NCBI GenBank assembly: GCA_021741585.1
Contig: JAIOXN010000001.1
Coordinates: 983,059 to 1,047,058, forward strand
Length of the DNA stretch: 64,000 nucleotides
Origin: Aquiluna sp.
GTDB lineage: Bacteria > Actinomycetota > Actinomycetes > Actinomycetales > Microbacteriaceae
Direction: 5' to 3'
The number at the start of each line of letters is the position of its first letter. The stretch's first letter is position 1. Under the pieces are notes generated by a model, which saw only the letters and a list, made by a program, of their open reading frames with translations, was not told the DNA's origin and ran no database searches. This document shows positions 1 through 64,000 of this stretch, one piece after another. The position numbers and the translations under genes were made by a program.

Positions 1-1
1 T

Positions 2-226
2 GGGGCCGAGCCGATTGTGGTTCGAGAAGACCAGCGGGCTGCGTATGCAGAAGCATTTGAGGTTGCCAGTGGTTTCTCCTCCTTGGTGGTTCAGCAGGCA
101 ATTGGAATCCTTAGTGAAGCCGGAGTTGATGATGCGGCTAGGTTGATCGGGCCAGTCGTAAGAAGCGCAGTTGATGCGGCACTTGCGACTCCAATAAACC
201 CACTGGATCCGAGAGACTTGCTCTAA
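2..226 (+). CDS. DUF2520-type Rossmann protein, C-terminal part only
   Basis: The frame is open from base 2, so the start lies outside the window; 74 codons and the TAA stop remain. The visible residues form an all-helical C-terminus (AYAEAFEVASGF, then GILSEAGVDDAARLIGPVV, ending NPLDPRDLL) that resembles the DUF2520 dimerisation domain of Rossmann-fold proteins commonly encoded just before panC in actinobacteria. The reaction is not known for this family; the N-terminal nucleotide-binding half, which would settle the assignment, is not seen. The stop overlaps the panC ATG by one base (TAATG), so the two are translationally coupled and probably share one transcript. Confidence 0.7.
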   Translation, partial: GAEPIVVREDQRAAYAEAFEVASGFSSLVVQQAIGILSEAGVDDAARLIGPVVRSAVDAALATPINPLDPRDLL

Positions 227-1080
227 TGAAACTTATTCACAGCAACAAAGAACTGAACCAAGCGATTACCCAGGCCAGGTCACAAGGCAAACGCATCGGT
301 TTTGTTCCAACCATGGGTGCACTCCACAAAGGTCATCTCTCCTTGGTTTCAATTGCAAAAGCTCATGCCGATTTTGTTGTTGTCTCCGTTTTTGTGAATC
401 CCTTGCAATTCAATGAGGGCGAGGACTTTGATAAGTATCCACGCTCAATTGGGCAGGATGCTCGGCTGCTCACCGATAACCAAGTAGACGTTTTGTATGC
501 CCCAAGTGCCCAAGAGATCTATCCCAAAGATTTCGAGATTCCCAGATTGCTGGCAGGTGCACTGGGTGAGAAATACGAAGGTGCAGCAAGACCAGGGCAT
601 TTTGACGGGATGCTCACGGTTGTCAGCAGGCTCTTCGATCTAGTCAAACCAGACATTGCGGTCTTTGGCGAGAAGGATGCTCAGCAGGTAGCGCTTGTTA
701 CGCAGTTATTGAACAGCCAGATTAGGTCTGGACGAAGGTCACCAATGGCCCTCAAGATCGGCCCAACCGTGAGAGAGGAATCCGGTTTGGCGCTCTCCTC
801 TAGAAATGTGCGGTTGAGTGATTCCGAGAAGCAAGTGGCCCAATCGCTCTCCAGGGCTTTATTTGCCGGAGCGAAAGCTGGTTCGAATGGGGAAACAATA
901 AAATCCACTGCACTTGGGCTTTTGGACCCCGAGGCTAAACTTGAGTATCTGGAGTTAGTTGATGCTTTGAGCTTTGAGCCCATTTCATCTATTGGACCTA
1001 ATCCTGCGCGGTTGATCATTGCCGCTCAGGTAGGCAAGGTCCGACTAATTGACAATGTTTTGATTGATGGGAAAAAGTGA
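226..1080 (+). CDS. panC: pantothenate synthetase
   Basis: PanC condenses D-pantoate with beta-alanine using ATP to give pantothenate, the precursor of coenzyme A, in the cytoplasm. The 284 residues match the family length. The HIGH-type nucleotide site MGALHKGH lies at residues 30-37, followed by SVFVNPLQF (54-62), the pantoate-site motif RPGHFDGM (122-129), FGEKD (147-151) and LALSSRN (188-194), the KMSKS-equivalent loop. The order is right for an intact enzyme. It overlaps the upstream gene by one base and lysS by four (GTGA), so it sits in the middle of a tightly coupled operon. Neither panB nor panD is adjacent. Confidence 0.97.
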   Translation: MKLIHSNKELNQAITQARSQGKRIGFVPTMGALHKGHLSLVSIAKAHADFVVVSVFVNPLQFNEGEDFDKYPRSIGQDARLLTDNQVDVLYAPSAQEIYPKDFEIPRLLAGALGEKYEGAARPGHFDGMLTVVSRLFDLVKPDIAVFGEKDAQQVALVTQLLNSQIRSGRRSPMALKIGPTVREESGLALSSRNVRLSDSEKQVAQSLSRALFAGAKAGSNGETIKSTALGLLDPEAKLEYLELVDALSFEPISSIGPNPARLIIAAQVGKVRLIDNVLIDGKK

Positions 1081-2561
1081 GCGAGAACGAGATCGAGGTC
1101 GATGACCTTCCTGAGCAAATTGCGTTTCGAATGGAGAAGCGCGAGAAGCTGAATCAGCTTTCTTCTGCATACCCAGTCACGCTGCCCATCACAAACACGA
1201 TTGAGGCAACCAAGGCTCACTACCCAAATCTTGAAGCGGATGTTTCAACTGGAGACAAGGTTGGACTTGCCGGTCGAATTATGTTCCTGAGAAACACTGG
1301 GAAACTTTGTTTCGCGACCCTGCAGTCCGGCACCGGCGAGCGCATCCAGGCAATGATTTCTTTGGACAAGGTTGGCGAAGCAGCCCTTGAATCCTGGAAA
1401 GAGTTGGTTGACCTTGGAGACCACGTCTTTGTTTCTGGCGAGGTGATCACCTCCAAGCGTGGCGAGTTGAGCGTTTTGGCAGATGAGTGGCTGATGGCTG
1501 CAAAAACCATTCGTCCAATGCCAAATCTTCACAACGAGCTGGGCGAAGAGTTCCGGGTGCGACACCGCTACATCGATTTGATTGTTCGCGATCGCGCTCG
1601 TGAGGTTGTGAAGATTCGTTCAGAGGTGATGCAATCACTTCGCAACACTTTTGCAAACCGAGCGTTCATGGAAATTGAAACTCCGATGCTTCAGGTCATG
1701 CACGGTGGCGCATCGGCTAGGCCATTCAAGACTCACTCCAATGCATTTGATACCGAACTCTTTTTAAGAATTGCCCCAGAGCTATTTCTGAAGCGTGCTG
1801 TGGTTGGTGGCTTGGAGCGAGTCTTTGAGATCAACCGCAACTTCCGTAACGAGGGTGCTGACCGCACTCACTCGCCCGAGTTTGCGATGCTTGAGGCCTA
1901 CGAGGCTTATGGCGATTACAACTCGATGGCGGAGTTGACCAAGACCTTGATTCAGAATTCCGCAATGGATGTTTTTGGCACCCACGTTGTCACTTTTGAT
2001 GATGGCACCGAGAATGACCTGGGTGGCGACTGGCCAATGGTTTCAATGTTTGAGTCGCTTTCAAAAGCGGCCGGTGTAGAGATCACCCCAGAGACTCCGA
2101 TTGCAGACCTCAAGAAGCTAGCCGCAGCTGCCGAGATAGAGATTGAGCACCCGCTGCACGGAAAATATGTCGAAGAGCTTTGGGAGCACTTTGTGAAGCC
2201 TTCTTTCCAGGGCCCAACCTTCGTCACCGACTTCCCGCTTGACACCTCTCCTCTGACTCGCGACCACCGCAGCAAGATTGGCGTTGTAGAGAAATGGGAT
2301 CTTTACATCAACGGCTTCGAGCAGGCAACTGGCTATTCGGAATTGGTTGACCCTGTGGTTCAGCGCGAAAGGTTTGTAGCTCAAATGGCGCTTGCCGCGG
2401 CTGGAGATCCAGAAGCCATGAAGCTAGACGAAGAATTCCTAAAGGCGCTTGAGTTTGGAATGCCGCCATCGGGCGGCATGGGCCTTGGCATTGACCGACT
2501 TCTAATGTCCTTGACCGGCCTGGGAATCCGGGAAACCATCCTGTTCCCATTGGTGAAGTAG
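1077..2561 (+). CDS. lysS: lysyl-tRNA synthetase, class II
   Basis: Charges tRNA-Lys with lysine. The 494 residues show the N-terminal OB-fold anticodon-binding domain (about 62-150), then the class II core with motif 1 around RYIDL (164-168), motif 2 with FRNEG (256-260), and motif 3 GLGIDRLLM near residue 475. The GTG start overlaps the panC stop (GTGA). A run of residues around HSPEF (265-269) replaces the more usual HNPEF, which is common in actinobacteria. panC-lysS adjacency fits a metabolic/translation operon that continues into the small gene at 2567. Confidence 0.97.
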   Translation: MSENEIEVDDLPEQIAFRMEKREKLNQLSSAYPVTLPITNTIEATKAHYPNLEADVSTGDKVGLAGRIMFLRNTGKLCFATLQSGTGERIQAMISLDKVGEAALESWKELVDLGDHVFVSGEVITSKRGELSVLADEWLMAAKTIRPMPNLHNELGEEFRVRHRYIDLIVRDRAREVVKIRSEVMQSLRNTFANRAFMEIETPMLQVMHGGASARPFKTHSNAFDTELFLRIAPELFLKRAVVGGLERVFEINRNFRNEGADRTHSPEFAMLEAYEAYGDYNSMAELTKTLIQNSAMDVFGTHVVTFDDGTENDLGGDWPMVSMFESLSKAAGVEITPETPIADLKKLAAAAEIEIEHPLHGKYVEELWEHFVKPSFQGPTFVTDFPLDTSPLTRDHRSKIGVVEKWDLYINGFEQATGYSELVDPVVQRERFVAQMALAAAGDPEAMKLDEEFLKALEFGMPPSGGMGLGIDRLLMSLTGLGIRETILFPLVK

Positions 2562-2566
2562 GAAAA

Positions 2567-2752
2567 ATGACATTCTGGCAAGTATTGGTTGATGCGCTCA
2601 TCTCGTTGATTCCACCTGCCTTGGTGGGAGTGTTGTTTTGGGTGATTTTGCGTTCAATTCTTCGCGCTGACAAGAATGAGCGCGATGCCTACAACAAGAT
2701 TGAGGCGCAGGAGCGAGCAAAGGCGGCTAACGCCTTGGGCGAACAGCCCTAG
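2567..2752 (+). CDS. small single-pass membrane protein, function unknown
   Basis: A 61-residue protein starting with ATG five bases after the lysS stop, preceded by a GGAAAA ribosome site inside the lysS end. Residues about 5-28 form one hydrophobic membrane span (ending in FWVILRSI), followed by a short charged tail of alternating acidic and basic residues that is likely cytoplasmic and helical. I do not recognise a named family. Its position between lysS and clpC and its codon use match its neighbours, so I consider it a real gene rather than chance. Confidence 0.65.
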   Translation: MTFWQVLVDALISLIPPALVGVLFWVILRSILRADKNERDAYNKIEAQERAKAANALGEQP

Positions 2753-2765
2753 TTTTCACTCCATC

Positions 2766-2803
2766 TGGCACCTAGCATCTTCATTAGACAAATGGAGGTG
2801 CCA
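2766..2803 (+). promoter_or_regulatory. RNA hairpin that covers the clpC ribosome binding site
   Basis: TGGCACCT (2766-2773) and AGGTGCCA (2796-2803) are perfect 8-base complements separated by 22 bases. The right arm contains most of the clpC Shine-Dalgarno GGAGGTG (2794-2800), and the arm ends two bases before the TTG start at 2806. If the transcript begins upstream of 2766, folding would hide the ribosome site. That it regulates ClpC translation is inference. Confidence 0.5.
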
Positions 2804-2805
2804 AC

Positions 2806-5268
2806 TTGTTCGAGAAATTTACTGACAAGGCCAGAAGAGTAGTCGTGCTTGCCCAAGAAGAGGCGAAGCTACTAAACCACAACTACATCGGCACTGAGCA
2901 CATCCTGCTCGGTTTGATTCATGAGGGCGAAGGCGTTGCCGCCAAGGCTCTTGAGGCGCTCGGCATCAACCTGGAGCAGGTGCGCGAACAGGTCCAAGAA
3001 ATCATCGGTCAGGGTCAGCAGGCTCCATCAGGTCACATCCCATTTACCCCTCGTGCAAAAAAGGTTTTGGAACTTTCACTTCGTGAGGCTCTCCAACTTG
3101 GTCACAGCTACATCGGAACCGAACACCTATTGCTGGGTTTGATTAGAGAGGGCGAGGGCGTAGCCGCTCAGGTTCTAACCAAGTTAGGCGCCGACACCAA
3201 TAAGGTTCGCCAGCAGGTTATTCAGCTGCTATCTGGCTTCCAGGGCAAAGAGAGCGTTTCGGTTGGTGGAGAAACCAACCCACAGCCCAAGGGCTCCCAG
3301 GTTTTGGACCAATACGGTCGCAATCTTACTTTGGCCGCATCCGAGGGAAAGCTTGACCCGGTTGTTGGTCGCGAGCGCGAGATTGAGCGCGTGATGCAGA
3401 TTCTTTCTCGCAGAACCAAGAACAACCCAATCTTGATTGGTGAACCTGGCGTTGGAAAGACAGCTGTTGTTGAAGGTCTAGCGCAGGCGATTGTTTCCGG
3501 AAATGTCCCAGAGACCCTTCGTGGCAAGCAGGTATACACCTTGGATATGGGAAGCCTTATTGCCGGGTCTCGCTACCGTGGTGACTTTGAGGAGCGCCTG
3601 AAGAAGGTGACCAAAGAGATTCGCACCAGAGGCGACATCATCACCTTCATCGATGAGATCCACACTTTGGTCGGTGCAGGTGCGGCCGAAGGTGCAATCG
3701 ATGCTGCATCAATCCTCAAGCCTATGTTGGCAAGGGGAGAACTCCAGACCATCGGTGCCACCACTTTGGATGAATACCGCAAGCACTTTGAAAAAGACGC
3801 AGCTTTGGTGCGTCGCTTCCAGTCGGTTCAGGTAGCTGAACCAACCCCCGCGATGGCAATCAACATTCTCAAGGGATTGCGCGACCGCTACGAGGCCCAC
3901 CACAAGGTTTCGATCACCGATGCGGCAATCGTTGCAGCGGTTGGCATGTCAGACCGCTATGTCTCAGATCGCTTCTTGCCAGACAAGGCAATTGACCTAA
4001 TCGATGAAGCAGGCGCAAGGCTTCGTTTGAGCTTCCTGTCCGCTCCACCGGAGCTCAAGGCAATGGATGACCAGATTTCTGTTGTGAAGACTGCCAAAGA
4101 GCAAGCAATTGCCGATCAAGACTTCGAACTTGCTGCTTCCAAGCGCGATGAAGAGAAGAAGTTGACCGCAGAGCGAGTCCGCATGGAGAAGGAATTCCGT
4201 GATGGAAACGTCGATAAGCCAGGAATCGTAGACGAAGGCCTAATCGCAGAAGTTCTTGCTCAGGCAACTGGAATCCCAGTCTTCCGCCTCGGCGAAGAAG
4301 AGGGCGCAAAGCTCATCTACATGGAGCAGGAACTTCACCAGCGCGTGATTGGCCAGGACATCGCTATTGCAGCCTTGTCCAAGACCATTCGTCGTCAGCG
4401 TGCAGGCCTGAAGGATCCAAAGCGTCCATCCGGTTCATTCATCTTCGCCGGCCCAACCGGCGTTGGAAAGACCGAGCTTGCCAAAGCCTTGGCCGAGTTC
4501 CTCTTTGATGATGAAGACGCATTGATTTCTTTGGACATGTCTGAATACGGCGAGAAGCACACAGTCTCACGCCTATTCGGAGCCCCTCCGGGATTTGTTG
4601 GTTTCGAAGAGGGTGGCCAGCTAACCGAAAAGGTTAGACGCAAGCCGTTCTCGGTGATCCTGTTCGATGAAATCGAAAAGGCTCACCCTGACATCTTCAA
4701 CTCGCTATTGCAGATTCTCGAAGAGGGTCGCCTGACTGATGGCCAGGGTCGAGTAGTCGACTTCAAGAACACCGTGATCATCATGACCACCAACCTTGGA
4801 ACTCGCGAGATTACTCGCGGAGCACTTGGTTTCACCCTCGAAGGCGATTCCAAGAACGACTACGACCAAATGAAGTCTCGCGTTATTGAAGAACTCAAGA
4901 AGAACTTCAAGCCTGAGTTCCTAAACCGTGTTGACGAGACCATCGTCTTCCCACAGCTAACCCGCGAAGAGCTATTGCAGATTGTTGATCTGTTCATCAA
5001 GCGCCTGCAGGTTCGACTAGATGAGCGCGATCTCAAGCTGACTCTGACAACCGCTGCCAAGGCAAGGTTGATCGAGCTTGGATACGAGCCTTCAATGGGT
5101 GCAAGGCCGTTGCGTCGTGTGGTTCAGCGTGAGATCGAAGATGCTATCTCAGAGCGAATTCTCACCGGCACAATCTCCGCCGCACAAGATGTGCTGGTTG
5201 ATTTTGTCAACGAAGAGTTCACCTTCGTGGCATCCGAGCGAGTAAGCGTGGAAGCAATCCAGAGTTGA
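2806..5268 (+). CDS. clpC: ATP-dependent Clp protease ATPase subunit ClpC
   Basis: ClpC is a ring-forming AAA+ unfoldase that feeds damaged or tagged proteins to the ClpP peptidase. The 820 residues contain two Clp_N repeats (about 5-140), AAA domain 1 with Walker A GEPGVGKT (212-219) and Walker B FIDEIH, a middle region with a UVR-like segment ([12 protein letters not shown]), AAA domain 2 with GPTGVGKT (549-556) and FDEIEKAH, and the C-terminal D2-small domain. The TTG start at 2806 is supported by the family N-terminus ([11 protein letters not shown]) and the GGAGGTG site. The C-terminus overlaps the next gene by four bases. The ribosome site may be masked by the hairpin at 2766-2803. Confidence 0.97.
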
Positions 5269-5768
5269 CCGAGATTCAGAAGTATCGGGTTTTAGAGTCC
5301 AAGTCTGGTTTTGAAATCAGGGACTATGAACCCCACATACTTCTGACGACTCTGGAAACTGGGAGTCTTTCCTCTGCAGGCAACCGGGCCTTTTCAAGGC
5401 TTGCCGCATTCATTTTTGGCGACAACCAAAAGAGCCAAAAAATAGCAATGACTGCACCGGTCTTGGAACAGCCTTCAAGCGATGGTTATTCAGTGTCATT
5501 TGTTATGCCGGCTGACATGCGCCTTGAGGATATGCCAGCACCCAACCCGACCTTGAAAATTGAACAAAAGCCGGGCGGGAAATTTGCAGCCATTGAGTTC
5601 TCAGGGTTGGCCAGTGAAGCGCTTTTCAAAAAGAAGGAGCTCGTATTCAAATCCAAGCTGAGCAAACTTGGAATCAAGTTTGTTGATAGCCCGATTTATG
5701 CAAGATACGACGGACCCTGGAAGCCTGGTTTTCTAAGGCGCAACGAGGTCTTAGTCCCACTCAGTTAG
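5265..5768 (+). CDS. SOUL-family haem-binding-like protein
   Basis: A 167-residue soluble protein with the SOUL signature: YRVLESKSGFEIRDYEP at the N-terminus, the central KIAMTAPVLEQ segment, and the C-terminal ARYDGPWKPGFLRRNEV. SOUL/HBP proteins bind haem or related tetrapyrroles in some animals and plants; in bacteria the ligand is usually unproven, so a haem role here is family knowledge and not shown by the sequence. It starts with TTG, overlapping the clpC stop as TTGA, which implies translational coupling to clpC. Confidence 0.85.
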   Translation: MTEIQKYRVLESKSGFEIRDYEPHILLTTLETGSLSSAGNRAFSRLAAFIFGDNQKSQKIAMTAPVLEQPSSDGYSVSFVMPADMRLEDMPAPNPTLKIEQKPGGKFAAIEFSGLASEALFKKKELVFKSKLSKLGIKFVDSPIYARYDGPWKPGFLRRNEVLVPLS

Positions 5769-5789
5769 CATTTGCTCCATAATTGGCAG

Positions 5790-6284
5790 ATGCTTTCTAT
5801 TCGTTCAGCCAGAACCTCGGATGTCGCAGCAATCAATAAGATCGCTGCGCCACTGATTGCCGACCGAGTTTTGCTCGGTAAGGAAATGGTTGAACTGTAT
5901 GAATCTATCCAGGAGTTCGTGGTCGCAGAACTAGACGGTGTGGTCGTTGGTTTCGGCGCCCTTCACGTGATGTGGGAAGACCTAGCAGAGGTTAGAACTC
6001 TAGCGGTTGACCGTCAGCACCTAAGGCATGGCATTGGCGCTGCGATGCTCAGAGAATTGTTGGAGCGGGCCAAGTTGCTTGGCATCAAGCGAGTCTTCTG
6101 CCTAACCTTTGAAACTCAGTTCTTCCAGAGCCATGGTTTTGTTGAAATCTCAGATATCCCTGTTGACCCAGACACCTATGCGGAATTGGTTCGTTCCCAT
6201 GACGAGGGTGTTGCTGAGTTCTTGGATCTCGCAAGAGTTAAGCAGAACACGCTTGGAAACTCACGCATGCTCAAGCAGCTCTAA
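5790..6284 (+). CDS. argA: amino-acid N-acetyltransferase (actinobacterial ArgA type)
   Basis: A single-domain GNAT enzyme of 164 residues from the ATG at 5790 (an in-frame TTG at 5772 would add six residues). It closely follows the pattern of the Mycobacterium Rv2747 class of N-acetylglutamate synthase: GALHVMWEDLAEVRTLAV, the acetyl-CoA loop RHGIGAAML, FCLTFETQFFQSHGF, and the end segment GVAEFLDLARVKQNTLGNSRM. This class makes N-acetylglutamate, the first arginine intermediate, without the kinase-like domain of E. coli ArgA. No arginine genes are adjacent. There is no clear ribosome site, which fits leaderless or coupled translation. Confidence 0.8.
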   Translation: MLSIRSARTSDVAAINKIAAPLIADRVLLGKEMVELYESIQEFVVAELDGVVVGFGALHVMWEDLAEVRTLAVDRQHLRHGIGAAMLRELLERAKLLGIKRVFCLTFETQFFQSHGFVEISDIPVDPDTYAELVRSHDEGVAEFLDLARVKQNTLGNSRMLKQL

Positions 6285-6297
6285 CTAGATTTAGATA

Positions 6298-6897
6298 ATG
6301 GCCCCAACTTCCAAGCAAATCATCGCCCGCCGCAGAGCATTGGCTCTTCTGGTTTTGGCACTGGTTATTTCTCTGATTTGGGGAATCCCCCAACTTTTTG
6401 CCAATCCAAACTCCGGAGCCCAGCCAAGTGCCTCTGCAAGCGTGGAGGAGACTCAAAGCGCACCTGCGGCGATTACAGAGTGCGCGGCGGGAGTCGTCAA
6501 GTTAGAGGCCTTTATCGGCACTGAGGTGCAGGAAACCAAGAACAGTTACCAAGCTTCTGAGAACCCATATCTTTGGTATGAAATTACCAACACCGGGATC
6601 GTGGATTGCACCTTCAACCTAGGAGCCCGAGCCACCTTCTTCACCATCACTTCTGGCGAGCAAACCTACTGGTCATCCAGGGACTGTGATCGTGAAGGAC
6701 TTACCGACACCATGACACTTCTGCCATCAAACCAAACCCTAAAGTCCACGCCTTCCATGTGGCTAAAGGTGGTTTCCGCTGCAGAAGGTTGCGGAGAGGG
6801 CATGAGTCCGGTTCCAACCGGCGGTGCCAGTTACCACCTCAAGGCCGAGGTAAACGGCTTGCTGTCGGAGAACACCCAACAGTTCTTGCTCTACTAA
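6298..6897 (+). CDS. membrane-anchored secreted protein, function unknown
   Basis: A 199-residue protein with a positive N-terminus (KQIIARRR) and one hydrophobic segment (about 13-34) ending in a Ser/Ala/Pro-rich linker, so it is likely anchored with the remainder outside the membrane. The outer domain (about 58-199) has four cysteines near 61, 103, 129 and 164 and a beta-rich pattern reminiscent of small Ig-like or DUF4232-type actinobacterial extracytoplasmic domains; I cannot place it firmly. Homologous position and function are unknown. Its TAA stop interlocks with the radA stop on the other strand (four-base overlap). Confidence 0.7.
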   Translation: MAPTSKQIIARRRALALLVLALVISLIWGIPQLFANPNSGAQPSASASVEETQSAPAAITECAAGVVKLEAFIGTEVQETKNSYQASENPYLWYEITNTGIVDCTFNLGARATFFTITSGEQTYWSSRDCDREGLTDTMTLLPSNQTLKSTPSMWLKVVSAAEGCGEGMSPVPTGGASYHLKAEVNGLLSENTQQFLLY

Positions 6898-8204
6898 TTG
6901 AACGCAGATGCAATTGCAGCTTTGAGCTGCCCGCTGGATGTGTCAATAATTTTTGAGTGACCAAGTCGCTTAGCTTCAGATTCTCGTTGCGCACCATTAG
7001 AGACGCTTCTTATTTCTCCAGCGAGGCTGATCTCACCGAAGGCTGCGGTCTTTGAAGTCACGGGCTTATCGCTCACGGCAGATGCGATTGCAATCGCAAT
7101 AGCGAGATCGGCCGCGGGTTCAGTGATTTTGACTCCACCAACGGTCGAGACATAAACATCCTTGTCAATCAAGGTGATGCCCGCTCTTCTTTCAAGAACT
7201 GCCAGGAGCATGGCAACCCTGGATTGGTCGACTCCATTGGTGACCCTTCTTGGCTGCGGAGAATTGGTTTTCACAACCAATGCTTGAATCTCTGCAATCA
7301 ATGCTCGTCTGCCCTCAACAGTGACTGTGATGCAGGTTCCTGAAACTGGTTTTTGAGAACCCGAAACGAACAACGCACTCGGGTCTGGAACCTCAGCGAT
7401 GCCGTCAGAGGTCATTTCAAAACAGCCGACTTCATCGGTTGGACCAAAGCGATTCTTTAGGGTCCTGATGAACCGAAGGGCAGTTTGGCGATCACCTTCG
7501 AAGTGGCAAACCACATCGACTAGGTGTTCAAGGGTTCGTGGACCTGCGATTGAGCCATCTTTGGTGACGTGGCCTACCAAGATCAGTGGGATGTCGTTTT
7601 GCTTGGCCTGGCGAATTAGGTTTGCCGCAACCTCACGAACCTGGGCCGGCATGCCTGCGGCCCCATCGATCTCTCCTGAAACCACGGTCTGAACCGAGTC
7701 AACAATTAACAGATCCGGCATCAGCGCCTCGAACTGACCAAGCACCGAGGCTAGGTCGGTCTCTGAGGCGAGGTATAAATTCTCGCTTAGGGCATTGGTG
7801 CGATTGGCTCTGAGGCGAACCTGTCCGGCTGATTCCTCTGCCGAAACATAAAGAATCTTCTTCCCAGCCTTGGCCATTCTGGAGGCAACCTCAAGGAGCA
7901 GTGTGCTCTTACCAACCCCAGGTTCACCCGAAAGCAAAATGGCCGCACCATCCACCAAGCCGCCGCCAAGGATGCGATCGAACTCTCCGACTTTTGTCGG
8001 GGTGTGGCCATGAGAATTTGTCTCAACCTCGGTGATGGGCTTGGCTGCTTGAGAGCTGGTAATCCGCAAAGCCTTAACCTCTTTGGCCTGAGTGGCAGAT
8101 TCCTCAAGGGTGTCCCAGGCTTGGCACTCACCGCAGCGACCTGCCCATTTTGCCGTGCTCCAGCCACACTCGCTGCAGCGGAAATTTGATTTAGGTTTGG
8201 CCAT
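6894..8204 (-). CDS. radA: DNA repair protein RadA (Sms)
   Basis: RadA is a RecA-like ATPase and branch-migration helicase acting in recombination. The 436 residues carry an N-terminal zinc ribbon with Cys10, Cys13, Cys24 and Cys27, a RecA core with Walker A GEPGVGKS, Walker B LLIVDSVQT, the RadA-specific KNRFG motif, and a C-terminal Lon-protease-like domain (KITEPAADLAIAIAIAS). Length and motif order are complete. It is transcribed alone from the short divergent region it shares with the CPBP gene; its 3' end overlaps the facing gene by four bases. Confidence 0.97.
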   Translation of the reverse strand: MAKPKSNFRCSECGWSTAKWAGRCGECQAWDTLEESATQAKEVKALRITSSQAAKPITEVETNSHGHTPTKVGEFDRILGGGLVDGAAILLSGEPGVGKSTLLLEVASRMAKAGKKILYVSAEESAGQVRLRANRTNALSENLYLASETDLASVLGQFEALMPDLLIVDSVQTVVSGEIDGAAGMPAQVREVAANLIRQAKQNDIPLILVGHVTKDGSIAGPRTLEHLVDVVCHFEGDRQTALRFIRTLKNRFGPTDEVGCFEMTSDGIAEVPDPSALFVSGSQKPVSGTCITVTVEGRRALIAEIQALVVKTNSPQPRRVTNGVDQSRVAMLLAVLERRAGITLIDKDVYVSTVGGVKITEPAADLAIAIAIASAVSDKPVTSKTAAFGEISLAGEIRSVSNGAQRESEAKRLGHSKIIDTSSGQLKAAIASAFN

Positions 8205-8219
8205 TGCACCAAACTACCT

Positions 8220-8232
8220 TGTCCCTAGGACA
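8220..8232. promoter_or_regulatory. short palindrome between radA and the CPBP gene
   Basis: TGTCC and GGACA are perfect complements around a CTA centre, placed 16 bases before the radA ATG and about 41 bases before the divergent GTG. The position suits an operator or a promoter element for either gene, but nothing else identifies it and a 13-base palindrome can occur by chance. Confidence 0.25.
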
Positions 8233-8272
8233 CCTAGACTTTGGGCAATCAGATTGTTGAAAAGAATTGAGA

Positions 8273-8992
8273 GTGAAATTGCGCAAGCACTCCTTTGAAT
8301 TGGCTCTGGTGCTGATGGTTTCCCTTGGTGCCAGCGCGATTTACTCGGTTATTAGCTTGCTTCGCAAAATCACCTCGAGCGTTGGCTTAGCAGGCAGCGT
8401 CACAACCATCAATCAACCTATGGCCCAAAACCCTTGGATTGATCTCATTAGCCAGCTGGCAAGCATTTCGCTGGGTTTGGTGCCGCCGCTTCTAGCTCTT
8501 TACTTCCTTCGACTTGATGCAATTTCAATAGGTCTAATACCCAAATGGCGCGATCTTTGGCTCGTCTTAGCGATGGCGGCCGGTGTTGGAATCCCAGGTA
8601 TCGGGTTATATTTCTTGGCCCTGAATCTTGGGCTTACCTCGATGATTGTGCCAAACGCATTGAATCCCAACTGGTGGACCATCCCCGTTCTTTTGCTGGC
8701 CGCAATCAAGGCTGGATTCCTAGAGGAAGTAATTGTGGTTGGCTACTTCTACAGGAAACTTGAACTGATTGCACCCAAGCTTGCTTGGGTCTGGATAGTG
8801 ATCCTGTCTGCGCTTTTACGAGGCAGTTATCACCTGTACCAAGGGCCATCGGCATTCATAGGCAATTTCTTGATGGGTCTAGTTTTCGGCTACATCTTCC
8901 ATCGGACAAAACGAGTAGCACCGCTTGTGATTGCCCACGCAGTTATGGACGCCGTTGTCTTTATTGGCTACCCACTTGTCTTTGGAGCCTAA
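8273..8992 (+). CDS. CPBP-family intramembrane glutamic protease
   Basis: A polytopic membrane protein of about 239 residues with roughly six to seven spans. It has the Abi/CPBP (CAAX-prenyl-protease-like) motifs: paired glutamates in FLEEVIVVGYFYRK, a histidine in YHLYQG, and the closing HAVMD. Family members are Rce1-like glutamic proteases; the substrate in actinobacteria is unknown. I prefer the GTG at 8273, but an in-frame TTG at 8267 is also possible. It is followed after three bases by proC, with which it may be cotranscribed, though a functional link is not evident. Confidence 0.85.
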   Translation: MKLRKHSFELALVLMVSLGASAIYSVISLLRKITSSVGLAGSVTTINQPMAQNPWIDLISQLASISLGLVPPLLALYFLRLDAISIGLIPKWRDLWLVLAMAAGVGIPGIGLYFLALNLGLTSMIVPNALNPNWWTIPVLLLAAIKAGFLEEVIVVGYFYRKLELIAPKLAWVWIVILSALLRGSYHLYQGPSAFIGNFLMGLVFGYIFHRTKRVAPLVIAHAVMDAVVFIGYPLVFGA

Positions 8993-8995
8993 GAT

Positions 8996-9826
8996 TTGGT
9001 TGTGGAGAAACTAAGAATCTGCTTTCTAGGCACAGGCTCAATGGGGTCTGCCGTGCTCAAAGGACTGCTGGCAGCTGGACACCCAAAAGAACTGATCTCC
9101 GCAACAACCAAGTCTGAATCAAGTGCTCAAGCGCTTCGTGCCATGGGTGTTAGCGCACTCTCCACTGAGAGTTCTCCGGATGCCAATGCGCTCATGGCGG
9201 GAGACGCAGACCTGATTGTTCTGGGTGTGAAGCCGTATCAAATTTTGGACGTGCTCCAAGAGTTATCTGGAGAGATCGGCAAGAATGCTGTTTTGATCTC
9301 AATGGCCGCTGGAATTCAAATTGATTCCATGGCGAAAGTCTTGCCTGCTAATCCAAACATCATTAGAACGATGCCAAACACCCCTGCTTTGGTCGGTAGG
9401 GGAGTAACTGGAGTTGCAGCGGCGTCAACCGCATCAAAGGATGCGCTTGATGCAACAATCGAGCTTTTTGAATCGGTTGGCGAAGTAATTGTGATTGAAG
9501 AGTCAAAAATCAACCCGCTGAGTGCAGTATCGGGTTCCGGTCCAGCCTGGGTTTACTACATCATTGAACAGTGGGAAAAGGTTGCACTCTCGCAAGGTTT
9601 CAGTGAGGCCGATGCCAAGGTGCTGGTTCGTCAAACCATGTCGGGCGCAATGGCTCTTCTAGAGGACTCAAATGAAGAACCAGAAGAACTTCGACGCAAG
9701 GTGACCAGCCCCGGCGGAACCACCGAAAGAATCATCGCCACGCTCGAGGAAAGAAATCTCGAAGGCATTTTCGCAGAATCCCTGAGAGCAGCAGTTCTCA
9801 GAGCAGAAGAAATCGCAAAGTCCTAG
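8996..9826 (+). CDS. proC: pyrroline-5-carboxylate reductase
   Basis: Catalyses the last step of proline synthesis, reducing pyrroline-5-carboxylate with NAD(P)H. The 276 residues contain the N-terminal Rossmann motif FLGTGSMGSAVLKGLL, the central GVKPYQ and RTMPNTPALVGRG segments, and the C-terminal dimer domain with SGSGPAWVYYIIE and the family signature VTSPGGTTE. The start could be the TTG at 8996 or the in-frame GTG at 9002. The stop codon runs into the AGGAGG ribosome site of the next gene, so the ArsR-type regulator is probably cotranscribed. Confidence 0.96.
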   Translation: MVVEKLRICFLGTGSMGSAVLKGLLAAGHPKELISATTKSESSAQALRAMGVSALSTESSPDANALMAGDADLIVLGVKPYQILDVLQELSGEIGKNAVLISMAAGIQIDSMAKVLPANPNIIRTMPNTPALVGRGVTGVAAASTASKDALDATIELFESVGEVIVIEESKINPLSAVSGSGPAWVYYIIEQWEKVALSQGFSEADAKVLVRQTMSGAMALLEDSNEEPEELRRKVTSPGGTTERIIATLEERNLEGIFAESLRAAVLRAEEIAKS

Positions 9827-9843
9827 GAGGTAGGCTAAAAATC

Positions 9844-10446
9844 ATGGCAGACATTTTTGAAGCAATTGCAGATCCGACCCGCAGGCAACTATTGGAGACA
9901 ATCTTGGCCTCGAACCTTGTTGGAGGTTCAGGCGAACTCACGGTATCCGAGCTTGTGGAGAAGACCGGAATTGGGCAACCTACCGTCTCCAAGCATCTCA
10001 AGACCCTGCGCGAGGTGAACTTGGTTGCTGTTCGCGAAGATGGCCAGAAGCGTTTTTACAGCATTACAGCGGAGCCACTGGAGGAAATCGAAGACTGGAT
10101 GATCAACTTCCTGTCTCTCGACTTTGATGCCGAGGCAGAAGATGAGACTGAACTTGCTCACACTCTTTCTGTTGCCGGCGAGCGCCTTGGCTCCTGGATC
10201 ACCGAGCGCGGTGGTTGGTTGCAAGACCAGCTCAAGTCAAGGCTGGCAGACGTCGACGTCGACATCAACGTTTCAGACCTAGGCAAGCGCCTTGGCCGCA
10301 AGATTTTCGATGCTCAATCGGAGGCCGAGAAGTCCGTGAAGGACTTTGAGAAGGTTGCTCGCGCGAAGGTTGAAGAGGTTGTAGACGAGGTCAAATCTGA
10401 GGCCAGCAATTTTGCGAAAGAAGTGAAGAGCAAAATCAAGCGTTAG
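9844..10446 (+). CDS. ArsR-family regulator with long helical C-terminal tail
   Basis: Residues about 1-80 form an ArsR-type winged helix: ADPTRRQLLETI, the recognition helix TGIGQPTVSKHLKTLREVNLV, and the wing REDGQKRFYSI. No metal-binding cysteine pair is visible, so it is not a typical metal sensor. Residues about 95-200 are an acidic then strongly Lys/Glu-rich helical region (VARAKVEEVVDEVKSEA) that may form a coiled coil or amphipathic helix. That tail is about 100 residues longer than a plain ArsR protein. Its target is unknown; the adjacent bS22 gene has a palindrome in its leader that could be one candidate. Confidence 0.8.
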   Translation: MADIFEAIADPTRRQLLETILASNLVGGSGELTVSELVEKTGIGQPTVSKHLKTLREVNLVAVREDGQKRFYSITAEPLEEIEDWMINFLSLDFDAEAEDETELAHTLSVAGERLGSWITERGGWLQDQLKSRLADVDVDINVSDLGKRLGRKIFDAQSEAEKSVKDFEKVARAKVEEVVDEVKSEASNFAKEVKSKIKR

Positions 10447-10510
10447 TCGCTTGGCTCCAATCTTTATCCTCGGCTTGAGTGGTTGCGCGCTTAGGGCTAA
10501 ACTTCTCAGG

Positions 10511-10526
10511 TTACCCATTTGGGTAA
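10511..10526. promoter_or_regulatory. 16-base palindrome in the leader of the bS22 gene
   Basis: TTACCC and GGGTAA are perfect complements around ATTT, 25 bases before the GTG start of the bS22 gene. It could be a DNA operator or an RNA hairpin in the 5' leader. There is no thymine run after it, so it is not a terminator for the upstream gene. Confidence 0.4.
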
Positions 10527-10550
10527 ATCAATAAGCTTTGTGAGGTCTTT

Positions 10551-10649
10551 GTGGGTTCAATCATCAAGAAGCGCCGCAAGCGTATGTCGAAGAAGAAGCA
10601 CCGCAAGCTACTTCGTAAGACTCGCCACCAGCGTCGCAATAAGAAGTAA
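10551..10649 (+). CDS. small ribosomal subunit protein bS22 (AURKAIP1/COX24 domain)
   Basis: A 32-residue, extremely basic protein (GSIIKKRRKRMSKKKHRK, ending TRHQRRNKK) starting with GTG at 10551 and ending with TAA at 10647-10649. It matches the actinobacterial AURKAIP1/COX24-domain peptide identified as bS22 in mycobacterial ribosomes, which sits near the decoding region of the small subunit. It is a stand-alone gene: an inverted repeat lies 25 bases upstream and a strong intrinsic terminator follows ten bases after the stop. Because it is so short, automated gene calling often misses it. The near-identity to the family across its whole length makes the call secure. Confidence 0.95.
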   Translation: MGSIIKKRRKRMSKKKHRKLLRKTRHQRRNKK

Positions 10650-10658
10650 TACTTCAAT

Positions 10659-10683
10659 AAACCCGCCTTCGGGCGGGTTTTTT
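10659..10683 (+). terminator. intrinsic terminator after the bS22 gene
   Basis: A nine-base perfect stem AAACCCGCC / GGCGGGTTT closed by a TTCG tetraloop and followed by further thymines (TTTTTT including the stem end). It lies between the bS22 stop and the facing HAD gene and may serve both directions, though the opposite strand lacks a clean T run. Confidence 0.95.
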
Positions 10684-10684
10684 G

Positions 10685-11398
10685 TTACCTAGATTTCTTT
10701 AGATCGCGCTTTTTGAAGCGCAAGATGTCCCAGCCGGCGGCCTCGGCGTATCGAGCCAAAACTTTATCCGGGTTCACTGCAACCGCGTGCTTCACAAGTG
10801 TCAGCAGGGGCAAGTCGTTCACTGAATCAGAATATGCCCAGGAACGCTTTAGGCTGATGTGTCTTTCTTTTGCGAGCTTTCGAGCAGCTTTTCGCTTGGC
10901 TTTTCCATGAAGCGGTTCACCAATCAATGTGCCAGTGAGGACACCGTTTTCTTTTCCAACGATTGTGCCTAGGGCTCCAGTTGCGCCCAGATCATCTGCG
11001 ATTGCCTGAGCTAGCTCCACTGGGGCGGCGGTGATCAGCCAAACTTCTCTGCCTTCGGCAAGGTGATTCTTGAGTGCTGCCACGGTTTCTGGCCAGAGCC
11101 GAGGCTTGATATCCGATTCATAAACCTGATCAATTAGCTTTTCTAAAACTTCTGCGGACTGGCCCTTGGTCAGGGAGAGGGCTCGGTCTTTGAATCCGGC
11201 CATTTTGTCGTTGCGCTCGCCGCGACGAATAAACATCATTTGCTCAAACATGAAGCGCCAGATGTCGCGGCGCTTGATAGCACCACCGGCAAATGCCACC
11301 TTGCCAAAGATGATTGAGGTTGAACCTCTAACTAGGGTGTTGTCGACGTCGAAGAATGCTGCCTCGATTTTTGGCTGAGGCTCTCCGGTCTTTGGCAT
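10685..11398 (-). CDS. HAD-IB family phosphatase
   Basis: A 237-residue haloacid-dehalogenase-type phosphohydrolase related to SerB2. Motif I is AFFDVDNTLVRGS (Asp nucleophile near residue 17), motif II ITAAPVEL, and motifs III/IV AYSDSVNDLPLL. The helical cap between motifs I and II (FGKVAFAGGAIKRR to KGQSAEVL) is typical of the subfamily that includes phosphoserine phosphatase-like enzymes of actinobacteria. The substrate cannot be told from the sequence. A highly basic C-terminus (FKKRDLKKSR) is present. It faces the bS22 terminator. Confidence 0.88.
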   Translation of the reverse strand: MPKTGEPQPKIEAAFFDVDNTLVRGSTSIIFGKVAFAGGAIKRRDIWRFMFEQMMFIRRGERNDKMAGFKDRALSLTKGQSAEVLEKLIDQVYESDIKPRLWPETVAALKNHLAEGREVWLITAAPVELAQAIADDLGATGALGTIVGKENGVLTGTLIGEPLHGKAKRKAARKLAKERHISLKRSWAYSDSVNDLPLLTLVKHAVAVNPDKVLARYAEAAGWDILRFKKRDLKKSR

Positions 11399-11441
11399 CT
11401 GGCTAGTCTATTGGCGAATAATGGTGGCGTAGTCTGGACAG

Positions 11442-11717
11442 ATGTCAGAACGCATTCAAATCACCATGATTGTTCGCACCGGCTGCCATCTTTGCGTTGC
11501 AGCTGAGGCAGCATTGGCAAGAGTCATCGGAAGATTCAATGCGGAGCATCCGGATCAGCCATACAACGTGACACTCACGGACATCTCTGATCAAGTCGAT
11601 TACCAAAGATTCACAGACGAGCTTCCTGTATTACTGATCAACGGTGAACAAGTTTCCTTCTGGAAGATTGATGAAAACAGGGTATTTGATCGTCTGCAGT
11701 CTCTGGCCCAATCCTGA
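11442..11717 (+). CDS. glutaredoxin-like (DUF836) thiol protein
   Basis: A 91-residue thioredoxin-fold protein with the redox motif TGCHLC (Cys15 and Cys18) after the first strand and a cis-proline segment ELPVLLIN. It matches the DUF836 group of glutaredoxin-like proteins that in actinobacteria often neighbour HAD phosphatases or haem/redox genes. It probably acts as a cytoplasmic thiol-disulfide exchanger; the partner is unknown. It is transcribed divergently from the HAD gene, with 43 bases between them. Confidence 0.82.
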   Translation: MSERIQITMIVRTGCHLCVAAEAALARVIGRFNAEHPDQPYNVTLTDISDQVDYQRFTDELPVLLINGEQVSFWKIDENRVFDRLQSLAQS

Positions 11718-11744
11718 AAATATTCGCCTGAATAGGATTACTGA

Positions 11745-12197
11745 ATGGATTTGGAACAGCTTGGTTACTTTGGGGTCTTCCTTGCCGGGGCAATACCCTG
11801 GTTCGAGGCTATAGGGGTTGTACCCGCTGGGATATTGTTTGGCTTGGACCCAATTCTGACTGTTATTTCAGCCGTTTTGGGAAACTTGATTACCATTGCG
11901 CTCTTTGCCTATGCCGGAGACCAGATCAGGACCTGGATTCTAAAGCGCAGGGAAGCCTCCGGCAAGAAGCCAAAGAGCGACCGCTTTGAAAGGGCACAAA
12001 AAGCCTTCGATAAATACGGCATTTACGGCATGGCGGCCCTGGGCCCCATTCTGATTGGTACTCAATTCGCGGCCGCAGCTTCTGTGGCAGCCGGGGTTAA
12101 GCCAATCAAGGTCACGATTTTGATTTCGACGGCAATGGCGCTTTGGGCAATTTTGATTGCTTTGGCCATTACAGCTCTCGGAATTACCCTGCCCTAG
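11745..12197 (+). CDS. small multidrug export family membrane protein
   Basis: A 150-residue integral membrane protein with about four spans: GYFGVFLAGAIPWFEAIGVVPAG, a second hydrophobic block ending in LFAYAGD, a basic cytoplasmic loop rich in lysine (RREASGKKPKSDR), and two C-terminal spans. It matches the COG2426/PF06695 'putative small multidrug export' family. Export activity has not been shown for most members, so the function is provisional. It is separated by a short gap from the glutaredoxin-like gene and may share its transcript. Confidence 0.8.
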   Translation: MDLEQLGYFGVFLAGAIPWFEAIGVVPAGILFGLDPILTVISAVLGNLITIALFAYAGDQIRTWILKRREASGKKPKSDRFERAQKAFDKYGIYGMAALGPILIGTQFAAAASVAAGVKPIKVTILISTAMALWAILIALAITALGITLP

Positions 12198-12215
12198 TTA
12201 TCCACAGGCATTTTG

Positions 12216-12232
12216 TATAGACTTGGTCTATA
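12216..12232. promoter_or_regulatory. vapBC operator palindrome
   Basis: TATAGAC (12216-12222) and GTCTATA (12226-12232) are perfect seven-base complements around TTG, 29 bases before the vapB ATG. Position and symmetry are those of an autoregulatory operator bound by an AbrB/MazE-fold VapB dimer; the right arm merges into a TATATA run that can serve as the -10 box. The binding itself is inference. Confidence 0.75.
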
Positions 12233-12260
12233 TATAGCGATTGGTGGCAAAGTGGCTGAG

Positions 12261-12536
12261 ATGGTGACAACGAAAGTATTCAAAAACGGCGGATCTCTGG
12301 CCGTTAGATTGCCAGCCGGATGGGTTCAGGACGGGGAAATAACCCTGGTTCGAAACCCAATTTCTGGAGAGATAGTCATCTCACAGCGGGCTGCTCGGAT
12401 GAAGTCATTACTTCAAGAATTGGCTCAATCGGAACCTTTAGAAGATTCGGTCTTCGAAGAAGCAATTTCGAGAGAAATTGCACTTGTTGATCGCAGCATC
12501 TTTGAGGAACAGGCGGAACCCGATGCTTCTAATTGA
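12261..12536 (+). CDS. vapB: VapB-type antitoxin, AbrB/MazE fold
   Basis: A 91-residue antitoxin. Residues 1-45 (TTKVFKNGGSLAVRLPAGW and following) form the swapped-hairpin AbrB/MazE DNA-binding fold; the acidic C-terminal part (EPLEDSVFEEAISREIA) is the flexible tail expected to neutralise the toxin. The ATG at 12261 is chosen over a TTG at 12213 because the fold begins there and because the TTG falls inside the operator palindrome. The gene overlaps vapC by 14 bases, the usual coupled arrangement that lets antitoxin translation precede toxin. Confidence 0.9.
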   Translation: MVTTKVFKNGGSLAVRLPAGWVQDGEITLVRNPISGEIVISQRAARMKSLLQELAQSEPLEDSVFEEAISREIALVDRSIFEEQAEPDASN

Positions 12537-12915
12537 CACGGATATCGCAAGCTATGCAATCAAGTCACAGCACGGGATGGCAAGCAAATTGCTAAATCTA
12601 AATCCTGATAATTGGGCCATCTCAGCAATCACCCATCACGAGATTAGTTATGGAATTAGCCTCGACGGCGTCTCAAGCAGAATCAAAATCGCCGGGCTGG
12701 CGTTTTTACAAGCCTCTAAAGTTTTGAGTTTTGACAATGCTGCTTCCCAAGAAGCCGCCATGGTTCGAAAGCAACTTCGAATGCTAGGTAAGCCGTCTGG
12801 CCACTATGACAGCTTAATTGCAGGTCATGCGATAGCTATCGGAGCAACTCTGGTGACAAACAACACCCGACACTTTGAAAACGTGCGAGGCCTGAAGCTT
12901 GAAAATTGGCTCTAA
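12523..12915 (+). CDS. vapC: VapC-type PIN-domain ribonuclease toxin
   Basis: A 130-residue PIN-domain protein. The acidic metal-binding residues are in LLIDTDIASY at the N-terminus, HHEISYGI in the middle, HYDSLIAGHAIAIG and the closing TNNTRHFENV. VapC toxins are Mg-dependent endoribonucleases that typically cut tRNA or rRNA; the target here is unknown. The ATG at 12523 lies inside the end of vapB, and all key acidic positions appear intact, so the module is probably active. The stop interlocks with that of aspS on the other strand. Confidence 0.92.
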   Translation: MLLIDTDIASYAIKSQHGMASKLLNLNPDNWAISAITHHEISYGISLDGVSSRIKIAGLAFLQASKVLSFDNAASQEAAMVRKQLRMLGKPSGHYDSLIAGHAIAIGATLVTNNTRHFENVRGLKLENWL

Positions 12916-14222
12916 GGCTGCAACCTGTTTGGCCCGCGGAACAAGAAGCTAGCCTCGCGGATGTTCGGTAGATCCAAAAGCAGCATTAGAACCCTGGTTA
13001 GTCCCATTCCAAACCCGCCATGAGCAGGAACTCCGTAGCGGAAGAAGTCTAGGTAGAAGTTCAAGCCCTCAACTTCAAGACCCTTGTCCACAACCTGCTT
13101 CTCAAGAATGTCGATGCGGTGTTCACGCTGAGCACCAGTGGTGATTTCGGTGCCCTTCCAGATCAAGTCATAGCTCTTTGTTAGCTCTGGGTTGTCCTCG
13201 TGACGCATGTGATAGAAGGGACGGATTCCCTTCGGGTAGTCGGTCAAAAAGACGAACTCGTGGCCAAACTCTTCTGCAACGTGGGCAGCAATCTGGCGCT
13301 CACCCTCTGGGTCAAGGTCGCCATCCATGCGAGGGACTTTGTAGCCGCGGGCTTCAACTATTTTGTGTGCTTCAAGAAGCGGAATTCTTGGGAAAGGAAG
13401 TGTTGGAATTTTGATGTCTAGGTCGTAGAGCTTCTGGATTTCCTCGCCAAACTTTTCCTTCACGGCGGTGATGGCACGAACCAAGAGCTGCTCTTGGAAA
13501 GCCATGATGTCCTCGTGGGAATCGATCCAGCTCATCTCCATGTCTACCGAAACGAATTCGGTTGCGTGGCGAGAAGTGAAGGAAGGGTCAGCACGGAAGA
13601 CCGGTCCGATTTCAAAGACCTTGCCTAAGCCGGCGCTCATCGCCATTTGCTTATAGAACTGAGGGCTCTGTGCTAGGTAGGCAACAGTTTCGAAGTACTC
13701 CATTTTGAAGAGCTCTGCGTTTGACTCTGACGCAGAACCCATCAGCTTCGGCGAGTGAATCTCGGTGAAGCCTTCCTCGAGCCACATCTCACGCCAGGTC
13801 TGCTCGATAGTGGTTTGAATCTTGAACATCAGTGCAACCTCTGGGCGACGCATGTCAATGAAGCGCCAGTCCAGGCGCTTATCGATTGAGGTGTCCTCAG
13901 CAATTGGTGAGTCAGGGTTTGAGAGGGTGACAACCTTGAGGTCCTTGAGCAAGATTTCAATGCCACCCAGCTTTACTCTCTCGTCGTGCTTGAGTTCGCC
14001 AGTGATCTCAACGAAGGAACCGTGACTTAGGCCGGAAACTACATCGGCGAGGGCATCCTCCTCGGCAGGTCTTGGATAAGTGACCTGAACCGATCCGGTC
14101 TCATCTCGAATGATGATGAACTGGATTCTCTTTTGATCCCTCAGGGTTTCCACCCATCCGCCGATTGTGACGGGGCCATCTTGGCTCTGGGCCAGTGTGG
14201 CGATGGTTGATCGATTCAACAT
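12912..14222 (-). CDS. aspS: aspartyl-tRNA synthetase, archaeal type (probably non-discriminating)
   Basis: Class II AspRS of 436 residues, about 150 shorter than the usual bacterial form because it lacks the bacterial insertion (GAD) domain. The OB fold occupies about 15-105, motif 1 is near FTEIHSPKL, the flipping-loop region near SASESNAELF, motif 2 is FRADPSFTSRHATEFVSVD, and motif 3 is GFGMGLTRVLMLLL. This architecture is archaeal/eukaryotic in type and in many lineages is non-discriminating, charging both tRNA-Asp and tRNA-Asn, which would require GatCAB to finish Asn-tRNA. That functional reading is inference. It is transcribed towards vapC with a four-base overlap. Confidence 0.93.
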   Translation of the reverse strand: MLNRSTIATLAQSQDGPVTIGGWVETLRDQKRIQFIIIRDETGSVQVTYPRPAEEDALADVVSGLSHGSFVEITGELKHDERVKLGGIEILLKDLKVVTLSNPDSPIAEDTSIDKRLDWRFIDMRRPEVALMFKIQTTIEQTWREMWLEEGFTEIHSPKLMGSASESNAELFKMEYFETVAYLAQSPQFYKQMAMSAGLGKVFEIGPVFRADPSFTSRHATEFVSVDMEMSWIDSHEDIMAFQEQLLVRAITAVKEKFGEEIQKLYDLDIKIPTLPFPRIPLLEAHKIVEARGYKVPRMDGDLDPEGERQIAAHVAEEFGHEFVFLTDYPKGIRPFYHMRHEDNPELTKSYDLIWKGTEITTGAQREHRIDILEKQVVDKGLEVEGLNFYLDFFRYGVPAHGGFGMGLTRVLMLLLDLPNIREASFLFRGPNRLQP

Positions 14223-14263
14223 TTGGTTACCTCTGTGAGTGGGCTGGGAAGAACAATGTGCCT

Positions 14264-14282
14264 AGTTTAGCGAAGCTAAACT
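14264..14282 (+). promoter_or_regulatory. hairpin in the leader of the phosphatase/cytochrome c operon
   Basis: AGTTTAGC (14264-14271) and GCTAAACT (14275-14282) are perfect complements around GAA and end six bases before the ATG at 14289. It may be an operator for the divergent aspS/operon promoters or an RNA hairpin next to the ribosome site; the sequence alone does not decide. Confidence 0.4.
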
Positions 14283-14288
14283 TGAGGC

Positions 14289-14930
14289 ATGCCTGCCTCT
14301 CGCCTTCATCTAGTTCGCCACGGCGAAGTATTCAACCCTGAAGGCGTCTTATATGAGCGCATTGAAGGTTTTGGGCTAAGTGAACGCGGCCATCAAATGG
14401 CCAAGGCGGCCGCAGATTCTCTCGCCTCTGAGGGCCGACAGATCTCGAGGCTTCTTGCCTCTCCTTTGCAAAGAACTAGGGAGTCAATTGCTCCGATTGA
14501 GGCTCAATTTGGCCTTCAAGCAAACATCGATGAGAGATTTATCGAGCCATGGAATCGGTTTAAAGGCCTAAGGGTTGGGCCAAGGGCCATCCTCAAACGC
14601 CCAAGCATTCTTTTGAATCTTTATAACCCACGCCGTCCAAGCTGGGGCGAGCCGTATCGGGAAATTGTGAATCGAATGAATCAGGGGCTTATGGAAGCCT
14701 GGGATAGCACAGAGGGTGGAGATGTAGTTATCGTCTCTCACCAGTTACCCATTTGGATGGTTTACCGCTCAGCGCAAGGCCTGGCACTGCCTCATGATCC
14801 AAGAGATCGCAGATGCTCCCTGTCTTCAATAACTTCATTCGAGGTGGTGGATGGCAAGCTCCAAGAGGTCGGTTATCGAGAGCCGGGAATTGAGTTTGCA
14901 AAAAACGCGATCGATGGCGGTGCTGTATGA
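14289..14930 (+). CDS. histidine phosphatase family protein
   Basis: A 213-residue phosphoglycerate-mutase-fold phosphatase. The catalytic LVRHGEV lies near residues 8-14, followed by GLSERGHQMA, the ASPLQRTRES segment with its conserved arginine, and the second catalytic histidine in VVIVSHQLPIW. The substrate is not predictable. It is the first gene of the cytochrome c assembly operon (the next gene overlaps by four bases), an arrangement common in actinobacteria, but a direct part in haem attachment has not been shown for this family. Confidence 0.88.
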   Translation: MPASRLHLVRHGEVFNPEGVLYERIEGFGLSERGHQMAKAAADSLASEGRQISRLLASPLQRTRESIAPIEAQFGLQANIDERFIEPWNRFKGLRVGPRAILKRPSILLNLYNPRRPSWGEPYREIVNRMNQGLMEAWDSTEGGDVVIVSHQLPIWMVYRSAQGLALPHDPRDRRCSLSSITSFEVVDGKLQEVGYREPGIEFAKNAIDGGAV

Positions 14931-15532
14931 AACCAAAATTCGTCCGAGCGATATCAGTCTCAATAGTCCTCTTTCTAATTGCGTCGATGGCGCTCAGCTT
15001 GGCTGCTTGCTCCTCTGATCCTTTGGCAGAGCAGTTCCGCTCCGGTGAAAACAAGAACTACATCGCGGGCGACGGCACTGTGACAGAGTTCGCAATCGAT
15101 ACCCGTCCGGGATTCAGCGCATTTTCAGGCATAACCGAGTCCGGTGCTCAGCTTGATAGCTCGGCCCTAGAGGGCTCCGTTGTCGTTATGAACTGGTGGT
15201 ACTCGGCCTGTGCACCTTGTCGCGCAGAAGCTTCAGACCTTGCCGCTTTGCATGAAGAGTTCGCGGACCAGGGCGTTCAGTTTCTTGGGGTGAACGTAAG
15301 AGACAGCGCAGAAACAGCGCTTGCTTTTGATCGAAACTTCAACATTGGTTTCCCTTCGATAATGGATGCGCAGTCCGGGGCGGCATCCTTGGCATTCACC
15401 GGAGTCGTTTCCCCCCAAGCGGTTCCAACCACCATCGTCATAGATAGGGAAGGCAAGGTTGCCTCGAGAATTCTTGGCCGAATCGATCCATCCATTTTGA
15501 GAACCCTGATTCAGAGCGTGGTCGACGAGTGA
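14927..15532 (+). CDS. TlpA/ResA-type thiol-disulfide lipoprotein
   Basis: A 201-residue lipoprotein: N-terminal membrane segment, lipobox LAAC with Cys28, then a thioredoxin fold with the active site CAPC (in WYSACAPCRAE) and the cis-proline stretch AVPTTIVID. In system II cytochrome c assembly, ResA-type proteins reduce the CXXCH cysteines of apocytochrome c outside the membrane, receiving electrons from CcdA. The four-base overlaps with the preceding gene and with ccdA support joint function. Confidence 0.92.
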   Translation: MKPKFVRAISVSIVLFLIASMALSLAACSSDPLAEQFRSGENKNYIAGDGTVTEFAIDTRPGFSAFSGITESGAQLDSSALEGSVVVMNWWYSACAPCRAEASDLAALHEEFADQGVQFLGVNVRDSAETALAFDRNFNIGFPSIMDAQSGAASLAFTGVVSPQAVPTTIVIDREGKVASRILGRIDPSILRTLIQSVVDE

Positions 15533-16251
15533 ACTTTGGCGAACTAGTTCTTTCCGGATCGATGTTGGTGGCGATTCCAATTTCGCTCCTGGCCGGAATC
15601 GTAACTTTCCTAAGCCCCTGTGTTTTGCCTCTTGTCCCTGGCTATCTTGGCTATGTCTCTGGGATAGGTCGAGAAAAGTCCAAGATGATTCTTGGATCGG
15701 TGCTCTTTGTTTTGGGATTTACTGTTGTGTTCGTGTCCTTGGGCGTGCTCGCCGGAGCAGCAGGTCTCATGTTTTTGGTGAATAATCCATGGATTCAGGT
15801 GGTCTTGGGAATCCTTGTGATTGTGCTTGGATTTGCGATGATCGGTCAGCTTGGGTTTATGCAGCGAACAATCAAATTGCCGTATTCACCAAAAATTGGC
15901 CTATTTGGAGCCCCGCTACTTGGAGTGGTTTTTGCCTTCGGTTGGACTCCGTGCATAGGCCCAACACTTTCTGCGGTTCTTGTACTGGCATCAAGCTCTG
16001 GCGATCCGGTGCGCGGTGGAATTCTGGCAACTGTTTATTCGCTTGGAATCGGAATCCCATTTGTTCTGATTGCAGCTGGATTCTCTTGGGCCACCAAGTC
16101 CATCGGTTTTGTGAAAAAACACATCAGAGGATTCAACCTTTTTGGCGGTTCAATGTTGATTCTGATTGGTCTTTTGATGGCAACCGGAATCTGGAATCGA
16201 ATTATCTCTTGGCTTCAGGTGGTGACAAGTGGCTACCAGCTTCCTATCTAG
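15529..16251 (+). CDS. ccdA: CcdA, thiol reductant transporter for cytochrome c assembly
   Basis: A 240-residue protein with six membrane spans that relays electrons from cytoplasmic thioredoxin to the outer ResA-like protein. The paired catalytic cysteines are in LSPCVLPLVPGYLGYVSG (N-terminal) and FGWTPCIGPTLS (middle), which is the CcdA/DsbD-beta pattern. The GTG start overlaps the stop of the TlpA-like gene, and the 3' end overlaps the start of resB by 23 bases. Confidence 0.95.
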   Translation: MNFGELVLSGSMLVAIPISLLAGIVTFLSPCVLPLVPGYLGYVSGIGREKSKMILGSVLFVLGFTVVFVSLGVLAGAAGLMFLVNNPWIQVVLGILVIVLGFAMIGQLGFMQRTIKLPYSPKIGLFGAPLLGVVFAFGWTPCIGPTLSAVLVLASSSGDPVRGGILATVYSLGIGIPFVLIAAGFSWATKSIGFVKKHIRGFNLFGGSMLILIGLLMATGIWNRIISWLQVVTSGYQLPI

Positions 16252-17725
16252 AGTTTTGTTCTGGCCAAGATGGTTCTTCCGTCAGCTCACCTCCATGAGA
16301 ACCGCCCTCTTTTTGCTATTGCTTCTGGCCTTTGCTGCAATCCCTGGGTCTGTTTACCCGCAGCGAAGCGCAGACCCAAATGGCGTTCGGTTATTTTTCG
16401 ATAACCAGCCGGAGTTGGCAAAGGTTTTAGATTCAATTCAGATCTTCGATGTCTACACCTCGGTCTGGTTCTCCTCGATTTATATCTTGTTGTTTGTCTC
16501 ACTAATCGGCTGCGTTGTTCCTAGGACCAAAATCCACTATCACGCGCTCAGGGCCAAGCCGGTGAAGACCCCGGCAAAACTCGATCGCATGCCGATTTAC
16601 CGTCAGTTTGAGGCGTTCGAGCCTTATCTTGATGCCGCACAAGCAGTCTTAAAAAAGAGCCGCATTCGCTTCACAAGATCTGGCAACAGCATCAGCGCCG
16701 AAAAGGGCTATCTCAAGGAAACCGGAAACCTTGTTTTTCACTACTCATTGATTGGTGTGCTGATTGCTGTGGGTGTTGGTGGGGGTTTGAGCTTTTCGGG
16801 GCAGAGGGTTTTGGTTGAAGGCGAAACCTTTGTGAACAACTTGGCAAGCTACGACTCTTTCTCACCGGGCCCATTTTTTAATGAAGAGAATCTCCAACCA
16901 TTTGATCTGAAACTCGAAGATTTTGAGGTCGTTTACGATCTAACGAATCTGAATAACCGTGGCCAGCCAATCGACTTCATCGCAACCGTGACGGCTCTGG
17001 GGAAAACTTCGGAGATCAAGGTGAATAGCCCATTGGCCGCGCCCGGAGCAAATATCTATTTGACCGGAAACGGTTTTGCTCCAGTGATCACGGTTAGAGA
17101 CGGGGAAGGAAACATCGCTTACTCGGGCCCAGTCGTGTTCTTGCCGCAGGATTCGAACATGACATCCCTTGGAGTCATCAAGGTGCCGGATGCCAATCCG
17201 GAACAGCTTGGATTCATTTCCTTCTTTTATCCAACTGCCGAGGAGCTTGAATCTGGAGCATATACCTCCATATACCCGGACCCGTTTGTTCCACTTCTAA
17301 CAATGAATCTCTACTCCGGCGACCTTGGTTTGGACAACGGAGTTCCTAAGAATGTTTTTGCCCTCGACACCTCAAACCTAAAAGAGGTCGCAAGCCGCAA
17401 TGCCGAGAATCCACCGTTGCAGTTGGAGCCAGGAGACGTAGTTGATTTGCCAGATAATCTCGGCAGTGTTTCCTTCGATGGTTTGTTGAGATTTGCATCA
17501 CTTGATGTGGCATACAACCCCGGCGGAATTTGGGTTTTGGGTTTTGCGCTCTTGGCACTTGGTTCGCTCGCGCTTTCACTTATGATTCCACGCCGAAGAA
17601 TTTGGTTTAGATTTGCCGATGGCAAGATCGAGGCTGCTGCTCTTGCAAGAAATGATGATCCCGGTTTGGAAGATTTCTTGCAAAGACTTGTTCTAGAGAT
17701 AAATAAAGAGATAGAGAAGAAATGA
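16229..17725 (+). CDS. resB: ResB (Ccs1), cytochrome c haem-lyase subunit
   Basis: A 498-residue membrane protein with the ResB plan: spans near residues 25-45 (RTALFLLLLLAFAAIPGSVYP), 80-100 and 170-190, a large extracytoplasmic beta-rich domain (about 195-425), and a last span near 435-455. ResB and CcsA form the system II complex that brings haem to the outer face and joins it to the CXXCH of apocytochromes. It overlaps ccdA by 23 bases and the ccsA-like gene by four. Confidence 0.95.
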   Translation: MATSFLSRVLFWPRWFFRQLTSMRTALFLLLLLAFAAIPGSVYPQRSADPNGVRLFFDNQPELAKVLDSIQIFDVYTSVWFSSIYILLFVSLIGCVVPRTKIHYHALRAKPVKTPAKLDRMPIYRQFEAFEPYLDAAQAVLKKSRIRFTRSGNSISAEKGYLKETGNLVFHYSLIGVLIAVGVGGGLSFSGQRVLVEGETFVNNLASYDSFSPGPFFNEENLQPFDLKLEDFEVVYDLTNLNNRGQPIDFIATVTALGKTSEIKVNSPLAAPGANIYLTGNGFAPVITVRDGEGNIAYSGPVVFLPQDSNMTSLGVIKVPDANPEQLGFISFFYPTAEELESGAYTSIYPDPFVPLLTMNLYSGDLGLDNGVPKNVFALDTSNLKEVASRNAENPPLQLEPGDVVDLPDNLGSVSFDGLLRFASLDVAYNPGGIWVLGFALLALGSLALSLMIPRRRIWFRFADGKIEAAALARNDDPGLEDFLQRLVLEINKEIEKK

Positions 17726-18600
17726 ACCAGGTTGTTCTGAACGAGCCGCTTTCCCAGATTTCCCTTTTGTTCGTGTCGGGGGCAATGGCATTTATCGCTA
17801 TCGCACTAGTGGTTTTCTCGTTTCAGCTAGCCAAGCTGTCCAGCGACCAGAGCGTGGATTCCTCGAAGCTATCCAATTTGGAAAAGCTAGGTTTCTGGGC
17901 GCTTGGGCTTGGAACTTTAGTTCTAACGGTCGGTGTTGTGATGCGCGGTATCGCAGCTGGACGTGTGCCATGGGCAAACATGTATGAGTTTTCGATTAGC
18001 GCTGCCCTTTTGATTTTGATGGTCTACCTCACCGCTCTCAAGATCAAAGACATTCGCTACATCGCAACGTTTATCTCCGGTTTTGTCTTGGTGATTTTGT
18101 TTGCAGCCGTTTCGATTTTTTATGTGGAAGTCAAGACTCTGATGCCGGCACTGGATAGCTACTGGTTGGTAATCCACGTTGTGGTTGCAATTCTCGCTAG
18201 CTCATTCTTTGCTATTGCTGCCGGCTTCCACATTGCCTACTTGGTGAAGAACTCTGGCTTTGGCAAAAAGGTCATGAACCTCTTCCCAGACTTGGATCAA
18301 CTTGAGCGACTTGCCTACCGATTCAATATCGTCGGTTTTGTGCTCTGGAGCTTCACCTTGATTGCGGGTGCAATCTGGGCGGAACGGGCATGGCACCGCT
18401 ACTGGGGCTGGGACACCAAAGAGGTCTGGACCTTCATCATTTGGGTGCTTTATGCCGGTTACCTACATGCCATGGCAACCAGAGGCTGGAGGGGATCCAA
18501 GGCAGCTTGGTTAGGAGTGATCGCATTCAGCGCGGTGATCTTCAACTTCACAATCGTCAACCTTTTCTTCAAAGGATTGCACGTCTACTCGGGTCTATAA
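17722..18600 (+). CDS. CcsA/CcsB-type cytochrome c haem-lyase subunit
   Basis: A 292-residue protein with about eight membrane spans. It carries the tryptophan-rich haem-handling WWD-type motif seen as RYWGWDTKEVWTFIIW and flanking histidines (VIHVVVAI, WHRYWG). This is the partner of ResB in system II. In actinobacteria it is usually named ccsB, and in other groups ccsA or resC, so I leave the symbol empty. Its 3' end overlaps menC on the other strand by six bases. Confidence 0.95.
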   Translation: MNQVVLNEPLSQISLLFVSGAMAFIAIALVVFSFQLAKLSSDQSVDSSKLSNLEKLGFWALGLGTLVLTVGVVMRGIAAGRVPWANMYEFSISAALLILMVYLTALKIKDIRYIATFISGFVLVILFAAVSIFYVEVKTLMPALDSYWLVIHVVVAILASSFFAIAAGFHIAYLVKNSGFGKKVMNLFPDLDQLERLAYRFNIVGFVLWSFTLIAGAIWAERAWHRYWGWDTKEVWTFIIWVLYAGYLHAMATRGWRGSKAAWLGVIAFSAVIFNFTIVNLFFKGLHVYSGL

Positions 18601-19563
18601 AAGTTCTAAGCAACGCGCTAAGCGCGCTTGCCAGAACGCTGTTCGCTCCGGTGTTGCAGCGTATTTTTCGAGTAGTTCCAGATCCGGTTCTGGGATAAAT
18701 AGCTCAAGCTCGGAGTTTTTTGGAATCATGCTCACTTTGCAGATGTCACCTTCCAGCAGATTGAGTGTTCCAAGCCCACAGGCGTAGTCCAAGGTTGGAA
18801 TCGCAGCGGCTAGGTATAGCCCTTGGGCAACTCCCAAGGAACTCTCCAGTGCCGAGCTGATAACAACATCTAGGCCACTCTCCGAAGCAATTTTCCTTGC
18901 CTCAGCTATGCCACCAAGCGGTTGGACTTTTAGGACAGCAATGTCTGCGGCCTGGAGCCTGGCTACTTCAAGCGGGTCAGATGCTTTTCGAATTGACTCA
19001 TCGGCGGCGATCTTGATTTCCAGCCCGGCATGCTCAAGACGATTTTTGAGCTCTGCCAATTCGCTCACAGTTTGGCAGGGTTGCTCAAAATACTCGATGT
19101 TGAGATTTGAAAGTGCCATGCAAATCTCCATGGCTTGGTCAACCGAGAAAGCTCCGTTGGCATCAAGGCGGATTTTCACACCGGGATAGTTTTCGGCAAC
19201 GAATCTGACTCGTGCCAAATCCTCTGCAATGTTCTGATCGCTCTCTGCAACCTTGATTTTGACGGTGTCAAAACCTTCGAATCGGGAGAGTATTTCTGGA
19301 ATCAGATTGCTTGGAACCGCGGGCAAGGTGGCATTGGTCTTCACGGTTTTGCGAAAGGTAGTTGGTAGGGGACCGTTTGCCCATTCGAGCGCGGATTGCA
19401 GCCAGAGGCTGGCCTCTTGATCCTCGTATTCCAAAAAAGGAGACCACTCGGCAAATCTCTGACTGCCTCGGAAAATGAGCATTTCGCGCGAGGTTATGCC
19501 GCGAAACTTTTGGCGCATTGGGATACTCACAACACTGATTTGAGTAACTTCCATGGCTGCCAT
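18595..19563 (-). CDS. menC: o-succinylbenzoate synthase
   Basis: An enolase-superfamily enzyme that dehydrates SHCHC to o-succinylbenzoate in menaquinone synthesis. The 322 residues show the catalytic lysine pair region TVKIKVAE, the metal ligands in LDANGAF, EQPCQ and AADES, and the second catalytic lysine in VLKVQPLGG. Either the first ATG at 19563 or the one three codons later could be the start. Only 17 bases separate this start from that of the divergent menB, so the promoters must lie within coding sequence or be leaderless. Confidence 0.94.
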   Translation of the reverse strand: MAAMEVTQISVVSIPMRQKFRGITSREMLIFRGSQRFAEWSPFLEYEDQEASLWLQSALEWANGPLPTTFRKTVKTNATLPAVPSNLIPEILSRFEGFDTVKIKVAESDQNIAEDLARVRFVAENYPGVKIRLDANGAFSVDQAMEICMALSNLNIEYFEQPCQTVSELAELKNRLEHAGLEIKIAADESIRKASDPLEVARLQAADIAVLKVQPLGGIAEARKIASESGLDVVISSALESSLGVAQGLYLAAAIPTLDYACGLGTLNLLEGDICKVSMIPKNSELELFIPEPDLELLEKYAATPERTAFWQARLARCLELL

Positions 19564-19580
19564 CCGATTAGTCTAGGTGC

Positions 19581-20462
19581 ATGTCAATAACGGTATCCGA
19601 GACCTTTGATGCAACCACCTGGACTCAAGTCCCTGGCTTCACGCTGTCAGATATCAGCTATCACAGGCACGTCTCACTGGGGATTGTGAGAATCGGGTTT
19701 TCAAGACCCGAGGTCAGAAATGCATTCCGTCCACAGACCGTGGATGAACTTTATGCAGCCTTAGATCATGCTCGGATGCAAACCGATGTCGGAGTCGTCT
19801 TGCTCACCGGAAACGGACCATCTGAAAAGGATGGCGGTTGGGCATTTTGCTCCGGGGGAGACCAAAGGGTCCGCGGCAAAGACGGCTATCAGTATGGTGG
19901 CACGCAAACTGGCAGGCTTCACATTCTTGAGGTGCAGCGACTCATTCGCAGCATGCCCAAGGTTGTAATCGCATTGGTGTCTGGCTGGGCAGCCGGAGGT
20001 GGCCACTCTCTGAATGTTGTTTGCGATCTTTCGATTGCATCCATCGAGCACGCCAAGTTCAAGCAGACTGATGCCGATGTTGGCTCCTTTGATGCCGGAT
20101 ATGGCTCGGCATTATTGGCACGACAAACAGGGCAGAAATTTGCCCGCGAGATTTTCTTTTTGGGTCAGGAATATGACGCCCAGCGCGCATACGAAATGGG
20201 TGTCGTGAATGCAGTGGTGCCGCATGCCCAACTTGAGGCGGAGGGAATTGCTTGGGGCAAAGAGATTCTTGGCAAGTCTCCAACCGCAATTCGCATGTTG
20301 AAGTTTGCTTTCAATGCTGTTGATGACGGCATCGCTGGCCAGCAGCTGTTTGCGGGTGAAGCCACCAGACTTGCCTATGGAACTGCAGAAGCGACCGAAG
20401 GCAAAGAGGCGTTTTTGGAAAAGCGTAAACCAGACTGGTCTTCCTTCCCCTGGCAGTTCTAG
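19581..20462 (+). CDS. menB: 1,4-dihydroxy-2-naphthoyl-CoA synthase
   Basis: A crotonase-fold enzyme that closes the naphthoquinone ring from o-succinylbenzoyl-CoA. The 293 residues have the oxyanion-hole segments FCSGGDQRVRGKDGYQ and VSGWAAGGGHSLNVVCD, the catalytic aspartate region DADVGSFDAGYGSALLAR, and the C-terminal segment EAFLEKRKPDWSSFPW. The last base of the TAG stop abuts menE, whose GTG starts on the stop codon's final base. This is the first gene of a menB-menE-menA transcript. Confidence 0.97.
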   Translation: MSITVSETFDATTWTQVPGFTLSDISYHRHVSLGIVRIGFSRPEVRNAFRPQTVDELYAALDHARMQTDVGVVLLTGNGPSEKDGGWAFCSGGDQRVRGKDGYQYGGTQTGRLHILEVQRLIRSMPKVVIALVSGWAAGGGHSLNVVCDLSIASIEHAKFKQTDADVGSFDAGYGSALLARQTGQKFAREIFFLGQEYDAQRAYEMGVVNAVVPHAQLEAEGIAWGKEILGKSPTAIRMLKFAFNAVDDGIAGQQLFAGEATRLAYGTAEATEGKEAFLEKRKPDWSSFPWQF

Positions 20463-21538
20463 TGAAAAAGCTCCAACTCATTGCGGCAAACGATACTTTT
20501 CGCGCGCTGCAACTCTTGATTGAAGTTTGGGAAAACAAGACCGCGCTTTTCATTACTCCACCTGAAATCAATGGACTGATGCCTGAGGTTCACGGGCTAC
20601 CAGACCAGGTCGGGGATGATCTCGCACTGATAGTTGAGAGTTCCGGCTCCACCGGAGCCCCAAAGCGCATCGAGATTAGTATTTCTGCACTCAAACACAG
20701 CATCGAAGCTTCGGCCCAGAGACTTGGCGGTCACGGTCAGTGGTTATTGGCCTTGCCAATAAATTTCATTGCGGGGGTAAATGTGCTGTTGCGCTCAATT
20801 GCCGCTGACACCCAGCCAGTGATGCTCAATTCCAGGGTTCCTTTCAGTGCCGATGGTTTCTTGAGAGCGGCTTCGCTAATGACCGGGGATAAGCGATTCA
20901 CATCACTAGTCCCACTTCAATTGGAACGTCTGGTTGAGTCCTTGAGTGACGCCTATTCCCTTGCGCTACTGAGGCGATTTGATGCAATTTTGGTCGGCGG
21001 GCAAAGCCTGAATCAAACTACCAAGCAGTTGTTTTTGGACAAAGGCGTCAAGATCATCGAAAGCTACGGCATGACAGAGACTTGCGGTGGTTGCGTCTAT
21101 GACGGAGCCCCGCTCTCAGGTGTAGAGATTTCTTTGGATGCCGGCAGAATTGCAATTTCAGGTCCGGTTCTGGCAAATGGACTTGGACAAAAATTTGTCA
21201 CCTCAGACCTGGGCAGTTTTTCCGATGGGACTTTGACTGTGCTTGGAAGATCCGATCGAGTGATTATTTCTGGAGGGCTGAAGGTCTCATTGGACCGTGT
21301 CGAAGCTAAGGCTCTCGATATCCCAGGCTTGCAAGAGGTCTCAGCGGTTGCTTTGGATTCAGAGTATGGCGAGTCGGTTGGCTTGGTTTATGTGGGCGAG
21401 GACCTGTCAGATTTCTCAAGCCTTCGTGAACTGGGAGTCGCGGCAATGCCTGCCAAAACAATGAGGGTGAATTCAATGCCGCTTTTGCCAAGCGGCAAAC
21501 CTGACCTAATTGAAATAAAGAAGTTGATTGCGGGTTAG
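20462..21538 (+). CDS. menE: o-succinylbenzoate-CoA ligase
   Basis: An adenylate-forming ligase of 358 residues, shorter than Bacillus MenE (near 480) but normal for actinobacteria, where the N-terminal lobe is reduced. The AMP-binding loop is VESSGSTGAPKRIEIS (residues about 58-73), the second motif SYGMTETCGG, and the hinge/C-terminal region LGRSDRVIISGGLKVS. It activates o-succinylbenzoate for MenB. It overlaps menB by one base and the reading frame ends just before menA. Confidence 0.94.
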   Translation: MKKLQLIAANDTFRALQLLIEVWENKTALFITPPEINGLMPEVHGLPDQVGDDLALIVESSGSTGAPKRIEISISALKHSIEASAQRLGGHGQWLLALPINFIAGVNVLLRSIAADTQPVMLNSRVPFSADGFLRAASLMTGDKRFTSLVPLQLERLVESLSDAYSLALLRRFDAILVGGQSLNQTTKQLFLDKGVKIIESYGMTETCGGCVYDGAPLSGVEISLDAGRIAISGPVLANGLGQKFVTSDLGSFSDGTLTVLGRSDRVIISGGLKVSLDRVEAKALDIPGLQEVSAVALDSEYGESVGLVYVGEDLSDFSSLRELGVAAMPAKTMRVNSMPLLPSGKPDLIEIKKLIAG

Positions 21539-21548
21539 CATTTCTCAA

Positions 21549-22433
21549 ATGGCATCTCTAAAACTCTGGGTTCAAGGCGCAAGGATTCGCACCCTGCCAC
21601 TTGCCATCGCACCAATTGCTCTGGGCGCTGCGGTTGCTTCAACCACCGAGGACTTTTCTTTATTGCTGAGTCTTTTAGCTCTCACAGTTTCGCTGGCGCT
21701 ACAAATTGGCGTCAACTACGCAAACGACTACTCAGATGGGATTCGGGGGACCGATGCGAATCGAGTCGGGCCGCTAAGGCTCACTGGATCTGGTTCAGCG
21801 AAACCTAAGGCTGTGAAGAATGCTGCCTTTTTGAGTTTCGGATTAGCAGGACTGGTTGGGCTTTTTCTGGTTTTGGCATCAGGTCACTATTGGCTGATTC
21901 TGATTGGTGCGGCATCGATTTTGGCCGCCTGGTTCTACACCGGAGGCAAGTCTCCCTATGGTTACGCGGGCCTTGGTGAAGTTGCCGTCTTCGTGTTTTT
22001 TGGTTTGGTAGCGACCATTGGAACGTCCTTTGTGCAACAGGGTTTCGTCTCTCCACTTGCAGTAATTCTCGGGTCGGCCTCCGGTCTTTATGCAACCGCT
22101 GTTCTGCTTGTGAATAACATTAGAGACATTCGCACCGACACTGAATCGGGCAAGCGAACCATCGCTGTGAAGCTCGGTGAGAAGACATCAAAGCGAGTGT
22201 TTCTGTGGATGATTTGGCTGCCGGTCGCATTGAACCTTTTGCTTGTTTTGCTTTGGCCAGCAACTGTTTTGGGCCTGGCTAATCTTTTGTTGCTGCTTCC
22301 TGCGACATTGATTTTGCTCAAGGCACGAACCCCAAAGGATTTGATCACAGTCTTGAAACTGACTAGCTTGGCGGGCTTTGGGTTCGGAGTTTTAGTCGGC
22401 CTTGGAATCTTTTTGGTCAACCTCGGACTCTGA
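21549..22433 (+). CDS. menA: 1,4-dihydroxy-2-naphthoate polyprenyltransferase
   Basis: A UbiA-superfamily membrane prenyltransferase that attaches the polyprenyl chain to dihydroxynaphthoate. It has about eight spans and two Asp-rich motifs, NYANDYSDGIRGTD near residue 55 and VNNIRDIRTDTESG near residue 185. The ATG at 21549 fits the family start (MASLKLWVQGARIRTLPL); an in-frame TTG at 21528 would overlap the end of menE. The 3' end overlaps the facing DUF4229 gene by 42 bases. Confidence 0.95.
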   Translation: MASLKLWVQGARIRTLPLAIAPIALGAAVASTTEDFSLLLSLLALTVSLALQIGVNYANDYSDGIRGTDANRVGPLRLTGSGSAKPKAVKNAAFLSFGLAGLVGLFLVLASGHYWLILIGAASILAAWFYTGGKSPYGYAGLGEVAVFVFFGLVATIGTSFVQQGFVSPLAVILGSASGLYATAVLLVNNIRDIRTDTESGKRTIAVKLGEKTSKRVFLWMIWLPVALNLLLVLLWPATVLGLANLLLLLPATLILLKARTPKDLITVLKLTSLAGFGFGVLVGLGIFLVNLGL

Positions 22434-22688
22434 ATCCAAGAGGCTGTTTTCAAGCTCGTTTTCTTTGTCTACGTAGCTTCCGGTTTTATCCCGAGCCAAT
22501 TTTTTAGCAACTGATTCACTCAGAGCATTGCGCTGCTTATCTAAAAACAAAAGTGAAATAGCAAATGAGACGCCGGCGGCAATAATTGCCGCGAAAAAAG
22601 GGTTGAAGTCCAGTAGAAGGAGGCCCCAGAAGATTCCAAAGAAAAGCCCGAGGCGAATGATCGTGTAGCCAAGCCATGGGTTCTTCAT
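22392..22688 (-). CDS. DUF4229 small membrane protein
   Basis: A 98-residue protein with two membrane spans (about 8-25 and 30-48) and an acidic/basic cytoplasmic tail. The phrase YTIIRLGLFFGIFW and the LFLDKQRNALSE segment match DUF4229, a family almost confined to actinobacteria and often encoded among men genes. No function is known; the location suggests, but does not show, a link to menaquinone metabolism. Its last 14 codons lie on the strand opposite the end of menA. Confidence 0.8.
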   Translation of the reverse strand: MKNPWLGYTIIRLGLFFGIFWGLLLLDFNPFFAAIIAAGVSFAISLLFLDKQRNALSESVAKKLARDKTGSYVDKENELENSLLDSESEVDQKDSKAD

Positions 22689-22729
22689 TCAATAAGTTTA
22701 TGTCTTGGAGTCTGAACTAGGGTTGAGTT

Positions 22730-23026
22730 ATGACAAGACTGGCAATTGGCATCATTGTGTTCGTAGTAGTTTTTGGCGTCTTCACAACCGTCTTTGCAGC
22801 TTCCGCCAACAAGGCAGAGGTTCGCCTTCTGCCAAAGTGGCTGTGGGTCTTGCTTTGCCTGTTGGTTCCTTTCTTTGGCGGGCTGTTGTATTTGATGGTT
22901 GGTCGCCCATTTGGCACAGATCCTGGTGGGCTTGGTGGAAGAGGAAAAACAATTGCACCTGATGACGACCCCAACTTCCTCCGTGATATTTCAAAGCGAC
23001 TTCGTAAAAAGAACGACGATAAATAA
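22730..23026 (+). CDS. PLDc_N-domain small membrane protein
   Basis: A 98-residue protein with two spans (about 4-24 and 38-58) and a hydrophilic tail. The segment LPKWLWVLLCLLVPFFGGLLYLMVGRP is the phospholipase-D-nuclease N-terminal (PLDc_N) membrane module, here without any catalytic HKD domain. Such stand-alone proteins commonly precede menD in Microbacteriaceae-like actinobacteria. It ends directly against the menD GTG (TAAGTG), so the two are cotranslated. No biochemical role is known. Confidence 0.8.
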   Translation: MTRLAIGIIVFVVVFGVFTTVFAASANKAEVRLLPKWLWVLLCLLVPFFGGLLYLMVGRPFGTDPGGLGGRGKTIAPDDDPNFLRDISKRLRKKNDDK

Positions 23027-24547
23027 GTGAGCAAAGTCCCCTCCCAAGTTTTCGCCGCTGATCTCATAAGCGAGTTTGTCGCTCTTGGCGTGACGAATTT
23101 TTTTCTATCTCCGGGGGCAAGATCACAAGCACTCGCGATCGCGGTTGGGCAATTGGCTCAGGCGGGCAAGGTCGAGCTAACAGTAGTCCTCGATGAGCGG
23201 TCAATGTCATTTGCTGCTCTAGGGAGGGCTTTGGGCAGCGGGTCTCCCAGCGTCTTGATCACAACTTCCGGGACCGCCGTGGCAAACCTGCACCCAGCTG
23301 TCTTGGAGGCCAACCACTCCGGCATTCCACTGATTCTGTTGACCGCCGACAGGCCAAAAGTTCTTCGCAACAAAGGTGCCAATCAAACCACCCAGCAACC
23401 GGGTATTTTCGCCGATGTCCTCAGGCTCATGATTGATGTGGATGCTCCACATATCAACTCAATCCCAAATGCTTCTAACCTTGCGCGCCAAGCACTCTCT
23501 CACGCCCTGGGCGAGAGACCCGGCCCGGTTCAGCTAAACCTTCAATTCACCGAACCACTCAGTGCCGCAGAGCCAAATGCAGCTGAAGTGCTTTCTGAAG
23601 AAACAATTCAGATTTTCCAAGGGCCTCAAACCCCAATCTCGGAAATCGATGTTGTGGTTGATGATCGAACGGTAGCTGTGGCTGGTGCAGGGGCAACCCT
23701 TGCCGCTCAAGAATTTGCCGAGAAGGCCAACTTGCCACTTTTCGCAGAACCTTCATCGGGAGCCAGATTTAGCAGGTTCGCAATAAAGGGCTATCCCAAA
23801 CAGATTGCTGGCCCGCTTGGTAAAGAGATTTCCAGGGTCATTGTTTTTGGAAAGCCGACCCTATCTCGTGCAATCACAAACTTGATCAAGAACTCTGAGG
23901 TCTGGGTTCAAAAAAGCCGAACCCACGGACACTTCGATCTAGGTTCCAACTCTCTTGGCTTTGCAGATCAAATCAATCCAATTGGGAGAGCAAACGACGC
24001 TTGGTTGGCCTCTTGGCTTGAAGGTGAAATAGAGGCTGACTCGAGAACCGGGTTGGTTCAAAAGGTTTGGGAAAGCACAGCCGAATCCGAGCAACTTTTG
24101 TTTGGGGCCTCGGAACTTATTCGCAAAGCAGATCAAGTAGTCTCACCCAAAAAGATTGCAGCTTTCTCAAATCGGGGTCTGTCTGGAATTGACGGAACAA
24201 TTGCGACCGGACTTGGCCTGAGCCAGAACGGCAAGCAAACCAGGGTGTTGCTTGGTGACCTCACTTTTTTGCATGATGCAGGAAGTTTGAATAGATCAGG
24301 CTTTGGAGACTTGGATATCCAGCTTGTGGTTGGAAATGACAATGGTGGTCAAATCTTTAAGAACCTGGAGATGGCAAAGACCTTAGAAGAGAATATGTTT
24401 GAAAAACTGTTCTTGACCCCACAAAAAGCATCAATTGAACAACTCGCCGATGCCTACGGTTGGAAATATTTCAAGGCTGAATCAGAGGCTGAACTCGAGC
24501 CTTTATTGGATCAAAAAGGCTTTGTAGTTATTGAGTATTCGCTCTAG
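23027..24547 (+). CDS. menD: SEPHCHC synthase
   Basis: A thiamine-diphosphate enzyme joining 2-oxoglutarate to isochorismate, the first committed step of menaquinone synthesis. The 506 residues contain the N-terminal Pyr domain with FFLSPGARSQALAIAV and the catalytic DERSMSFAALGRALG, the middle ADRPKVLRNKGANQTTQQPGIF region, and the C-terminal PP domain with GDLTFLHDAGSL and VGNDNGGQIF, the ThDP/Mg site. It starts with GTG at the preceding stop and interlocks at its own stop with menF. Confidence 0.96.
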   Translation: MSKVPSQVFAADLISEFVALGVTNFFLSPGARSQALAIAVGQLAQAGKVELTVVLDERSMSFAALGRALGSGSPSVLITTSGTAVANLHPAVLEANHSGIPLILLTADRPKVLRNKGANQTTQQPGIFADVLRLMIDVDAPHINSIPNASNLARQALSHALGERPGPVQLNLQFTEPLSAAEPNAAEVLSEETIQIFQGPQTPISEIDVVVDDRTVAVAGAGATLAAQEFAEKANLPLFAEPSSGARFSRFAIKGYPKQIAGPLGKEISRVIVFGKPTLSRAITNLIKNSEVWVQKSRTHGHFDLGSNSLGFADQINPIGRANDAWLASWLEGEIEADSRTGLVQKVWESTAESEQLLFGASELIRKADQVVSPKKIAAFSNRGLSGIDGTIATGLGLSQNGKQTRVLLGDLTFLHDAGSLNRSGFGDLDIQLVVGNDNGGQIFKNLEMAKTLEENMFEKLFLTPQKASIEQLADAYGWKYFKAESEAELEPLLDQKGFVVIEYSL

Positions 24548-25740
24548 TTCTCGAACGCGTATCTAACCGCGCGGAACTTGAGTTCGGTTTCAGCAAGCTC
24601 AGCTTCGGGGTCTGATTCAGCAACAATTCCACAGCCTGCTATGGCACGAATTTGGTAGCCGGAAGCCGTCTCCTCAACCAAGCCACCGCGCAGTGCGATG
24701 GCAAGTTCTCCGCTGCCGTCGGCGGCAATCCAGCCAACCGGGCCGGCATAGCCACCGCGATCAAATGGTTCGAGTTCTTGAATAAGCTCTTGGGCCATTT
24801 GCCTTGGTGTCCCAGCCACTGCAGCGGTCGGGTGCAATTTGGAAATCACATCAAGCAGAGAGTGACTTGGCTTTAGGCGGCCTCGCACATCGGTGGCTAG
24901 GTGCCAAAGGTCCGGCAATGCCAATGAGAAAGGCTCCGGGTCAGCCTCTAAGCTCTCGCAAAATGGTCCCAGCTCGTTCAACATCGATGCCACTGCATAT
25001 TCGTGCTCGTGCTTGTTTTTGTGAGAGTCCTTCAGCCCGGTCGCTATGGCTCGGTCGACATCCGGGTCGGTTCCGCGGCCCGCAGTGCCAGCCAGTACTC
25101 TTGCCGAAACTTCGCCCTTTTGACTTCTGAGAAGCAATTCTGGAGAGGCTCCAAAGACCTGACCAACGCTATAGGTCCAGCAGTTGGGATAGCGTGCGGA
25201 CAGCCGCTCCAATGGGGCTGTTAAATCGGGCTTTTGAATCAATGGCATGACTAGATCGCGACTGAGCACGACCTTCTCAAGCTCCGAGGACGTGATTATA
25301 GATATCGCATTTTTGGTAGCACCCATAAAGCCCTTGGCATCTAAGTCTCCCGAAACAAAGACCCCTTCGGCTTTTGCCAACCGCTGAACTTCTGTGACCT
25401 CTGATTCGATAGTGGTCTCAAACATCACGCCATCTCGTAGAACACTTAGATGGGACGGAATCAAAAGAACGCTTTCGAAACCCGATTCCGAAGAAAAAGT
25501 AATTGACGTGAAAGCAACCAGGCCACTGCCAGGAAGCTGAACCTCATCGGAGATATCCGACTTGTTGCAAAGCTCTTTCCACGCCCTTGAGAGTTCTTCT
25601 ATTCGATTCGGACCTTTGGCGCTGATTTTTAGCGCGATCCCATTTCCAATTAGTTGATTTTGATTGTGGTTAAAGATCAGCGAACCCGGCACTATCTGCG
25701 CCATGGTGTTGGTGCGGCGTGAAACAACCCGCAGGGTCAT
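24544..25740 (-). CDS. menF: isochorismate synthase
   Basis: A chorismate-utilising enzyme of 398 residues that converts chorismate to isochorismate. The C-terminal chorismate-binding domain shows VLAGTAGRG, KNKHEHEYAV, ATDVRGRLK, HPTAAVAGTPR and GGYAGPVGWI, in the right order, with the Mg-binding glutamates. It faces menD with a four-base stop overlap, so these two pathway genes are on convergent transcripts. An isochorismate synthase for siderophores is less likely given the men context. Confidence 0.94.
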   Translation of the reverse strand: MTLRVVSRRTNTMAQIVPGSLIFNHNQNQLIGNGIALKISAKGPNRIEELSRAWKELCNKSDISDEVQLPGSGLVAFTSITFSSESGFESVLLIPSHLSVLRDGVMFETTIESEVTEVQRLAKAEGVFVSGDLDAKGFMGATKNAISIITSSELEKVVLSRDLVMPLIQKPDLTAPLERLSARYPNCWTYSVGQVFGASPELLLRSQKGEVSARVLAGTAGRGTDPDVDRAIATGLKDSHKNKHEHEYAVASMLNELGPFCESLEADPEPFSLALPDLWHLATDVRGRLKPSHSLLDVISKLHPTAAVAGTPRQMAQELIQELEPFDRGGYAGPVGWIAADGSGELAIALRGGLVEETASGYQIRAIAGCGIVAESDPEAELAETELKFRAVRYAFEN

Positions 25741-25839
25741 CTTTTTCCTTAGCTTTTAGTTCGCTGAGATTTGAATTGAATAGTTCAACAATCGGAGTAG
25801 TCTGCCTATTCGTAAAAAGAGTTTAGGTGAGGGACCAGA

Positions 25840-26142
25840 TTGTTCAAGAAAGCTTTAGCCATTGGCGCAATTGCTTTTTCTTTGTGGCTCCCCTCAGCAG
25901 CTTTTGCTGAAGATCTAAATGGTGAGCAGGGCTCAGAAAACGAGCAGGTTATTCCTCCGGCCGTTTCCCGTGAGGATCACAGCATTTCGGAGGTTGAGCC
26001 AATTGACATCTCCAAAATCAAGATCACAACTTTGACTCCGGCTGATGAATTTTCCAATGCGATTACCCCATTGGTTTTGGCTCTTGGAGTGGGTTCGATT
26101 GCGCTTGTGGTTTATACCTTGACTCTGAAGCCCAAAGGCTAG
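25840..26142 (+). CDS. small exported protein with C-terminal membrane anchor
   Basis: A 100-residue protein with TTG start, preceded by GAGGGA. Residues 1-23 are a clear signal peptide (FKKALAIGAIAFSLWLPSAAFA) with an AFA cleavage site; a short acidic segment follows, then a single span at about 73-93 and a basic end (LKPKG). It would therefore be a small protein with its middle exposed outside. I do not recognise the family. It sits between menF and menG and may share the latter's transcript. The 100-base region before it holds a TTGAA-TAG-TTCAA palindrome (25776-25788). Confidence 0.65.
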   Translation: MFKKALAIGAIAFSLWLPSAAFAEDLNGEQGSENEQVIPPAVSREDHSISEVEPIDISKIKITTLTPADEFSNAITPLVLALGVGSIALVVYTLTLKPKG

Positions 26143-26165
26143 ATTCTCGCGATTAGACTGGGTGA

Positions 26166-26855
26166 GTGAGTAAACCCGATCTTTCCAAACAGCCCGCTGC
26201 CGTCTCGGCGATGTTTGATGAGGTTGCTCAAAATTATGACCTAACTAACGACCTGCTTTCCTTTGGTCAGTCGCGCTTCTGGCGAGGGAAAGTCAGAAAA
26301 GCAATTGCCCCAAAGTCAGGCGAGAAGATTTTAGACATAGCTGCAGGAACCGGTACCTCATCGATGGCGCTTTTGGGTCCTGGAATAAAGGTGGTTGCAG
26401 CCGACTTCTCCAAGGGAATGCTAGAGGTTGGAAAAAAGCGCTACCCCGAATTGGAATTCGCATTCGCTGATGCCATGAATTTGCCATTCAAAGATGCCGA
26501 GTTTGATGTTGTGACGATGTCTTTTGGATTGCGCAATGTGCAAGACCACAAAGTTGCCCTAAAGGAATTCCTTCGAGTTCTAAAGCCTGAGGGTCGATTG
26601 GTGATTTGCGAATTCAGCGAGGTGCCTGGTCTTCTAGGTGTTCTCTATCGTTTCTATCTAAAAAACATTCTTCCAAGGATCTCAAGGCTATTCTCAAAGG
26701 CCCCGGCGGCTTACTCCTATCTTGCAGAATCCATTTCTGCCTGGCCAAACCAAAAGCAATTGGCGAAAGATATTGAGGTTGCAGGGTTTTCCAGCGCAAG
26801 CTACAAGAATCTGACCTTTGGTGTTGTAGCGCTGCACCAGGCGGTGAAGAAGTGA
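26166..26855 (+). CDS. menG: demethylmenaquinone methyltransferase
   Basis: A SAM-dependent methyltransferase of the UbiE/MenG family, 229 residues, adding the last methyl group of menaquinone. Motifs are FDEVAQNYDLTNDLLSFGQ at the start, the SAM-binding ILDIAAGTGTSSMAL, ADAMNLPFKDAEFDVVTMSFGLRNVQD, and GRLVICEFSEVP. It starts with GTG and overlaps the prenyl synthase gene by four bases. In an organism without ubiquinone, as expected for actinobacteria, it would act only on menaquinone. Confidence 0.95.
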   Translation: MSKPDLSKQPAAVSAMFDEVAQNYDLTNDLLSFGQSRFWRGKVRKAIAPKSGEKILDIAAGTGTSSMALLGPGIKVVAADFSKGMLEVGKKRYPELEFAFADAMNLPFKDAEFDVVTMSFGLRNVQDHKVALKEFLRVLKPEGRLVICEFSEVPGLLGVLYRFYLKNILPRISRLFSKAPAAYSYLAESISAWPNQKQLAKDIEVAGFSSASYKNLTFGVVALHQAVKK

Positions 26856-27850
26856 AAATCTCTTTGCCGAGCCAGCTTCGTTTGATCACCGATCGAAGCC
26901 TTATTAGCGATTTAGAGAATCGCATGGTTGAGGTTGAAAAGAGAATTAAGCAAGCAACCTCTCACACCGATGCCATTGTGAATGAAATGTCCTCACACTT
27001 GGCAAATGCTGGAGGCAAACGCATCCGTCCAGTCCTGACTCTGCTCACCGCAAAGCTCGGAGATTGCGACGCTCCACATGTTTTGGATGCCGCCGTGGTT
27101 ATGGAGCTAACCCACATCGCAACTTTGTACCACGATGACGTGATGGACGAGGCTCCCAAGCGTCGCGGAGTTGACACTGCCCACACCGTTTGGGGAAACA
27201 ACATCGCAATCCTCACCGGCGACCTCTTGTTTGCGCGGGCATCAAACATCGTTTCTGGCCTGGGCGAGGAAGCGCTGCTTTTGCAGGCCCAGGTTTTTGA
27301 GCAATTGGTGTTGGGCCAACTCCACGAGAGCATCGGTCCGCAAGAGGGTGAAGAAGAGCTCGATCACTACATCCAGGTTTTGAAAGACAAGACCGGTTCA
27401 TTGATCGCCCTATCGGCTCGATTAGGTGCTCTGCTATCGGGAGCGGATGCCAAATATCAAGAGCCGCTCCAGCATTTTGGCGAGCAGATTGGTGTGGCGT
27501 TCCAGTTAGTCGATGACATCATCGACATCCAGAGCACCAAGGAGCAGTCCGGAAAAGTTTCAGGCACCGATCTTCTAGCCGGAGTTCCGACTCTTCCAGT
27601 TTTGCTTTTGAAGAAGCATAAGGATGCTGAGTCACAAAGGCTGCTTGATCTGATTGAAAACCAGATGAGCACAGAAACCCTGCCGGAAATCTTGAAACAA
27701 CTTCGAGTGCACAAAGTTATGGCCGAAGCAACTGAGGCCACCAATAAGTGGGCCGACAGTGCTATTTCGGCAATCTCAGTCTTGCCCGATGGCTCCGTAA
27801 AAACAGCCCTCGTGGCGTTCGCAAAAGCAGTTGTGGACCGCAAAGGATAG
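26852..27850 (+). CDS. long-chain polyprenyl diphosphate synthase
   Basis: An all-helical trans-prenyltransferase of 332 residues that makes the isoprenoid tail. The first Asp-rich motif is DDVMD (95-99) and the second DDIID (221-225); GGKRIRP near residue 51 and the KTGSLIALSARLGALLSG segment are typical. The residues before the first motif (ATLYH) lack bulky aromatics close to the motif except tyrosine, consistent with long-chain products, but the chain length cannot be read securely. Coupling to menG indicates that it supplies the menaquinone side chain. Confidence 0.93.
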   Translation: MKISLPSQLRLITDRSLISDLENRMVEVEKRIKQATSHTDAIVNEMSSHLANAGGKRIRPVLTLLTAKLGDCDAPHVLDAAVVMELTHIATLYHDDVMDEAPKRRGVDTAHTVWGNNIAILTGDLLFARASNIVSGLGEEALLLQAQVFEQLVLGQLHESIGPQEGEEELDHYIQVLKDKTGSLIALSARLGALLSGADAKYQEPLQHFGEQIGVAFQLVDDIIDIQSTKEQSGKVSGTDLLAGVPTLPVLLLKKHKDAESQRLLDLIENQMSTETLPEILKQLRVHKVMAEATEATNKWADSAISAISVLPDGSVKTALVAFAKAVVDRKG

Positions 27851-27860
27851 TTAGGTAAAA

Positions 27861-29213
27861 GTGTCAAAGCTTCGTCTTGCAGTAATTGGTGCCGGTCCTG
27901 CCGGAATTTATGCCTCAGATTTGATCCTGAAGGCAGAGCGTGACTTTGAGGTTTCAATCGATTTGTTCGATTTGCTGCCAGCTCCATATGGCTTAGTTCG
28001 CTATGGAGTTGCTCCTGATCACCCGAGAATCAAAGGCATTATTCGAGCACTTTATGAGGTGCTCGACCGAGGCGATATTCGCTTCTTCGGGAACGTCAAA
28101 TACGGCACTGACATCACGCTTGCGGATCTCAAAGAGCACTACAACGCCGTTATTTTTGCAACCGGTGCTATCAAGGATGCCGATTTGAACATCCCTGGTG
28201 TTGAACTGGATGGCAGCTACGGGGCTGCCGATTTTGTGAACTGGTACGATTCCCACCCGGATTTCCCAAGAACCTGGCCGCTGCACGCCAAAGAGATTGC
28301 CGTGATCGGCAATGGAAACGTGGCTCTAGATGCAGCACGAATGCTGATCAAACGCCCAGCGGACCTGTTATCCACTGATATTCCGCAGCACGTTTATGAG
28401 GGCTTACAGAACTCTCAGGTGACTGATGTCCACGTCTTTGGAAGGCGGGGTCCGGCGCAGGTTAAGTTCTCTCCGTTGGAACTCCGAGAAGCTCTTCACG
28501 TTGAAGGCGTTCAGGCAATTGTTTATCCAGAGGATTTCCAATATGACGAAGCTTCTCAGGTGGCAATAGATTCAAATAACCAGGTTCGAGTGATGGTAAA
28601 GACCCTCGAGGAGTTGAAAGAAAATCCGCAGGCACCAGAGGTTAGACGGCTCCACCTGCACTTTATGGAAGCCCCTGTTGAAATTGTTGGTGAAGATGGC
28701 AAAGTCTCAGGTTTGGTGACCCAACGTCAAGAACTAGATGGCACTGGGAATGCAAGGGCATTATCGGAGAAAAAGACTTACTCGGTTCAGGCGGTCTACC
28801 GAGCTGTTGGATATTTCGGCTCTCCAGTGGATGAGATTCCTTTTGATTCCAAGAAGGGTGTCATCCAAAACCACGAGGGTCAGGTGCTCGATGCACAGGG
28901 GCAGCAGATCCCCGGTGTCTATTGCACCGGTTGGATCAAGCGTGGACCAGTTGGTCTTATTGGTCACACCAAAGCCGATGCCATCGAGACCATTTCTCAC
29001 GTGATTGCCGACAGAAAATTGTGGTGGGAGCCTAGTAACCCAGGCGAAGATCAGATCACTGATCTACTGTCCGAGCGCGGAGTTAAGTTCATCGATTGGC
29101 AGGGTTGGTTGGCAATCGACAGCCAGGAAAGATCCTTGGGCGAGTCGGCAGGTAAAGAGCGAACCAAATTGTTTGATAGGTCTCAGATGCTTGAGATCGC
29201 GACTGGAGAATAA
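27861..29213 (+). CDS. FprA-type ferredoxin/adrenodoxin-NADP reductase
   Basis: An FAD- and NADP-binding flavoprotein of 450 residues, similar to mycobacterial FprA and mitochondrial adrenodoxin reductase. FAD site: VIGAGPAGIYASDLIL (residues 8-23), then LPAPYGLVRYGVAPDHPRIK; NADP site: IGNGNVALDAARML and VFGRRGPAQVKFSP; C-terminal VYCTGWIKRGPVGLIGHTK. It would exchange electrons between NADPH and a ferredoxin. GTG start. It follows the prenyl synthase by ten bases, so it may be expressed with the quinone genes. Confidence 0.92.
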   Translation: MSKLRLAVIGAGPAGIYASDLILKAERDFEVSIDLFDLLPAPYGLVRYGVAPDHPRIKGIIRALYEVLDRGDIRFFGNVKYGTDITLADLKEHYNAVIFATGAIKDADLNIPGVELDGSYGAADFVNWYDSHPDFPRTWPLHAKEIAVIGNGNVALDAARMLIKRPADLLSTDIPQHVYEGLQNSQVTDVHVFGRRGPAQVKFSPLELREALHVEGVQAIVYPEDFQYDEASQVAIDSNNQVRVMVKTLEELKENPQAPEVRRLHLHFMEAPVEIVGEDGKVSGLVTQRQELDGTGNARALSEKKTYSVQAVYRAVGYFGSPVDEIPFDSKKGVIQNHEGQVLDAQGQQIPGVYCTGWIKRGPVGLIGHTKADAIETISHVIADRKLWWEPSNPGEDQITDLLSERGVKFIDWQGWLAIDSQERSLGESAGKERTKLFDRSQMLEIATGE

Positions 29214-30491
29214 GTGGCAAAGCTTCCCGCAAAAAGGTTACGCAGGGCACAGATTGGCACACTCTTAACTTTTATCGTGATGGGCCATGCGGCTCTTGCT
29301 TCGGTTGCTTGGGTGCCCGAATACATTGATCGCCTCGGCGTAAGTTTTGCCACCTGGGGAACAATCATTGGTTTTGGAATTGTTGGGTCAATCACACCTC
29401 TGTTTTTTGCCTCGCGATTGATGATGCGCTTTGGTTCTAGAACCATCATTCGGTTTTCCAATTACGCCGGCATGATCATGCTCGTCTCCTTGGGCCTGAC
29501 TACCGATCCATTGGTCTGGTTGTTTTTGAACATGGGCTTTAACTTCTGCATGTCCTTGCTTGGAGTCTCAGTGAATTCCCACGCAGTGTTGTTGCAAAAG
29601 CACATCACAAAAAACATCATCGGCAGAATGCACGCCGGTTGGAGTGTCGGTGCTGTTGGTGCAGCTCTGACCGGTGGATTGGCCACCGTATTTTTGAACC
29701 TTGAGTTTTATCTGATTGCAGTCGCACTCTTTACGCTTTTGGTATTTGAGTTCAATCTTCGCTGGCTACTTTCGCCGAGCGAAGACGGCCATCTGGATGA
29801 GAAGGCAACAGTTGTCAAGCGCAAGTTTTATCAGATGCCCAAGCAGCTCTGGTTGCTGGCATTTGGCCTATTCTTCGGTATTTACCCCGAAGTTGCCGTC
29901 ATTGACTGGGCTACTGTTTTTGCCCGCGATGTCGTCGGGGCGGACCTAGCGCTCAGATCGCTGCCGTTTGCAGGATTCATGGTTGGCATGATTGCCGGCC
30001 GGCTATCAATGAGTGCCCTGGCAGAAAAATACCACCCGCACACAATCGCATCGCGCGGTTCATATGTTGCTGCAATTGCACTTGGGTTGAATGTTTTTAT
30101 CACTCCTTGGGTTTCAAGCTTCGGGCAGTATTTAGGACTTGCTTCCACGGTCTTCTTCTGGCTCATAGCTGGTCTTGGTTTGGCTTCGGTTTCACCTGCC
30201 TTTTTCTCGGCTGCTGGACACATCCCGGGTGTTTCTACCTCTTGGGCAGTCTCAAGGCTCAGTCTGTTTAATTCTTCAATTTCGATCTTCGCGAAAATAG
30301 CTATGGGCGCTCTGGCTCAGGGTGTTGGGGTTTCATTGGCCTTCTTGTTCCCAATGGTTTTAGCTCTAGGCGCTGGAATTATTGCCGGCTCGTTCGCAAG
30401 ATCGGCTCGCAGAGCCGAGCTTGATGCCGCAGCTCCTTTGACTGGTCCAATCTCGGTGATCATCACCGATGAGGAAATGGGCGCAAAGTGA
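29214..30491 (+). CDS. MFS transporter
   Basis: A 425-residue protein with about twelve membrane spans, a basic N-terminus (KLPAKRLRRAQ) and a hydrophilic loop in the middle (SPSEDGHLDEKATVVKRK). Sequence character is that of the MFS group that includes fucose-permease-like and YbjJ-like transporters. The substrate is unknown. It begins with GTG directly after the FprA-type stop (TAAGTG) and overlaps manA by four bases, so it could supply a sugar to ManA, although this is only context. Confidence 0.85.
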   Translation: MAKLPAKRLRRAQIGTLLTFIVMGHAALASVAWVPEYIDRLGVSFATWGTIIGFGIVGSITPLFFASRLMMRFGSRTIIRFSNYAGMIMLVSLGLTTDPLVWLFLNMGFNFCMSLLGVSVNSHAVLLQKHITKNIIGRMHAGWSVGAVGAALTGGLATVFLNLEFYLIAVALFTLLVFEFNLRWLLSPSEDGHLDEKATVVKRKFYQMPKQLWLLAFGLFFGIYPEVAVIDWATVFARDVVGADLALRSLPFAGFMVGMIAGRLSMSALAEKYHPHTIASRGSYVAAIALGLNVFITPWVSSFGQYLGLASTVFFWLIAGLGLASVSPAFFSAAGHIPGVSTSWAVSRLSLFNSSISIFAKIAMGALAQGVGVSLAFLFPMVLALGAGIIAGSFARSARRAELDAAAPLTGPISVIITDEEMGAK

Positions 30492-31570
30492 CAATCCTAA
30501 AAATTGGCAATGAGCCCATGGGCTATGCCTGGGGCTCATCAGATCTGCTTGCAGATTTGCTCGGGATTAAAATCCCAGAAACTCCGATTGCCGAGGTCTG
30601 GTTCGGCACTCACAAGACCTCTCCTTCGAAAGTCTTAGATTCTCAGAACGGAACTTTGCTCGAGCGATATGGGGAGCTTTCGTATTTAGTGAAGTTCTTG
30701 GCGGCGGCTAATCCACTCTCGATTCAGGCTCACCCCACCAAAGAACGTGCCTTCAAGCAATTTGCAAAATCAAATTCTTCATATTCGGATGCCAATCACA
30801 AACCAGAGATCATCATCGCCATCACGGCATTCAGGGCGCTGTGCGGCTTTCGGCCAAAGGAAGAGACGCTTGCGGATCTGGAAGCACTTGCTATCGCATC
30901 CAGCCACCTAAAACCTCTTTACGAAGCATTCGATCTCGCGGGTTATCAAGCGGCAATGAACTGGATTTATCAATCCGATGATTCTGCGGTTTTGCAATTG
31001 GTTGCAAATGCAACGGTATTGGGCCGGTCTCGGGCGCGGCTTGTCGAGCAGCTCCATAATCAATATCCACTGGATCGCGGAATTTTGGTTTCGGTGCTGA
31101 TGAACATGGTTACTTTGCAACCCGGAGAAGCCCTTTATTTGCCAGCCGGAAATATCCATGCCTATCTTGAAGGATTAGGTGTTGAGGCAATGGCCGCAAG
31201 TGACAACGTATTGCGCGGCGGGCTCACCAATAAAAGAGTCGATGTTAATGAGCTTCTCAAGGTTTTGGACTATTCGGAACTGGTTGAACCCAGGGTCAAA
31301 ACCAAACAGCTCTCAACTGCAATCAGAAAGTACCCGGTTGGGGTTTCTGACTTCGAGGTTTACGGTTTGAGTGTGAGCCCGACTTCTCTGATTGTGGACG
31401 TCAAATTTGAGAACACCGCAATTTTGGTTTGCACTTCCGGCACCCTGGAAATCTCAACATCCAAGGACCCTATGGTCAGGCTCAAAAAGGGTGAAGCCGC
31501 ATTCATCTCGGATGCGCGGCTCTTTTCATGCGCCGGTTCCGGCGATGGTTATTTGATTACCGGAAGTTAG
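30488..31570 (+). CDS. manA: mannose-6-phosphate isomerase, class I
   Basis: A zinc-dependent cupin-fold isomerase (360 residues) interconverting mannose 6-phosphate and fructose 6-phosphate. The start [17 protein letters not shown], the zinc-site histidine in IQAHPTKE, the glutamate in NHKPEIIIA, and the second histidine with the active-site arginine region [29 protein letters not shown] are all present. It feeds mannose units for GDP-mannose, glycans or lipid anchors. It overlaps the MFS gene by four bases and its end overlaps yajQ by 14. Confidence 0.95.
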
Positions 31571-32045
31571 TGAACTGAACGTCAATCTCAAGATTGGACG
31601 AACGCAGAAGAGCCATGGTGTCCTGCAAATCATCGCGAGACTTGCTGGATACCCTCAGTTCGTCACCCTGGATTTGAGCTCTGACGCTCTTTGGGCCCTC
31701 TTCGCGAATCAGTTTTGAAATCTTCTTCGCGTTTTCCTGATCGATGCCGTTTTTGAGGCTGGATTCGATGCGGTATTCCTTGCCCGAGGCGAATGGCTCA
31801 CCAGAATCTAGTGATTTAAGCGATATTCCACGCTTGATCAGCTTGGTTTCAAAGACGTCCAATACTGCCTTGGCTCGCTCTTCTGAGTTTGCTTTAATGA
31901 GAATCTTTTCGCCGCTCCAGGCGATGGAGGCGTCGGTGCCCTTGAAGTCGTAGCGCTGCTCGACCTCTTTCACCGCTTGGTTCAGGGCATTGTCTGCCTC
32001 TTGGTGGTCAACTTTGGAAACTACGTCAAATGTGGAATCAGCCAT
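31557..32045 (-). CDS. yajQ: YajQ-family nucleotide-binding protein
   Basis: A 162-residue protein of the YajQ (UPF0234) family made of two ferredoxin-like domains. Start [22 protein letters not shown], central [19 protein letters not shown], end FTNFR are diagnostic. Some members bind cyclic di-GMP and act in gene regulation, others bind tRNA or GTP; which applies here is unknown. It lies downstream of lacI on the same strand with ten bases between them, so they may be cotranscribed, while its end overlaps manA. Confidence 0.95.
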
Positions 32046-32055
32046 GGGGCAAATT

Positions 32056-33084
32056 CTAATCGCGTGCGCGCTTGGCCGTTGAAGATCGAACCAAAAGCTC
32101 GATCGGCCAAGCGTTCAATTGTTCAAAATTTCTCAGTTGCTTCTCGTCACCAGATTCCAAAATATCCACCAACATGTTGGCGCCCCTGGCGCCTTGCTGG
32201 TTGGTCTTTTGATCAATGGTGGAAAGTCCATAGAACTCGCCCATTGGGTGCCCATCCATACCAATCACGCTGATATCTTGGGGCACTCGAAGTCCTAGGT
32301 CTCTGGCTGCTTGGATTGCGCCGAAGCCCATTTCATCCGATGCACAGTAAATAGCGGTCGGTGCGCTTCTTGGGTCACCAAGCATTTGCTTGGCAGCGTG
32401 ATATCCACCAGCAAGGGTGAAGTCGGTTTCAGCAATCCACTGCGGGTGGAAATCAAGGTTGGCATCCAAAAGCGCTTCTTGGTAGCCAGTTCGGCGAAGG
32501 TATGGCTGGTGGAAGTCCATCTCGGTTGCCGCGGTTCCAGAGATCATTCCAATCTCTGTGTGACCAAGCGAAATTAGGTGCTGGGTGGCTAGCCTTCCAG
32601 CACCTTCATCATCAATAGAGATAGACCTGGCACCTGGAATCGGACCGCCGATTCCAACAATTGGTTTTTGCAGTGCAGTTAGCCTTCGCAACTCATCTTC
32701 GGATAGTTTCACCGCGACGGTTAGAACCCCATCAACTCTTTTTCTAAGAACGAAGTCTTCAAAAACTCTTTTTCTTGCAGCATCGCCACCGGAAAGGTTG
32801 TACAAAGTGACGTCATAGCCACGGGCTGCAAGTGCGTTTACAGCGCCTTCCAGAACAGCAGAGAAGAACCAGCGATCAACAAATGGCATCACGACACCAA
32901 CGTTTTTGGAGCGGCCGGTGGCAAGGGTATATGCCGAGGAAGAGGCCACATAGCCCAGTTCTGCTGCGGCTTTTAGAACTTTCTCACGGGCACGGGCTGA
33001 GACGTGGCTCTTGCCATTTAGCGCGCGCGAAACGGTCGCAGTTGAAACACCGGCGTGCTTAGCAACCTCAATAATTCCGACCAT
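32056..33084 (-). CDS. LacI-family transcriptional regulator
   Basis: A 342-residue repressor. The N-terminal helix-turn-helix ([23 protein letters not shown], then [18 protein letters not shown] hinge) begins at the ATG at 33084; an open frame runs further upstream through the tRNA-Tyr gene but that is not coding. The rest is a periplasmic-binding-protein-like sensor domain ([54 protein letters not shown]) expected to bind a sugar. A palindrome lies 11 bases before the start. Two related operators precede malE and the alpha-glucosidases, so it is the best candidate for the maltose regulator. Confidence 0.93.
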
Positions 33085-33094
33085 AAGTAAAAAC

Positions 33095-33108
33095 TGTAAC
33101 GCTTTACA
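33095..33108. promoter_or_regulatory. probable autoregulatory operator of the LacI-type gene
   Basis: TGTAA and TTACA are perfect complements around CGCT, ending 11 bases before the lacI start codon. The sequence resembles LacI/GalR-family operators and the two sites before malE, though its centre differs (GC in the middle instead of CG). Confidence 0.6.
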
Positions 33109-33118
33109 ATCTCTCGCG

Positions 33119-33147
33119 TTACCAAGAATTGGAATATCGGGTATCCT
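33119..33147 (+). promoter_or_regulatory. possible promoter of tRNA-Tyr
   Basis: TTACCA (33119-33124) and TATCCT (33142-33147) are separated by 17 bases and lie 24 bases before the mature tRNA-Tyr. The match to the vegetative consensus is moderate. Confidence 0.35.
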
Positions 33148-33170
33148 GTTCGCTGCAACAAAACCAAAAT

Positions 33171-33252
33171 GGCTAGTTACCCAAGCGGCCAAAGGGATCT
33201 GACTGTAAATCAGCCGGCTCAGCCTTCGGGGGTTCGAATCCCTCACTAGCCA
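33171..33252 (+). tRNA. tRNA-Tyr (GTA)
   Basis: An 82-base tRNA with acceptor GGCTAGT / ACTAGCC, anticodon stem CTGA/TCAG enclosing the loop that carries anticodon GTA (33204-33206 region), a long variable arm (class II) CCGGCTCAGCCTTCGG, and a T-loop TTCGAAT. The discriminator is A; a full CCA end is not encoded (ACA follows the stem). It is transcribed divergently from lacI and followed immediately by an intrinsic terminator. Its 3' half has a degenerate copy at 34291. Confidence 0.96.
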
Positions 33253-33254
33253 CA

Positions 33255-33284
33255 AAACCCCAGCCCTCCACGGCTGGGGTTTTT
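33255..33284 (+). terminator. intrinsic terminator after tRNA-Tyr
   Basis: A GC-rich stem with arms AACCCCAGCC and GGCTGGGGTT around the loop CTCCAC, followed by a run of five thymines. It begins three bases after the tRNA and also lies at the 3' end of the facing acetyltransferase gene. Confidence 0.95.
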
Positions 33285-33301
33285 CACATTTGCGGCAGGT
33301 G

Positions 33302-34213
33302 TCAGCTTGGTTTGGAAAGGTGAACCCAAGCCGCGGTGATCTCAAAACCGACCTTGGCATAAAGGTCTAAGGCACCTGATTCGTTGCCACTGTCGACCGC
33401 CAGCTCCAAGCTGGTGTATCCCCGCGCAATGGCGTAGGCAGCGCCGGCTTTCAGCAAAGCTTCACCATAACCGCGACCTTGAGCAGACTGAGCCACTCCC
33501 AGCCCGATTATGAACCCGCGGTCATCGCTCGAAAACTCATCAGTGTGATGACAGAAGCCAACAGGTTCCCCTTGCACCGATGCAACTAGCACACCGCCTG
33601 GATCGAATGAAGGGTCGCGGGTCACCATTTGGATCCATTCATCGAAAGGCCTTGGGGTGAATCCAAAGTGATTTGCGAACGCATCTTGATGCAGGGAATG
33701 CCAGCTACGAAGCTGTGGCTCGTTGTTGGTGTCAATTGCAGCGATTGAAACATCATCTCTAACTTCAGAAGTTTCAAACCCTGACAAATCCAATCTCATG
33801 ACGCTAAAACGTCTTGTGATGCTAAGACCAAGTTTTGTCCAAGCATCAATTAGCCTCATGTCCTTTGCATTTGCGCCCGGCCAAATTTCCCAGGTGGGGT
33901 TTGTGCTTCGAACCGTTTCGATTATCCAGTCAAGGATTTTCTCCACCTGTATAAACTCCGGAGAACAAAACAACTCAATTTGAAAGCGTTGGCGATGTGA
34001 ATCTGGATTCAAATTCACCGCCGCAACAAGACCTGAGAAGCCATCTTGGGTAAGAAGCATTGCCGCATTCGGCTCAAAATACCCATTAATGAAACTCAAT
34101 GCAGAGTCATTATCAACGCGAGAAGCTTTTGAATCGACGGAAAGATTGTGGGCGTTCATCAAGTCCGCAACGACTTCACAATCAACTTCCTGTGCCTGTC
34201 TGAATTCCAGCAA
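33302..34213 (-). CDS. tandem GNAT acetyltransferase (mycothiol-synthase-like layout)
   Basis: A 303-residue protein with two GNAT-type halves. The C-terminal half (about 165-300) is complete, with PVGFCHHTDEF, the acetyl-CoA loop AQSAQGRGYGEALL and LAVDSGNESGALDLYAKVGF; the N-terminal half (about 1-140) is degenerate. MshD, which acetylates the mycothiol precursor, has this two-domain plan and size, but the key matches are general to GNAT enzymes, so I do not name it. It lies exactly between tRNA-Tyr and the decayed copy of the tRNA-Tyr 3' half and faces the tRNA terminator, which suggests arrival with an insertion. Confidence 0.75.
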   Translation of the reverse strand: MLEFRQAQEVDCEVVADLMNAHNLSVDSKASRVDNDSALSFINGYFEPNAAMLLTQDGFSGLVAAVNLNPDSHRQRFQIELFCSPEFIQVEKILDWIIETVRSTNPTWEIWPGANAKDMRLIDAWTKLGLSITRRFSVMRLDLSGFETSEVRDDVSIAAIDTNNEPQLRSWHSLHQDAFANHFGFTPRPFDEWIQMVTRDPSFDPGGVLVASVQGEPVGFCHHTDEFSSDDRGFIIGLGVAQSAQGRGYGEALLKAGAAYAIARGYTSLELAVDSGNESGALDLYAKVGFEITAAWVHLSKPS

Positions 34214-34249
34214 CCTAAACTCCCAATCATTTAGTTGTTCTGAAGTCTA

Positions 34250-34257
34250 GGGGGGGG
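34250..34257. repeat. run of eight guanines
   Basis: Eight consecutive G bases lie between the divergent acetyltransferase and MFS genes, 36 bases before the acetyltransferase ATG. Such tracts are prone to slipped-strand length change and to sequencing error; here it sits in non-coding sequence beside the tRNA relic. Confidence 0.8.
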
Positions 34258-34290
34258 TTGAACCAAGTTTCCGAAGTCACCAGAGTGAAC

Positions 34291-34365
34291 ATCAGCCGGT
34301 TCAGCCTTCGGGGTGCGAATACTCCACTAGCCACAAAACCCCAGCCCTCCACGGCTCGGGTTTTT
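34291..34365 (+). repeat. degenerate copy of the tRNA-Tyr 3' half plus terminator
   Basis: This stretch repeats 33209-33284 with few changes: the 3' anticodon-stem strand and variable arm (ATCAGCCGG, CAGCCTTCGGGG), the acceptor end ACTAGCC, and then a 24-base perfectly identical block beginning ACAAAACCCC that covers the terminator's left arm and loop. The T-arm is altered and one base shorter (GTGCGAATACT), the terminator stem has one mismatch, and no 5' half, anticodon loop or D-arm exists, so it cannot make a tRNA. Duplication of a tRNA 3' end is the classic mark of site-specific integration. The interval between the two copies is about 1.08 kb and holds one acetyltransferase gene. Confidence 0.9.
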
Positions 34366-34434
34366 CCTTTTTTACACCCTATAAACATCCCCGCTGCGTT
34401 GGTAGTATCTGGTGTCCAACTAGAAGGAAATAAC

Positions 34435-35724
34435 ATGACCGATCCCACAAAGGGCCTAGCTTCAGAGCAACCCGTTTTTTTGGGTTGGAAGAAAAAGGTT
34501 GCGGTCTTTTTGGTGGGCCAAACCATCACAACCTTTGGTTCGATGTTGGTTCAGTATGCGATCATGTGGCATCTGACTCTCACTACAAAGTCTGGTGTTG
34601 TCTTGGCTCTGGCAGCAGTATTTGGGTTTCTACCTCAAGCAGTTGTTTCTGTTTTTGCGGGAGTGTGGGCTGACCGCCTAAACCGAAAAGTGATGATTAT
34701 CATCTCGGACTCCGCGATTGCTCTTGCAACTTTTGGACTGGCGCTGATGATGCTCAGCGGCGTTGACGATCTCTGGTTGATCTTCTTGGTAATGGCAGTT
34801 CGTTCGGCAGGAGCCGGTGTCCAGATGCCAGCCATTTCTGCACTTTTGCCGCAGATTGTCCCAACTGACAAGTTGATGCGAGTCAATGGAATCAATAGCA
34901 GCGTGCAGTCTTCGCTGATGCTGGTTGCTCCCGTTGCAGCTGCCGGGGTTTATGCAAGCTTCTCTCTTGTTGGAATCCTGTTTATTGATGTTGTTACAGC
35001 GGTTATCGGTTTATCTCTGCTTGCAACAGTTGCAGTTCCGACCCTTTCTCGAGTCTCTAACTTGGAAAAGCCGACTTATTTCGCGGATCTCAAAGAAGGG
35101 GTTCAGTACACCTTCACACACGACCTAGTTCGTTGGGTCATGGTGATTTTTGGAATTGTCTTCTTGCTCGTTGTTGCGCCTTCCAACCTTTCGCCACTGA
35201 TGCTGGTTCGCAGCTTTGGATCGGACGTCTGGATGCTCACGGTGCTGGAACTTTCTTTTGGTATCGGCATGGTTTTGGGTGGCGCGCTCATGGCGGTGAT
35301 TGGTTCGAAACTTGATCGCCTTTCCACAATAATTGGGACCTCAATCGCTTTTGGAGTCCTTGCCATCATCATGGGATTCACTACAAACCTGATTTTCTTC
35401 TTTGGCCTGTTCTTCCTAATTGGTATCACGGTTCCTGCATTCTCAACATCTGCGATGACGCTTCTGCAAGAAACCGTTGAACCGGAGCGCCAGGGCCGAG
35501 TATTCGGATTCCTTGGAATCGTGATGGCCCTTGCCATGCCAATTGGCATGGCTGTTTTGGGCCCGCTTGCGGATGTGGTTTCAGTTGAGAGCTTGCTTAT
35601 CGTTACCGGCGCTGCCACCGTGGTGATTGCCGTTTTGGCAGTTTTGCTTCCAGCTGGAAAGCGGGCGATTGCTGCTGCTCACTCTTCTACTGGGCCGGCG
35701 GTCGAGGCAGGAAAAGAACATTAG
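34435..35724 (+). CDS. MFS transporter, drug-efflux type
   Basis: A 429-residue protein with about twelve spans, starting at ATG 34435 after AGAAGGAA. Motif A of MFS exporters is seen as GVWADRLNRKVMI in the loop between spans 2 and 3, and the second half carries GSKLDRLSTIIG at the equivalent place. This resembles the EntS/macrolide-efflux (DHA3-like) group. The substrate is unknown. A longer open frame upstream runs through the tRNA relic and is not coding. The GNAT gene at 35727 follows by two bases, so export and acetylation could jointly give resistance, which is speculation. Confidence 0.88.
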   Translation: MTDPTKGLASEQPVFLGWKKKVAVFLVGQTITTFGSMLVQYAIMWHLTLTTKSGVVLALAAVFGFLPQAVVSVFAGVWADRLNRKVMIIISDSAIALATFGLALMMLSGVDDLWLIFLVMAVRSAGAGVQMPAISALLPQIVPTDKLMRVNGINSSVQSSLMLVAPVAAAGVYASFSLVGILFIDVVTAVIGLSLLATVAVPTLSRVSNLEKPTYFADLKEGVQYTFTHDLVRWVMVIFGIVFLLVVAPSNLSPLMLVRSFGSDVWMLTVLELSFGIGMVLGGALMAVIGSKLDRLSTIIGTSIAFGVLAIIMGFTTNLIFFFGLFFLIGITVPAFSTSAMTLLQETVEPERQGRVFGFLGIVMALAMPIGMAVLGPLADVVSVESLLIVTGAATVVIAVLAVLLPAGKRAIAAAHSSTGPAVEAGKEH

Positions 35725-35726
35725 AG

Positions 35727-36275
35727 ATGGTCGAGATCAGAAGACTCAATCCTGCTGAACTCACTTCCTTTTTGGAGTTCATGGATGGACCAGCGTTTAA
35801 ATCTCAGCCGCAGTGGCAAGGTTGCTATTGCCAGTTTTACCTCAACACAAAAGAAGAGAATGACGACCAAAATTCTGTCGGTTCAGTCAATCGTCAGCGG
35901 GCCTGTGACCGCATAAACGACGGCACCATGCAGGGTTATCTTGCCTATCAGGGCGAGACGGTAATTGGCTGGATGGCTGCAAACAGCTTTAAGAACTTTG
36001 TGGCACTTCCGCCAATGCCTGAGAGTGCGGCTGCAATCATTTGCTTTGTGATTGAACAGGAGCATCAAGGAAAAGGGGTCGCCACAAGACTTCTGGAATT
36101 TGCAATCCAAGACCTGCCCAATCACGGCTTTAGTTCTCTGAATGCCGCACCTCTAAACAGCGAAGAATTTCAGAGTTGGGGTTATCGAGGCCCCAAGAGC
36201 ATGTTTGAAAAAGCCGGCTTTCAGCCCGGGCCAATGGTCGATGATAAGCACATCCTCATGAGTAGAGGCTTATAG
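35727..36275 (+). CDS. GNAT family N-acetyltransferase
   Basis: A 182-residue single-domain GNAT enzyme. The acetyl-CoA loop is EQEHQGKGVATRLLEFA and the C-terminal strand-turn (KSMFEKAGFQ) is normal. An aromatic/cysteine segment WQGCYCQFYLN in the N-terminal third is typical of a subgroup with unknown acceptors. It starts two bases after the MFS stop, and the two probably form an operon. The reaction partner cannot be inferred. Confidence 0.85.
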   Translation: MVEIRRLNPAELTSFLEFMDGPAFKSQPQWQGCYCQFYLNTKEENDDQNSVGSVNRQRACDRINDGTMQGYLAYQGETVIGWMAANSFKNFVALPPMPESAAAIICFVIEQEHQGKGVATRLLEFAIQDLPNHGFSSLNAAPLNSEEFQSWGYRGPKSMFEKAGFQPGPMVDDKHILMSRGL

Positions 36276-36350
36276 CTTTTTGGGATTTGATCTCATTGGG
36301 ATGTTTTCACCGATAGGTTTTGTTTGGCAAAGAGTTGAGGGGAGCACCAA

Positions 36351-38453
36351 ATGAGTGGCTTTTTAGGATTTATCACCGGCAAGAAAACCGCATGGGTCAC
36401 ATTGCTTATCGGTTTGATTTTTGCAGTTCTGGCCTTCGGACCGCTCGCGGCACCCGAGTCGGAAACCGCCCCAACCAACGGACTTGGTGAAACCTCTGAG
36501 ACCGCTCTGGTTTCAAAGGCACTCGCGAATCTCCCTGGCTCTGATGCCACAGCCGCTGTTGTTGTCTACTCAAAGGAATCCGGCTTCACAGATGAAGACG
36601 TCCTTTGGTTGCAGGGTAACTTTGATCCACAAATTCAGATGCTTGCTGGGGGAGCAAACGAAAAGTTCTTGGACTACACAATCCTTGAAGTTGCTGGTGA
36701 GGCGTTTGTGCCACCTGCACTCATCTCCGAAGACAACACCACCGCGGTTATCACAATCCCACTTGAGAAGACCGACGAGGTTGCTTTGGTAACCGATCGT
36801 GTTACTGAGATGCGCGAGATTGCTCGGGAGGATATGCCAGCCGAATTTGAGGCTTACCTCACCGGACCGGATGGTTTCCAGGCTGATCTGAACAACGTTT
36901 TTGCTGGGGCCGACTTCACGCTATTGCTCTCAACCGTTGCGGTTGTTGCAGCGCTTTTGTTGATAACTTATCGCTCGCCAGTTCTTTGGCTAGTTCCACT
37001 TATCGTTGTGGGAACTGCAGATGGAATGGCGGGACAGCTTGCACCTTCAGTAGCGCTGTTGTTTGGCATGACACCGGATGGCTCGGTCACAGGAATTCTC
37101 TCGGTTCTGGTTTTTGGTGCTGGAACCAACTACGCGCTTTTGTTGATTGCTCGTTACCGCGAAGAGCTTTTGTTGAATGAGGATCGCCACATTGCAATGG
37201 CTCAAGCATTGCGCGGAGCAGGTCCTGCGATTATCGCTTCTGGTTCGACAGTGACGCTCGCGCTCTTGACCCTAACTCTTGCTGAACTTGGTGGAAACAG
37301 AGCGCTTGGTTTGGTTTGTGCGGTGGGAATTGTGATCGCAATGATCGCAGCTTTGATTGTTTTGCCAGCCGCACTTGTTGTCTTTGGCCGCGGATTGTTC
37401 TGGCCATTCGTTCCAAAATTTGGTGGCAAGAACAAGAGCGAGAACGGCCTTTGGGGCAAGCTTGGAAAAGCTGTTTCTAGGCGCCCAGCTATCATCGCCG
37501 TTGGTGGCGTTGCGCTCTTGGCAGTATTGGCAACGGGTGCCGGCGGCATTCAGGTTGGCCTTTCGACAACCGAGCAGTTCCGCGTGAAGCCGGAGGCCGT
37601 TTATGGTCAGGAAGTTTTGGCCAAGGCATTCCCGGCAGGGGAGACCACTCCAACAACTGTGATCGTAAACAACGATTACGTCGATGAAGCATTGGCTTCA
37701 GCCGAATCTGTTGCTGGTGTTGCATCTGTTGCAGTTGGAGAAACCGATGGCTCAATCACCGCGTTAAGTGTTGTCTTGGATGCCACTGCCGGTTCAGATG
37801 CTGCTTATGAATCAATCAAAGCACTGCGATCTGAACTGGGCGGAATTTCAGGTGCCGAAGCTCTTGTTGGTGGCCTAGATGCTGAACAGCTAGATGTAAA
37901 AACCGCTTACGAAAATGACCAAAGACTGGTGATTCCACTGATTCTGGTTTTGGTTTTCTTGGTTCTCGTTTTGCTTCTGAGATCGTTGGTTGCACCGGTG
38001 CTTTTGCTGGTGACAGTGGTTGGATCCTTCTTTGCATCAATCGGTGCAAGCTGGTTGATCTTCACAAACATCCTTGGATTGCCAGCGCTGGATTTGAGCG
38101 TTTTCTTGTACTCGTTCTTGTTCTTGGTTGCACTGGGTGTGGACTACAACATCTTCTTGGTCTCCCGTGCTCAAGAGGAGGCTGTCAAGCTTGGCACTCG
38201 CCAGGGCATGATTAAGGCTTTGAGTGCAACCGGTGGCGTTATTACTTCGGCCGGTATTTTGTTGGCTGCCGTATTTGCCGTGCTAGGCGTGCTACCTCTG
38301 ATCGCGCTCTACCAGATTGGAATCATCGTCTGCATTGGTGTGCTGCTCGACACCTTGTTGGTCAGAACCGTCGTGGTTCCAGCGCTGACCTTCATCTCGG
38401 GGGACAAGTTCTGGTGGCCAAGAAAGAAGCTAACCGCTCCAAAATTTGGCTAA
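36351..38453 (+). CDS. MMPL-family (RND) membrane transporter
   Basis: A 700-residue transporter with the RND/MMPL plan: one span near 15-35, an outer domain (about 45-185), five spans, then a basic loop (FGGKNKSENGLWGKLG), a second single span, a second outer domain (about 395-520) and five more spans. The proton-relay segments are GAGTNYALLLIARYREE in the first half and GVDYNIFLVSRAQEE in the second. Actinobacterial members export lipids or small amphipathic compounds; the cargo here is unknown. Ribosome site GAGGGGAG precedes the ATG by seven bases. Its end interlocks with the alpha-glucosidase gene on the other strand. Confidence 0.93.
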   Translation: MSGFLGFITGKKTAWVTLLIGLIFAVLAFGPLAAPESETAPTNGLGETSETALVSKALANLPGSDATAAVVVYSKESGFTDEDVLWLQGNFDPQIQMLAGGANEKFLDYTILEVAGEAFVPPALISEDNTTAVITIPLEKTDEVALVTDRVTEMREIAREDMPAEFEAYLTGPDGFQADLNNVFAGADFTLLLSTVAVVAALLLITYRSPVLWLVPLIVVGTADGMAGQLAPSVALLFGMTPDGSVTGILSVLVFGAGTNYALLLIARYREELLLNEDRHIAMAQALRGAGPAIIASGSTVTLALLTLTLAELGGNRALGLVCAVGIVIAMIAALIVLPAALVVFGRGLFWPFVPKFGGKNKSENGLWGKLGKAVSRRPAIIAVGGVALLAVLATGAGGIQVGLSTTEQFRVKPEAVYGQEVLAKAFPAGETTPTTVIVNNDYVDEALASAESVAGVASVAVGETDGSITALSVVLDATAGSDAAYESIKALRSELGGISGAEALVGGLDAEQLDVKTAYENDQRLVIPLILVLVFLVLVLLLRSLVAPVLLLVTVVGSFFASIGASWLIFTNILGLPALDLSVFLYSFLFLVALGVDYNIFLVSRAQEEAVKLGTRQGMIKALSATGGVITSAGILLAAVFAVLGVLPLIALYQIGIIVCIGVLLDTLLVRTVVVPALTFISGDKFWWPRKKLTAPKFG

Positions 38454-40081
38454 AGCCTGATCCAAGCTGTTGTGTTTGGCAGCAGCCGGGTTTGCCCATA
38501 GCTTGAGGTGAGCAGGACTTCGCCATCTGGGAATGGAATGCTCTCGTTGGAGAAGTTGTGAACAACCAAAATGCCGTTGTTCACAAAACTAAGAGATTCA
38601 CTCGTGGAAACCCAATCGAAACTGCCCTCGCCAAGTGCCAGATCGGCACGCAACTTGAGGGCTGCCTTGTAGAGATTCAGCGTCGATTTGGAATCTGTTT
38701 CTTGGCTGTCTCTAGACAATGCCGCATAACTTTGTGGTTGCGGCAACCAACTCTTGCCTGATTCATTGAATCCGTTAGATTCATTTCCATCTTCCCACGG
38801 AAGCGGAACTCGGCAACCATCTCGGCCAACCCTTTGGCCACTGGTTCTGAAAAACGTCGGGTCTTGGCGGAATTCAGGCTGGATGGTTGTGTGCTCGGGG
38901 AGCCCGAGCTCCTCACCCTGGTAGAGGTAACTAGCGCCTGGAAGTGCGAGCATAAACAATGTTGCTGCCCTTGCTTTGATGATTCCTAGTTCGTTGTTCG
39001 GTTGGGGGTTTTCTGGACCAACTCCGTCCGAGGCTGTTGTTCTGCCGTAATCGCCACCAAAGCGTGATGCGTGCCGCATCACATCGTGGTTGTTCAGGAC
39101 CCAAGTGCTTGGAGCGCCTACTCCATCGAATGCTTCGAAGGACTCGTCGATTGCTGCAACCAAGGTGTCTTTATCCCAGCCGGCATCCAAGAATCGGAAG
39201 TTGAAAGTTTGGTGAAATTCGTCACTTCTAACCCACTGCGCCATGAAGCTCAGCGGAAGAACATATGCCTCGCCACACATTGCACGTTCGCCAGGGTAGC
39301 TCTCCAGAATCTTGCGCCAGGATCTAAATATCTCGTGGACTGAATCCTGGAACCACATCGGTGGATTCTCGCGACCTTCGATGAATCCAGCGCCAGCCTC
39401 ATCAACATATGGGTGGTCAGGTAGTCCTGGCTCTTTGCCCATTGCATGCGGTTGGTCAACTCGGAATCCGTCAACGCCCCGATCTAGCCAGAACTTCAAG
39501 ATATCTTCAAACTCATCGCGAACGATCTGGTTTTCCCAGTTCAAATCCGGTTGCGAGGAATCGAAGAGATGGCAATACCATTGACCATCTTCGATTCTGG
39601 TCCAGGCCGGTCCACCAAACATGCTTTGCCAGTTGTTTGGCGGTAGCTCGCCGTTTTCGCCTTTGCCATCTTTGAAGTGGTAGTAGCTGCGCTCTTTTGA
39701 ACCCTTTTCGGAATTCAGCGCATTTTGGAACCAAACGTGCTGGTCTGATGAGTGGTTTGGAACCAGGTCGATCATTACCCGAAGGCCAAGCTCGTGGGCT
39801 CTATCAACCATTTGGTCGAAGTCTTCAAGGGTTCCAAACAACGGATCAACATCGCGATAGTTGGCAACGTCATACCCGGCATCTTTTTGGGGTGAGGTGT
39901 AGAAAGGGCTTAGCCAGACCGCGTCAACACCAAGCTCCTTGAGCTTGGGAAGCCTTTGGGTGATACCTGGTAGATCGCCCATCCCGTCATTATTTGCATC
40001 GGCAAATGAGCGCGGGTAGATCTGGTAAATAACACCAGATTTCCACCATTGGGAACCAACTGCTGCTTGATGAAGGGGCAT
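38450..40081 (-). CDS. GH13 alpha-glucosidase (oligo-1,6-glucosidase type), copy 1
   Basis: A 543-residue (beta/alpha)8 enzyme of GH13 subfamily 31/17 type. The calcium-loop/start segment is VIYQIYPRSFADANNDGMGDLPGI, region I is DLVPNHSSDQH, the nucleophile region GFRVDQPHAM, the acid/base CGEAYVLP, and the third carboxylate NNHD. It probably splits glucose from maltose, isomaltose or short dextrins in the cytoplasm. It closely resembles the neighbour at 40084 and begins two bases after it, so the two are a tandem duplicate on one transcript divergent from malE. Confidence 0.93.
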   Translation of the reverse strand: MPLHQAAVGSQWWKSGVIYQIYPRSFADANNDGMGDLPGITQRLPKLKELGVDAVWLSPFYTSPQKDAGYDVANYRDVDPLFGTLEDFDQMVDRAHELGLRVMIDLVPNHSSDQHVWFQNALNSEKGSKERSYYHFKDGKGENGELPPNNWQSMFGGPAWTRIEDGQWYCHLFDSSQPDLNWENQIVRDEFEDILKFWLDRGVDGFRVDQPHAMGKEPGLPDHPYVDEAGAGFIEGRENPPMWFQDSVHEIFRSWRKILESYPGERAMCGEAYVLPLSFMAQWVRSDEFHQTFNFRFLDAGWDKDTLVAAIDESFEAFDGVGAPSTWVLNNHDVMRHASRFGGDYGRTTASDGVGPENPQPNNELGIIKARAATLFMLALPGASYLYQGEELGLPEHTTIQPEFRQDPTFFRTSGQRVGRDGCRVPLPWEDGNESNGFNESGKSWLPQPQSYAALSRDSQETDSKSTLNLYKAALKLRADLALGEGSFDWVSTSESLSFVNNGILVVHNFSNESIPFPDGEVLLTSSYGQTRLLPNTTAWIRL

Positions 40082-40083
40082 TC

Positions 40084-41754
40084 CTAGAGCTTAATCCAAG
40101 CCACCTGGTCGTGCTCCAAAACTTCTTCGATGCTCAGATCATGCTGGGTTGTTGCAAGCAGCTCACCCTTCGGAAGCGCAATCGCTGGGCCGTCAAAGTT
40201 CGCGAGCACCAAAACTCCATTGTTGATATAAGCAAGCGAAGTCTCGCCAGAGTGCTCAGGTGCCCAAACCAGCTCACCATTGCCAAGGTCATATTCGCGA
40301 CGTAGTTTCAAAAGGCGCTTATAAAGCTCAAGGGTTGATCCTGCGACTCCGCGCTGTTGGTTTCTTGCATAGGTTTTGTAGAGCTCTGGCTGAGGCAACC
40401 AAGCCTCACCAGTTTGGTTGAATCCAAAAGCCTTTTCGTTTGCATCCCAAGGCAATGGCACGCGGCAACCGTCGCGGCCGACTCGCTCACCCTTGGTGCG
40501 GAAGAAGGTTGGGTCCTGGCGGAACTCTGGTGCCATTGTGGTGTTTTCTGGAAGCCCGAGTTCTTCGCCTTGGTAGATGTACGAGCTACCAGGTAGCCCA
40601 AGCATGAAGGTTGAGGCAGCTCTTGCAACTCTTTGACCCTTTGCCTCGTCTGGCTGTTCGTAGTCAGGGCCGATTCCATCGCCCTGCTTTGGAACAGACT
40701 TATAGGCCATGCGGGTTGCGTGACGGATGGTGTCGTGGTTTGAGAGCACCCAAGTGCTAGGTGCACCAACGCCGTTGAATGCATCCATGGATTCATCAAC
40801 GATGTCTTTGTATTCGCTCTTGTTCCAGTCCGCGGACATGAAACCAAAGTTGAAGGTCTGGTGATATTCCCCAGGTCTTACCCAGAGCGCCATCTTGTCG
40901 ATGGTTGGTAGCCATGCCTCTGCACACATTGCACGATCTTCATACTCATCCATGATCTTGCGGAACCGGTGGTTGATGGCATGGACGCCGTCTTGACCCC
41001 AGAAGGGGTGCGGTTCTTCGGATTCTTTCTCCACGCCGGTCATGGTTGAGTTGTTAACCGCGACATCAGGAAGCCCATCAGCCTTGATCATGCCGTGAGC
41101 CACATCAATCCTGAACCCCGCGACCCCGCGGTCTAGCCAGAACCTAAGAATGTCATCGAACTCTTCAGCCACCTTGTCGTTTCTCCAGTTGAAGTCCGGC
41201 TGAGAAGAATCAAAGATGTGCAAATACCATTGACCCAATTCACCGTTTGGCTCGGTGATTCTGGTCCAGGCCGGTCCACCAAATACTGACTCCCAGTTGT
41301 TTGGTGGTACTTCGCCGTTCTTCCCCTTGCCATCACGGAACATGTACATATCGCGCTCAGGGGAGCCTTTGCCAGCTTTTAGGGCTGCCTGGAAGAGTGG
41401 GTGCTGATCGGAAGAGTGGTTTGGCACTAGGTCAACGATTACGCGCAGACCAAGCTTGGTAGCCTCCGCCAACATGATGTCGAAGTCCTGCAGGGTTCCG
41501 AAAAGCGGGTCAATGTCCTTGTAGTCAGAAACGTCGTAACCGGCATCCTTCTGAGGGGACTTGAAAAAGGGAGAGAACCAAACGGCATCCACACCTAGCT
41601 CTTGAAGAGCAGGAAGTCGTTCGGTGATGCCTTTCAGGTCACCCATGCCATCGCCATTGCCATCGGCAAATGAGCGTGGGTAAATCTGATAAATAACGGC
41701 TGAGCGCCACCATTCACGGCCTGGCGCTGAGACAAGTGGATATGTGTTGGACAT
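40084..41754 (-). CDS. GH13 alpha-glucosidase (oligo-1,6-glucosidase type), copy 2
   Basis: A 556-residue enzyme with the same motifs as copy 1: VIYQIYPRSFADGNGDGMGD, DLVPNHSSDQH, nucleophile region GFRIDVAHGM, acid/base CAEAWLP and SNHD. The replacement of QPH (copy 1) by VAH here suggests the two copies have diverged in substrate preference. The ATG at 41754 is preferred over a TTG at 41784. It is the first gene of the minus-strand transcript; its promoter region carries the LacI-type operator at 41850, shared with malE. Confidence 0.93.
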   Translation of the reverse strand: MSNTYPLVSAPGREWWRSAVIYQIYPRSFADGNGDGMGDLKGITERLPALQELGVDAVWFSPFFKSPQKDAGYDVSDYKDIDPLFGTLQDFDIMLAEATKLGLRVIVDLVPNHSSDQHPLFQAALKAGKGSPERDMYMFRDGKGKNGEVPPNNWESVFGGPAWTRITEPNGELGQWYLHIFDSSQPDFNWRNDKVAEEFDDILRFWLDRGVAGFRIDVAHGMIKADGLPDVAVNNSTMTGVEKESEEPHPFWGQDGVHAINHRFRKIMDEYEDRAMCAEAWLPTIDKMALWVRPGEYHQTFNFGFMSADWNKSEYKDIVDESMDAFNGVGAPSTWVLSNHDTIRHATRMAYKSVPKQGDGIGPDYEQPDEAKGQRVARAASTFMLGLPGSSYIYQGEELGLPENTTMAPEFRQDPTFFRTKGERVGRDGCRVPLPWDANEKAFGFNQTGEAWLPQPELYKTYARNQQRGVAGSTLELYKRLLKLRREYDLGNGELVWAPEHSGETSLAYINNGVLVLANFDGPAIALPKGELLATTQHDLSIEEVLEHDQVAWIKL

Positions 41755-41849
41755 GACGGAAAGCTTATGGTGAGTTTGTGACAATCAAATCACCAAAATT
41801 CCCGTGTTTTGGAGGGGTCACTCCGGCTGCTTGCCAATTGGTTATTGAC

Positions 41850-41863
41850 TGTAAACGCTTGCA
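41850..41863. promoter_or_regulatory. LacI-type operator 1 in the maltose control region
   Basis: The 14 bases TGTAAACGCTTGCA fit the general LacI/GalR-family operator pattern TGNAANCGNTTNCA with a central CG. The site lies between the divergent alpha-glucosidase and malE genes and overlaps a possible -35 box of malE. Confidence 0.75.
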
Positions 41864-41888
41864 GTTTGACCGGACAACAATTTATAAA
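41859..41888 (+). promoter_or_regulatory. possible malE promoter
   Basis: TTGCAG (41859-41864) and TATAAA (41883-41888) lie 18 bases apart. The -35 box overlaps operator 1 and operator 2 follows about 28 bases after the -10, a layout suited to repression. Start of transcription is not shown. Confidence 0.4.
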
Positions 41889-41916
41889 AACCCTTTAGTT
41901 ACAGACTTGTTATCTA

Positions 41917-41930
41917 TGCAAGCGCTTACA
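41917..41930. promoter_or_regulatory. LacI-type operator 2 in the maltose control region
   Basis: The 14 bases TGCAAGCGCTTACA form a near-perfect palindrome (arms TGCAAGC and GCTTACA, one mismatch) with a central CG. It is 67 bases from operator 1 and precedes malE; two sites allow repression by looping or roadblock. Confidence 0.75.
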
Positions 41931-42020
41931 TAATTGACCACTCCAGATTTTCAGCGTTTACTTATTGAGCTTGCCATTGCAGGCAAATCAATTCCTATTC
42001 AGGTACTGAAAGGTGCTCCA

Positions 42021-43235
42021 TTGAAATCAACTAAGCGCAGCCTGTTTGCCCTCGGCGCAGTAGCCGCGGCATCAGCGCTTGTCCTATCCGGTTGTGCTTC
42101 CACTGAGGAAACCCCAACCGAATCCGCAGCTCCTACCCAGACTGTAGACGCAACTCCACTAACCGTTTGGTCAGATGAGGTTGAGGCTCCAGGTCTAGAG
42201 GCCGCAGCAGCTCAGTTCGAAGCTGACACCGGCATCCCAGTGAACCTAGTTGTCAAGACTGAGGTTCGTAACGACTTCGTTGCAGCTCCTGCTGCTGAGT
42301 CACCAGACGTTGTTCTAGGTGCTCACGACTGGTTGGGCGAGCTAGTTTCCAACGGTCTATTGGCTCCACTAGAGCTAGGTGACCGCGCAGCTGGCTTCGT
42401 TGCTGGATCAATCAACGCTTTCAACTATGACGGTCAGCAGTACGGTGTTCCTTATACTCAGGAAAACATCGCGCTTGCTTGCACCACCGAGGCAATGCCT
42501 TCAGCTCCAGCTTCCTTCCAGGATGTTGTTGACGCAGGTCTAGCAATCTCCCTAAACGACGGTACCGGTGACCCATATCACATGTACTCACTACAGACCT
42601 CGTTCGGTGCAACCGTATTCAAGCAAGACGAGACTGGTTCTTACACCTCTGAGCTAGGCATGGCAGGTCCTGAGGGCTTGGCATTCGCTCAGTGGCTGAA
42701 GGACAACGCCAACATCTTCGACCTATCTAACAATGGTGACATTGTTAAGGAGCAGATGCTTTCTGGCGACAAGGGTTGCTGGATCACCGGTCCTTGGAAC
42801 GGTGCATGGTTCAACGAGAACTTCGGCGAAGATGGCTGGGAGATCTACACCATTCCATCAGCAGGTGGACAGCCTTCTGTTCAGTTCTCTGGTGTTCGCG
42901 GTGTAATGCTTTCCGCTAACTCACAGAACGCAGTTGCTGCAACCAAGTTCATCGTTGACTACCTAGGTGGCGACGCTGCACAGATCAACCTATACGAGTC
43001 AACTGGCCGTATCCCATCGAACCTAGCTGCACTTGAGACCGCTAAGGACTCCAAGATTGCTGCAGGCTTCGGTGCTGCTGGTGCAAACGCTCAGCCAATG
43101 CCAGCTATCCCTGCAATGAACTCAGTTTGGTCCTTCTGGGGCTCAACCGAGGTTGCAATCATCAAGGGCGATGGCGATCCTGCCACCCTCTGGACCAAGA
43201 TGGTTGAAGACATCAACGCAGCTATCGCTGGATAG
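42021..43235 (+). CDS. malE: maltose/maltodextrin-binding lipoprotein MalE
   Basis: The substrate-binding protein of an ABC sugar importer, about 404 residues from a TTG at 42021 (after AAAGG). The signal peptide with the lipobox LSGC puts the lipid-modified cysteine at residue 25; a Thr/Glu/Pro/Ala linker follows, then the binding fold with PLTVWSDEVEAPGLEAAAAQFEADTG, AHDWLGELVSNGLLAPL and KGCWITGPWNGAWF, all typical of MalE. A longer frame from 41934 is less likely because it would hide the signal peptide. Codon use is very biased (many CTA and GTT codons), consistent with high expression. A strong hairpin follows it. Confidence 0.92.
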   Translation: MKSTKRSLFALGAVAAASALVLSGCASTEETPTESAAPTQTVDATPLTVWSDEVEAPGLEAAAAQFEADTGIPVNLVVKTEVRNDFVAAPAAESPDVVLGAHDWLGELVSNGLLAPLELGDRAAGFVAGSINAFNYDGQQYGVPYTQENIALACTTEAMPSAPASFQDVVDAGLAISLNDGTGDPYHMYSLQTSFGATVFKQDETGSYTSELGMAGPEGLAFAQWLKDNANIFDLSNNGDIVKEQMLSGDKGCWITGPWNGAWFNENFGEDGWEIYTIPSAGGQPSVQFSGVRGVMLSANSQNAVAATKFIVDYLGGDAAQINLYESTGRIPSNLAALETAKDSKIAAGFGAAGANAQPMPAIPAMNSVWSFWGSTEVAIIKGDGDPATLWTKMVEDINAAIAG

Positions 43236-43258
43236 TCGCAAAAGCTAAAAAGTAGCAA

Positions 43259-43290
43259 GCTAAGGGGAGCGGAAACCCGCTCCCCTTAGC
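43259..43290 (+). promoter_or_regulatory. strong intercistronic hairpin between malE and malF
   Basis: A perfect 14-base stem: left arm GCTAAGGGGAGCGG, right arm CCGCTCCCCTTAGC, loop AAAC. No thymine run follows (TCTTCAGC), so complete termination is unlikely. In the E. coli mal operon a comparable intercistronic element makes malE more abundant than malFG by stabilising the upstream RNA or partially terminating; the same role is inferred here. Confidence 0.85.
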
Positions 43291-43314
43291 TCTTCAGCAG
43301 AATGGCGAGATGAC

Positions 43315-44910
43315 ATGAGTGTCAGCACCAAAGAGAAGAAAACCAAAACAAAAGCCCTAGATGATGGTGGAACACCATCTCTTTTGGGCACCGTAATCAA
43401 ACTAATCCTGCTTGGCATTTTGGCCGCGGGAATGCTGTTTGCAATCATGATCTTGATTGGCAACGGCAGCTATTTCGTCGCAGGACTTGCGACCTTAGTA
43501 ACGCTAGTAATTCTTTTTATCTACCTTCGCAGAGGCATGCTGCCGGCGAAGTACATGATCCCTGGATTGATCTTCATGATGATCTTCCAGGTTTATGTGG
43601 CCGTGTATTCCGGCTACATCGCCTTCACTAACTACGGTGGCGGTCACATTGGTTCAAAATCTGGCGCAATTGAAATCATGGCCCTCACCGGTCAGGAGCG
43701 AGTACCAGAGTCCCCAGAGCTAACAATCAAAATTTTGCAATCCAGCGACGAGATTGGCATGTTGGCACTTATCACCCAAGACGATGGAGTCAAGGCTTGG
43801 GAGTTTGGAACCAACGATTCGATTTTGAGCCCAGAGAAGGTTTCTGGAACTTTTGAAGAGCCAGTAGTTGATGGCTACAAGATTCTGAACTTCTCCGAGG
43901 TAGTTGCAAATCAAGATGCCATCACCCAGCTCAAGATTCCTGCCGGAGATGAATATCCTTCGGCGTATGTGCTAACCAAAGACGGTTCCTACGCGTATTT
44001 CTATCAACCGACACTTGCTTATGATCCGGAAACAGACACCGTGACTCGAGTCACCGACGGCATGGTGTTTACGGATAACGCCGATGGTAATTTCCAGAGC
44101 GCTACCGGCGAAAAACTCTTCCCGGGTTGGCGAGCAGATGTTGGCTTTGCCAACTTCATCAAGGCCTTCACCGATGAGCGAATCCGAGGCCCATTCTTGG
44201 GCGTCACGCTTTGGACCTTTGCCTTTGCAATTCTTTCGGTGCTCACAACCTTTGCAATGGGTCTTGGTCTGGCACTTTTGTTCAACGACAAGACTTTCCG
44301 AGGAAGAAAGATTTATCGCGTTGCGATGATCTTGCCCTATGCCTTCCCTGGGTTTCTATCCGCCATGATTTGGCGATCGATGTTCAATGAAAAATACGGA
44401 TTCATCAACCAGGTAATTCTTGGTGGAGTTGATATCCCATGGCTCTCAGATGCTTGGCTCGCCAAACTCGCGATCTTGTTCGTGAACTTCTGGCTTGGAT
44501 TCCCATACATGTTCTTGATTGTTCTAGGAGCATTGCAGGCGATTCCAGAAGAGCTCATGGAGTCGGCAAAGATCGATGGTGCTACTCCTTGGCAGCAGCT
44601 TCGATTGATCAAGTTGCCGCTGTTGTTGGTTTCAGTCGCTCCGCTTTTGGTGACTTCCTTTGCCTTCAACTTCAATAACTTCACGCTCATATATCTACTG
44701 ACCGGTGGTGGCCCTAAGAATATCGATGCCGGATTGAATGCCGGTCACACAGATATCTTGATCACGCTGGTTTATAAGCTCGCGTTCAACGCCGGTGAGG
44801 GATCTGACTTTGGTTTGGCAAGCGCCTTCTCAATTCTGATCTTCTTCGTGGTGGGAACAATTTCCTATCTTGGATTTAGACGCTCGAGGACTTTGGAGGA
44901 CATGAACTAA
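43315..44910 (+). CDS. malF: maltose ABC transporter permease MalF
   Basis: A 531-residue permease with about eight spans: two N-terminal hairpins, a large extracytoplasmic insert (about 105-270, matching the MalF P2 loop) and the six-span core. The EAA loop that touches the ATPase is seen as MESAKIDGATPWQQLRLIKLPLL. It forms a heterodimer with MalG. The ATPase MalK is not encoded here, so a shared ATPase such as MsmK/UgpC-type elsewhere in the genome is implied. It overlaps malG by one base. Confidence 0.93.
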   Translation: MSVSTKEKKTKTKALDDGGTPSLLGTVIKLILLGILAAGMLFAIMILIGNGSYFVAGLATLVTLVILFIYLRRGMLPAKYMIPGLIFMMIFQVYVAVYSGYIAFTNYGGGHIGSKSGAIEIMALTGQERVPESPELTIKILQSSDEIGMLALITQDDGVKAWEFGTNDSILSPEKVSGTFEEPVVDGYKILNFSEVVANQDAITQLKIPAGDEYPSAYVLTKDGSYAYFYQPTLAYDPETDTVTRVTDGMVFTDNADGNFQSATGEKLFPGWRADVGFANFIKAFTDERIRGPFLGVTLWTFAFAILSVLTTFAMGLGLALLFNDKTFRGRKIYRVAMILPYAFPGFLSAMIWRSMFNEKYGFINQVILGGVDIPWLSDAWLAKLAILFVNFWLGFPYMFLIVLGALQAIPEELMESAKIDGATPWQQLRLIKLPLLLVSVAPLLVTSFAFNFNNFTLIYLLTGGGPKNIDAGLNAGHTDILITLVYKLAFNAGEGSDFGLASAFSILIFFVVGTISYLGFRRSRTLEDMN

Positions 44911-45842
44911 TGGAAAAGGAAATGACCTCAGAAGAGCGCAAGGCATATAACGCTGCGCGCAAAAAGCTTGAAGCTGAGCGCAAACCAACCATTGGTTTGC
45001 AGTTCAAGCGTCACGCTTGGAAGCACATCATCGCGATCGCAGTTGCTATCTACGCGGTCTTCCCGCTGCTTTACATATTCAGCGCATCCCTGAACGAGGG
45101 TGGAACCCTCACGGGCTCTAACTCTTTGTTTGCAACCATCGGTATCGGAAACTATGCGGACCTATTTGATAACCCGCAGAAGCCTTTTGCTAATTGGTTC
45201 GTGAACACCTTGATTGTGTCTGGATCCACCGCGATTGGTTCGGTATTTCTTTCCGCACTTGCTGCCTACGCTTTTTCTCGCATGCGATTCAAGGGGCGCA
45301 GAGCGGGTCTTTTGACTCTGATTTTGGTGCAGATGTTTCCACAGCTTTTGGCACTTGTTGCTATCTACGCTTTGCTTTCGGAAATCGGCCAGGTATTCCC
45401 ATGGATGGGAACCGGAACCCACCTCGGATTGATCCTGGTTTATCTAGGTGGAGCTCTGGGTGCAAACACCTATCTGATGTACGGATTCTTCAACACCATT
45501 CCAAAGGAGTTGGACGAGGCCGCCAAGATCGATGGCGCCACTCACACCCAGATCTTCTACGGCATGATTCTGAGATTGGCCGCGCCAATCTTGGCGGTTA
45601 TCGGTTTGCTTTCCTTTATTGGTACTTCAAGCGACTTCTTGTTGGCAAACATCATCTTGATTAAGCCTGAGGATAAGACGCTGGCGGTTGGTCTTTACTC
45701 TTATGTTTCGGACCAGTTCAACCAAGAGTGGACGGTGTTTGCCGCCGGTGCTGTGATTGCTGCGACTCCAATCGTTGGACTCTTTTTGTATCTACAGCGT
45801 TACATTGTGTCGGGTCTTATCGGCGGAGCGGTAAAGGGCTAG
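44910..45842 (+). CDS. malG: maltose ABC transporter permease MalG
   Basis: A 310-residue permease with six spans and a charged N-terminus (EKEMTSEERKAYNAARKK). The EAA loop is EAAKIDGATHTQIFYGMILRLAAPIL, and the C-terminus ends SGLIGGAVKG, as usual for MalG. With MalF it forms the channel for maltose/maltodextrins. The ATG overlaps the malF stop (TAATG). The GH13 gene follows after 12 bases. Confidence 0.95.
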   Translation: MEKEMTSEERKAYNAARKKLEAERKPTIGLQFKRHAWKHIIAIAVAIYAVFPLLYIFSASLNEGGTLTGSNSLFATIGIGNYADLFDNPQKPFANWFVNTLIVSGSTAIGSVFLSALAAYAFSRMRFKGRRAGLLTLILVQMFPQLLALVAIYALLSEIGQVFPWMGTGTHLGLILVYLGGALGANTYLMYGFFNTIPKELDEAAKIDGATHTQIFYGMILRLAAPILAVIGLLSFIGTSSDFLLANIILIKPEDKTLAVGLYSYVSDQFNQEWTVFAAGAVIAATPIVGLFLYLQRYIVSGLIGGAVKG

Positions 45843-45854
45843 TAGTTTTTAGAC

Positions 45855-47702
45855 ATGCCTTTATCTCTTGCTCTGACACCGCACCACGATGGCTCGGCGC
45901 TGTATGTGCCAAATCAGAAGCCACAGCTTTCTGACAAGATCAAATTGCGCATTCGGGTGCACACATCTTTGGGCAAGATCTCTCAGATTCTGATTCGCCA
46001 GAGTGACTCAGGGGAAGGCTTTCTAACCCCGAACCTCAAAAAGCTCTACACCCGCCACGGCTGGGATTGGTATGAGGGCACCATCACCATGTTCAATCCT
46101 GAGGTGCACTACCGCTTCTATATCGAGCTTTTGAACAAAGAAAGTTTCTGGCTCAACGGCAAGGGCCTCCACGAGCTAGATCAGCCAGATCGTGATGACT
46201 TTAGGATCAATACCTATAACAAGGTTCCTAAGTGGGCAACCGGTTCGGTGCTATACCAAGTCTTCCCAGACCGCTTTGCAAAAAGCAGCGAGGCTCAGAA
46301 TCGAAAGCTTCCAGATTGGGCAATCCCAAAAGCCTGGGGCGATGACGTCATTGGCAAGGGCCACGGCACCGCAGAGCAGATCTTTGGTGGCGATCTAAAG
46401 GGCATTGAGGAACACCTAGATCACCTCAAAAAACTTGGTGCCACGATTTTGTACTTGACACCGTTTTTCCCGGCTGGTTCAAACCATCGCTATGACGCAT
46501 CAAGCTTTGACTTGGTTGATCCACTATTGGGTGGCAATAAGGCCATGAGCTCCCTTGTGAAAAAGGCTCATGAAATGGGTCTAAAGGTGATGGGCGATCT
46601 GACCGCTAATCACTCTGGAGACAGGCATGAGTGGTTTGTTTCTGCGTATAGAAATCCAAAGGCCCCAGAATCTGAGTTCTATTACTTCTCCGATGGAAAT
46701 AGGCAATACGACAGCTGGTGGGGCGTTGCATCGCTTCCAAAATTCAACTGGAAGTCAGAAGAATTGCGTAAGCGGTTTATCGATGGCAAGACTTCAGTGG
46801 TTGCAAAGTGGCTCAAGGCCCCATACAAGCTGGACGGCTGGCGCATCGATGTTGCGAATATGACTGGCTGGATTCGCGGGGATGACTATAACCGTGAGGT
46901 TGCCACCACCATCCGCAAGACCATGGACAGCATCTCCGAGGACACCTTCCTGATTGGTGAGTTCACTTCGGATGCTGCAAACCACGTCGAGGGTGACACC
47001 TACCAATCCACCATGACTTATGCAAACTTCACCAAGCCAACCTGGCGCTGGCTTTGGAATCCAAAGGATGAGCGCGAAGAGGGTCAGGTTGGGGTTGGCC
47101 GCAAAGGCATCACCTCCAAGCAATACATGGAGCTTCACAACTCATTTGCAGGGACTTTCCCTTGGCACCTAAGAATGCACAACCTAAACGCTTTGGATAC
47201 TCACGACACCGGGAGATTCAAGTCCTTCACCATCCCGGGTGCCCAAAGAGTTGCCGCTGGGCTGCAGTTCACTTTCCCCGGCATTCCAATGATTTTTGCC
47301 GGCGATGAATTTGGACTTGACGGCTCAAACGGAGAGAACTCAAGGACCCCAATCCCTTGGAATAACGAGCGCGAAAACGATCCAACCATGATCGAGACCT
47401 ATGCCGCTCTCTCTGCGATCCGCAAGAAGCACAAGGCCTTGGTTGAGGGCTCAATGCGCTGGCTTTATGCCTCGAATGAGGCGATGGCTTTTGTCCGGGA
47501 ATCCAAGACCGAGTCGATTTTGGTTATTGCTTCTCGAGGCAAAGATCGCAAGATCGAGTTTGAGCGCGATGCGCTTAGTGGCAGCGAGCAAGCCGAGAAT
47601 CTATTTGGCAATGGAACCTTGCGAGTTGTGGGTCAAAAGATTCGCTATGAGGCGGTTGCGCTAGATCTTCAAATTTGGCGTTTGCCTAGCGCCCATCGCT
47701 AG
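45855..47702 (+). CDS. neopullulanase/maltodextrin glucosidase-like GH13 enzyme
   Basis: A 615-residue GH13 protein. An N-terminal beta domain (about 1-120) resembles CBM34, found in neopullulanases, cyclomaltodextrinases and MalZ; it is followed by SVLYQVFPDRFAKS, region I GDLTANHSGDRH, the nucleophile region GWRIDVANMTG, acid/base LIGEFTSDA and the third carboxylate in LDTHDTG. It lacks a signal peptide, so it acts inside the cell on imported maltodextrins or cyclodextrins. It is the last gene of the malEFG transcript. The tRNA cluster follows within 35 bases. Confidence 0.92.
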   Translation: MPLSLALTPHHDGSALYVPNQKPQLSDKIKLRIRVHTSLGKISQILIRQSDSGEGFLTPNLKKLYTRHGWDWYEGTITMFNPEVHYRFYIELLNKESFWLNGKGLHELDQPDRDDFRINTYNKVPKWATGSVLYQVFPDRFAKSSEAQNRKLPDWAIPKAWGDDVIGKGHGTAEQIFGGDLKGIEEHLDHLKKLGATILYLTPFFPAGSNHRYDASSFDLVDPLLGGNKAMSSLVKKAHEMGLKVMGDLTANHSGDRHEWFVSAYRNPKAPESEFYYFSDGNRQYDSWWGVASLPKFNWKSEELRKRFIDGKTSVVAKWLKAPYKLDGWRIDVANMTGWIRGDDYNREVATTIRKTMDSISEDTFLIGEFTSDAANHVEGDTYQSTMTYANFTKPTWRWLWNPKDEREEGQVGVGRKGITSKQYMELHNSFAGTFPWHLRMHNLNALDTHDTGRFKSFTIPGAQRVAAGLQFTFPGIPMIFAGDEFGLDGSNGENSRTPIPWNNERENDPTMIETYAALSAIRKKHKALVEGSMRWLYASNEAMAFVRESKTESILVIASRGKDRKIEFERDALSGSEQAENLFGNGTLRVVGQKIRYEAVALDLQIWRLPSAHR

Positions 47703-47735
47703 TGCTAATCTTTCTCGGTTGCCTTTTTGGCAAAT

Positions 47736-47807
<72 letters not shown>

Positions 47808-47838
47808 CGTTCGACAGTGAGTTTTCGCTGCAGTTCGA

Positions 47839-47915
47839 GGCTGAGTAGCTCAGTTGGTTAGAGCGCACGACTCATAATCGTGAGGTCGCGGGATCGTGCC
47901 CCGCCTCAGCTACCA
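47839..47915 (+). tRNA. tRNA-Met (CAT), elongator
   Basis: A 77-base tRNA with encoded CCA, acceptor GGCTGAG / CTCAGCT (closing G-U pair), anticodon stem CACGA/TCGTG and anticodon CAT. The overall body matches actinobacterial elongator tRNA-Met and not the initiator (which begins CGCGGGG). The T-loop is ATCGTGC instead of the near-universal TTCGANT, i.e. A at position 54 and T at 58. It is 31 bases from tRNA-Thr and likely cotranscribed. Confidence 0.93.
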
Positions 47916-47969
47916 ATAAATGTCAGACCCATCCGACACATAATTTTTCTTCTTCGGTAACCTTGAGCC

Positions 47970-48407
47970 ATGGTGAATCCAGAAATCCAAGGCAAGCGCT
48001 ATCCGCGCACCGCCCCCTATGTTGTTGGCCGCGAAAAGGTGCGGGAATTCGCAAAGGCTGTTTTTGCAGCCAAAGAATCCCAGGACCTTTCTCATGCCAA
48101 ATCCCTTGGTCACAGTGATCTTGTTGTTCCACCAACCTTCCCTGTGGTGATTCAGGAGCAGAGCTTGGCTCTTGTGCTTTCTGACCCACAAGCTCAGATT
48201 GATTTTTCGAGAGTGGTACATGGCGAGCAGAAGTTTGTTTACCAGCGGCCGATCGTTGCAGGGGATGAGCTCACCAGCGAACTTACTGTTGCCTCGGTCA
48301 AATCCCTTGGGGGCAACCACATGGCCACCTTTGAAACAGAAATCTTTGACACCAAAGATTCGCTGGTCTGCACCGCTATTTCGACTCTTGTAGTTAGGGG
48401 AGAGTAA
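47970..48407 (+). CDS. HadA-like MaoC-fold dehydratase subunit
   Basis: A 145-residue hot-dog-fold protein of the UPF0336/HadA group: NPEIQGKRYPRTAPYVVGREKVREFA, VVPPTFPVVIQ, VVHGEQKFVYQRPIVAGDEL. In Mycobacterium HadA pairs with HadB in beta-hydroxyacyl-ACP dehydration; this subunit lacks the catalytic Asp/His pair and supports substrate binding. Here, outside mycolic-acid producers, the dimer probably acts in fatty acid synthesis. Rather than rpmG, which lies between tRNA-Met and hadA in many actinobacteria, only 54 bases separate the tRNA from this gene. The GAG-TAATG junction couples it to hadB. Confidence 0.88.
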   Translation: MVNPEIQGKRYPRTAPYVVGREKVREFAKAVFAAKESQDLSHAKSLGHSDLVVPPTFPVVIQEQSLALVLSDPQAQIDFSRVVHGEQKFVYQRPIVAGDELTSELTVASVKSLGGNHMATFETEIFDTKDSLVCTAISTLVVRGE

Positions 48408-48823
48408 TGCCTAATTTCCAAGAACTATCAGTTGGTCAGGTTGTCGCAGAGCAAAGCTTTGAAGTTTCCAGAGACTCGCTGGTTCGTTATGCGGGAGCAT
48501 CCGGAGACTTCAACCCAATCCACTACCGCGAGGACTTTGCTCAGAGTGTGGGCCTCCCAGGTGTCATTGCCCACGGCATGCTGACAATGGGTTTGTCTAT
48601 TCAGCCGGTTGTCAGTTGGATTGGCGATGCCGCCAAGATTCTCGACTACGGGGTTAGATTCACCAAGCCGGTTCCAGTATCAGGATCTGGTTCGACAACT
48701 CTCAAAGTGGTTGCCACCATCGGCGCTTTGGATGAAGAATCGCAGCGAGCAAGAGTGGATCTAACAACCAGTTATGAAGAGACTACTGTTTTGGGCAAGG
48801 CCCAAGCTTGGGTCCAGCTTTGA
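48407..48823 (+). CDS. HadB-like MaoC dehydratase, catalytic subunit
   Basis: A 138-residue MaoC-like dehydratase with the catalytic hydratase-2 motif in YAGASGDFNPIHYREDFA (Asp and His), HGMLTMGLS, and the second-half segment DYGVRFTKPVPV. It pairs with the HadA-like protein to remove water from 3-hydroxyacyl-ACP. It overlaps hadA by one base and murB by four. The order hadA-hadB ahead of tRNA-Trp-secE-nusG is conserved across actinobacteria. Confidence 0.9.
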   Translation: MPNFQELSVGQVVAEQSFEVSRDSLVRYAGASGDFNPIHYREDFAQSVGLPGVIAHGMLTMGLSIQPVVSWIGDAAKILDYGVRFTKPVPVSGSGSTTLKVVATIGALDEESQRARVDLTTSYEETTVLGKAQAWVQL

Positions 48824-49848
48824 GCATTCCGGCGCTCGCAAGTCTCACCACCATGCAAGTCGGCGGTGTCCCAAAAAGCATCACAAAGTGCGAGAGCACA
48901 AATGATCTTTACGAAGCGGCCAAGGCTGCCTGGTTATCTGACGAGCCGTTCCAAATCTTGGGTGGCGGCTCAAACACCGTTTTCGCGGACGAGGTCGCGC
49001 ATCTAAACATCATTCTGGTTGCAAACCTTGGAAAAGAAATAGTTTTCGAAGATGACCAAAAGGCCATCGTCCGGGTTCAGTCAGGCGAATCCTGGGATGA
49101 GCTAGTGGCTTGGGCGGTCGAGCATAACCTCGCCGGCATCGAGGCGATGAGCGGTATCCCTGGCAGTGTTGGTGCTACGCCTGTTCAAAACGTTGGTGGT
49201 TACGGCCAAGAGGTCTCTCAGGTGATCACCCAAATCGAATTCTTGGACGCATCCACCCACGAGGTTGAAATCAAGCCTGCAAGCTTCTTCAAATTCTCCT
49301 ACCGCGACAGCGCTCTCAAGCACGACCTCAAAGGCGTGATTGGTTGGGTGGAGTTTGAGCTTCAGAAACTTGGCGGACTCTCTGTCCCGATGGCATCGGG
49401 ACAGATCACCAATCATGTTGGTGCCGAATATGGTTCTGCGTTGCCGCTGAAGGTGGTTCGTGACACCGTCATCGAGTTGCGAAGCTCAAAGGGCATGGTC
49501 GTCAGGCTAGATGATCCAGACTCTGTGAGCTGCGGAAGTTTCTTTACAAACCCAGTGGTTAGTTTTTCCAAGAGCCTTGAATTTCCAGATGAGATGCAAA
49601 AGTGGGAAATGGAATCCGGAGACGTAAAACTTTCTGCAGGATGGCTGATTGAAAATGCCGGAATCCCAAAAGGTTATTCGATTCCTGGCTCCAAGGCTGC
49701 AATTTCAAATAAGCACGCCTTGGCAATTACAAACCGTGGCGGAGCAAAGGCCGAAGAGATAGTCCAGCTTGCCGTGCTGATTCAAGAAAGAGTCGCGGCA
49801 CGTTGGGGCATAAACCTTATTCCCGAGCCAAACCTGATTGGTTTTTAG
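48820..49848 (+). CDS. murB: UDP-N-acetylenolpyruvoylglucosamine reductase
   Basis: An FAD enzyme that reduces UDP-GlcNAc-enolpyruvate to UDP-MurNAc for peptidoglycan. Motifs: [12 protein letters not shown] near residue 48, [46 protein letters not shown] with the catalytic serine, and [10 protein letters not shown]. The TTG at 48820 (overlapping the hadB stop as TTGA) is preferred; an in-frame TTG at 48808 is the alternative. The stop interlocks with the aminotransferase gene on the other strand. Confidence 0.95.
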
Positions 49849-51044
49849 CTAAAGAGCTTCTGCAATCTTTGGATTCCCTCGAGCAACTGCGCGTCACCAA
49901 GTGCGTAGCTCAAGCGAACATATCCGCTTGGACCAAACGCTTCTCCTGGAACCATTGCAACCTCTGCTGCATCCAAGGCGTAGTCACAAAGTTCAAGTGA
50001 GCTGTTTAGAGTCACTCCATTCCAGCTCTTCCCCAATAGGCCGCTGACGTCTGAGTAGACGTAGAACGCACCCTTTGGGGTTGGGGTGACCATACCGGAG
50101 ATTTTGTTTAGCTCTGAAACCGCAATCTTTCTTCTTCTGTCAAAAGCCTGAAGCATTTCTTGGATTGGTGCTTGATCTCCGGTTAGTGCTGCAATTCCAG
50201 CGCGCTGCGAAATGTTGGAAACGTTCGATGAGAGGTGAGACTGCAGGTTTCCTGCAGCCTTGGCTGCATCGAGCGGAGCGACCATCCAGCCAAGTCTCCA
50301 ACCAGTCATGGCATAGGTCTTGGCAACTCCGTTCACCATGATGGTGCGGTCTGCAAGCTCGGGAACCAGCTCGGTGATCGAATGCGCAACCATGCCGTCA
50401 TAGGTCAGGTTCTGGTAAATCTCGTCTGCCACGACCCATAGGTTTGGCTTTGAGGCCACCCATTCACCGATCGCAGTTAGTTCTTCCTTGGTGTAGACAG
50501 AGCCGGTCGGGTTGGATGGCGAGCACATCAAGAGTGCTTTGGTCTTTGGTGTGTATGCAGCCTCTAGCTGTGCCACGGTGACTTTATAGTCCTGGTCGCT
50601 ACCTGCAAAAACATCTACTTGCTTGCCGCCGGCAAGCTTGATTGCCTCAGGATAGGTGGTCCAGTATGGAGCAGGGACCAAGACCTCATCTTGTGGGTCC
50701 AGGATCACGGCAAAAGCTTGATAAACCGCCTGCTTGCCACCGTTTGTGACGATTACTTGAGCTGCAGAAACCTCAGTGCCCGAGTCTTTCTTGGTCTTCT
50801 CGACAATGGCTTCTTTAAGCTCAGGAAGACCAGCAGCTGGTGTGTATCGGTGATTTTTGGGGTCTCTTGCTGCCACAACAGCCGCCTCAACAATGTGTGC
50901 TGGGGTCGGAAAATCTGGCTCTCCGGCAGCGTAGGAAATGACATCTTTGCCTTCAGCTTTCAGGGCCTTAGCTTTGGCATCAACCTTCAGGGTGGCAGAT
51001 TCGGCAATCGCAGCAATACGCTTAGAGATACGGGTTTCAGACAT
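49845..51044 (-). CDS. pyridoxal-phosphate aspartate aminotransferase
   Basis: A class I aminotransferase of 399 residues from the ATG at 51044 (family start [20 protein letters not shown]). Motifs: [35 protein letters not shown], the Asn-Pro-Thr-Gly loop SNPTGSVY, the catalytic lysine in [16 protein letters not shown], and the carboxylate-binding arginine in GYVRLSYAL. It probably interconverts aspartate and oxaloacetate; related enzymes also use prephenate or aromatic amino acids. Upstream, the 214 bases to tRNA-Trp contain a 21-base palindrome. Confidence 0.92.
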
Positions 51045-51166
51045 ATCCACAAGGATACTTTGAGAAAGTGCTCTCAAGCGCAAATCTGGCATTGCACTAT
51101 TGGGTTTAAGCCCCTAAACTCTATGGAGTTGACATCTGCCGAAAACTAATCTGTCGAAAAATCAAA

Positions 51167-51187
51167 CTTTTAGATTCAATCTAGAAG
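51167..51187. promoter_or_regulatory. 21-base palindrome upstream of tRNA-Trp/secE
   Basis: The arms CTTTTAGATT and AATCTAGAAG are complementary at nine of ten positions around a central C. There is no thymine run downstream, so termination is unlikely. It lies 123 bases before the divergent aminotransferase ATG and 71 before tRNA-Trp. The rest of this 214-base gap shows no gene; a TTGACA is present at 51129 but no well-spaced -10 box. Confidence 0.5.
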
Positions 51188-51257
51188 TCTGCCTTTCTCA
51201 GGTGGCCCTTGAAACCAAGCCTCGGGCCCGTTGGCGGTTGATGGCGATGGCAACAAT

Positions 51258-51330
51258 AGGGCGGTAGTTCAATTGGTAGAGCATCGGTCTCCAAAACCGA
51301 AAGTTGCAGGTTCGAGTCCTGTCCGCCCTG
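51258..51330 (+). tRNA. tRNA-Trp (CCA)
   Basis: A 73-base tRNA with acceptor AGGGCGG / CCGCCCT, anticodon stem TCGGT/ACCGA and loop CTCCAAA giving anticodon CCA, T-arm with TTCGAGT, discriminator G; CCA is not encoded. It stands 20 bases before secE, as in most actinobacteria. Confidence 0.97.
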
Positions 51331-51350
51331 CGATAAACAGAAGGAACAAA

Positions 51351-51614
51351 ATGGCAGAAGAGATTCAGAAAGCCTCTGAGGACCTTGTCGAGTCAGCAAA
51401 AGCTGAAAAGGCAAAGGCCAAGGGCCCAATAGGTCGCGCTTCGTTGTTTTTGCGCCAGGTGGTGCAGGAGCTAGGGAAGGTCACTCGACCTACCCGCAAG
51501 GAGCTAATCAACTACACAGGCGTTGTGCTTGGGTTCGTTGCCGTTGTCATGGTGATCATCTCCGGTCTGGACTGGCTGTTCCTAAATGTCGTCACTTTCG
51601 TATTTGCAGGATAA
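51351..51614 (+). CDS. secE: preprotein translocase subunit SecE
   Basis: An 87-residue SecE. The N-terminal 30 residues are charged and variable; the conserved amphipathic segment FLRQVVQELGKVTRPTRKEL (about 33-52) and one C-terminal membrane span (about 57-80) define the family. The ATG at 51351 after GAAGGAAC is used; the open frame extends back through the tRNA, which is not coding. With SecY and SecG it forms the protein-conducting channel. nusG follows after ten bases. Confidence 0.95.
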   Translation: MAEEIQKASEDLVESAKAEKAKAKGPIGRASLFLRQVVQELGKVTRPTRKELINYTGVVLGFVAVVMVIISGLDWLFLNVVTFVFAG

Positions 51615-51624
51615 AGAGGATTAA

Positions 51625-52446
51625 TTGTCTGATCTAAATTTCAGTGATGTAACTGAAGAGAATGAGCCAATCGCTCTGGCGGAACTAACCCCAGACGAGA
51701 ACGTTGACCTAGACGCTGCAGATCTAGAGGCAGCAGAGTCTGAAGCCGAGCACGAGATGGACGGCTTCCACATCGAAGAGATTCCAACCGAGGCAGCAGC
51801 AGAGCCTGAGGTTGTCGAAGAAGACCCTTACGCAAAATTCCGTCTTGAGCTTCGCCAGCAGCCAGGCAAGTGGTACGTAATCCACTCCTACGCAGGATAC
51901 GAGCGTCGCGTCAAGCAGAACATTGAAACCCGCGCAGCTGCATTGCCAGGTGGCGATGACATTCTGCAGATCGAGGTTCCAATGGAAGAAACCATTGAGA
52001 TCAGAAACGGTCAGCGCAAGCTGGTTTCCAAGGTACGCATCCCGGGATATGTTCTAATCCGCATGGAGATGAACGAGGAGAGCTGGTCTCTGGTTCGCCA
52101 CACCCCAGCCGTCACCGGTTTTGTCGGAAACTCTCAGCACCCAACCCCACTTCGTCCAAACGAAGCTTTTGAAATGCTCAAGCCATTGTTCACCCCTGAG
52201 GAGACCGAAGAGGTCAAGAACGCCAAGGCTTCAATTGGCGGCAAAGCCAAGGGCAAGTCAATTCCTGTCAAGATCGACTTCTCGGTTGGCGAGAGCATCA
52301 TGATCAAGGACGGCTCATTCGCCGGACTTCCGGGCACAATTTCGGAGATCAAGCCAGAGTCTGGCAAGGTCACCGTTCTAGTTTCACTATTCGAGCGCGA
52401 GACCCCAGTCGAATTGTCATTCGACCAGGTCGGACCGCTGAACTAA
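51625..52446 (+). CDS. nusG: transcription termination/antitermination factor NusG
   Basis: A 273-residue NusG with TTG start. An acidic N-terminal extension of about 70 residues (rich in Glu, Asp and Ala, ending VVEEDPYAKF) precedes the NGN domain (KWYVIHSYAGYERRVKQNIE to HTPAVTGFVGN) and the C-terminal KOW domain (VGESIMIKDGSFAGLPGTISEI). It binds RNA polymerase to influence pausing and Rho action and links to the ribosome. The acidic extension is common in actinobacteria. Next in the same operon is rplK. Confidence 0.96.
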   Translation: MSDLNFSDVTEENEPIALAELTPDENVDLDAADLEAAESEAEHEMDGFHIEEIPTEAAAEPEVVEEDPYAKFRLELRQQPGKWYVIHSYAGYERRVKQNIETRAAALPGGDDILQIEVPMEETIEIRNGQRKLVSKVRIPGYVLIRMEMNEESWSLVRHTPAVTGFVGNSQHPTPLRPNEAFEMLKPLFTPEETEEVKNAKASIGGKAKGKSIPVKIDFSVGESIMIKDGSFAGLPGTISEIKPESGKVTVLVSLFERETPVELSFDQVGPLN

Positions 52447-52465
52447 CCAATAAGAAAGAAAAGAA

Positions 52466-52897
52466 ATGGCACCCAAGAAGAAAGTCACCGGTCTGATCAA
52501 GCTTCAGATCCAGGCTGGCGCTGCTAACCCAGCACCACCTATCGGACCTGCTCTAGGTCAGCACGGTGTAAACATCATGGAGTTCTGTACTGCGTACAAC
52601 AACGCCACCGCTGACCAGCGCGGCAATGTTATTCCGGTAGAGATCACCGTCTATGAAGACCGTAGCTTCACGTTCATTCTGAAGACCCCACCAGCAGCCG
52701 AGCTAATCAAGAAGGCAGCTGGAGTTGCGAAAGGCTCTGGAACCCCTCACACCGTGAAGGTTGCAAAGCTATCTCGTGACCAGGTTCTGAAGATTGCAGA
52801 AACCAAGATGCAGGATCTAAACGCAAACGACCTAGAGGCCGCTGCAAAGATCATTGCTGGAACTGCTCGCTCCATGGGCATTACCACCGAACTATAA
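52466..52897 (+). CDS. rplK: large-subunit ribosomal protein uL11
   Basis: A 143-residue uL11 with the full signature: [30 protein letters not shown] in the N-terminal domain, the linker [19 protein letters not shown], and the RNA-binding C-terminal domain ending [12 protein letters not shown]. It binds the GTPase-associated region of 23S rRNA and with bL12 helps factor binding. AAGAAAAGAA-rich ribosome site precedes the ATG. It is cotranscribed with rplA through a 77-base gap that holds a hairpin. Confidence 0.97.
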
Positions 52898-52914
52898 ATA
52901 AAAACCAATAAGTC

Positions 52915-52947
52915 GTGGGATGGGTCGCGCTGACCCAAGACAACCAC
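52915..52947 (+). promoter_or_regulatory. two-stem hairpin between rplK and rplA, possible L1 binding site
   Basis: An inner stem TGGGTC / GACCCA (loop GCGCT) is continued by an outer stem GTGG / CCAC, with an asymmetric internal loop of GA on the left and AGACAA on the right. Two short helices joined by an asymmetric loop is the general shape of ribosomal protein L1 binding sites in its own mRNA, so feedback control by L1 is a reasonable inference. Confidence 0.45.
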
Positions 52948-52974
52948 AACTGTGACCAATAAAGGAAAAACAGC

Positions 52975-53667
52975 ATGGCAAAGCGCTCAAAGGCTTATCA
53001 AGAAGCCGCAGCAAAGATCGAGACCGGAAGACTCTACTCAGCAGATGAGGCAGCAGTTCTTGCGATTGAGACCGCAGGTAAGAAGACAAATTCAACCATC
53101 GAGGTTGCACTCAAGCTTGGAGTGGACCCACGTAAGGCCGACCAGATGATCCGTGGCACAGTATCACTGCCACACGGAACTGGAAAAGTTGCCCGAGTTA
53201 TTGTGTTTGCGAACGGTGCCGCAGCAGACGCAGCTCGTGAGGCAGGAGCCGACGAGGTTGGATCAGACGAACTTATCGCAAAGGTTGAGGCCGGTTGGAC
53301 CGACTTCGACGCTGCGGTTGCAACCCCAGATCTAATGGGTAAGGTCGGTAAGTTGGGTAAGGTTCTAGGTCCTCGTAACCTAATGCCAAACCCAAAGACC
53401 GGAACCGTAACCATGGACACCGCAAAGGCTGTTACTGACATCAAGGGTGGTCGTATCGACTTCCGCATTGACAAGCAGTCCAACCTTCACTTTGTAATCG
53501 GAAAAGCAACCTTCACCAAGGAGCAGCTAGCCGAGAACCTAAACGCTGCTATGGAAGAAATCGTCCGTATCAAACCATCAACTTCTAAGGGCAAGTACCT
53601 ACTTAAGGGATCCGTTGCAACAACCTTCGGTCCTGGTATTGCACTAGATGTTGCACTATTTAGCTAA
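52975..53667 (+). CDS. rplA: large-subunit ribosomal protein uL1
   Basis: A 230-residue uL1: [14 protein letters not shown] start, [56 protein letters not shown] and the closing [17 protein letters not shown]. It forms the L1 stalk that helps release deacylated tRNA from the ribosome. GGAAAAAC ribosome site. The final eight bases overlap the stop region of the nuclease gene on the other strand, so the rplKA transcript runs into an antisense gene without a visible terminator. Confidence 0.97.
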
Positions 53668-55228
53668 GGGTTACTAACCACTTATAAAGCGCCAGCGTGC
53701 TTGCACAATCATCTTGGTTGTATGCAATCACCTGGCGCTTTAGCATTTCTGCTTCACTTTGGTCTTGCTCTAATGCCAAAAGATATTGGTCGTAATACTC
53801 CATGGAACCCATGGCTTCTTTGACAGATGAGCTTCTCTCGAAGCTGTAGTAGTTCTCTAGCTTTTTTATCGAGTAGCTCTCCTGGGATATAACAAGAGAG
53901 CTTTTCACTGTTTTATAGAGATCAACCAGAACGCCGGTTTCTAGCAACATAGCCACTTCTTCTCTAAACAGACCGGTGCGCTGGGCAAGTTTCTTTAGTG
54001 CGGTCTGCTCGTAATTGGCATAGTGGTAGATCTTTGCTCCGGGAAACTTGCTCTGTCGGTCAAGTGCATCAAGCATGAAGAATTCGAAGGCCTTGGCTTC
54101 CTCCACTCGACTATCCGCCCAAACATAGTCAAATTTCCCTTGGGCATCACTCCAGCCCCAGAGATATTCCAATCCACCTGGTTCGTCAAAGAAGGTGAAG
54201 CCCTCGAGGTCAAAAAATATGTTGCCTTCATTCGGCTCTGGCAGCAAAACTAGTGGCGCCTTATCAAGCACCTCAAAGACGTGTTCCCCGGTGTCATAGG
54301 TATGTTGTTGCAGCCTTGCCTGCCGCGAGAGTTTGAAAATTTGTTCTTCAGAGAGTTTTTCGGTTAAACCCTCAAAGCCTGCCAACTCCCGCACGGTTCT
54401 AACGCCGACCCCTTGGAGAGACTCGATATTCGCTGAGGTGATGCCCGCCACGAGTTGCAGATGGTTTGTCTTTTCTCTGGTGTCTTGGCACAAAAGCGGA
54501 TACTCACAAATATCGCAGTATCTTGATGCTTCACAAATCAAAGGGCTCAGCTCTGCCAAAGAAGCCGCTGAGTTGACCATTACCCTTTCGCACTGGGTGA
54601 GATATTCATTTCGCACCGGCAACATTTGACTAATCAAGGTGTCGGCATTGAATGATGCAATCGTCCTGGATCCGAGGATCAAACCGTGTTCGCCCTCGGC
54701 CTCGAGCCCAAGTTCTTTCAGGACATCAACATAGAGCGCCACTTGATTCTGGTATTCGGGTTTTGGGGTTGCAGAAAGCTTGGCATCCCAGGCGCTATAG
54801 CGACTTGGGTCACCTGAAGACTGCACCGCAGTCAATCCGCTTTCACCAAACTCGAAGCGGTAGTCGCCACGCAACAGAAAGTCTGGCCGGCCAGAAAATG
54901 CCATGCTCGCACTGCCGCCTTTGAGGACCCCTTGGTAGATGACGGGAATCCCCTTGTTCATCAGATCGATGGTGGCCTGCAGCTCTCTGGATTCCGGAGC
55001 TAAGTCCAAGTCGCCCAGGTTGGCTTTGAGTTCAGTTTCTAATGCGGTCTCGAATTTGATTCCGAAGCGAATCGCAAGTGATTCTGGTTTTTTATAAAAC
55101 TCGTCTAGGAGTTCTTTTAGGCCGGGGGTTTCCAGCTCTCGGGAAACCGAAAGTCTTGTGCAGTGACTGCACTTTGAGCGCATCAAGTCTCTGGAGTCGA
55201 AGCTCCAAGTGTTTCCTGTTTTGCGCAT
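53660..55228 (-). CDS. TM0106-family RecB-like nuclease
   Basis: A 522-residue protein. The N-terminal half is a RecB/Cas4-like nuclease domain with paired cysteines at the start (CSHC in [10 protein letters not shown]) and a later cluster [16 protein letters not shown], which together could bind an iron-sulfur cluster or zinc; the acid residues of the PD-(D/E)XK core lie around [17 protein letters not shown] and YSAWDAKLS. The C-terminal half is an RNase-H-like exonuclease domain ([40 protein letters not shown]). The role is unknown, probably DNA repair or degradation. It has no partner genes nearby. Confidence 0.85.
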
Positions 55229-55320
55229 GTGACTAGTTTGCCGAAGCCAGAAGACATTTTGATTGATATCAGGTTATTGGCGTCTGCGATTATGCTTGCC
55301 TAGATTGAAATTGGAGCAAG

Positions 55321-55974
55321 ATGGCCAAGCCAGACCCAAAGACCTATCGCCATGTTTTGGTGGTGGAGAACGAACCGCTGATGCGCGATCTTTTCGCCAA
55401 AGCCGTTGAGTCGGCTGGTTTTGTCGTAACTACCGCAGCTAACGCTGCCGACGCCAAGCGGGCAATGAAATCAGTTGATCCCGATTGTGTAGTCGTGGAC
55501 ATCGAATTGGGGCCGGGTCCTAATGGTTTTGAACTTGTTGAATCTCTCAAGCCAACCACTCCAAGCATCGGAATTGTCTACCTCACTAATCTTCCGGATC
55601 CCAGATTTGGAAATAAAGATCCGAAGCAGGTAAAAAACAATCAGGCCTATTTGCGCAAAGGCGCCATTCAAACCGGGCAAGAGCTGGTGGATGCAATTGA
55701 AGCGGTTCTCAAGGATAAGGTGACCAAAGAGTTTCGGCATGACTTGGCAAGCAACCGCCCATTCGCCGCACTTTCAAAGCGACAGGTTGAAACCCTGCAG
55801 ATGCTGAGCGAGGGAAAGACCAATCAACAGATCGCTTCCATTCGTGGCACCACCGTCCGAGCCGTGGAGAGCATGTTGACCCGTATTTTTGAATTGATTG
55901 GGATTGATCCCAAAACTGGAAATCCAAGGGTTGAGGCTGCAGCAAAGTATTTCTTGCTGAGAGAACAGGACTAG
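55321..55974 (+). CDS. response regulator with LuxR-type DNA-binding domain
   Basis: A 217-residue two-component regulator. The receiver (about 8-130) has its acidic pocket at ENEP, the phosphorylated Asp60 (VVVDIE), Thr89 (YLTN) and Lys113 (YLRKG), so it should be phosphorylatable. The C-terminal part (about 150-215) is a helix-turn-helix of the LuxR/NarL class (LSKRQVETLQMLSEGKTNQQIAS, then VRAVESMLTRIFELI). The sensor gene starts three bases after its stop. No ribosome-site problem: GGAGC precedes the ATG. Its target genes are not known. Confidence 0.92.
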   Translation: MAKPDPKTYRHVLVVENEPLMRDLFAKAVESAGFVVTTAANAADAKRAMKSVDPDCVVVDIELGPGPNGFELVESLKPTTPSIGIVYLTNLPDPRFGNKDPKQVKNNQAYLRKGAIQTGQELVDAIEAVLKDKVTKEFRHDLASNRPFAALSKRQVETLQMLSEGKTNQQIASIRGTTVRAVESMLTRIFELIGIDPKTGNPRVEAAAKYFLLREQD

Positions 55975-55977
55975 TCT

Positions 55978-57738
55978 TTGTCAGCCGCCGCAGCACAGCG
56001 ACTATCGCCTTGGCAGGCACTCGGAAGTCCATTAGCGCTTAGTTGGCGGACCCACGTTCTCTTTTTATTTCCAGCCTTCAGCGCTGGAATTTTCTCGGAT
56101 TACCTAAGGCTTGGTGGCAATCCACTCAACTGGATTGTTGTGACTCTTGCAGGTTTCTTAGCCACCGTAATTTCAATTGAACTACTCGAGCAATTCACCG
56201 AAAACAGGAAATTTGGTAATCAACAGGTTAGGCACCTGCTTGTTCTGTTTATTGCCGGACTGGTTCGAGGGTTTGTGGTGTTTTTCCTTGGCAACTCTCT
56301 TGGGGCAATTCCTGACTCTGACTTCAGTTATCGAATTCTTGGTGCTCCGGTATTTGTGATTGCAACTTATATCATTTTCAACACCCTGGTTGCCAGCTAC
56401 CTAACCCAGCGCGAGGCGACACTAAAACTGCGCAGAGATCGCGCAACCCTGGATTCCTCTAGAGCAATCTTTGCCGATGAAATAGTCAGGCTCAGAGAAG
56501 CTCAGAAAGCGAAGATTCGAGAATTCATCGCCCCATCGATGTGGGAAATTTCAAAGCTCCTGGACGATGCCAAACTCTCACAAAATGCCAGCAACCTAAT
56601 TAAGGCCCTGCGCGGGTTGAATGAAGAGGTTGTCAGGCCGCTGTCTCACTCACTTTCTAAAAAGGCCGAGGTGCCAGATATCACATCCGGAATCACCCCG
56701 CTGATTCGACTGGGTAGTTTCACCATCCCCAGACTCACCACACTAGGAAACTCTCTCCCGGTTGGCTGGTTAGTTATCTTCACGAGTCTGGTTGGATACT
56801 CATCCCAGGCGGTCCGCTCGGGTCTGGTCCAAGCAATGCTTGATACGACAGTGACAATGCTTTGGATTTGGGCAGGGACTTTCTTGGTGAAAATGGCCAC
56901 CAAGAAAGAAACTCATCTAACTTGGCTCGGGTTCGTGCTTGCTTTTCCAATCGGTGGCTTGGTTGGTGCCAGCACAGCGGCTCTAATGCCATTTAGCTTT
57001 TTACAGCTAGCCCCTGAATTCCCGCTCCAAGCCGCGTTGTTTCTAGCCTTGAGCTATCCGAGCGTTTATATGATCTCGGTTGCTAATTTGCAAAACCAGG
57101 CTGCAACCACAGCGCTTCGCGAAGTGGTTGCGGACCTGAAACTACTCAACTCTCAACTGAGGCAGCAAGTTTGGCTAGACCAGAAGATGCTGGCAACCGA
57201 GTTGCATGGCAGCCTGCAGGCATCGCTGCATGCTGCAGCCTTGCGCTTGTCTCAGCTGGATAAACCAACGGTCAAGGACCTAGAGAAAGTCAAGAAAGCG
57301 GTGGACCAAGCCCTTGGCGCCTTGGGGGAGACCGCATATCTTGAGGGTCAAACCTTTGAGGGGCTAATGGATGACATTGCCGAAGTGTGGGAAGGCAGTT
57401 GTGAAATAACCCACCAAATCAGGCCCCAAGCGCTAATTGCAATGGATCAAGATCAACGGGCCGCAAGGTGTGTGATTGAGGTGGTTCGCGAGAGCATCAC
57501 AAACGCCATCAAGCATGGCAATGCCAGCAAGGTTCAGGTTGAAATTGGAATCAAGAGGAACCTGGTCGAGCTTCGCGTAAGCAATAACGGATCAAGCCCA
57601 GCGAATCTTGCCCCGGGGCTTGGGTCGGATATCGTGGCCGAACTCACTCACACCGCAAAGCTCAATCAATCCGCAGGAAAAGTTATTTTCTCGGCGACTG
57701 TGCCGCTCAGTCTTGAAGGCGCCAGCGCGTCTCTTTGA
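55978..57738 (+). CDS. membrane sensor kinase, divergent histidine kinase
   Basis: A 586-residue protein with TTG start. The N-terminal ~150 residues hold about four spans, a coiled linker follows, then a second block of about four spans (residues ~250-380), then a dimerisation helix with ELHGSLQASLHAAALRL (candidate phospho-acceptor His410) and an ATPase domain with the N box ESITNAIKHGNASKVQV (about 504-520). The G1 box reads SNNGSS (535-540) where DXG is expected, so the usual adenine-contacting Asp is replaced by Asn; the G2 stretch PGLGSDIV is retained. It is paired with the LuxR-type regulator. The signal sensed is unknown. Its end overlaps the facing sugar-kinase gene by 32 bases. Confidence 0.82.
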   Translation: MSAAAAQRLSPWQALGSPLALSWRTHVLFLFPAFSAGIFSDYLRLGGNPLNWIVVTLAGFLATVISIELLEQFTENRKFGNQQVRHLLVLFIAGLVRGFVVFFLGNSLGAIPDSDFSYRILGAPVFVIATYIIFNTLVASYLTQREATLKLRRDRATLDSSRAIFADEIVRLREAQKAKIREFIAPSMWEISKLLDDAKLSQNASNLIKALRGLNEEVVRPLSHSLSKKAEVPDITSGITPLIRLGSFTIPRLTTLGNSLPVGWLVIFTSLVGYSSQAVRSGLVQAMLDTTVTMLWIWAGTFLVKMATKKETHLTWLGFVLAFPIGGLVGASTAALMPFSFLQLAPEFPLQAALFLALSYPSVYMISVANLQNQAATTALREVVADLKLLNSQLRQQVWLDQKMLATELHGSLQASLHAAALRLSQLDKPTVKDLEKVKKAVDQALGALGETAYLEGQTFEGLMDDIAEVWEGSCEITHQIRPQALIAMDQDQRAARCVIEVVRESITNAIKHGNASKVQVEIGIKRNLVELRVSNNGSSPANLAPGLGSDIVAELTHTAKLNQSAGKVIFSATVPLSLEGASASL

Positions 57739-58675
57739 GAGTCGGTGGCTCGCAGCCTTTACGCTCGCAAACTATTCCGGCCGCAACCGCTGCAAACTTG
57801 GCTGCGGCAATGAGTTCCTCATCACCCAGGCGCTCTAATCTTGCAAGCGGGTCTGAACCAAGACCATCTAGCGCAGAGAGCTCGCCAAGGAAATTCGCCA
57901 TGAATGTGTCGCCAGCACCAACTGTGTCAACCAGGCTGATTTTTGGGGCAGCAACATCAATGCGAGATCCGGCTCGATACAACGATGCACCATCGCCGCC
58001 GCGGGTGACAATGACTAGTTTCCCGCCGACGCTCCAGTCCAAGGCAATCTGATCGATATCGCTGCCTGTTTCAAGATCGAATAACCACTCCAGATCTGCA
58101 TCTGAGGCTTTGATGATGTGGCTGGATTTATTGACACGCAATACTCGCTTGAGTTCAACCTCGCGCTCAAAGCCAAGAGCCGAGCGGATATTCAAATCGT
58201 GCGAGAGGGTGCAGATATCTTCGGTGGATATCTCATTGAGCCAAGCTTCAATAACTTTGTTGCCAGGCTCCATCGCCATGCCAAGGCAGCCAAATTGAAT
58301 TGCATTGGTGCCGAGTTCTTTCACTTTCTCAATGCTTGGTAATTCTTCTTTGGTCCAACCCCAGTCGGCGGTGCCATTGACATAGAAGCTGTAGCTTGCA
58401 GATCCAGAGGCGTCAATAGTCGCCACCGCAAGAGAGCTTTGCTCCTGAGCATCAATGCTGTAATCAAGATTTACTGCGTTTGAAACAAGCCTTTGCCTAA
58501 TTTGTTTGCCAAATCCGTCTGAGGAGATTCTCCCCAGAAACTGCTGCTCTTCGCCGCGCCTGGCGAGGGCTAGAGCGACATTTGCATTGGCTCCGCCAAC
58601 CACGGCGGTGTACTCGCCGTGGGAATCGGCATTGCCAATTAGGTCTATTAGTGCTTCCCCAATTACAAGAATCAT
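57707..58675 (-). CDS. PfkB-family carbohydrate kinase (fructokinase-like)
   Basis: A 322-residue ribokinase-fold sugar kinase. The N-terminal signature is GGANANVALALARRG (about 27-41) and the C-terminal PfkB signature is DTVGAGDTFMANFLGEL with the catalytic Asp (GAGD). The overall pattern ILVIGEALIDLIGN and the C-terminal cysteine-containing tail fit bacterial fructokinases, but related kinases use other sugars. It would phosphorylate a sugar in the cytoplasm. No transporter is adjacent. Thirty-two bases of its 3' end lie opposite the sensor kinase gene. Confidence 0.87.
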   Translation of the reverse strand: MILVIGEALIDLIGNADSHGEYTAVVGGANANVALALARRGEEQQFLGRISSDGFGKQIRQRLVSNAVNLDYSIDAQEQSSLAVATIDASGSASYSFYVNGTADWGWTKEELPSIEKVKELGTNAIQFGCLGMAMEPGNKVIEAWLNEISTEDICTLSHDLNIRSALGFEREVELKRVLRVNKSSHIIKASDADLEWLFDLETGSDIDQIALDWSVGGKLVIVTRGGDGASLYRAGSRIDVAAPKISLVDTVGAGDTFMANFLGELSALDGLGSDPLARLERLGDEELIAAAKFAAVAAGIVCERKGCEPPTLKETRWRLQD

Positions 58676-58697
58676 GCGGTAAGTCTAGGCTGGAGAT

Positions 58698-59726
58698 ATG
58701 AGAGATAACGCAATGGCTAAACGTGCAATTCTTCTTCCACTGATTGGGCTAGTTTTCCTCTGGTTCATGATGATGATGGCCCAGTACGTTGATTTGAATT
58801 TGCCATATCCGGCTTATGACGACATGACCGGCGAGCGCCTAAACGAAACCTATGTTTTGCAGTGGAGCGTGTACCTAATCCTGATCGGAATCACCGGGGT
58901 CGCAATTGCATCTCTATTTGGTCAGCGCATTGCGCTCTCGCTTCGCACTGAGGCCGATAGCCCAATGGCGCTAAGTGCCCACAGATTCAACAACCTGTTT
59001 GTGATCTTGTCTTTGGTTGGTGGCGCTATTTTCGCGGTTGGCAATTTTCTTGGAGCTTTCAACAACTACGACTCTAGAAACGCTCCGGCACTGATTCGAA
59101 TCTTTGGGGTCTATGTGCCAATCGTTCTGGCGACCGCGCTGGTGGTCTTTGTGATTCTGGCCGCATTTGTTTTCCGCAAGGACGCGCCAGATATCTCTCA
59201 GGAGGAAAAAGATGAAGAGCGCGCTAGATTACAGCGCGCTGTTGGATTGGCGTATGCAATTCCAATCATTGGAACTGCAATTGCGATCATCTTTGGTTTG
59301 GTGGTTTATGACACCACAAGGACAACCTTGGACGTCTGGATTTGGGTGATTATTCAAGGCATCATTGCCGCATCCATAACCCTTGGAACTTTCTATGCTG
59401 CAAAGGCAAGATCTTCAAAGCCACTGCAGCCAAAGCCAAAGCGCACCGGAACCGCAGCGGTGAATCTAAACCTCGTGCTTTCGATTGTCTTTGGCGCAGT
59501 GGTTTCAATCATGGCTTTCACCTATGGCTTTAGCGCAATTGAGGATTTGAGAACCTGGCCAGAATGGCGTGAGGGCATGAGCGCTTTGGAGCAGCAACCA
59601 ATTGTTGCCTTGCCAACAATTGGTTGGTTCATTGAATCGCTGTTGCCGGCACTGGTTCTTTTGACTCTTTCTACCTTTGGCATCTATCGCATGATGATCA
59701 CGCGCCACAAGGAGAGCGTTGCGTAG
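58698..59726 (+). CDS. multi-pass membrane protein, function unknown
   Basis: A 342-residue protein with about seven hydrophobic spans, an outer or inner loop with PYPAYDDMTGERLNETY after the first span, and a charged loop rich in Asp/Glu/Lys (KDAPDISQEEKDEERARLQ) in the middle. The DUF5671-like or small-solute-transporter families came to mind, but I cannot support either. An alternative start is the ATG at 58713. It overlaps the following HAD gene by eight bases, so they are coupled, but no function follows from that. Confidence 0.75.
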   Translation: MRDNAMAKRAILLPLIGLVFLWFMMMMAQYVDLNLPYPAYDDMTGERLNETYVLQWSVYLILIGITGVAIASLFGQRIALSLRTEADSPMALSAHRFNNLFVILSLVGGAIFAVGNFLGAFNNYDSRNAPALIRIFGVYVPIVLATALVVFVILAAFVFRKDAPDISQEEKDEERARLQRAVGLAYAIPIIGTAIAIIFGLVVYDTTRTTLDVWIWVIIQGIIAASITLGTFYAAKARSSKPLQPKPKRTGTAAVNLNLVLSIVFGAVVSIMAFTYGFSAIEDLRTWPEWREGMSALEQQPIVALPTIGWFIESLLPALVLLTLSTFGIYRMMITRHKESVA

Positions 59727-60360
59727 TTATTGCAAAGGCCTCTTGTTTGACAACGACGGGGTCTTGGTTGATTCGATGGCCGGAGCCATCAAGTCCTGGA
59801 GCATCTGGGCAGAGAAGTTTTCGCCTGGGTTCGAGCTGCTTCCTTCTCACCATGGCCAAACCGCAGAGTCAATTGCCAGAAACAACCTCAAATCAGGTAG
59901 CTATGAGGAAGCATTCCAATACATCCTCGATCTCGAGGTTGAGTTAGCAGTCGACACCATTGCCCTCGAAGGAGCCATCGAGCTAACCAGCTCATTGCAA
60001 GCAGGCAGTTGGACCATCGTCACAAGCGCGAGCCCGAAGCTTGCTCATGCAAGACTCAATGCTGCTGGAATTCCAATTCCAAAAGAACTTGTGACTTCAA
60101 CGGATGTCACCCACGGCAAGCCAAACCCGGAGCCGTATCTACTTGGTGCTACAAGACTTGGGTTAGATATCTCGGACTGCGTGGTCTTCGAAGATGCCGC
60201 ATCCGGCATTCAAGCAGGGCTTGATGCCGGCGCCGGTCTTTTGGTTGGTGTCACCGAGCACGCGATGGACACCAAGGCGGATTTGGTTGTGAAATCATTG
60301 AAGGGAATTAGATTCAATGATGGTGAATTGATAATTCCAGACGAAATCAGATTGAGGTAA
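59719..60360 (+). CDS. HAD-family hydrolase, beta-phosphoglucomutase-like
   Basis: A 213-residue HAD enzyme with a TTG start overlapping the preceding gene. Motif I is FDNDGVLVDSM, the cap helices follow, motif II is VTSASP, and motifs III/IV are THGKPNPEPY and VVFEDAASGIQAGLDAG. This is the layout of the subfamily containing beta-phosphoglucomutase, 2-deoxyglucose-6-phosphatase and GPP-type sugar phosphatases. The substrate is probably a sugar phosphate, which would be in keeping with the sugar genes of this region. The glutaredoxin gene starts three bases after its stop. Confidence 0.88.
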   Translation: MRSYCKGLLFDNDGVLVDSMAGAIKSWSIWAEKFSPGFELLPSHHGQTAESIARNNLKSGSYEEAFQYILDLEVELAVDTIALEGAIELTSSLQAGSWTIVTSASPKLAHARLNAAGIPIPKELVTSTDVTHGKPNPEPYLLGATRLGLDISDCVVFEDAASGIQAGLDAGAGLLVGVTEHAMDTKADLVVKSLKGIRFNDGELIIPDEIRLR

Positions 60361-60363
60361 AAA

Positions 60364-60615
60364 ATGGCAGAAGTTGAGTACTACGGAGCTGACTGGTGCA
60401 GCGATTGCAGAAGGTCGAAGTCACTTCTAACCACCCTTGGCGTGGCATTTGACGAGTTCAATGTTGAAGAGTCGAAGGAGATGGCAGAGAAGGCGCAAAG
60501 CATCTCGGGCCGGACCAATATCCCAGTGATTCGCTTTGCTGATGGTGCTCACCTGGTTGAACCATCCGATGCGATCCTGCATGCTGAGCTCAAGCTGCGC
60601 GGATTGATTAGCTAA
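60364..60615 (+). CDS. mycoredoxin-like glutaredoxin
   Basis: An 83-residue thioredoxin-fold protein with active site WCSDC (Cys12 and Cys15) and the cis-proline segment RTNIPVIRF. It resembles actinobacterial mycoredoxin, which uses mycothiol to reduce mixed disulfides, but the canonical Mrx1 motif is CPYC/CPWC-like, so this is a variant (CSDC) whose thiol specificity I cannot assign. It follows the HAD gene by three bases. Confidence 0.83.
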   Translation: MAEVEYYGADWCSDCRRSKSLLTTLGVAFDEFNVEESKEMAEKAQSISGRTNIPVIRFADGAHLVEPSDAILHAELKLRGLIS

Positions 60616-60669
60616 CAAAACGCTATCTTTTTTGCAATAAACCCTTTAGGCTAAGAATGTAGTGCTAGA

Positions 60670-60699
60670 GGAATCCACCTTAGGCACGTTTAGGATTCC
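60670..60699 (+). promoter_or_regulatory. hairpin in the leader of the helicase gene
   Basis: GGAATCC (60670-60676) and GGATTCC (60693-60699) pair perfectly around a 16-base loop and end six bases before the helicase ATG. It may be a leader structure affecting translation of a helicase that could itself remodel RNA; this is inference. The upstream gap (60616-60669) shows no gene. Confidence 0.35.
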
Positions 60700-60704
60700 C
60701 AAAG

Positions 60705-62507
60705 ATGCCAAAAGACTTTTCTTCGCCTGCCCGTTCAACTTCTACCAACAAACGCGCCGTAGCCCCAAAGTGGGACACCCCAAAGCGCGATGGAGCACCT
60801 GCTAAGCGCACCGAGCGCCCGGGTTACGCTTCCAAAAAGGGTGACTATGTGCCAAAGGGCGACCGCCCGGAGCGCAAGGACTTTGATCCAACCCGCAAGC
60901 CTCGTTCAACCGGCGACTATGCAGATCGCAAGCCACGCACCGGTGGCGACTATGCAGACCGCAAGCCAAGAACTGGCGGCCGCGACTTTGACGACCGTAA
61001 GCCAAGATCAGGTGGCCGTGACTTTGATGGTGACCGCAAGCCTCGCACAGATAGACCAGAGAGATCTGAGCGTCCAGACCGCGTAGCACGCGATAACGAT
61101 CGCAACAGAGAATTCTCAAACGCAAGATCAAAGACTTCATCTGGCAAGAGCTTTGATGGTGACAAGAAGCTTGCAAAGCTTGAAAGCGCAACCGATGTTG
61201 TTTCTTTCAACACCTTCCAGGAGATGGGTCTTCCAGACCGTCTAACCCAAGAACTTGCCAAGATGGGTGCAGCAGCACCGTTCCCAATCCAGGCTTCAAC
61301 AATCCCTGCCGCAATGGAAGGTCACCACGTTCTAGGACGCGGTAAGACCGGTTCTGGAAAGACCATTGCTTTTGGTGTTCCTTTGGTTACCAAGTTGGCT
61401 CAGGCTGGAAACCAGCCACGTGTTGCATTCAAGCCAAAGGCTTTGGTTCTTGCTCCAACTCGTGAGCTTGCCGACCAGATCGACAAGACCTTGTCACTTT
61501 TGGCTAAGAGCGTTGGATTCTTCACCACAACTATTTATGGTGGTGTTCCTCAGTACCGTCAGGAGCAGGCACTAAAGCGCGGTGTTGACATTGTTATTGC
61601 AACTCCAGGTCGCCTAGAGGATCTAATGGCACAAGGATTGGTTGATCTTTCTGATTGTGCTCAAGTGGTAGTCGATGAGGCAGACCACATGTGTGATCTT
61701 GGCTTTATTGAGCCGGTGAACCGCATTCTTTCGGCCTCTGGAGAGTCTCAGAAGCTATTGTTCTCGGCCACTTTGGACCAAGAGGTTGCAGCACTTGTTC
61801 GCAAGTACATGCCAAAGCCTTTTGTTTACGAAGTTCCAGGTGAAATCAACGAGACGTCTGATATTGAGCACCGCGTCTTGGTTATTGAGCCACGTCACCG
61901 CTCAGAGATCTTCCACCGCCTAGTTCAGGGCACCGGCAAGAGCATCATCTTTGTTCGCACCAAGGTAACCGCTGAGGCTCTTGCGATGAGCCTCAACGAT
62001 GCCGGTGTTCCAACCGCAAGATTGCACGGAGACCTAAACCAGGCTCAGCGCACTCGTAACCTAGAGCGCTTCATCAAGGGTGCAGCCCGCGTGATGATTG
62101 CAACCGACGTTGCAGCTCGTGGTATTCACGTTGATGACGTCAAGCTTGTTATCCAGCTTGACCTTCCTGAGGAATACAAGACTTATTTGCACCGTGCAGG
62201 CCGTACCGGCCGTGCTGGTCGCTCAGGAACCGTTATTTCAATTGTTCCTGCTGGCCGCACCCGCAAGGTTGATGGTTTGCTAGAGCGTGCAGATCGCGAA
62301 GCGATCTACACCAAGGTTGAGCCAGGCGACCCGCTAATCGAGGAGCTTGCAGGCCCGATTGCTCCTCCGCCGATTGTTGACTCACTTGACTTTGGTGATT
62401 CAAGATTCGAGTCAATGAACAAGGACAAGGCCAAAAAAGACTTGCGTGCCAAGCACACACCAAATAAGCTATACGCAGCCAAAGACCGCCGGTTTCGGTC
62501 GCGCTAA
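60705..62507 (+). CDS. DEAD-box ATP-dependent RNA helicase
   Basis: A 600-residue RNA helicase. The first ~160 residues are a basic, repetitive, probably disordered tail of RKPRTGGDYAD-type units; the two RecA-like domains follow, with Q motif near NTFQEMGLPDRLTQ, Walker A GKTGSGKT (213-220), PTRELADQ, DEAD (324-327), SAT, and the closing motif VI HRAGRTGRAGR near residue 497. Such enzymes unwind structured RNA in ribosome assembly or mRNA turnover at low temperature. The basic tail is N-terminal here, whereas in many relatives it is C-terminal. The last residues (DRRFRSR) look frame-shifted: a +1 frame over the same bases would end in a GFGRAKAKK-type tail at 62520. Confidence 0.95.
   Translation: MPKDFSSPARSTSTNKRAVAPKWDTPKRDGAPAKRTERPGYASKKGDYVPKGDRPERKDFDPTRKPRSTGDYADRKPRTGGDYADRKPRTGGRDFDDRKPRSGGRDFDGDRKPRTDRPERSERPDRVARDNDRNREFSNARSKTSSGKSFDGDKKLAKLESATDVVSFNTFQEMGLPDRLTQELAKMGAAAPFPIQASTIPAAMEGHHVLGRGKTGSGKTIAFGVPLVTKLAQAGNQPRVAFKPKALVLAPTRELADQIDKTLSLLAKSVGFFTTTIYGGVPQYRQEQALKRGVDIVIATPGRLEDLMAQGLVDLSDCAQVVVDEADHMCDLGFIEPVNRILSASGESQKLLFSATLDQEVAALVRKYMPKPFVYEVPGEINETSDIEHRVLVIEPRHRSEIFHRLVQGTGKSIIFVRTKVTAEALAMSLNDAGVPTARLHGDLNQAQRTRNLERFIKGAARVMIATDVAARGIHVDDVKLVIQLDLPEEYKTYLHRAGRTGRAGRSGTVISIVPAGRTRKVDGLLERADREAIYTKVEPGDPLIEELAGPIAPPPIVDSLDFGDSRFESMNKDKAKKDLRAKHTPNKLYAAKDRRFRSR
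60894..61047 (+). repeat. in-gene tandem repeat encoding RKPR-type units
   Basis: Five degenerate in-frame units of about 33 bases, each starting with a CGC/CGT-AAG codon pair and coding RKPR followed by Gly/Asp/Tyr or Arg/Asp/Phe residues, form the N-terminal tail of the helicase. Tandem codon repeats of this type vary in number between strains by slippage or recombination. Confidence 0.85.
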
Positions 62508-62519
62508 AGCCAAGAAGTA

Positions 62520-62634
62520 ATTCAAAGTTTTATCGCGTCTGAGTAAGAATCACAAAAGTGATGACCTGCGTAGGTGAAAGATAAAGCTTTACAGCTCTGC
62601 TCTCTCGCCTGCGCGAGGGAGCATTTTTGTTTTT
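62520..62634 (+). promoter_or_regulatory. rplJ leader with terminator-like attenuator (L10 leader type)
   Basis: The leader before rplJ contains CCTGCGTAGGTG (near 62565), a motif familiar from actinobacterial L10 leaders, and then a strong stem TGCTCTCTCGC / GCGAGGGAGCA (62598-62608 / 62613-62623, one G-U pair) with a CTGC loop and the run TTTTTGTTTTT. Thirty bases later rplJ starts, so this is best read as a transcription attenuator controlled by bL10-bL12 binding, though it could also end the helicase transcript. Confidence 0.7.
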
Positions 62635-62663
62635 CTAGCCGGCACAAACTAACAAGGAGTGCC

Positions 62664-63176
62664 ATGGCAGACAAGAAGGCGACAGTTGCCGAGCTACAGG
62701 AGAAGTTCTCTAGCTCAAACGCAATCGTCCTAACTGAATACCGCGGACTCACTGTGTCGAAGCTCAAGGAGCTTCGCCGCGCATTGGCTAATGACGCAAC
62801 CTACGTAGTTGCGAAGAACACCCTTTTGAACATCGCAGCAAAGAACGCGGGAGTAACCGCATTCGAGGGCCAGCTATATGGTCCAACTGCATTTGCATTC
62901 GTTCACGGCGACGCCGTGACCGTTGCAAAGGCTCTAAAGGACTTCGCAAAGACAAACCCTCTGCTTGTTGTGAAGACCGGTGTCATGGATGGCATTGCTC
63001 TATCAGAAGCAGATGTGAAGAAGCTTGCAGATCTCGAAACCCGCGAGGTGCTATTGGCCAAGGCCGCTGGCGTCCTCAAGGCTTCGCTATTCAAGGCTGC
63101 CTACACCTTCAACGCGCTTCCTTCGGGAACCGTTCGCGTTGTCGACGCATTGCGTCAAAAGCAAGAGTCCAACTAA
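62664..63176 (+). CDS. rplJ: large-subunit ribosomal protein uL10
   Basis: A 170-residue uL10. The ATG at 62664 (after AAGGAGTGCC) fits the family start ADKKATVAELQEKFSSSNAIVLTEYRGLTV; an upstream frame from 62574 would run through the attenuator and is not coding. VVAKNTLLNIAAKNAGV and the C-terminal helix region that binds bL12 dimers (AAGVLKASLFKAAYTFNAL) are present. uL10 anchors the stalk of bL12 copies on 23S rRNA. rplL follows after 29 bases. Confidence 0.96.
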   Translation: MADKKATVAELQEKFSSSNAIVLTEYRGLTVSKLKELRRALANDATYVVAKNTLLNIAAKNAGVTAFEGQLYGPTAFAFVHGDAVTVAKALKDFAKTNPLLVVKTGVMDGIALSEADVKKLADLETREVLLAKAAGVLKASLFKAAYTFNALPSGTVRVVDALRQKQESN

Positions 63177-63205
63177 CTAAAACGTAAACCCATTAGGAGA
63201 TAAAC

Positions 63206-63583
63206 ATGGCAAAGCTAACTGCCGACCAGCTCATTGAGGCTTTCAAGGAGCTAACCCTTATCGAGCTTTCTGACTTCGTTAAGAAGTTCGAAGAAGTATT
63301 CGAAGTATCAGCTGCAGCTCCAGTTGCAGCAGCAGCTGCTCCAGCAGCAGCAGCAGAGGCAGCAGAAGAGAAGGACGAGTTTGACGTCATTCTTGAGGCT
63401 GCTGGCGACCAGAAGATCCAGGTCATCAAGGAGGTTCGTGCAATCACCAACCTAGGACTAGGCGAGGCTAAGGCACTTGTTGACGCAGCCCCTTCAACCA
63501 TCCTTGAGGGTGCAAAGAAGGATGCAGCTAACGACGCTAAGGCGAAGCTAGAGGCAGCTGGTGGCAAGGTTACCCTTAAGTAA
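63206..63583 (+). CDS. rplL: large-subunit ribosomal protein bL12 (L7/L12)
   Basis: A 125-residue bL12: N-terminal dimer helices ([28 protein letters not shown]), the Ala/Pro/Glu-rich hinge ([19 protein letters not shown]), and the C-terminal factor-binding domain ([33 protein letters not shown]). The TAGGAGAT ribosome site is strong. It recruits translation GTPases. rpoB does not follow; the operon ends in a perfect intrinsic terminator. Confidence 0.97.
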
Positions 63584-63602
63584 TCTTCCAAGAACTACTC
63601 AA

Positions 63603-63637
63603 GAATCCCTCAGAGAGATCTGAGGGATTCTTTCTTT
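63603..63637 (+). terminator. intrinsic terminator after rplL
   Basis: A perfect 11-base stem GAATCCCTCAG / CTGAGGGATTC with loop AGAGAT, followed by TTTCTTT. It closes the rplJ-rplL transcript. Confidence 0.95.
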
Positions 63638-63659
63638 AACCAATTTGTCGACTAATAAG

Positions 63660-63673
63660 TTCGGGTAACCGAA
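63660..63673. promoter_or_regulatory. short palindrome before the secreted protein gene
   Basis: TTCGG and CCGAA flank GTAA, 44 bases before the likely start of the secreted protein gene. The role is unknown; it could be an operator. Confidence 0.3.
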
Positions 63674-63716
63674 GATTTCGACATACGCGCTGGTGTCCCT
63701 CAATTATCTTTGTCGA

Positions 63717-64000
63717 GTGACAAGAAACCGCAACCTACTTAGGCTCGTGGGGGCATCGAGGCCCACCAGGGCTGGAGAACACACTCTTCCTCAGGTAAGT
63801 CGCAGCGTCGCATCTTTTTCTCTTGCAATGGCACTTGTTGCCGGAGCACTAAACCCACTTGTCACAACCCAGTCCGCACAAGCAGCAACTGCAGGTTCTG
63901 GTGCATGTGAGCAGACTGTTGGTGACTCAAGTGGAGTTACCTCCACTCAGGTGGGTAGTGATTGCGTTGTCACATTTACTTCTGGAAATACGACTTGGAC
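63717..64000 (+). CDS. large secreted/surface protein, N-terminal part only
   Basis: An open frame runs from GTG 63717 to the window edge (94 codons) without a stop. After a basic, long leader (TRNRNLLRLVGASRPTRAG) comes a hydrophobic segment (SFSLAMALVAGALNPLV) and an AQAA-type cleavage site near residue 61, so the product is exported. The first mature residues contain two cysteines and many Ser/Thr/Gly/Val (GACEQTVGDSSGVTST), as in repetitive cell-surface proteins of freshwater actinobacteria. The start is uncertain (an in-frame GTG at 63693 is possible) because no good ribosome site is visible. The end and true length cannot be known from this window. Confidence 0.75.
   Translation, partial: MTRNRNLLRLVGASRPTRAGEHTLPQVSRSVASFSLAMALVAGALNPLVTTQSAQAATAGSGACEQTVGDSSGVTSTQVGSDCVVTFTSGNTTW

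Follow-up and report, generated by a model that had tools for sequence, protein, structure and literature searches.

A copy of the 3′ half only of a tRNA is the classic signature of an att site, and SLP1 is, in actinobacteria, a tRNA-integrating element found at tRNA-Tyr. For the AICEs, the 3′ ends of actinobacterial tRNAs serve as integrase targets; probable tRNA remnants can act as sites too, and close integrases may use different tRNAs (PMC3218068). A CIME carries att-like repeats on its flanks and no integration or transfer genes, and once such elements are integrated, one of the repeats comprises an end of the target gene; accretion is treated in the same article (PMC5704250). The ssrA islands of Dehalococcoides share one RNA gene as insertion site and show partial repeats, and the 15 that have no integration module are considered by the authors to be perhaps cis-mobilizable elements (PMC3146451). 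In streamlined freshwater Methylophilaceae, an additive flexible island is marked by the recurring last 20 bp of tRNA-Lys (PMC10872708).

The window analyzed here, a stretch of 64,000 nucleotides from Aquiluna sp. (contig JAIOXN010000001.1), contains a tRNA-Tyr with its terminator, a worn second copy of both, and one GNAT acetyltransferase gene between them; the gene with its flanking copies is called the islet below. Like a CIME, the islet has neither integrase nor transfer genes and lies at a site used by the integrases of related elements (seven insertions at tRNA-Tyr in the family). It differs in that it holds one gene only and that the far copy would be a full-length-looking chimeric tRNA with terminator. 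Its direct repeat, putatively att, exceeds the cores of the integrase elements in length and is tRNA-like in its 5′ part. No ICE or IME genes remain in it, and no parental element was found in the viral contigs and phage records searched. As in tyrosine-integrase elements targeted to tRNAs (AICE, IME, or prophage), the target tRNA is intact on one side according to ARAGORN and Rfam, but the interval contains no PF00589 integrase and, compared with AICEs, no replication or transfer gene either. With the ssrA islands, as far as the available text describes them, the islet shares the use of one RNA gene as target, the partial repeats, and the lack of an integration module; those islands differ by their tmRNA target, a serine-type recombinase, and their tandem arrangement. 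Because 7 of the 77 repeat positions beyond the anticodon loop differ between the copies, it is doubtful, on sequence grounds, that the putative att sites could still recombine and allow cis-mobilization. The Methylophilaceae island has in common with the islet a streamlined freshwater host and a repeated tRNA 3′ end, but it concerns tRNA-Lys in a different phylum, with a short repeat and, in the available part of the article, no mention of a terminator. In the literature on islands and integrases of Rhodoluna and Aquiluna, on tRNA-Tyr islands, and on Microbacteriaceae, covered by titles and the beginnings of abstracts with few subscription journals, we did not find this site; nor does the available part of PMC6106888 treat it.

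The two copies of tRNA-Tyr and the gene between them

Table 1. Features of the islet and its direct neighbors (window coordinates).
Feature	Position	Strand	Evidence
LacI-type regulator, left neighbor	32056..33078	-	Pfam, locus comparison
Functional tRNA-Tyr (GTA), left copy	33171..33253	+	ARAGORN, Rfam tRNA 52.5 bits
Terminator hairpin, left copy	33254..33284	+	fold -21.0 kcal/mol, z -6.1
MshD-like GNAT acetyltransferase, single cargo gene	33302..34213	-	ORF, Pfam PF00583, TIGR03448 below cut-off
Diverged tRNA-Tyr 5′ half, right copy	34253..34290	+	21/38, shuffles, tRNA-type comparison, change-point
Better conserved tRNA-Tyr 3′ half, right copy	34291..34334	+	alignment, 39/45 columns
Terminator, right copy	34335..34366	+	31/32, one stem base changed; fold
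MFS transporter, right neighbor	34435..35724	+	Pfam, homolog search, locus maps

The segment 33171–33285 (tRNA-Tyr and terminator) is repeated ~1.08 kb further downstream at 34253–34366 (Table 1). The initial annotation had recognized the repeat as 34291–34365 against 33209–33284, and this direct repeat is present (57 nt at 91%, spacing 1081); compared with the whole genome of the window, the second copy matches the first with E 5.2e-24 and the next match has E 0.001 (12 further matches, all short, from E 0.001 up to the limit of E 10). Its end lies one nucleotide further, at 34366, and its longest identical block, counted in the alignment, is 32 nt and not 24. The right copy receives no tRNA call from ARAGORN and is absent from the Rfam tRNA matches listed up to E 10, so that it is a pseudogene.

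The 5′ half of the tRNA, previously described as absent from the second copy, is present but worn. A change-point search places a step in identity after tRNA position 38, where the anticodon loop ends (0/5,000 permutations), with 21/38 identical positions before and 70/77 after. Kept in register, as many identities of the 5′ half with tRNA-Tyr occur in 5/20,000 shuffles (p 0.0001 in a separate test); in a free local alignment of this half alone the similarity is weaker (189/5,000 shuffles as good). In a comparison with 89 distinct tRNAs (12 types other than tRNA-Tyr), it is closest to tRNA-Tyr, with a mean of 20.9/38 over 37 distinct sequences, tRNA-Ser being the runner-up (mean 18.6, best single one 21). 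Over the 40 nt preceding the tRNA, identity between the copies falls to 13/40. Judged by sequence, the right copy thus looks like a worn but full-length tRNA rather than a 3′ half only. Both terminators fold, the right one (-14.4 kcal/mol) more weakly than the left because of its changed stem base. The left terminator looks symmetric enough for both strands and could serve both tRNA-Tyr and the GNAT gene. The right terminator sits between the divergent starts of the GNAT and MFS genes and does not obviously serve either of them, as expected of a scar.

The GNAT protein has 303 aa, with Pfam PF00583 at 1.5e-16 over residues 172–290. As the initial annotation had it, the acetyltransferase is the only ORF judged real between the copies; an additional mechanical ORF of 86 aa overlaps it. 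The nearest NCBIfam model is MshD, but the protein is not assigned as the mycothiol synthase (TIGR03448 58.6 bits vs. a cut-off of 163.1). In a tree with 18 homologs (a partial match in G002 was left out), it falls in a group of seven (100/97) with six homologs from other genera: four from g82 genomes, one from a g26 genome (with a very long branch), and one from the unassigned L095. The closest two, G263 and L095, share 44% identity with it (91/92); long branches leave the exact placement unsure. Eleven homologs from the genus of the window, only 28–32% identical, form the other side of the tree, so that the proposed tree did set the gene apart from its own genus. Nine of the 21 other genus genomes have no match at E 1e-10; the other 12 have one (28–33% identical, one partial match 40%), and no tRNA gene lies in the surrounding stretches that were fetched. 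The LacI, YajQ, and MFS proteins are mostly 70–88% identical within the genus, far above GNAT. From these comparisons, the gene may have been gained from outside the genus or may have been lost differentially elsewhere; both are possible. No relative was found in phage records and viral contigs. The GC content across the islet (0.44–0.55, lowest at the 5′ part of the GNAT gene, vs. 0.49–0.52 around) is not diagnostic.

Among the neighbors, Pfam names LacI on the left and, on the right, MFS and a second GNAT. Beyond LacI follow what we take to be YajQ-like and ManA-like genes and, beyond the second GNAT, presumably an MMPL-like gene and alpha-glucosidase-like genes. The second GNAT gene (35727–36275, 182 aa), between MFS and MMPL, has no homolog at the same place in the other loci compared.

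The tRNA-Tyr/MFS locus in relatives

Some members of the genus and some g26 genomes have the MFS gene as the right neighbor of tRNA-Tyr. A close MFS homolog (E 1e-30) occurs in 8/22 genus genomes, that of the window counted. In GTDB contigs (80 named loci, the best 80 of 214), tRNA-Tyr accompanies MFS in 10 of the 21 loci checked for tRNAs; in some others, such as L092, L095, L099, L101, and L103, the stretch examined contains no tRNA-Tyr, so that MFS is not always beside it. In several members of the genus (G005, G008, G009, G010, G019, and G020), MMPL comes directly after tRNA-Tyr and the locus lacks MFS, so that MFS may itself have been gained or lost.

After removal of duplicates with the same maps (L089, L102, and L218, equal to L071, L070, and L097), there are 16 loci in which one contig carries both tRNA-Tyr and MFS: eight are empty, seven filled, and one ambiguous. 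The empty sites, with a gap of at most 150 nt (G003, G006, G237, L093, L094, L096, L097, and L100), are the relatives with a single tRNA-terminator directly before MFS for which the initial annotation had proposed to look. Not all relatives, therefore, carry both copies and the gene. The filled loci hold differing genes: the GNAT gene in the window; a small membrane protein in G018; a thioesterase with the same membrane protein in G012; a histidine kinase, a response regulator, an LRR_5 protein, and others in G017 and G001; a TetR regulator and a presumably SMR-like protein in L090; and in L091 a membrane protein of a PMT-like group also present in G001. The cargo thus differs yet is partly shared. 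L098 was not accepted as filled and is counted apart as ambiguous, because its Sbt_1 and TerC genes follow tRNA-Tyr also in G046, and come after tRNA-Tyr and a gene that we take to be ICD in G127 and G188. A Pfam scan of 10 cargo proteins gave no integrase, and a PF00589 search gave none within the intervals of the window's genome, G001, G012, G017, and G018 (L090, L091, and L098 lay outside that search). The site looks like a genuine insertion hotspot where relatives hold different genes.

The species-side tree is based on LacI, YajQ, MFS, and MMPL, with many gaps, and has good support for 18/28 inner branches. It contains 31 of the 37 mapped loci; the duplicate L218, G023, the second contig of G017, and G011, G014, and G016 (the last three lacking all four proteins in the stretch examined) were left out. 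On it, the filled or empty state changes at least five times (17 loci including G188 and G127, without a shuffle control). The class of the tRNA-Tyr terminator, assigned by eye, changes at least six times over the 31 loci; a loop of the CTCCAC type is present in 18 of them, and L073 and L094, apart on the tree, share an unusual terminator with a GCTAAC stem. A recurring set (histidine kinase, response regulator, LRR_5, and small membrane protein, with the PMT-like protein in two loci) is found in changing order beside tRNA-Tyr in L069, L074, L075, and L220 (where only the kinase precedes the contig end). L074 and L075 are contigs C30 and C36 of G017, with tRNA-Tyr near both contig ends and the cargo arranged differently; either a strain mixture or two copies could explain the two tRNA-Tyr contigs.

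Far-end copies also occur in relatives. In L091, a 68-nt repeat (91%) of the tRNA 3′ half and terminator surrounds one gene before MFS, so that the terminator within the repeat, thought unusual in the initial annotation, is not unique to the window. Its sister L090 has other genes at the site, and no repeat was found in it or in G001, which likewise holds cargo. In G012, G018, and G017, which are related and not independent, a second terminator precedes MFS with faint tRNA traces (20/46, 20/46, and 17/46; p 0.002, 0.002, and 0.04). In G188 (g26), two genes, presumably an XRE-like regulator and a membrane protein, separate tRNA-Tyr from a 47-nt repeat at 96%, without integrase. Its sister G127 is empty: the next gene common to both matches from 167 nt after tRNA-Tyr. 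The far terminator of G188 resembles the single terminator of G127, whereas the near one is different and of the CTCCAC-loop type, as in the window. By sequence comparison, the two form a before-and-after pair for an insertion with terminator displacement.

Integrase-bearing insertions at tRNA-Tyr in the family

With the tRNA-Tyr 3′ half and terminator as query (threshold E 1e-6), at least 16 of 398 family genomes have two matches, a lower bound since only two candidates were scored per genome. In 10, including that of the window, the two matches share contig and strand and are no more than 17 kb apart; in the other six, they are distant or on different contigs. A PF00589 tyrosine integrase is inside the interval in seven of the 10 close duplications, the window's genome, G188, and G252 having none. 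These seven insertions make tRNA-Tyr an integrase target in the family. In the eight cases outside g1 and g26 (seven with integrase), the core starts at tRNA positions 29–32, in or beside the anticodon loop, and runs to the tRNA 3′ end; the core boundary of the integrase elements thus nearly matches the step in the window. None of the 10 other duplicated loci has in-register tRNA similarity upstream of its far core (p 0.20 to 0.89), so that a copy of full length is not what such insertions typically leave. The only far site called a tRNA by ARAGORN is that of G161, an integrase-bearing insertion at tRNA-Tyr; the call, at L208:3443-3518 (minus strand), is a tRNA-Phe.

The window's own genome encodes a tyrosine integrase of 379 aa on contig 3 (L233:7625-8761), which starts 117 bp downstream of a tRNA-Lys and shares 51% identity with the integrase at tRNA-Tyr in G118. 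The 15 kb fetched, which extend to the end of the contig, gave no tRNA-Lys repeat, so that we do not connect this integrase with the islet. Viral contigs gave no attP-like match to two exact patterns. Among phage records, 156 match tRNA-Tyr, none over 80% of the query; in the 20 listed, the match is tRNA-Tyr-like in most annotated cases. Two human-gut phage records (H1 and H2) among these matches are unannotated.

Origin of the islet

Most likely, the GNAT gene and its flanking copies are the scar of an old mobile-element insertion. More precisely, we give a probability of about 58% to an integrase-less, att-flanked remnant (CIME-like) of a site-specific insertion at a tRNA-Tyr hotspot. The remnant would span the segment from the anticodon loop of the left tRNA to that of the worn copy. 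The identity step, the single gene unlike those of the genus, and the empty sites in relatives are the observations on which this reading is based. The incoming element would have carried, in its attachment region, a whole tRNA-Tyr and terminator already degenerate in the 5′ half. Upon recombination at the anticodon loop, the left tRNA would have received the 3′ half and terminator of the element, and so have stayed functional; the right end would be a chimera of the old 5′ half of the element and the former 3′ half and terminator of the host, which then started to decay. With the integrase lost, or supplied in trans, an islet of one acetyltransferase would remain. The islet is ordinary in kind; its far copy is unusual in including the terminator and in looking full-length.

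The initial annotation had likewise taken the islet as an insertion remnant, or else as a duplication scar. The insertion at tRNA-Tyr agrees with the empty sites, the position of GNAT outside the genus group, and the integrases of the family, but the far copy is not the 3′-half-only copy assumed there. Nor is a recent integration supported, given the worn copy and a nearest GNAT homolog at 44% identity.

Since the interval holds no integrase and no other mobile gene (ORFs, Pfam, and PF00589 search), we infer the integration, and an origin without integrase is a possible, though less probable, alternative. Either the unit of tRNA-Tyr and terminator would have undergone duplication, or homologous recombination would have brought in a donor fragment containing such a unit; the right copy would then decay while gene conversion keeps its 3′ half and terminator fresh. 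Such an origin accounts directly for the length of a right copy whose 5′ half is most like tRNA-Tyr, and for the missing integrase; cargo varies at the locus also without a repeat (G001 and L090), and genome editing has been reported in Rhodoluna lacicola (PMC11577799). However, the sharp step at the anticodon loop falls where the cores of integrase elements start and is unexpected under uniform decay, and the low similarity upstream of the tRNA also speaks against this alternative. It is improbable that the ancestor of the genus already had the two copies with GNAT and that the other members lost them: the tRNA traces in G012, G018, and G017, three related genomes, suggest that an old right-hand copy may be shared, but nine of the 21 other genus genomes are without a GNAT match, and the matches present are distant and have no tRNA in the fetched stretches. 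Resemblance by chance, or merely of two similar terminators, is hardly credible: the genome does contain other, weak matches to parts of the terminator alone (E 0.008), but the match including the tRNA 3′ half (E 5e-24) contradicts chance.

A broader picture can be drawn, quite speculatively. In small-genome Microbacteriaceae, the exchanged module could be the tRNA 3′ half with terminator and cargo, each insertion giving tRNA-Tyr a new terminator and pushing the old one to the far end; integrase-less islets of one or two genes might then turn over at this tRNA gene, moved in trans by the integrases of other elements or by recombination between the terminator-extended repeats.

From this locus, it seems that a hotspot for insertions is kept at an essential tRNA gene even when genomes are very small and streamlined. 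The locus also suggests that cargo may persist as one gene without mobile machinery, and island searches based on integrases would miss such islets. Finally, the terminator difference in G188 and the terminators within the repeats of the window and L091 suggest that the att region can include the tRNA terminator, in which case the essential tRNA would stay properly ended after insertion.
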